IMG/VR virus record: IMGVR_UViG_3300027736_000302
Location: 1-20,129 of that record
Length of the DNA stretch: 20,129 nucleotides
From: a virus
Reading direction: 5' to 3' (one strand)
The position numbers and the translations under genes are program-made. Numbering within the stretch: the stretch's first letter is position 1; every line of letters starts with the position of its first letter. Below are positions 1 to 20,129 of this stretch, piece by piece. The notes beneath the pieces were generated by a model, which did no database searches, was not told where the DNA came from, and saw nothing but the letters and a program-made list of their open reading frames with translations.

Positions 1-632
1 GAACCGTCACCGATGGCCCTTTTCTTTTCGCCTTCGCCAGCGACGTAAGTCTTGAGCTTCAAAAATCCCACCAAATCCACGTTATCGCTATAGTGGCCGA
101 CACTTTTGGAATTGAGGCGCATCGTGGCCCTCATGTAACTTTCTGACTCTGGCGAGTCGACCATCTCGTTCTGGGCATGAGCCAGAAACACAACGTTCAT
201 CTCGCGCTCATCGGCCAAAGCGCCGATCAGGTCGCGGATTTCCCGGTGCGCTGCGCTGACCATGTTCCAACCGGCACCATACCCTCCACCGGCTGCGTTG
301 ATGCTTTTGGCCTTGCCGTCGGCAGCCACTATCTCGGCTTGGATCAACACATCAAGCTGCGTGATTGAGTCAATGACCACCGTCTTGAACTGGTGCGGCT
401 CAACCCGCAGCGACTGAATGGCCTCTTTCACGTCGGCCACTTTCTTGGCGACCGGAAAAAGTGCCACATCCTGCCGGTGTGCTATGGCCTGGGTTCCATC
501 CTCAACAAGGATGAACACCGGATCGGGGAACAGGCTCCCCAGTGTAGTTTTGCCCATACCGCCGTCACCTACAAAGGTGGCAATCAGCGGGCGTTTGGTC
601 GGCGACATTAAAGCCGCGACGTTGAAGTTCAT
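1..632 (-). CDS. Sak4-like phage AAA ATPase (RecA-fold), C-terminus beyond window
   Basis: The minus strand is open from an ATG at 632 to the window edge, giving about 210 residues without a stop. The Walker A motif GDGGMGKTT lies at residues 22-30 and a Walker B-type strand TVVIDS at 84-89. A glycine-rich AAGGGYGAGW stretch follows near residue 115, as is common in the phage AAA_24/Sak4 nucleotide-binding family. A strong AAAGGAG ribosome binding site lies just before the start. Members of this family are single-strand-annealing or RecA-like recombination partners, often encoded beside replication genes and SSB. It lies downstream of the 70-residue gene (724-936) on the same strand and probably shares its promoter. 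The fold assignment is secure; the recombination role is inferred from the family. The missing C-terminus prevents a length comparison. Confidence 0.85.
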   Translation of the reverse strand, partial: MNFNVAALMSPTKRPLIATFVGDGGMGKTTLGSLFPDPVFILVEDGTQAIAHRQDVALFPVAKKVADVKEAIQSLRVEPHQFKTVVIDSITQLDVLIQAEIVAADGKAKSINAAGGGYGAGWNMVSAAHREIRDLIGALADEREMNVVFLAHAQNEMVDSPESESYMRATMRLNSKSVGHYSDNVDLVGFLKLKTYVAGEGEKKRAIGDG

Positions 633-698
633 ATTCCTTCTCCTTTTATCCACGGACGCGGTTTTCCGCGTTTCGCCGTTACCGGCTCGTCAGCGTGG

Positions 699-725
699 AA
701 CAGGGGAAAATCCCCTGTTATTTTT
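699..725 (+). terminator. Perfect hairpin with T-tract, plus-strand orientation
   Basis: AACAGGGGA at 699-707 pairs perfectly with TCCCCTGTT at 711-719 around a 3-nt loop, and ATTTTT follows on the plus strand. On the minus strand, where the local genes lie, no T-tract follows. As an intrinsic terminator it would stop plus-strand (antisense) transcription. Its T-tract overlaps the stop codon of the small minus-strand gene. A second weaker hairpin, ACGCGG-TTTT-CCGCGT, is at 656-671. Confidence 0.4.
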
Positions 726-936
726 AATTAGCAGCCCACAAAACCGTACCGGAACTGGCGTAGTAGCAGTTTTTGCCGACTTGGTAGCCAAACCCACCGT
801 CTTGGTGTCGCGTGGCATCGTCAATATAAACGACCTCTTTCAGGATTTGTGGTCGCAAAGTCTTGGCTTTGCCGTTGTAAACTTCCAAAACCGTTGTTCC
901 GGCGGGAATCTCAATGCTGAACGTTGCTTGTGTCAT
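724..936 (-). CDS. Small protein of unknown function, 70 residues
   Basis: I do not recognise this protein. The start is taken at the ATG at 936 (MTQATF...), because GAGGAGAG lies 6 nt upstream and a good promoter lies just beyond that. An upstream in-frame ATG would extend across the promoter and is less likely. The sequence is mixed alpha/beta, begins with an IEIPAGTTVLEVYNG stretch typical of a small beta-rich domain, and has a single Cys in a KNCYYAS context near the C-terminus. There is no signal peptide or membrane segment. It precedes the AAA ATPase on the same strand, so it may be a small early protein co-transcribed with it. A role in recombination or replication would be only guilt by association. 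Confidence 0.65.
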   Translation of the reverse strand: MTQATFSIEIPAGTTVLEVYNGKAKTLRPQILKEVVYIDDATRHQDGGFGYQVGKNCYYASSGTVLWAAN

Positions 937-960
937 CTTTTTCTCTCCTCTCTGTAGTAG

Positions 961-989
961 AGTATAGGGCCAGTCTTTCTTCTTGTAAA
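961..989 (-). promoter_or_regulatory. Sigma70-type promoter driving the 70-residue gene and the AAA ATPase
   Basis: On the minus strand TTTACA (989-984, 5 of 6 matches to the -35 consensus) is separated by exactly 17 nt from TATACT (966-961, 5 of 6 matches to the -10 consensus). Initiation would fall near 954-956, about 20 nt before the ATG at 936, leaving room for the GAGGAG ribosome binding site. It lies just downstream of the vapE stop codon, so the downstream genes can be expressed independently of vapE. Confidence 0.65.
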
Positions 990-1020
990 GAAAAAGTTTG
1001 GGCATTTTAACGGTTTTTTT

Positions 1021-2484
1021 TCAAAAAATGCCTTTTGGATTTGAGTCTGCTTTTGCCCTCAACATGACCTCGGCGTAGTCTATCGTCGCCCCAGGATCAA
1101 CGCCCCGATCTTTTGCGGTAACAAAAAGCACCCGGTGAACCTTGACCACCATTCCTGCCACGCGCTGGTTTACCGAAACCTCATAGCCAAGGTCTCGGCA
1201 TATCTTGGCAAGAACCTTGCGGAAATTGTGAGCTGCTCGATGCGCGTCTCCGTAATATCTTGATGCTACTTCTTGAGGGTTTATAATGATCCATTTCGCC
1301 ATAGGATTATCTCTCACCATTTCGGCCTCAACGGCCAGAACCGTTGAAACCAAAAAGTCGCCATCGTTTCCGGTATCAATTGCATCGTTCCGCTTCATCT
1401 CAAAAAAATCGTGCAGGATTTTGGGAACCTGAATGCTTTTGTAGTCTCCTGACTTGATCACCGGCATAGCTGCTTCAAGATACCAACCCCAGACGCGCTT
1501 CATAATTTCAGGGTAGTCAAAAAGTTTCTCATCGATATAATCGATCAAAACCGGAAACCATCGGCGGTTTCCGCTAAAGTCTCTTAAATACTTATCTTCG
1601 TTGGAGTTGCCAATAAAAAAGGTCGAGCGCTTAAACTCAACCACTCCTTCCTTGTATTTTGGAACCCATGAGTCTACCGTCTGGGTAACAAAACTTTTGA
1701 CCGACTCCACATCGGTTTTTTTCCAGATTGACATTTCCCCCAGCTCGGCAACGATCTTTCCGGCGATCATCCTCAAGGTGTCTGGAGAACCCAAGGCGTG
1801 CTGCTTATTTCCAAGGTCAATAAACAAATCCGGCGACGTCGCTAGGTATTGGCAAAACCGGCTCTTTCCGACCCCCTGCTTGCCAACCAAAATCGGAACC
1901 AGCTCAGAAGGAAAAGGTGTCCCAAGGTACGATGAGACTATGTGAACCGAAACTGATCGAAAGAACGTGTCCCAAAAAACCTCGTACATCGGTCCATCGG
2001 CCTCGTTCTGATATACAAAAAACTTCATCAACTCGCCCAAAGGATTAATCGGTGGGCAACTTTCCCGCATCGTCTCTACCCACAACCGAATTGAGTTAAT
2101 TGTATTCAGTGGCCTTCGAAGTATCGTCTGAATAATATCTCGGCGCGACTGAGGCGATAGCGTTATCTTGTACATCGCCCCACGAATCCAGATGGCGTTC
2201 ATTACGTCATCAATCGAGTTGTACTTTGCCGAAAAAAGAACCTTGCCAGTCGCTGCGTCAAACTTTAAAAGGTCATGAAAAGTTTCATCCAACTCAATCA
2301 ACTTGATCAACATCCCGGCATCATTTCCCGGCATTTTGCCTTTGACCGAAAACTTTGTAAAAAGTTCGTTGTTTGCCTTTTCAAAAATCTCGTGCCATTC
2401 GTCGTAAGCAATGGTCTTTGACTTTGGCGGCTCGTCAAAATCAGTAAACGGCACCGATTGCCTAATCAATTCTGAATGATCCAT
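1021..2484 (-). CDS. VapE/VirE-family phage helicase-primase ATPase
   Basis: This 487-residue protein matches the virulence-associated E (VirE, PF05272) family of SF3-like AAA+ replication proteins found in phages and mobile islands. Visible motifs are the P-loop GKQGVGKS (201-208), a Walker B-like strand KIVAELGEM (243-251), a sensor-1 region IGNSNEDKYL (291-300) and the hallmark GNRRWFPV (305-312) with candidate arginine-finger residues. The N-terminal ~190 residues are variable. I see no zinc or TOPRIM primase motif, so any primase activity must come from elsewhere. The C-terminal ~100 residues resemble a winged-helix tail. The probable role is unwinding at the phage origin, which fits the iteron-like region directly upstream. 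The start at 2484 has a GGAAAGGGG-type binding site. A terminator-like hairpin lies between this gene and any possible promoter. Confidence 0.88.
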   Translation of the reverse strand: MDHSELIRQSVPFTDFDEPPKSKTIAYDEWHEIFEKANNELFTKFSVKGKMPGNDAGMLIKLIELDETFHDLLKFDAATGKVLFSAKYNSIDDVMNAIWIRGAMYKITLSPQSRRDIIQTILRRPLNTINSIRLWVETMRESCPPINPLGELMKFFVYQNEADGPMYEVFWDTFFRSVSVHIVSSYLGTPFPSELVPILVGKQGVGKSRFCQYLATSPDLFIDLGNKQHALGSPDTLRMIAGKIVAELGEMSIWKKTDVESVKSFVTQTVDSWVPKYKEGVVEFKRSTFFIGNSNEDKYLRDFSGNRRWFPVLIDYIDEKLFDYPEIMKRVWGWYLEAAMPVIKSGDYKSIQVPKILHDFFEMKRNDAIDTGNDGDFLVSTVLAVEAEMVRDNPMAKWIIINPQEVASRYYGDAHRAAHNFRKVLAKICRDLGYEVSVNQRVAGMVVKVHRVLFVTAKDRGVDPGATIDYAEVMLRAKADSNPKGIF

Positions 2485-2504
2485 CCCCTTTCCTTCTGGC
2501 CCGG

Positions 2505-2585
2505 AAAAATAAAAAGCCCTTGAAGCGTACCCCTTGCCACTAGATTTCTCCAGCTACAAAGTTGACCCGGTACGCTTCAAAGGCT
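2505..2585 (-). terminator. Terminator-like hairpin in the vapE leader (possible attenuator)
   Basis: Positions 2520-2531 (TTGAAGCGTACC) pair perfectly with 2569-2580 (GGTACGCTTCAA). After one mismatch a further 4 bp pair (2515-2518 with 2582-2585), and the loop is 37 nt (2532-2568). Read on the minus strand, the stem is followed directly by TTTTTATTTTT (2515-2505), then by the vapE ribosome binding site and start. The space between T-tract and ATG is too short for a promoter, so vapE transcription should pass through it. That makes it a candidate attenuator, or the end of a short RNA from the iteron region. The loop carries GCTACA (2553-2558), related to the iteron 7-mer. A DNA-level role (origin or binding site) is also possible. 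Confidence 0.5.
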
Positions 2586-2590
2586 CTTCT

Positions 2591-2873
2591 TGCTACACTG
2601 CCAGGGGTCAAACCAGCAGTTGCTTGACCCAATTATAAGCAAAGAAACGCGCAAAGTAAACGGATTTAAGCCCTTTTTCATCTTTTTTTGTAGCAGGAAA
2701 CCCTTTCTGCTACACTCCTGCTACATTATCTGCTACACTTTAAATCTTTATATGGTCTATATTTATATTACTTTGTAGCATGTAGCAGAAGAAATAGAGA
2801 TATAGTAACTTATTTAAAACACTGCATTCTAATAAAAGGTTGGAAAACGTCCTGCTACATGCTACGTGCTACA
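2591..2873. repeat. Iteron-like array: ten TGCTACA/TGCTACG 7-mers in both orientations
   Basis: Plus-strand copies of TGCTACA start at 2591, 2708, 2719, 2731, 2853 and 2867, with one TGCTACG at 2860. Inverse copies (TGTAGCA) start at 2689, 2774 and 2781. Copies at 2853, 2860 and 2867 are contiguous, as are those at 2774 and 2781, while 2708, 2719 and 2731 are spaced 11-12 bp, about one helical turn. Several continue into CTTT or AAAG. An eleventh, partial copy (GCTACA) sits in the hairpin loop at 2553. The stretch 2485-2945 has no convincing gene. Short direct and inverted repeats around AT-rich DNA beside a replication ATPase are typical of a replication origin. An operator array for a regulator of the two divergent operons is the main alternative. 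Confidence 0.6.
2738..2773. other. AT-rich core between repeat clusters (possible DNA unwinding element)
   Basis: This roughly 36-bp stretch is almost entirely A and T, with TTTAAAT, TTTATAT and ATATTTATATTA. It is bounded on the left by the phased TGCTACA copies and on the right by the tandem inverse copies at 2774-2787. This placement is expected for an origin melting site, but it could also hold -10 elements for divergent promoters. No confident promoter can be picked on either strand. Confidence 0.4.
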
Positions 2874-2945
2874 CTTTGCCATCTTGAAACGGTCAACTCT
2901 TGCCAAAGCAAGATTCAAGAAGTAGACTTGATGCAGGGGGATCAA

Positions 2946-3758
2946 ATGTCAAAAGACGTTAAAGACCGAATCCGAATTGAGTGCAGCGGTGCCGACTCGC
3001 TGCCACTGGATGCCATTGAGGAGTTTCAGGGAAACTTAAAGAAACGCGGAAAAAAGGAAATTGACCAGATCATGACTTCAATCCAGCGCTTTGGATTTTC
3101 TTTTCCTTTCTTTGTCTGGCGGGGAGAGGGCCACAACTATTGCCTTGACGGCCATGGAAGAATCCAGGCACTGGCTGAACTTAGGCGTAAGGGCCACGAC
3201 CTGCCGTTGTTTCCGGTCGCATATATCGAAGCTAAAAGCATAGACGAAGCCAAAAACAAGCTACTCAGACTTAATAGCCAATACGGAACGATGAGCATCA
3301 AGTCAGTGCTAGAGTTTACTGAAGGCATGGAAATGGAGTGGGGCGAACTTGCATTGTCAGACGGTACGGAATTAATCTTGACAGGAAATCAAGACAATGA
3401 TGACGATATGTACTCTAGGAAGATTTTGGCCCCGACCTACGAACCAAAGAACGAAAAGCCGGATATTAAATCATTGACCGATGAAACAAAAGCCCATCAA
3501 CTGATAACCGATATCTCAATGGCCGACATCCCAGAGAGCGAAAAAAGATTCCTAACACAAGCGGCCATGCGACACATTGTTTTCGATTATGGCAAAATTG
3601 CCGACTACTATTCTCATTCCGGCCCTGTTGTTCAAGACATGATGGAACGCTCTGCCCTTGTGATAATCGACTTTGACAAGGCAATTGAAAACGGCTATGT
3701 GCAACTTTCACAGGAACTAGCGGAACAGTATGACTTGGACGTGTCTAATGAGGGATGA
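2946..3758 (+). CDS. ParB-like nuclease-domain protein with phage modification-associated C-terminal domain
   Basis: The 270-residue start at 2946 is preferred because AGGGGG lies 5 nt upstream. An in-frame ATG at 2859 lies inside the repeat array and has no binding site. Residues 15-115 form a ParB/Srx domain: the motif LDGHGR at 67-72 fits the conserved DGHxR box, and NKLLRLNSQYG (104-114) is typical of phage ParB-like proteins. Residues 155-265 (from SRKILAPTYEP to LAEQYDLD) form a second conserved region that I know from phage ParB-like proteins encoded next to glycosyltransferases and DNA methylases. The gene overlaps the glycosyltransferase by 11 bp, which implies coupled translation. 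Partition is unlikely because no ParA is visible. Nicking or DNA-site recognition for base modification is the better inference. Confidence 0.82.
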   Translation: MSKDVKDRIRIECSGADSLPLDAIEEFQGNLKKRGKKEIDQIMTSIQRFGFSFPFFVWRGEGHNYCLDGHGRIQALAELRRKGHDLPLFPVAYIEAKSIDEAKNKLLRLNSQYGTMSIKSVLEFTEGMEMEWGELALSDGTELILTGNQDNDDDMYSRKILAPTYEPKNEKPDIKSLTDETKAHQLITDISMADIPESEKRFLTQAAMRHIVFDYGKIADYYSHSGPVVQDMMERSALVIIDFDKAIENGYVQLSQELAEQYDLDVSNEG

Positions 3759-4626
3759 CTTTGCTGCCTTTATTCTGACCCATGGAAGGCCAGATAATGT
3801 TAAGACCCTAGAAACAATAAGAAAACAGAATTACACAGGAAAGGTGTACCTGATCGTAGACGATCAAGACAAAAAGCTGGAAGAATACAAAAATAATCAT
3901 GGCCACAGCGTCATCGTTTTTGACAAAGTAAAGGCAGCATCTGAAACAGACTCGGGTGATAATTTCGGAGATTTGAGGTCAGTCCTGTATGCCAGAAACG
4001 CTTGTTTCGGAATAGCAAAAGAACTGGGGTTGAAGTATTTTGTCCAGCTTGACGATGACTATTCATCATTTCAATATCGTAGAGATTTCAACGGGGATAT
4101 AATAAAAGGGACAACCATAAAAAACCTCGATGCTGTCTTCGAAAGGTTTATTGAATACCTTGTAAAAAGTGGAGCAAAAAGCATCGCGATGGCTCAGGGT
4201 GGCGACTTTATGGGAGGTAGAGACAATGCAAAGTTCAAACATGGTTTTAAACCTATGCGCAAAGCCATGAACAGTTTTTTTTGCCGAGTAGATAACCCGT
4301 TTAACTTTGTCGCAAAAATGAATGACGACGTAACGACCTTTTCTATACTTGGTCAAAAGGGCGACATATTCCTAACCATACCAAACTGTGCTTTAGTTCA
4401 GACGCCAACTCAGTCCAATCTAGGTGGACTCACCGACCTATACCTGAAATACGGGACTTATGTGAAGAGCTTTTACACTGTTATGTTTTGCCCTTCCTTT
4501 ACAATTATTAGGATGATGGGGCAATCGCATAGGAGGCTTCACCATGCAACATCCTGGATAAATGCTGTTCCGATGATACTTGACGAAAAAGTAAGAAAAA
4601 CAAGGGAAATCTCCCATGTCAAGTAA
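3748..4626 (+). CDS. TET-associated-type glycosyltransferase (TAGT-like), probable DNA base glycosylation
   Basis: This 292-residue protein looks like the phage TET-associated glycosyltransferase family (GT-A-like, related to the GREB1 C-terminal domain). It opens with AAFILTHGRPDN (residues 6-17), has VYLIVDDQD (33-41) for nucleotide-sugar binding, and the metal-binding triad LDDDYSSF (101-108). AQGGDFMGG (149-157) and a conserved MNDDVTTF motif (191-198) follow. The ATG at 3748 is chosen so that the family N-terminus starts at once; an ATG at 3730 would add six residues inside the ParB gene. Known family members are predicted to glycosylate modified bases in phage DNA, often with ParB-domain partners. 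No TET/JBP oxygenase or hydroxymethylase is visible here, so the acceptor base is unknown. A protein-glycan target is the alternative. Confidence 0.8.
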   Translation: MRDDFAAFILTHGRPDNVKTLETIRKQNYTGKVYLIVDDQDKKLEEYKNNHGHSVIVFDKVKAASETDSGDNFGDLRSVLYARNACFGIAKELGLKYFVQLDDDYSSFQYRRDFNGDIIKGTTIKNLDAVFERFIEYLVKSGAKSIAMAQGGDFMGGRDNAKFKHGFKPMRKAMNSFFCRVDNPFNFVAKMNDDVTTFSILGQKGDIFLTIPNCALVQTPTQSNLGGLTDLYLKYGTYVKSFYTVMFCPSFTIIRMMGQSHRRLHHATSWINAVPMILDEKVRKTREISHVK

Positions 4627-4773
4627 AGCAGGGTTTGACGCATTATGAAACTTGACCTCAAGTACTGCGATGTAATCCGCAGAAGATGGACAAAATGGGC
4701 CACCGAAAACGGCCAAGAAGTCGGAACCGGAGGTTTAGAAATGATTAAGGAACAGAAAGATGCCAAACCCTGA
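4616..4773 (+). pseudogene. Remnant of the C-terminal end of a DNA methyltransferase (or 42-residue peptide)
   Basis: An ATG at 4645 opens a 42-residue frame beginning MKLDLKYCDVIRRRW. This closely resembles the C-terminal ELDPKYCDVI(I/V)xRW segment of phage N4/N6 DNA methyltransferases, where it follows the last strand of the Rossmann fold. In a neighbouring frame, 4616-4645 reads MSSKAGFDAL, which would fit the residues expected just before that segment (as in CxKAGFDA-xxMELDPKY). The two pieces meet at about 4640-4648 with a one-base frame change. No upstream methylase motifs (DPPY, FxGxG) exist, so it cannot be an active enzyme. It overlaps the small terminase start by 14 bp. I infer a deleted methylase next to the modification genes. 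It could still be translated as a short peptide. Confidence 0.5.
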
Positions 4774-5158
4774 AAACTTAAAATCTCTTGGTGATTTAAC
4801 AACGACTGAACAACGGAAAATAGCTACCCTCGGTGGAATCCGTTCCGGAGAGGTGCGACGAGAAAAGGCCAAAATGTCGGCCATGTGGGCCAACTGGCTG
4901 GCTGAAGAGCATGGCATAACCATAGACGGCAAAATGCAAAAACTTTCTGGTAAAGCGCTGCTGGAACGGATCACCACCAAAATCCTCATAGAAGGGTCTC
5001 CGACCTCGGTTTCTATGATGCGGTTGATGCTTGATGCCACCGAAGGTGCCAAGTCTCGGCTCTCCGGCCCAGACGGCGACGACCTGTTTAAAGCCTTTGA
5101 CTCCAAGCCAGAGGCCGAGCTGCGGGCTATTGCCGGTATTCCTGAGCTGGAACTGTGA
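4760..5158 (+). CDS. terS: Probable terminase small subunit
   Basis: This 132-residue protein has the N-terminal pattern LTTTEQRKIATLGGIRSGEV (13-32) followed by basic residues. This resembles small DNA-binding proteins annotated as terminase small subunits in phages of Gram-positive bacteria. The middle (MQKLSGKALLERITTKILIEG, about 59-79) and the C-terminal acidic stretch fit an oligomerising domain and a TerL-contact tail. Its stop overlaps the GTG start of the large subunit by 4 bp, the standard arrangement for terS-terL pairs. A ribosome binding site AAGGA lies 8 nt before the ATG. Identification rests mainly on position and the N-terminal pattern. It would bind the packaging site on phage DNA and recruit TerL. 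Confidence 0.72.
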   Translation: MPNPENLKSLGDLTTTEQRKIATLGGIRSGEVRREKAKMSAMWANWLAEEHGITIDGKMQKLSGKALLERITTKILIEGSPTSVSMMRLMLDATEGAKSRLSGPDGDDLFKAFDSKPEAELRAIAGIPELEL

Positions 5159-6591
5159 CCAAGGAAGAGATCCACGCCAGAATTAGCCTTGCTCGTCAGC
5201 ACCTGGCACACTTCACCAAGCTTACCTTTCCGGCTTACGACCTGACCCGCAGCCATCAACTGTTTGCAGGTGTCCTTAATGCTTTCGCTCACGGCAAGAT
5301 CCGCAAGCTAATCATCAGCCAGCCACCCCAGCACGGTAAGTCCGAGCTTTCCTCCCGCCGGTTACCGGCCTTCCTTTTAGGCAAATATCCCGATTCGCAG
5401 ATTGCCATTGCAGCCTATTCCCAATCTTTTGCCCGAAAGTTTGGACGGGAGGTTCGTCGGATCATGGCCGATGACAAATACCGGCACATCTTCCCCGCCT
5501 CGCGCTTGGCCGAGCCTATAGACAAGGGCTATACCAACTCAGCCGACATAGCCGAAATTGTCGGTCACCGGGGTTCGTTGATTCTTGCCGGCCGAGGTTC
5601 TGGCCTGACTGGTATGCCGGTCGACTGGCTTTTAATGGACGATCTGTACAAAAACTCCGAAGAGGCCAACTCCCCCATAGTGCGGGCTTCTGTCATAGAA
5701 TGGTACAAGACCGTCGCAGAAACCCGGCTTCACAACGACTCGCATCAGTTAATTGTGTTTACCCGCTGGCATCAAGAAGACCTAGTTGGCTGGCTTGAGT
5801 CTCAAGGCTTGGTTGATGAGTTAACCGATCGGGCGCAACTTGAGGACGCGGATCCTTCGCGCTGGCTCAAACTCAATTTTCCGGCGATCAAGGATGGCCC
5901 AGCCATTGACCTTGATCCTCGTGAACCTGGGGAAGCGCTTTGGCCCGATCGGCACTCAACAGCGCGACTTCTGGAAAAGAAAACCCAAGACACAGAGGTC
6001 TTTGACTCTCTCTATCAAGGCAACCCAAAGCCGTCCAAAGGTTTGCTCTATGAAGGTGGGTTCTTGGAATACGATAACCTTCCCGAAGTGATCAGCAGCC
6101 GGTGGGCATATGTCGACACGGCAGACGAAGGAAAGGATTACCTTTGTGCCATTTGCGCTGTTTTCGGTGCAGATAAAATCTATATCGTTGATATTCTCTA
6201 CACCCAAGACGGCCAAGAGATCACCGAGCCGTTGAGCGCCGACTTGTTCAAGCGCAACCTAGTCGACACCGCGCACGTTGAATCCAACGCCGGAGGGCGA
6301 GCATTTGCCAGAGCAGTCCAAAGGCAACTTGAGGCTGATCGAAGCCAAGTCAAGGTTCGATGGTTCACCCAGACCAAAAACAAAGAGGCAAGAATCATCA
6401 CCAACTCCAGCCAAGCCCGGCAATCGGTTGTATTCCCCAGAGGCTGGCGTACCCGCTGGCCCGAGTTCTCCCGGCACATCTTAGAGTTCAGAAAGGTGTT
6501 TCGTTCCAACTCGCACGACGATGCTGCCGACGCGCTGACCGGAATTATCGAAAACTCACCACTGGTTCATTCGTTCGGCTTTGTGCTATAA
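5155..6591 (+). CDS. terL: Terminase large subunit (DNA packaging ATPase and nuclease)
   Basis: The 478-residue protein begins with a GTG that overlaps the terS stop (GTGA). The N-terminal ATPase has Walker A QPPQHGKS (57-64), Walker B DWLLMDD (157-163) with the catalytic acidic residue, and the coupling motif VFTRWH (201-206). The C-terminal RNase H-fold nuclease begins around YVDTADEGKDY (319-329). It shows acidic positions D321, E376 in the VESNAGG stretch, and D455/D456/D459 in SHDDAADA, as in Terminase_6C-type enzymes. All key residues are present and the length is normal. The motor sits at the portal vertex and cuts and packages concatemeric DNA. The gene is followed by a small zinc-finger gene and then a terminator. 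Confidence 0.95.
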   Translation: MTKEEIHARISLARQHLAHFTKLTFPAYDLTRSHQLFAGVLNAFAHGKIRKLIISQPPQHGKSELSSRRLPAFLLGKYPDSQIAIAAYSQSFARKFGREVRRIMADDKYRHIFPASRLAEPIDKGYTNSADIAEIVGHRGSLILAGRGSGLTGMPVDWLLMDDLYKNSEEANSPIVRASVIEWYKTVAETRLHNDSHQLIVFTRWHQEDLVGWLESQGLVDELTDRAQLEDADPSRWLKLNFPAIKDGPAIDLDPREPGEALWPDRHSTARLLEKKTQDTEVFDSLYQGNPKPSKGLLYEGGFLEYDNLPEVISSRWAYVDTADEGKDYLCAICAVFGADKIYIVDILYTQDGQEITEPLSADLFKRNLVDTAHVESNAGGRAFARAVQRQLEADRSQVKVRWFTQTKNKEARIITNSSQARQSVVFPRGWRTRWPEFSRHILEFRKVFRSNSHDDAADALTGIIENSPLVHSFGFVL

Positions 6592-6608
6592 AGCCCAAGG
6601 AGGGCAAA

Positions 6609-6782
6609 ATGATAGTTTCAGGATTTTGTCATTGCGAGTTTCCAGCCATTCACAAGTGCGTTAAATGCGGGGAGAAACTTTGCAACAACCACTTTCCCTC
6701 TCACGTCTGCTCAGGTGATCTATTCCCAGCAGCCAAGACGGCTAAAGTGATCAAACCCGGCAATCCTCCCCGGACAAAATAA
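6609..6782 (+). CDS. AN1-like zinc-finger small protein, 57 residues
   Basis: The ATG at 6609 follows AAGGAGGGCAAA, an excellent ribosome binding site nearly identical to that of the tail tube gene. The protein contains C7, C9, C17, C20, C25, H28, H32 and C34. The run C-x2-C-G-x2-L-C-x2-H-x3-H-x-C (17-34) is close to the C-terminal half of an AN1 zinc finger (C-x-C-G-x2-F-C-x2-H-x5-H-x-C). C7-x-C9 could complete a second metal site. The remaining ~20 residues are basic and proline-rich, ending NPPRTK. It lies between terL and the terminator, so it is the last gene of the terminase transcript. HNH nucleases often sit here in HK97-like phages, but no HNH motif is present. Metal binding is likely; the function is unknown. 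Confidence 0.72.
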   Translation: MIVSGFCHCEFPAIHKCVKCGEKLCNNHFPSHVCSGDLFPAAKTAKVIKPGNPPRTK

Positions 6783-6800
6783 AAGGCCTTTTGCCTTTTT

Positions 6801-6838
6801 CCGGCTCAGGTGGCCCCCCTGCCTGAGCCGGTTTTTTT
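6801..6838 (+). terminator. Strong intrinsic terminator after the terminase operon
   Basis: CCGGCTCAGG (6801-6810) pairs perfectly with CCTGAGCCGG (6822-6831), a 10-bp GC-rich stem with an 11-nt loop, followed by TTTTTTT (6832-6838). It ends the transcript carrying terS, terL and the zinc-finger gene, and separates it from the ferritin/head operon. Confidence 0.9.
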
Positions 6839-6846
6839 ATGTATCC

Positions 6847-6876
6847 TTGACAAAGCCTTGAATAGGTTAGCATTAT
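6847..6876 (+). promoter_or_regulatory. Sigma70-type promoter of the ferritin-head operon
   Basis: TTGACA (6847-6852) is a perfect -35 element. CATTAT (6871-6876) is a 4-of-6 match to the -10 element, with an 18-nt spacer. It lies 9 nt after the terminator T-tract and 22 nt before the ferritin ATG, leaving a very short leader with GGGAGGG at 6887-6893. The terminator-promoter pair indicates a new transcription unit whose first gene is ferritin. Confidence 0.65.
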
Positions 6877-6898
6877 CAACCAGAACGGGAGGGCCCCG

Positions 6899-7420
6899 AT
6901 GATATTGTCGAGCAATGTTCTTGTTTTGCTTTCGCAGCAGTATGCCCGCGAAGTTTCCAACTCGCTGGTTTATGACCTTTTTTCCTCTTGGGCAGCCGAC
7001 AACGGACTGACAGGAACCGAAAAGCTCATGAAGTCGCAGGCCAACGGCGAGCGTGATCACGCTGCCAAGGTGCTGGCTTATATTTCCGACCGCAACGCCC
7101 AGTTGATTCCTGAGTCAATAATGCTCACCACACCGCCAACCGGCTTTTTTGATTTGCTGACCAGATACCAGCAATTAGAGCGCGACACCACGGATCAGAT
7201 TATGGTTCTTCACGCTGGAGCCTATCAAGCGGAAGACTATGCAACTTGCGCTTGGCTCAATCAGCCAGGCGGTCTAGTGCTTGAGCAAATAGAAGAAGAG
7301 GCGCTTGTCCAGACTATTCTTGACCGCGCGGCCATTCGCACCGGCAACGATTCTTTGACCGGCGAAGACCTGGGAGAAGCAATTCACGACCTAGATATTT
7401 TTGTTGGTAAGCGCGCATGA
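6899..7420 (+). CDS. Ferritin (non-haem, FtnA-like) encoded in the phage head operon
   Basis: The 173-residue protein has the length and helix pattern of classical 24-subunit ferritin. Ferroxidase-centre ligands seen in bacterial ferritins are present: E18, E51 and H54 in GERDH, E94 in LERD, and Q130/E133 in LEQIEEEAL. E129 and E132 could add third-site ligands, while the residue equivalent to E. coli FtnA E49 is Gly50. Spacing E18-E51 (33) matches FtnA, but E94-Q130 is three longer because of an NQPGG insertion (121-125) in helix D. It should oxidise Fe(II) and store iron. It sits between a terminator/promoter pair and the portal gene, with its stop overlapping the portal start (ATGA), so it is an integral part of the late operon. 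The family is confident; virion association is not shown. Confidence 0.88.
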   Translation: MILSSNVLVLLSQQYAREVSNSLVYDLFSSWAADNGLTGTEKLMKSQANGERDHAAKVLAYISDRNAQLIPESIMLTTPPTGFFDLLTRYQQLERDTTDQIMVLHAGAYQAEDYATCAWLNQPGGLVLEQIEEEALVQTILDRAAIRTGNDSLTGEDLGEAIHDLDIFVGKRA

Positions 7421-9534
7421 GTCTGCTTGATCGGTTATTCGGCAAGGCCGTCAACCCAAACGCAACTCTAAACCGCACTTGGAGCCAAGCACCGCGCTCG
7501 GAAACAACCCGGCTTCCGCAGCTCTTTCACCAGTCCCCGCGCCTTGATCCGGTAGAACTGATCGCCTCAACCATTGCAGGCGCGCCAATGGAAATCTTTG
7601 ACCGCATCCAACTTAGGCGTGACCCGAAAGCAATTCCGGCAGCCGATCACCCTTTTTACGACCTCATGGACAACCCGACCCCAATGTTCCCCGAGCTGGA
7701 TGAGTACGCTCTCAAATACATCACCGTGGTCTTGGTCGAGCTTCTGGGTGAGTGTTTTTGGATAAAGATCCGTGATGGCCGGAAGGTCGTCGAGCTTCTC
7801 CCCATGCCACCGGCGTGGTGTATCCTCACCCCAACCAGCGCCAACCCCCGATTCCTGTTTCAGCCCTTTGGAACTACTGCCGGTAAAACGCTGCAAGTAG
7901 CACCAGAAGATGTGGTCTGGTTTAAGCAACCCGACATCACCGACCCCTACGGAAGAGGCCGGGGAAGGACTGAAGCAGTCGGCGGAGAGCTGGACTCCGA
8001 CGAGATGGCCGAAAAGTGGCAAAAGAACTATTTCTACAACGACGCTACCCCGCCATTCTGGGCCAACTTGCCCGGCGTACAGACCAGCGACCTTGAGCGG
8101 ATGCGAGACTCTTGGAGCCAGCGCCTTGGCGGTTGGCTCAATGCCCGCAAACCAGCTTTTACCAATTCCGAAAACCTCCAGATCACCAAGCTAGCCGATT
8201 CAATGCGGGAGATGGACTTCGTTCAATCCCGCAAATGGATGCGCGACGTATTCCTGCAGCACTACGCCATACCGCCGGAAATGTTCGGCATCCTTGAGTC
8301 TAGCAACCGATCGACCATCGACTCGGCCTATTACCTTTTTAGCAAGAACGTCGTTTCTAAACGCCTTGGCTTTTACGAGCGAGCAATAAATCGGCAGCTT
8401 GTTTCGGTCGACTTTGACAACCGGCTTGTGGTCAAGTTTAAGTTTCAGATCCCAGAAGATGAGCAGTTTACTTTGACCAAGGTTAATGAGGGCCTGGCTC
8501 GCGGCGCTCTCACCCGAGCCGACTGGAAAAAGGCTATGGGTTACCCTGTTGAGGCCGGTGATGAAGTCTACCTTATTCCCTATTCTTTGGCCGAAGTTCC
8601 CAAGGGAGGCGTAAAGCCAGCACCCGAACAGCCATCGGTAGTTCCGGCCCCCGCAGAATCAGAAGAAACTGTCGAGCCTTTTGTCGAGGTCGCAGATGCA
8701 GATCAACCGGCACCGGCTCCCGCCAAGTCGGCCACCATCGGAACCCCGCGCAAGCTTGAACACTGGAAGGCTGCGGACTCAAAAGCCACCCAAGGTGAAG
8801 GAATGTTCCGATCAAGGATAAGAACCTACTCGGCCACCCAGCAGGCCAGACTCAACAAGGAACTGACCAAGAACCCAGAAGCCTACCAGAAAGCACTTGA
8901 TACCGCGTTCTCTGGTGCCGATGAGGCTTTGCTTCACGCTCTGGCCCCGGCTTGGCTGGCCTCAATGACCGATGGCGCCGAGCTTGGAAGAAACGTACTG
9001 TCTAAAAAGGTGGCACCGTCCTTTACTCTTTACAACAAAGAGTTCGACGCTTGGGTCAAACTTCACGGCCTTAAAAAGGCCAAAGAGATCAACGAGACCA
9101 CATATAACAATTTGCGAACCAAAATGGCCGAGCAAGTTGCCCTTGGAATTGGTGCAGGTGAAGGTGTCGGGGTTGGAATCAGCGGGCAACAGATCGCACC
9201 GCTATCTCAGCGGATGCTTGACGTTACCGCTGGAGTTTACGAGGACATGAGCGGTTACCGCGCCACCATGATTGCCAGAACCGAAACCATGACAAGCGTT
9301 AACTTTGGGCAACAGGTTGTCTATGAGTCTGAAGGCGTGAAGCAAAAAGAATGGACGGCCACGCAAGATGAGCGCACCCGGCAAGATCACCTTGACGCTG
9401 ACGCTCAGGTAGTTGCCATCGATGAAGCATTTACCGTCGGAGGCCAGCAGCTTGAATACCCTGGCGACCCCAGAGGCGACGCTGGCAACGTGATAAATTG
9501 CCGTTGCACCATCTTGCCGGTTATTGACGGTTAA
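7417..9534 (+). CDS. Portal protein fused to a Mu gpF-like minor head protein
   Basis: This 705-residue protein is longer than a usual HK97-type portal (about 400-450 residues). Residues 1-395 are portal-like, with an SRKWMRDVFLQHYAIPPEMFG segment near 270 and STIDSAYYLFSKNVV after it, typical of the phage_portal family stem. A Pro/Ala/Glu-rich linker (about 395-435) follows. The C-terminal ~270 residues end in a Mu F-like domain: IARTETMTSVNFGQ (618-631), then WTATQDERTRQDHLDAD and NCRCTILPV near 694-702. The portal forms the dodecameric DNA entry ring, and MuF-like domains lie inside the head and may be ejected. The start overlaps the ferritin stop. A weak in-frame internal start (M463, 8803) precedes the MuF part. 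Confidence 0.9.
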   Translation: MSLLDRLFGKAVNPNATLNRTWSQAPRSETTRLPQLFHQSPRLDPVELIASTIAGAPMEIFDRIQLRRDPKAIPAADHPFYDLMDNPTPMFPELDEYALKYITVVLVELLGECFWIKIRDGRKVVELLPMPPAWCILTPTSANPRFLFQPFGTTAGKTLQVAPEDVVWFKQPDITDPYGRGRGRTEAVGGELDSDEMAEKWQKNYFYNDATPPFWANLPGVQTSDLERMRDSWSQRLGGWLNARKPAFTNSENLQITKLADSMREMDFVQSRKWMRDVFLQHYAIPPEMFGILESSNRSTIDSAYYLFSKNVVSKRLGFYERAINRQLVSVDFDNRLVVKFKFQIPEDEQFTLTKVNEGLARGALTRADWKKAMGYPVEAGDEVYLIPYSLAEVPKGGVKPAPEQPSVVPAPAESEETVEPFVEVADADQPAPAPAKSATIGTPRKLEHWKAADSKATQGEGMFRSRIRTYSATQQARLNKELTKNPEAYQKALDTAFSGADEALLHALAPAWLASMTDGAELGRNVLSKKVAPSFTLYNKEFDAWVKLHGLKKAKEINETTYNNLRTKMAEQVALGIGAGEGVGVGISGQQIAPLSQRMLDVTAGVYEDMSGYRATMIARTETMTSVNFGQQVVYESEGVKQKEWTATQDERTRQDHLDADAQVVAIDEAFTVGGQQLEYPGDPRGDAGNVINCRCTILPVIDG

Positions 9535-9551
9535 GCAAAAAAAGAGGCATT

Positions 9552-10361
9552 ATGCAAACCATGAACGCGACCAAAAACTTTTCTGTTACTTCCAAAGATT
9601 CCTCAACCAACTCGCGTATCATTCGCTTTGTCGGTTCCGACGAGTCGGTCGACCGCGACGGCGACACTATCGCAGTCGACGGCTGGGACTTGGCAGCCTA
9701 CACCAAAAACCCTGTCGTTCTCTACGGCCACGACCAGCGAGACCTTCCCATCGGTCGTTCTGTGGTCACCATTGACCGGCGAGCAAAGCAGCTTCTTTTT
9801 GACGTAAAGTTTCCCACCATTGCCGAGCTTTCAAGCGACCCAGATCACCCTTCGGAACACGCTCTAAAGGTCGACGCTATCTACAACCTCGCCAAGGCCG
9901 GTATACTCAATACGGTTTCGGTTGGCTTTCGTGGCATCGACTACGAGACCACCTCGACCGGATACGCTTTCAAGAAACAAGAACTAATGGAAGTCTCGCT
10001 GGTTCCTGTGCCTGCCAACCCCAACGCCATTGCCATCCTCCGTGCCGCCAGTTTCGGCGACGCAATCATTAAAGGAGTCACTACCATGACCGAAAAACTT
10101 ACCGAAAAAGGCAATCGCCGACTGTCTATGGAATCGAAAGCCATGTTGGATATGCTACATTCTGACATGATGAAGGCCTGCACAACGCTGCGCGGTTTCA
10201 TCGATATGGGAGAACCCGACACTTACATGGCCGACGGTATGGGAAATATGCCGGCCGACGACAAGACCGGAAACCCGGTTGTCGGCCAAGAGATCGGCTC
10301 GAACGTAAACGAGCAGCAACCAGCAAAGGATTTTATCGAGATCGTGGAGAAGAACTCCTAG
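9552..10361 (+). CDS. Prohead (capsid maturation) protease, HK97 family
   Basis: The 269-residue protein contains the U35/HK97 protease pattern: SVDRDGD (32-38), a catalytic His in VLYGHDQRDLPIGR (H60), and the nucleophile Ser in LNTVSVGFRG (S123). A conserved acidic strand ELMEVSLVPVPANPNA (144-159) follows. Family-length proteases end near residue 175, so the last ~91 residues are extra and look like a scaffold or delta-type segment with its own start (see 10086). The enzyme assembles inside the prohead, cleaves the capsid protein N-terminal domain and itself. The start is ATG 9552 after AAAAAAAGAGG; ATG 9561 is a close alternative. Confidence 0.9.
   Translation: MQTMNATKNFSVTSKDSSTNSRIIRFVGSDESVDRDGDTIAVDGWDLAAYTKNPVVLYGHDQRDLPIGRSVVTIDRRAKQLLFDVKFPTIAELSSDPDHPSEHALKVDAIYNLAKAGILNTVSVGFRGIDYETTSTGYAFKKQELMEVSLVPVPANPNAIAILRAASFGDAIIKGVTTMTEKLTEKGNRRLSMESKAMLDMLHSDMMKACTTLRGFIDMGEPDTYMADGMGNMPADDKTGNPVVGQEIGSNVNEQQPAKDFIEIVEKNS
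10071..10077 (+). promoter_or_regulatory. Internal ribosome binding site inside the protease gene
   Basis: AAAGGAG at 10071-10077 stands 8 nt before an in-frame ATG at 10086. It falls exactly at the end of the conserved protease fold. It supports separate initiation of the C-terminal segment, as with lambda C and Nu3. Confidence 0.55.
10086..10361 (+). CDS. Probable nested capsid scaffold protein, 91 residues (in-frame internal start)
   Basis: Starting at Met179 of the protease, this product would be MTEKLTEKGNRRLSMESKAM onward. It begins with a charged helix-prone section (residues 1-40), continues through a Gly/Asp/Met-rich middle and ends acidic (IEIVEKNS). Low hydrophobicity and high charge fit a scaffold. 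A consensus ribosome binding site sits in front of it. In lambda, scaffold gpNu3 is made from an in-frame start within protease gene C; HK97 instead fuses its scaffold to the capsid protein. Here the capsid protein also has a ~90-residue N-terminal delta-like domain, so the nested product may be an extra scaffold or may simply target the protease. This is inferred from the start signal and composition, not homology. Confidence 0.5.
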   Translation: MTEKLTEKGNRRLSMESKAMLDMLHSDMMKACTTLRGFIDMGEPDTYMADGMGNMPADDKTGNPVVGQEIGSNVNEQQPAKDFIEIVEKNS

Positions 10362-10390
10362 ATCGTCCTACAAAAAAAAGGAGGCACACA

Positions 10391-11551
10391 ATGGGTGCTT
10401 TGACTATGGACGAGCTTGACGCAAAAATTGATAGCAAGCTCAACGAGAAGAAGTCGGCTTTGAGGGCCGAGTTTCAAGAAGTTTTTGACGCCTCGCACGC
10501 CGAAGCGGTACACAAAGGTTACAAGGAAGAGCCAGCGGTCATCAAGCTCGGCAAACTGATCAACCTGTTTGGTCAGTCTGGCGGTTCGGTCGACAAGATG
10601 GCTTTCCTGAGCAAGAAGATGTACGGCGACGACAAAGAAATCGGCGGGTACGTTTCCAAGGCTCTTGAGGCCGGTGTTCCTTCCTCGGGTGGCTTTGGCA
10701 TTCCCCAGGTTCTTTCGGCTCGCGTGATCGAGGCTCTTTACGCTCAGACTATCCTCGACAAAGCTGCCGTTACCCGCCTGCCGATGCCCAACGGAAACCT
10801 CCGCTTGGCTCGTATGGATACGACCTCCACTGTCGGTTGGGTTGGCGAGCTTCCCGCTGCCAGCACCACTCAGCCCGTTTATGGAGACGTAAACCTGTCT
10901 GCCAAGAAACTGTTTGCCATCAGCGAAATCAGCAACTCGTTGATTCGCTACAACTCGGTTGGAATCGAAGGCTGGCTGGCCCGCGACCTCCAGAAGAAGT
11001 TTCGCTTGGCTCTCGACTACGCTGCGTTCTACGGTCCCGGCACCCAGTACTCACCCAACGGCCTGACCAACCTCGGCGTCCAGACCATTGGATCTTCCTC
11101 GACCGTTCTCGACCAGTTCGCTCCCCGCAACATGATTGCGCTCCTAAAGGCTGCCAACGTCCCCATGACCAACCCTCATTGGGCCATGTCGCCCCAGATG
11201 GAATCGTGGCTCATGAACTTGAAGACCACCACCGGCGCTTGGATCTTCTTGCAGGAAATGAGCGAGCGCGGAACCCTGGCTGGCTACCCTTACCATGTAT
11301 CGACTCAAATCAGCTACACCGACACGACCGTCGACTACGGCGACCTGTGGCTCGGAGACTTTGATGAGTTTATGTGGGGAACCGGATTGGACATGGAACT
11401 TCGCATGAGCCAAGATGCGGCCTTTGTTTCTTCGGGAACGACCTATTCCAGCTTCCAGCGCGACTCGGCCCTTGTCCGCGTGGTCGGCGAGCATGACTTC
11501 AACGTGATGCACCCTGTCTCGTTCGTTCAGGGAACCTACTCGGTTTCCTAA
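10391..11551 (+). CDS. Major capsid protein, HK97 fold
   Basis: The 386-residue protein follows a strong AAGGAGG site. Residues 1-90 are charged and helical (MDELDAKIDSKLNEKKSALR...) and correspond to the delta domain removed by the protease. Cleavage probably falls near KALEAGVPSSGG (90-101). The rest is a typical phage_capsid family domain: PQVLSARVIEALYAQTILDKAAVTRLPMPNG, then KKLFAISEISNSLI (E-loop/P-domain region), FYGPGTQYSPNGLTN, and a C-terminal segment with VRVVGEHDFNVMHPVSFV. It would form the icosahedral shell. The HK97 fold is shared with encapsulins, which often enclose ferritin-like cargo; this matters because of the upstream ferritin gene. Confidence 0.93.
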   Translation: MGALTMDELDAKIDSKLNEKKSALRAEFQEVFDASHAEAVHKGYKEEPAVIKLGKLINLFGQSGGSVDKMAFLSKKMYGDDKEIGGYVSKALEAGVPSSGGFGIPQVLSARVIEALYAQTILDKAAVTRLPMPNGNLRLARMDTTSTVGWVGELPAASTTQPVYGDVNLSAKKLFAISEISNSLIRYNSVGIEGWLARDLQKKFRLALDYAAFYGPGTQYSPNGLTNLGVQTIGSSSTVLDQFAPRNMIALLKAANVPMTNPHWAMSPQMESWLMNLKTTTGAWIFLQEMSERGTLAGYPYHVSTQISYTDTTVDYGDLWLGDFDEFMWGTGLDMELRMSQDAAFVSSGTTYSSFQRDSALVRVVGEHDFNVMHPVSFVQGTYSVS

Positions 11552-11567
11552 GTTTCTAAAAGGTACG

Positions 11568-11591
11568 GCCCGGTGGAATAATCTGCCGGGC
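11568..11591 (+). other. Hairpin between capsid and decoration-like genes
   Basis: GCCCGG (11568-11573) pairs with CCGGGC (11586-11591) around a 12-nt loop, with no T-tract after it. It is more likely an mRNA 3' end-stabilising or partial attenuating element that raises capsid expression over downstream genes than a full terminator. Confidence 0.4.
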
Positions 11592-11609
11592 TATTAAAAG
11601 GAGAGTACC

Positions 11610-12050
11610 ATGTCCATTCCCAACAATTTCCCCCAGCGCACCGCTGCTGCAGCCTTGATTGTTCCTGTGAGCAATGACGGAACTCTGGTCAACTCGGCGA
11701 TCATTGACCGCCAATCCTACCAGTCAAGCAAAGTGGTCTTGAACTTTGCCAGCTCTGCCGGAACCCCGACCACCGCTGTTGCTTCGCTTAAGGTTTACTC
11801 AAACTCGGCGTCCAGCACCTCCAGCCCCACCCCGGTTCTTTTGGCTACCCTTGAAACTGCGTTGAATGTTAAGACCGCCGGACTGACCAGCTACGATGTG
11901 GATTTCTCCAATGCCAAGCGCTACGTTTATGTCGCCCTTGACATTGACTATACCGGAGGCACCAGCCCCACCAACATCGTAAGCTCTGAAATTATCCTTG
12001 GCGACAAGGTTTCTCAGCCTGCCAACTCTGGCACGGTTTACGGTCGGTAA
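11610..12050 (+). CDS. Small head protein, possible capsid decoration protein
   Basis: I do not recognise a named family. The 146-residue protein is rich in Ser, Thr, Ala and Val and predicted mostly beta. It has repeated SS/STSSPT loops in the middle (about 65-80), no Cys, no signal peptide and no membrane segment. It starts after AAAAGGAGAG and lies directly behind the major capsid gene, where decoration/cement proteins or small head stabilisers are commonly encoded. Its C-terminus (ILGDKVSQPANSGTVYGR) is polar. Decoration or an inter-capsomer cement role is the positional inference; a head-fibre protein is the alternative. Confidence 0.6.
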   Translation: MSIPNNFPQRTAAAALIVPVSNDGTLVNSAIIDRQSYQSSKVVLNFASSAGTPTTAVASLKVYSNSASSTSSPTPVLLATLETALNVKTAGLTSYDVDFSNAKRYVYVALDIDYTGGTSPTNIVSSEIILGDKVSQPANSGTVYGR

Positions 12051-12052
12051 TT

Positions 12053-12706
12053 ATGGCAGTTATTGACGGCCTGACCACGCTCACCTCGGTAAAGCTTGAT
12101 CTTGGACTCACAGACTCGACTCACAACACTCTTTTGGAGCAGTTGATCAATGGTGTTTCCAATCAGATCCTAGCTTACCTTGACCGCGAGATTAAAAGGA
12201 CTGTCCACACGACAGAACTTTATGCTGTCAATAACGCGCAAACGCTTCTTTTGAAAAACTACCCTGTCCAGACACTTTCTGAGTGCAAACTGGGCGGGGT
12301 AGTCCTCACCATCGGAACCGACGTGGTTCTTGAAGGCGAATCTGGCCGACTTTACCGCGCTCAAGGATGGATCGGAAACTACTACACTCGCGGAACTTTT
12401 CCAGATATCTTTTCTGGCGCTCGCGACATCAGCGTTACTTACACCTCCGGCTACTATTTGCCCGCAGACGGCAGTTATGTTGCTGGTGCAGCGACTTCGC
12501 TTCCTCTGGCGATCACTATGGCTGCCAACCGAGCGGTGTCTACCACCTTCCGCGTTCTTGACGCTCAGTCTCAAGGCCTCAAAAGTTTCACCGAAGGTGG
12601 CATCTCGCAGACCTGGGTCGACTCTTTCCCTGCTGGCTCAACTGGCTTTGATCCTGTCACCCTTGGGATGCTTTCTCTCTACAAGAGGCGGGAGGCTGTC
12701 GGATGA
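12053..12706 (+). CDS. Head-tail adaptor (HK97 gp6-like connector)
   Basis: This 217-residue protein begins with a helical segment LTTLTSVKLDLGLTDSTHNT and LLEQLINGVSNQILAYLDRE. This is the pattern of the gp6/gp15-like head-tail connectors that dock under the portal. A beta-rich middle follows (VHTTELYAVNNAQTLLLKNYPVQ), and helical C-terminal residues end in LGMLSLYKRREAVG, also typical of the family. It is longer than HK97 gp6 (about 110 residues) because of the inserted beta section and a GYYLPADG segment. The gene starts 2 nt after its predecessor and overlaps the next gene by 4 bp, so it belongs to the tightly packed joining block. It probably forms a ring at the neck. Confidence 0.8.
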   Translation: MAVIDGLTTLTSVKLDLGLTDSTHNTLLEQLINGVSNQILAYLDREIKRTVHTTELYAVNNAQTLLLKNYPVQTLSECKLGGVVLTIGTDVVLEGESGRLYRAQGWIGNYYTRGTFPDIFSGARDISVTYTSGYYLPADGSYVAGAATSLPLAITMAANRAVSTTFRVLDAQSQGLKSFTEGGISQTWVDSFPAGSTGFDPVTLGMLSLYKRREAVG

Positions 12707-13023
12707 CTCAAGCCTTTTCGGTTACCATTCAATCCCGCAGCGTTTCAGTAGATTCGGAAGGAATCCAAAACTTTACCTACTCAACGCTCAAAACCATCAT
12801 GGCCGACGTTCAACCCGCCAAGTTAAGCACATCTGAGCTTCAGATATACGGCGTCAACGACCTTACGGCAAACGCTCGCCGAATGTATTACAACCCAGAT
12901 TCCTCAATCGACATTTTGACCCGTCTGGTTATTGATTCCCACACCTACGAGGTGCGAGGAGTCAACTTCTGGCCCCGGCACTCAGAAGCTCTTCTCTTCC
13001 CGCTCCAAGGAGTCGGCGCATGA
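12703..13023 (+). CDS. Head-tail joining/stopper protein (SPP1 gp16-like)
   Basis: The 106-residue protein is short and beta-rich, with the order expected for phage head-closure stoppers: an N-terminal strand pair (FSVTIQSRSVSVDSEG), a middle ADVQPAKLSTSELQIYG, and a final VIDSHTYEVRGVNFWPRHSEALLF. The motif YEVRGVNFWP resembles the YxVxxVxxWxxH ending of phage_H_T_join members. It overlaps both neighbours by 4 bp. It should plug the connector channel after packaging and receive the tail. Identification rests on length, pattern and position between the adaptor and the gp10-like gene. Confidence 0.75.
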   Translation: MTQAFSVTIQSRSVSVDSEGIQNFTYSTLKTIMADVQPAKLSTSELQIYGVNDLTANARRMYYNPDSSIDILTRLVIDSHTYEVRGVNFWPRHSEALLFPLQGVGA

Positions 13024-13487
13024 GTGACACTATCGGTTTTGACCGCGCAACCATAACCAAAGAAATTGAGGCACTCAAGGCCAAGTTTAGAAACCGCGCT
13101 TCGCATCTGAACACCAACGAAAAAAAAGCTCTCAACGACTGCGCTCTCAAGGTTGAACGGTACGTCAAGGAATCAATGACCAACACCCAGACCGACCCCG
13201 GCGTTTCCTACCAGCGCGGATCCAACTCTCACCATCCAAGCGTTCCCGGCAAGCCACCGGCGGTCGACACTGGACGGCTACGAGCAAGCATCACTCACCG
13301 CGTTGTTGACGAATCGCCAACCGCTGCTTACGTCGGAACCAACCTTGACTACGCTTACGACCTAGAGTTTGGAACCTCTAAGATGGCCCCGCGTCCATTT
13401 CTTCAACCGGCCATCGATGCAAACGAGGTCTGGATCAGAAACAAGATGTCGCAGTTTGCCCAAGGCAAAGCCGGGGACTCACCGTGA
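13020..13487 (+). CDS. HK97 gp10-like neck/tail-completion protein
   Basis: The 155-residue protein shows the gp10 family features. It has an N-terminal helix (TITKEIEALKAKFRNRAS), ALNDCALKVERYVKESM, then PSVPGKPPAVDTGRLRASI (about 76-94), and YVGTNLDYAYDLEFGT-KMAPRPFLQPAI (about 103-132). The PPxDTGRLRxSI and Y(A)xxxEFGT...RPFL combination is diagnostic. It overlaps the next gene by 4 bp. The family is needed for joining head and tail and is structurally an adaptor between the stopper and the tail terminator. Confidence 0.9.
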   Translation: MSDTIGFDRATITKEIEALKAKFRNRASHLNTNEKKALNDCALKVERYVKESMTNTQTDPGVSYQRGSNSHHPSVPGKPPAVDTGRLRASITHRVVDESPTAAYVGTNLDYAYDLEFGTSKMAPRPFLQPAIDANEVWIRNKMSQFAQGKAGDSP

Positions 13488-13855
13488 ACATCAAGACCTG
13501 GATAACAACAAAACTTTTGGCTGATTCAACCTTTACCACGGCAATCGGTGGCACCAGTCATTTCTTCTATGGATACCCCAACTCTTTCTCAACTTTGCCA
13601 GTTGTGGCATACTCTGAGTCAGGACATAGCACAACAGGATATTTTGATGATGCCAGCACGGCGGTAGAATCTGCGCTGACTTTTGACATATACACAAACA
13701 CCAGCACCAGCACGGTGTTCGATGCTCTGGCTTCTGTAATGGCTGCCAACTTGTTCAACTTGGATTTTTCGACAGACCTTTATGAGACTGATGCAAAAAT
13801 GCACCACAAAACGGCTCGCTTTCGTCGAACCGTAAGATCAGAAGACTTGGTATAA
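13484..13855 (+). CDS. Tail terminator/tail completion protein (SPP1 gp17-like)
   Basis: The frame begins with GTG at 13484, overlapping the previous stop (GTGA); this start gives 123 residues, normal for the family. The sequence has the alpha/beta pattern of small tail terminators: N-terminal helix IKTWITTKLLAD, strand LPVVAYSES, a long ALTFDIYTNTSTSTVFDALASVMA segment with strand and helix, and an ending KTARFRRTVRSED like other gp17/DUF3168-type proteins. In the standard order it lies directly before the tail tube gene. It should cap the tail tube and dock to the neck. The family call depends on length, order and pattern. Confidence 0.75.
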   Translation: MNIKTWITTKLLADSTFTTAIGGTSHFFYGYPNSFSTLPVVAYSESGHSTTGYFDDASTAVESALTFDIYTNTSTSTVFDALASVMAANLFNLDFSTDLYETDAKMHHKTARFRRTVRSEDLV

Positions 13856-13867
13856 GGAGGGCAAAAA

Positions 13868-14773
13868 ATGCCTGCAACCAATCAACGGCCAAGGTTTGGC
13901 GCACGAGATCTCGTGTATGCCGTCCTTGACGAAACCACCGACATTGTTGGAGGAACACCGACTTACGGAAGCGTTAAGGCGCTTGCTGGTCTTGGTAAAA
14001 TCGGCGTAAATCCGAACGACACTCAATCCACGCTTTACGGAGACGACCAGCTCCAGCACATCGCTGCAACAATCGGCAAAATCGAGGTTATGTTTGACCT
14101 CGCTGATATCCTGCCGTCAGCTTATGCCGAAGTTCTTGGTCACACCTACGCCGCCGGTCAAATCATTGAAAACGTCGCCGACCAGCCTCCGTATATCGCC
14201 GTTGGCTTCAAGCTAACCAGAACCGGCGCACCGACCTATGAGTACGTCTGGCTCTTCAAGGGAAAACTTGCCAAGCCTGAGTTCAGCGAAGAGACCAAGA
14301 AAGAGACGATTAATTTCCAAAGCCAGAGCTTCAAGGGAACTTTCCTCGCCCTGGCCTCAAGCGGAAATTGGCGCAACCGGCTTCGCACCGACGACACCTC
14401 GGCTCCCGCAGCGACGATTAGCGGATTCTTTAGCTCGGTTGTGCTGACCACCGGCGCCGACTTGACCGCTTTCACCTTGGTGAGCGGAACTGGATCGACG
14501 TCTGCCAAAACTGTCACTTTGACCTTTGCCAAGGCCTCGGCTACCAACGCTGCTAACGGCTCTGCTCAGAATATCCAAGTCATTAAGGATTCCGACAAGA
14601 GCATTCAGGTTCCGTTAAGCTACACACCTGGAAGCGCGGGAACCTCGCCCACCTTGGTATTGGCTTTCACATCTATCGCTGCCACTGCTTACACCGTCGT
14701 GGTCAACGCTGGACTTCAGGACACCAACGGCGTCAGCGTGACACCGAAGTCAATCGCAGTTACAGTTTCTTAA
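13868..14773 (+). CDS. Major tail (tube) protein with C-terminal Ig-like domain
   Basis: The start at 13868 follows AAGGAGGGCAAAAA. Residues 1-180 form the tube domain: RFGARDLVYAVLDETTD, then NDTQSTLYGDDQLQHIA, then IAVGFKLTRTGAPTYEYVWLFKGKLAKPEFSEETKKETINFQS. These are typical of Gram-positive siphophage major tail proteins of the phi13 type. A junction near residue 183 (TSAPAATISGFF) begins a ~115-residue Ser/Thr/Ala/Val-rich domain, ending VSVTPKSIAVTVS, that reads as a bacterial Ig-like fold. Such domains decorate tail tubes of many phages and may bind cell-surface carbohydrate weakly. The hairpin at 14779 follows the stop by 5 nt. Confidence 0.88.
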   Translation: MPATNQRPRFGARDLVYAVLDETTDIVGGTPTYGSVKALAGLGKIGVNPNDTQSTLYGDDQLQHIAATIGKIEVMFDLADILPSAYAEVLGHTYAAGQIIENVADQPPYIAVGFKLTRTGAPTYEYVWLFKGKLAKPEFSEETKKETINFQSQSFKGTFLALASSGNWRNRLRTDDTSAPAATISGFFSSVVLTTGADLTAFTLVSGTGSTSAKTVTLTFAKASATNAANGSAQNIQVIKDSDKSIQVPLSYTPGSAGTSPTLVLAFTSIAATAYTVVVNAGLQDTNGVSVTPKSIAVTVS

Positions 14774-14778
14774 TCTAA

Positions 14779-14798
14779 GCCGGGGAGAAATCCCCGGC
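14779..14798 (+). other. GNRA-capped hairpin after the tail tube gene (weak terminator or RNA stabiliser)
   Basis: GCCGGGGA (14779-14786) pairs perfectly with TCCCCGGC (14791-14798), closing a GAAA tetraloop. The downstream ATATTTCT has only three consecutive T residues, so termination would be partial. The position, directly after a highly expressed tail gene and before the weakly expressed chaperones, fits partial attenuation or protection of the upstream mRNA end. Confidence 0.5.
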
Positions 14799-14827
14799 AT
14801 ATTTCTAGGGGAGTTTAGGGGGGAAAA

Positions 14828-15211
14828 ATGGGAAACATGGTTTTACGAATCGATGATGTCGAGCCAGATCGAGACACCATCGAGATTTCAGGCAAAAGTT
14901 ATGAGCTACTTGGTTATGAGGATTTTGGACTGATCGACAATGCACGGCTACGGAAAAATGGCCAGTTGATTCTTGGTGACATGGGAAAACTTGACGAGCT
15001 TGATGAGGCTGGTTTAAGAACTTTTGAGGATCGAATCGAAAGCATGATTTGTCGAGTTCTTAATGGTCTTGAGCCGGAAGTCGCAAAGGCTTTGCCTTAT
15101 AAGCACAAGGCGGCCATTCTTACTGCTTTTTGGCAGGCCGTCGTCAAGCGAAGCCAGGAAGCAGTGACGACGGCGGACAAGCAGTTGAGTCTGACTGGGG
15201 AGACGCCCTAG
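14828..15211 (+). CDS. Tail assembly chaperone, gpG-like
   Basis: This 127-residue protein begins after AGGGGGG. It is acidic with an N-terminal strand region (LRIDDVEPDRDTIEISGKSYELLGYEDF) and a helical rest ending ADKQLSLTGETP. Size, charge, and position between tail tube and tape measure fit the short form of the lambda-type tail chaperone. A second frame (15103-15456) overlaps its 3' end in the -1 register, as in gpG/gpGT. It would coat the tape measure during tube assembly and be absent from the virion. The family is recognised mainly from context and the overlapping frame. Confidence 0.75.
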   Translation: MGNMVLRIDDVEPDRDTIEISGKSYELLGYEDFGLIDNARLRKNGQLILGDMGKLDELDEAGLRTFEDRIESMICRVLNGLEPEVAKALPYKHKAAILTAFWQAVVKRSQEAVTTADKQLSLTGETP

Positions 15212-15456
15212 CACGGCTTCAACGGTTCTATGGTGGCAATCCAGCGCACTGGCTGGAGTTGCCGGTAAGATGGCTTTCGGTTTACTTGACCATGCTTCCT
15301 AGGCTCAGAGCAGAGGAATCGATGCGAAGGGTTACCGAGAACCAAGTCGCTGCTGGTGCTTTGGAAAAAGATTCTGCCGATGATATCTGGCAAGCATGGC
15401 GAGAATCTGCGTATCCTGAAGAAGAAGAAATTGACGTCGACCCGTTTTGGTTTTGA
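15103..15456 (+). CDS. T-like extension of the tail chaperone, expressed by -1 frameshift (gpGT)
   Basis: The -1 frame is open from 15103 to the stop at 15454-15456. Its distinctive part, SDWGDALARLQRFYGGNPAHWLELPVRW split over two motifs, resembles T-like extensions of siphophages; it then continues LTMLPRLRAEESMRRVTENQ and ends acidic (PEEEEIDVDPFWF). It has no ATG near its beginning; the only early candidate is TTG 15130 without a ribosome binding site at proper distance. Fusion to gpG by frameshifting within 15103-15211 is therefore the best reading. No canonical XXXYYYZ heptamer lies in the overlap; the least bad sites are T-TTT-TGG (15127-15133) and T-GGG-GAG (15196-15202). The exact site is undetermined. 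Confidence 0.65.
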   Translation, partial: AQGGHSYCFLAGRRQAKPGSSDDGGQAVESDWGDALARLQRFYGGNPAHWLELPVRWLSVYLTMLPRLRAEESMRRVTENQVAAGALEKDSADDIWQAWRESAYPEEEEIDVDPFWF

Positions 15457-15465
15457 GGAGAAAGC

Positions 15466-17574
15466 ATGACCGTTGAAGAAATCGCAGTAAAGATCACCGG
15501 CGACTCTACCTCACTTCAAAGCTCAATGAAGTCGGCTGAAGATTCCTTGAGCAAGTTCGGCATTTCTCTTGAGGTTATGACCAAAGTCGGCGCAGTGGCT
15601 GCGCTCAAAGCCATAGGTGGAGCTGCTTTAGAAGCAGCAGAAGCTTTTGCTGAAAGTGAAAAGCAGTCTCTCAGGTTAAACGCAGCCATTTCGGCCTCAG
15701 AAACCATTGGTTCAAGCGGTCGTCGTGCTTTGGATGACCTGGCTGCATCAACTGCCAAGCTTGCTGGAGTCGATGACGACGCGGTTACCGGAATGGAAGC
15801 CATGCTGGTTTCTACCGGAAGAACTACCGACGAAATTGACAAAATGATGACCGCAGCCCTTGGTCTTTCCAATGCAACCGGGGTAGACCTTAACACGGCC
15901 CTCATCCAGATCAACGGCACGTTTTCTGGAACCACAGGCCGACTCGACAAAATGACTCCCGCGCTTAAAGACCTAACCGAAGAACAACTTAAAAATGGCG
16001 GTGCGGTTGACGTTCTTCTTGCCAAGTATGGATCACTTGCCACGGCTCTTGGTAGCTCTTCATCTGCCAGCATGGCAAATTACAAGACTCAGCTCGGCAA
16101 TGTTCAGGAGGCCCTTGGTTCGCTTGTGGAAGTAAACTTAAAACCTCTTCGTGATGGCTTGGCCTCGGTTTTTGAATGGTTTGTAAATAACAAGCCTGCA
16201 ATCATTGCGGCCTTTATTGCGATTGAGGCCGCTGTCGTTGCTCTGGTTTCTTTGGTCAACCCAATCGCTGGCATCATAACCGGCTTAATTGCTCTTGGCT
16301 CAACCGTGGTAACACTTGGCAGTCAAATGGAAACGGCCACTACTAAAGCAACAGAAGCAGAAAAAAAGTATGCCAAGGCCGTTGACGATGTGACCGCAGG
16401 AATGTCTAGAGGTGAAAAGGCGGCCTTTGACCGCGCTCACGCCGGGGAAACTGCAGCCAAAAAGGCAGAAGCTCAAGCGATTATAGATGCCGACAAAGAA
16501 AAACAAAGACAAAAAGAAATTGGCGACGCTCGGGCGGCTGCCCAACAGACTTATGACAAATCAATCGCCATTACCGCCGAGAAAGCCAAGGCTGGATTTA
16601 TAACTCAAGAAGAAGCGGCCAAAGCAAACTTTGATGCCAATAAGAAGCTTATCAATGACCTTTACAATCTTGGATATACAACCGATCAAAAAACTGGAGC
16701 TAATGGTTCTGCCAGATTGGCGCAGGCTTTAACAGATTACCAAACCCAAAGCGATGCTTTCAAAGCTTCCATTGATTTGGATGCTTTAAACAGAAGTCAA
16801 GATACTCTGCTTGAGTTGGCTGAAATTAAAACTATTTCTGACGCTAAAAAAACGGCAACAGATTTGGATGCTTTAAACAGAAGTCAAGATACTTTGCTTG
16901 AGTTGGCTGAAATTAAAACTATTTCTGACGCTAAAAAAACGGCAACAGATTTGGATGTTGTTAATTCACAAATGGATGAATTAATGGCTGATGCAGACAA
17001 AAAAAACAACGATCAAAAAATAGATCGTATTCGAATACTGAAAGATGCTTATTCGTCTTTGCTTTATGGGCCTTTCACTGATTTGGGAAATGCTATTGTC
17101 AAACAACAGGACATATGGGCAACCCTTGGAAAAGCAGCGCTTAAAGCAATATCGACAATTATCAAAGGTATTGGCGATCAATTAGCTGCAATGTCTGCGG
17201 CTAAACTTGCTGAGGCAATCGCTGACAGTTTTGATCCTTTCACCATGTGGGCAGCTCCAGGTCAATACATCGCCGCCGCTGGTTTAGCTTCAGGTGCTGC
17301 TGCAGCATATACTACTGCTGGAGCAATCGCAGCCTTTGCCGACGGAACCCCATCGGCTCCCGGCGGTTTGGCAATGGTTGGCGAGCGTGGCCCAGAGCTG
17401 GTCAATCTTCCCACCGGCTCCAAGGTATACAACAACCAGCAAACTACCTCAATGCTATCGCAGGCCAATAGTAGAACGTTTGTCTTCAACTCCCCAGCAG
17501 CACTTTCGCCGGTCGAGACCAGACGAGAGTTTGAGCGCATGAGCCGACGTCTGGCCTTTGAAGGTGTGGCATGA
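15466..17574 (+). CDS. Tape measure protein
   Basis: The 702-residue protein starts after GAGGAGAAAGC. It opens with EEIAVKITGDSTSLQSSMKS, the usual TMP N-terminus, followed by Ala-rich coiled coil (about 20-230). A hydrophobic segment lies at about 244-284 (PAIIAAFIAIEAAVVALVSL and on), then charged coiled coil (290-400). A 29-residue tandem repeat follows at 437-465 and 466-494, and a second hydrophobic Ala/Gly-rich region at about 600-625. The C-terminus has the common GGLAMVGERGPELVNLPTGS motif (about 636-655). No peptidase or lysozyme domain is seen. It sets tail length and probably inserts into the host membrane at DNA delivery. It overlaps the Dit gene by 4 bp. Confidence 0.92.
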   Translation: MTVEEIAVKITGDSTSLQSSMKSAEDSLSKFGISLEVMTKVGAVAALKAIGGAALEAAEAFAESEKQSLRLNAAISASETIGSSGRRALDDLAASTAKLAGVDDDAVTGMEAMLVSTGRTTDEIDKMMTAALGLSNATGVDLNTALIQINGTFSGTTGRLDKMTPALKDLTEEQLKNGGAVDVLLAKYGSLATALGSSSSASMANYKTQLGNVQEALGSLVEVNLKPLRDGLASVFEWFVNNKPAIIAAFIAIEAAVVALVSLVNPIAGIITGLIALGSTVVTLGSQMETATTKATEAEKKYAKAVDDVTAGMSRGEKAAFDRAHAGETAAKKAEAQAIIDADKEKQRQKEIGDARAAAQQTYDKSIAITAEKAKAGFITQEEAAKANFDANKKLINDLYNLGYTTDQKTGANGSARLAQALTDYQTQSDAFKASIDLDALNRSQDTLLELAEIKTISDAKKTATDLDALNRSQDTLLELAEIKTISDAKKTATDLDVVNSQMDELMADADKKNNDQKIDRIRILKDAYSSLLYGPFTDLGNAIVKQQDIWATLGKAALKAISTIIKGIGDQLAAMSAAKLAEAIADSFDPFTMWAAPGQYIAAAGLASGAAAAYTTAGAIAAFADGTPSAPGGLAMVGERGPELVNLPTGSKVYNNQQTTSMLSQANSRTFVFNSPAALSPVETRREFERMSRRLAFEGVA
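16774..16947 (+). repeat. 87-bp tandem duplication within the tape measure gene
   Basis: Two copies, 16774-16860 and 16861-16947, differ at one position I can see (C16807 versus T16894, synonymous CTG/TTG). Each encodes 29 residues from DLDALNRSQD to AKKTAT. A third copy starts at 16948 with GATTTGGATG and then diverges. The near identity indicates a recent duplication in frame. Confidence 0.93.
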
Positions 17575-18458
17575 GAACCCTGGTCTACACCAATGCCAAC
17601 GGTTTAAGCCTGACGCTATCAAGTCGCCCTTACATGATCACTAAAATTGACGGTCTTGGCTCCCCAGGTCTTGGCCTTCAGGAAAAGTTTGCACCATACC
17701 AAGACGGTAGCACTTTGATTGATCAGCTATACCAGCCCCGAGATTTAACGGTTGAGTTTGCACTGGCTGCGGTGCCGTCCAACTTGTCGGGCATCGCAAC
17801 CGCCAGAAGAACCATAGTATCCGCGCTTAACCCGAAAACCGGAATCGGCCTTTTGACCTTTACAAACGATTATGGCACTTGGCAGATTCCGGCCATCCCG
17901 GCCTCATCGCCAATCTTTGCCAACCGCGTATCAACCGAGCCGTATCAGCAGGTTCAGGTCGTTTTTCATTGTCCCAACCCTTACTGGCAGTCCACCACGC
18001 AAAGCACCGCCAGCCTGTCTTATCTTGGATCAAGCCTAGAGTTCCCGGCTGCTGGACTTGATATGCTTGCCGGTGGCATTGAGATTAGTTCTCTTGGCAC
18101 CCTCAATGGAAGCGTTACAAACCTAACCAACGGCGGCGACGTAGACTGTCCGATTACCTTGCGCTTCTACGGCCCGGCCACCAACCCCAAAGTCATCAAC
18201 AACACAACCGGCTTTTATATCAGAATTGTTAAAGTCGTGGCCTCGGGAGATTATTTTGAGTTCAACACGACATTCGGACAAAAAACGGTCACAATGTCGA
18301 TATCTGGTACATTAAGCAGCGGAATGCAGTATCTTGATCTCAACAGTACTTTTTTTCAGCTTCAACCTGGGGTAAACCAGCTTCAGTTTGTGGATGAAGG
18401 AAGCACGGCAGGATCAACGGCCACGATTGCTTACCGCACGCGGTATATAGGAGTTTAA
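17571..18458 (+). CDS. Distal tail protein (Dit-like, siphovirus tail component family)
   Basis: The 295-residue protein overlaps the tape measure stop (ATGA). The first ~150 residues show the Sipho_tail (PF05709) pattern: LVYTNANGLSLTLSS, then LDGLGS-like IDGLGSPGLG, YQDGSTLIDQLYQPRDLTVEF, ARRTIVSALNPKTGIGLLTF and VVFHCPNPYW. The C-terminal half (about 160-295) is beta-rich with repeated NxTTGFYI/NTTFGQKTV segments, as in Dit galectin-like domains, and ends in an ATIAYRTRYIGV strand. It would form the hexameric ring at the tail tip that joins the tube to receptor-binding proteins. The fibre gene starts 2 nt later after TAGGAGTTTAACA. Confidence 0.87.
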   Translation: MRTLVYTNANGLSLTLSSRPYMITKIDGLGSPGLGLQEKFAPYQDGSTLIDQLYQPRDLTVEFALAAVPSNLSGIATARRTIVSALNPKTGIGLLTFTNDYGTWQIPAIPASSPIFANRVSTEPYQQVQVVFHCPNPYWQSTTQSTASLSYLGSSLEFPAAGLDMLAGGIEISSLGTLNGSVTNLTNGGDVDCPITLRFYGPATNPKVINNTTGFYIRIVKVVASGDYFEFNTTFGQKTVTMSISGTLSSGMQYLDLNSTFFQLQPGVNQLQFVDEGSTAGSTATIAYRTRYIGV

Positions 18459-18460
18459 CA

Positions 18461-20129
18461 ATGGCAGAAAGCAGTTTCTTTTTTACCTCAAGCGGTGGAG
18501 ACCGGAAATATACGTCGGTCAACTTTGCCACTTTCTTTTATGAGCTGACCCAGCGCGGTGAAGGCGTAATCAAAAGCATAGACAATGAACTTCAGGTTAC
18601 CAACCCCGGCACGCTCTCGGTCAATATCAACACCGGCACCTCGGTCAAACGCGGTTATTTGTACAACAATTCAACCAGCCTAAACAAAGCTCTTGATGCC
18701 GTAACTTCTGGAAGCCAGCGCATCGACCGAATCGTAACCCGCGTTGATTTGACTGCTCGCACCATGTTGGTTGTAATCATCAAAGGCACCGAGTCTGCCA
18801 GCCCATCGGCTCCCTCTATTGATGGAACAACTGACGTTCTTCTGGCCAAGATTCTTGTCAACAATACCTCTGGCACCCCGGTTTATACCGTCACCGATGA
18901 GCGAGTATATCGCACGGCCATAGCAAGCATTGGTGGCATGACGGCTGCAGATGCTCTTTCGGGAGTCACTCCAAGCACCGTTGGAAAGTCAATGCTTTCG
19001 GCAGCCGACCAAGCAGCCCAACAAGCCTTGGTCACCGCTGGAGCGGTGGGAATCGCTGCGTTAAATGCGACATCTCTTTCTACCGTCACCGGATTTAAAG
19101 CTGCCGACACCGCAAACGTAGCCGGAACCACCCCAGGAGCGCGAGGCTTGACGGCTTTGTCGCAGGTAACAACGCTTGATTCTGATACAGTCGGAACTCT
19201 GGCCGCGACAACTCTTGCCCCCATTGGATCAATAAGTCTTTTTGGTGGGCCAACTTCACCCCCAACCGGCTGGCTTTCTTGTGACGGTTCATCACTATCA
19301 AGATCAACTTACGCAAGTTTATTTGGTGTTTTGGTAAAATCTATTGGAACCTTTACCGTAACTCTAGCAACACCTGGGGTATTTACACTTACTGCCCACG
19401 GACTTACTAGCGGTGATGGCGTTTATTTCACAACTACTGGTTCATTACCGACTGGATTATCATCAAATACCATCTATTTTGTCACGGTGGTAACGGTTGA
19501 TACTTTTAAAGTATCAACAACATATGCAAATTATGTTGCTGGCACGTTTGTAAATACATCTGTAAGTCAATCCGGGACACACACGTCATTTCGCTCTCCT
19601 TGGGGAGTTCCTGCTGGCGGGACAACAAACTTCTATCTTCCTGACCTTCGACTTACCGCACAAGGAATACCTAATGCAACGGCGGCTGTGGGGGGATGGA
19701 CGGGCTATACACCCAACTTTACGGGTTACACTCCCGGTACTGGAGCGGCCACTGGGGCCAAGTACAGGAGAGTTGGAAACAATATCCAAATCAAAGCATA
19801 TCTTAGTCTTGGGACTGGTGGGTCGATGGGGACATTACTCCTTGACTTGCCAAATGGGTTGACCATAGACAATGCAAGTTTAGAGAGAACATCAGGATTT
19901 GCTAGGGTCGGAATTTGCTCTGCCTATGATGCAAGTGCGGGCCTTCAGTACATGGGCTTTACGCAACAGAGTTCTTCGACCAGTACCTTTGGGTTTATAT
20001 TTCATGGCACTCCCGGTATATCAGCATCGGTTCCAATGACTTGGACTATTTCTGACGAGTTTTATTGTGAGTTCTCCGTCCCCATCGCCCAGTGGACGAC
20101 CAACAACAACCTTGTGACTTACATTATTA
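18461..20129 (+). CDS. Tail fibre/receptor-binding protein with interrupted tail-collar domain, C-terminus beyond window
   Basis: The frame is open from ATG 18461 (TAGGAG 10 nt upstream) to the window end, at least 556 residues. Residues 1-150 (SSFFFTSSGGDRKYTSVNFA... RIDRIVTRVDLTARTMLVVI... TDERVYR) resemble the N-terminal baseplate-attachment domain of many siphophage fibres. An Ala/Thr-rich helical linker (about 160-250) follows. A tail-collar (PF07484) domain begins at GSISLFGG-PPTGWLSCDGSS (256 on), but is split after LVKSIG by an ~80-residue insert (297-376) and resumes at PWGVPAGGTTNFYLPDLR. From about 405, GWTGYTP...KYRRVGNNIQIKAYLSL starts a beta-rich C-terminal domain common in receptor-binding tips. 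It should bind the host surface. Confidence 0.88.
   Translation, partial: MAESSFFFTSSGGDRKYTSVNFATFFYELTQRGEGVIKSIDNELQVTNPGTLSVNINTGTSVKRGYLYNNSTSLNKALDAVTSGSQRIDRIVTRVDLTARTMLVVIIKGTESASPSAPSIDGTTDVLLAKILVNNTSGTPVYTVTDERVYRTAIASIGGMTAADALSGVTPSTVGKSMLSAADQAAQQALVTAGAVGIAALNATSLSTVTGFKAADTANVAGTTPGARGLTALSQVTTLDSDTVGTLAATTLAPIGSISLFGGPTSPPTGWLSCDGSSLSRSTYASLFGVLVKSIGTFTVTLATPGVFTLTAHGLTSGDGVYFTTTGSLPTGLSSNTIYFVTVVTVDTFKVSTTYANYVAGTFVNTSVSQSGTHTSFRSPWGVPAGGTTNFYLPDLRLTAQGIPNATAAVGGWTGYTPNFTGYTPGTGAATGAKYRRVGNNIQIKAYLSLGTGGSMGTLLLDLPNGLTIDNASLERTSGFARVGICSAYDASAGLQYMGFTQQSSSTSTFGFIFHGTPGISASVPMTWTISDEFYCEFSVPIAQWTTNNNLVTYII

Follow-up and report, generated by a model that had tools for sequence, protein, structure and literature searches.

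Ferritin-superfamily proteins are already known in phages, both as Dps, a 12-mer with inter-subunit sites, and as proteins annotated as ferritins. Among the entries of a viral-protein structure library are the ferritin of an uncultured marine phage and a 'Ferritin heavy chain' from a siphovirus. Gratiaviridae phages carry Dps and Mn-catalase (PMC8008677), and Lactobacillus phages carry Dps-like proteins, with the gene located near DNA-metabolism genes (PMC6669764). In the Enterocloster phage PMBT24 the product of ORF39, two genes past the portal, is annotated as ferritin (PMC11035940). Host mutants in iron uptake are infected about as well as the wild type by a Vi01-like phage (PMC10892097).

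The ferritin analysed here is encoded in 20,129 nucleotides of viral DNA (IMG/VR record IMGVR_UViG_3300027736_000302), the whole of which is termed the window. Like the Gratiaviridae and Lactobacillus phage proteins it is a phage-borne member of the ferritin superfamily, a class thought to counter oxidative stress, but its gene adjoins that of the portal, unlike the Dps-like gene of the Lactobacillus phages. With encapsulated ferritin (EncFtn) and its encapsulin shell it shares the encoding of a ferritin-like protein near the gene for an HK97-fold shell. No description of a portal–ferritin module was found in the open-access papers searched, in agreement with an earlier sequence-only reading of this DNA that knew of no phage system with a ferritin at this position.

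Organization of the locus

The features of the region are itemized in Table 1. A strong terminator and then a TTGACA promoter precede the ferritin gene, the first of the operon, which is directly adjacent to the portal gene on the same strand. Both control elements, which the sequence-only reading had singled out, exceed shuffle expectation. The overlap that it described between the ferritin stop codon and the portal start is present as an ATGA junction, with TGA at 7418–7420 and ATG at 7417–7419. The terminator stands between the head operon and the terminase side, and three related contigs (L002–L004) retain it. TTGACA lies 5′ of the ferritin in the window group, L020 and L043, which supports the ferritin opening the head operon. 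The same reading placed the ferritin between terminase and portal. Adjacency to the portal holds, whereas the 57-aa CxxC protein intervenes on the other side, so that the ferritin is not immediately beside terL. A small CxxC zinc-finger-like protein is kept between terL and portal whether or not a ferritin is present (L020, 5018–5227; L043, 3231–3434; also L016, L018, L094 and L096).

Table 1. Features of the terminase and head region of the window
Feature	Position	Strand	Evidence
Large terminase (phrog_38 family)	5155..6591	+	Pfam/PHROG profile searches
57-aa CxxC (zinc-finger-like) protein between terL and terminator	6609..6782	+	sequence
Intrinsic terminator, 13-bp GC-rich stem, 7 T	6801..6838	+	exceeds shuffles
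Sigma70-like promoter TTGACA-18-CATTAT	6847..6876	+	exceeds shuffles
RBS-like GGGAGGG	6887..6893	+	sequence; similar GGGAGG in L043
Ferritin, FtnA-type, 173 aa	6899..7420	+	ORF, Pfam, alignment, AlphaFold model
Portal fused to Mu F-like minor head domain (phrog_2662; PF04860 and PF04233)	7417..9534	+	
Prohead protease (PF04586)	9552..10361	+	Pfam/PHROG profile searches
HK97-fold major capsid protein (PF05065)	10391..11551	+	Pfam/PHROG profile searches

Four other IMG/VR contigs, derived from other metagenome assemblies (L002, L003, L004 and L005/L013), have the same ferritin–portal junction with 96–99% identity, and a fifth (L007) starts inside the ferritin gene. The occurrence of one junction in independent assemblies excludes misassembly.

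The ferritin subunit and its active site

The window protein matches the Pfam ferritin family PF00210 (E = 2.9e-13; 50.4 bits against a curated cut-off of 24.5), and a phmmer search of the PDB matches it to the ferritin of Pyrococcus furiosus (E about 1e-11). It falls well below the cut-offs of the NCBIfam non-heme ferritin equivalogs NF007638 (37.8 against 178 bits) and NF011597 (29.4 against 154 bits), and is thus not an E. coli-type equivalog. All the viral ferritins tested match phrog_16594, a viral family for which no function or position is given; the match of the window protein is weaker (E = 1.6e-11) than those of members like the L048 ferritin (E = 1.8e-27).

An AlphaFold model of the monomer, calculated from an alignment of 18 viral ferritins, has a mean pLDDT of 95.7 and a pTM of 0.90. 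The predicted structure is a four-helix bundle (residues 5–34, 38–64, 83–110 and 114–148, the last broken) followed by helix E (residues 155–172). VIA-align superimposes it upon Vibrio cholerae ferritin (3qz3) with Z = 23.9 and an rmsd of 1.2 Å over 161 residues, and the top Foldseek matches are the ferritins of Helicobacter pylori, Thermotoga maritima and P. furiosus. The fold, length, ligands and helix E are those of the bacterial and archaeal non-haem FtnA ferritins (P. furiosus, T. maritima, V. cholerae and E. coli FtnA). Unlike these, the window ferritin is encoded by a phage in a head operon, it shares with its closest group an insertion of three residues ahead of the fourth helix, and there is a distinct helix E motif, HD-[IL]-D-x-[WF].

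Alignment places the C-terminus of the protein on the helix E of other ferritins, and in the model its own helix E reaches residue 172 of 173, with no C-terminal targeting tail. EncFtn, by contrast, is a short two-helix protein that forms a decamer and carries a targeting peptide. The window protein, a full five-helix subunit of 173 aa that is predicted to form cages and is encoded in a phage operon, is therefore not an EncFtn. The parallel with encapsulins drawn in the sequence-only reading finds no support as a mechanism, and the analogy with encapsulin cargo is weak.

The ferroxidase ligands of the window ferritin are E18, Y25, E51, H54, E94, E129, Q130 and E133. Sites A and B are complete (E18, E51, H54, E94, Q130 and E133, together with Y25), and the ligands named from the sequence line up with the known ferroxidase ligands, as does the reading of the gene as a complete 173-residue ferritin with the Pfam match. 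E18, E51, H54, E94, Q130 and E133 are unchanged in 55 of 55 aligned viral and cellular ferritins, and all eight positions are identical in 22 of 22 viral ferritins from varied phages (pairwise identity down to 16%) and in 12 of 12 full-length ferritins located 5′ of a portal; the invariance of E129, Q130 and E133 is partly ascertained because these residues are part of most of the search patterns, while E18, Y25, E51, H54 and E94 lie outside them. Every ligand is also retained at the loci found with portal patterns alone (L037, L040, L041, L043 and L045). Between close relatives dN is 0.008–0.020 and dS is 0.20–0.23 (dN/dS about 0.03–0.10). Taken with the invariant ligands, we conclude from these sequence comparisons that the ferritin chemistry is kept by purifying selection. 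The window ferritin is a complete and apparently active iron-storage protein.

Recurrence of the ferritin in phage genomes

Scans were made both with portal patterns and with ferritin patterns; the viral contigs are mostly fragments, and pattern scans miss degenerate ferritins. In 13 contig lineages (portals about 25–75% identical) the gene directly 5′ of one kind of portal is a ferritin; the portals of the window and L057 have phrog_2662 as best match, and the others are assigned by similarity to these two. The lineages are the window group, L015 (partial), L020, L043, L037/L038, L040/L042, L041, L045, L057, L094, L096, L097 and L104. Most of the ferritin–portal junctions overlap or abut (ATGA, TAATG). 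Scans with ferritin patterns alone place the gene directly beside a portal in 8 of 18 distinct viral contigs (counted by hand), and in 5 of the 12 that were new in one of these scans; at an assumed, notional chance of 1 in 30 per contig, and for this small sample, the binomial tails are 5e-8 and 3e-5 respectively, or 2e-4 when the count is restricted to about ten lineages.

Three other portal families have a ferritin directly on their 3′ side. In L024 (83.5 kb) the order is portal (phrog_9232), ferritin, two further proteins and capsid protein; in L052 and L061 the portal is of phrog_2739; and in L053/L058/L126 the order is TerL (phrog_6681), portal (phrog_6547), ferritin, scaffold-like protein and major capsid protein (phrog_11589). 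The ferritins of L053 and L058 branch inside the cellular ferritins (96/95 support for the enclosing set), away from the group 5′ of portals. On this tree at least one of the 3′ ferritins is a separate acquisition, and one unrelated lineage at least would have taken its own ferritin into the same neighbourhood. The recurrence beside four portal families upholds the proposal that the gene is built into the head module and is not loose cargo. The expectation that it recurs between terL and portal stands for the portal, which is a constant neighbour, and not for TerL, which varies or is absent. In L049 and L050 the ferritin belongs to a head module without directly adjoining the portal, and in L054 it is shortly 5′ of TerL. 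The C-terminus of the L049 portal (3451–5640) matches ADP-ribosyltransferase PHROGs, so that one module would combine a ferritin with a portal whose tail may be enzymatic.

Pairwise distances of ferritin and portal are strongly correlated (Mantel r = 0.84, p = 1e-4, 12 pairs), and the eight 5′-portal ferritins present in the large tree form one group with 94/98 support. The adjacent terminase is of the phrog_38 type or the phrog_2/3717 type, with at least three changes of family on the same tree. Judged by these distances and trees, ferritin and portal co-diverge while the terminase family has been swapped at least three times. Relatives without a ferritin are nested among the carriers, a pattern consistent with an ancestral gene that was lost several times; their existence indicates that the ferritin is dispensable in some settings. 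These are L016, L018 and L036, where a search of the whole record found no ferritin, L031 and probably L039, the last two being fragments. What began as a curiosity becomes a repeated genomic rule, in which an intact ferritin stays coupled to the portal through terminase swaps.

A second conserved location has the order ClpP-like protease, RNase H, a protein of ~110 aa, ferritin, a 98-aa protein, a protein of ~283 aa and DNA polymerase. It is found in contigs of up to 213 kb (L006, 5956–6465; L022, L059, L060 and L106–L117) that seem to belong to a large phage group in which the ferritin would be early or middle. Linkage to the portal is therefore one of at least two stable arrangements, and not the sole one. 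In L025 (G012:C1:21284-21721) the ferritin frame holds three TGA codons and some neighbouring genes look split; the TGA codons would fit a phage that reads TGA as an amino acid.

A tblastn search of 50,697 phage records gave no match to the window and L020 ferritins. Other viral ferritins matched MT836766, MT838721, MT838998 and MT839617 (L008–L011) and two Staphylococcus records. L008–L011 are faecal scaffolds named 'Bacteriophage sp.' that carry cellular-type ferritins, and they were set aside because their metabolic neighbours make them look like bacterial contaminants. The L051 ferritin was counted as bacterial, since it falls with a chromosomal ferritin of Bacteroidota and a TonB-type gene lies next to it. 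A scan of bacterial genomes for prophage hosts returned only a cellular ferritin of Amoebophilaceae, and the ferritins found in Bacteroidota genomes have contexts that look cellular where inspected. ORF39 of PMBT24 was rejected as a cultured example, as PF00210 does not match it and most of the ferroxidase ligands are absent. The near-portal protein of cultured Enterocloster phages, annotated as ferritin in PMBT24 (L092, 18788–19288) and as hypothetical in CB457P1 (L093, 12010–12516), ends in a WGIKGVKL tail, lacks a Pfam ferritin match and is missing most ferroxidase ligands; either degeneration of a four-helix bundle or an annotation error may account for it.

Possible roles of the ferritin

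Ferritin and portal are paired in many phages that are only distantly related, or even unrelated, and iron handling therefore seems tied to head production. The role with the best support is detoxification of iron while the phage replicates and packages its DNA and the host collapses. In the form that we favour, to which we give an even chance, a working ferritin nanocage is made with the late head proteins, removes Fe2+ and limits Fenton damage during DNA packaging. The window subunits would assemble into the usual 24-subunit cage, where the di-iron centre would oxidize Fe2+ and the ferric product would be stored. The ferritin would open the head operon, with transcription from its own promoter and translational coupling to the portal, and the cage would thus be made while capsids are being assembled and filled. 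The likely benefit is that free Fe2+ would be cleared from a dying, iron-rich host cell, sparing phage DNA and head proteins some hydroxyl-radical damage at the stage of replication and packaging. The second ferritin family argues against a late-head role, since in the replication region the timing would be early or middle.

The linkage to the portal rather than the terminase, and the strong co-divergence with it, could also reflect a physical interaction, with cages, or subunits at the portal vertex, co-assembled into the prohead and carrying iron or protecting the packaged genome. The window portal has a Mu F-like domain, and genes next to portals commonly code for internal or minor head proteins. 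A virion preparation of the Vi01-like phage contained a protein called as ferritin by Phyre2 (PMC10892097). Incorporation into the virion is nevertheless unlikely in our view, given a C-terminus that is an ordinary helix E without a targeting tail, and a replication-region family without portal linkage. A 12-nm cage cannot pass the portal channel, so delivery of the ferritin into the host is improbable too. We are similarly sceptical of the broader proposal that iron-loaded cages or portal-bound ferritin in or on the virion are a counterpart of the encapsulin compartment, reached by a different route and acquired repeatedly beside portals.

The full storage-type fold and conserved ligands are consistent with an auxiliary iron store that serves iron enzymes of host or phage (such as ribonucleotide reductase) or deprives competitors, the portal site being an inherited late-expression slot. 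A metabolic role of this kind would fit the second site beside DNA-polymerase genes, and other phages have Dps-like and Mn-catalase genes (PMC8008677). We consider it doubtful, as a late placement leaves little time to use the stored iron, and persistence through terminase swaps and beside three further portal families points to more than an accidental slot. The PMBT24 protein, near a portal yet without the Pfam signature and most of the ligands, raises the idea of a structural four-helix bundle that has the ferritin fold and not its chemistry, such as a scaffold or portal-assembly factor; for the window family this is very improbable, since the ligands are all invariant even at loci found by portal patterns alone.

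The recurrence brings three questions within reach of experiment: whether host iron is managed by phages as their heads are filled, whether there is iron in virions (the Ferrojan-horse question), and whether ferritins have been associated with HK97-type heads outside encapsulins.

At 2859–4626 of the window a ParB-like protein (identified by eye) adjoins a TET-associated glycosyltransferase (PF20691, E = 3e-32), an arrangement suggestive of hypermodified bases in the DNA of this phage.
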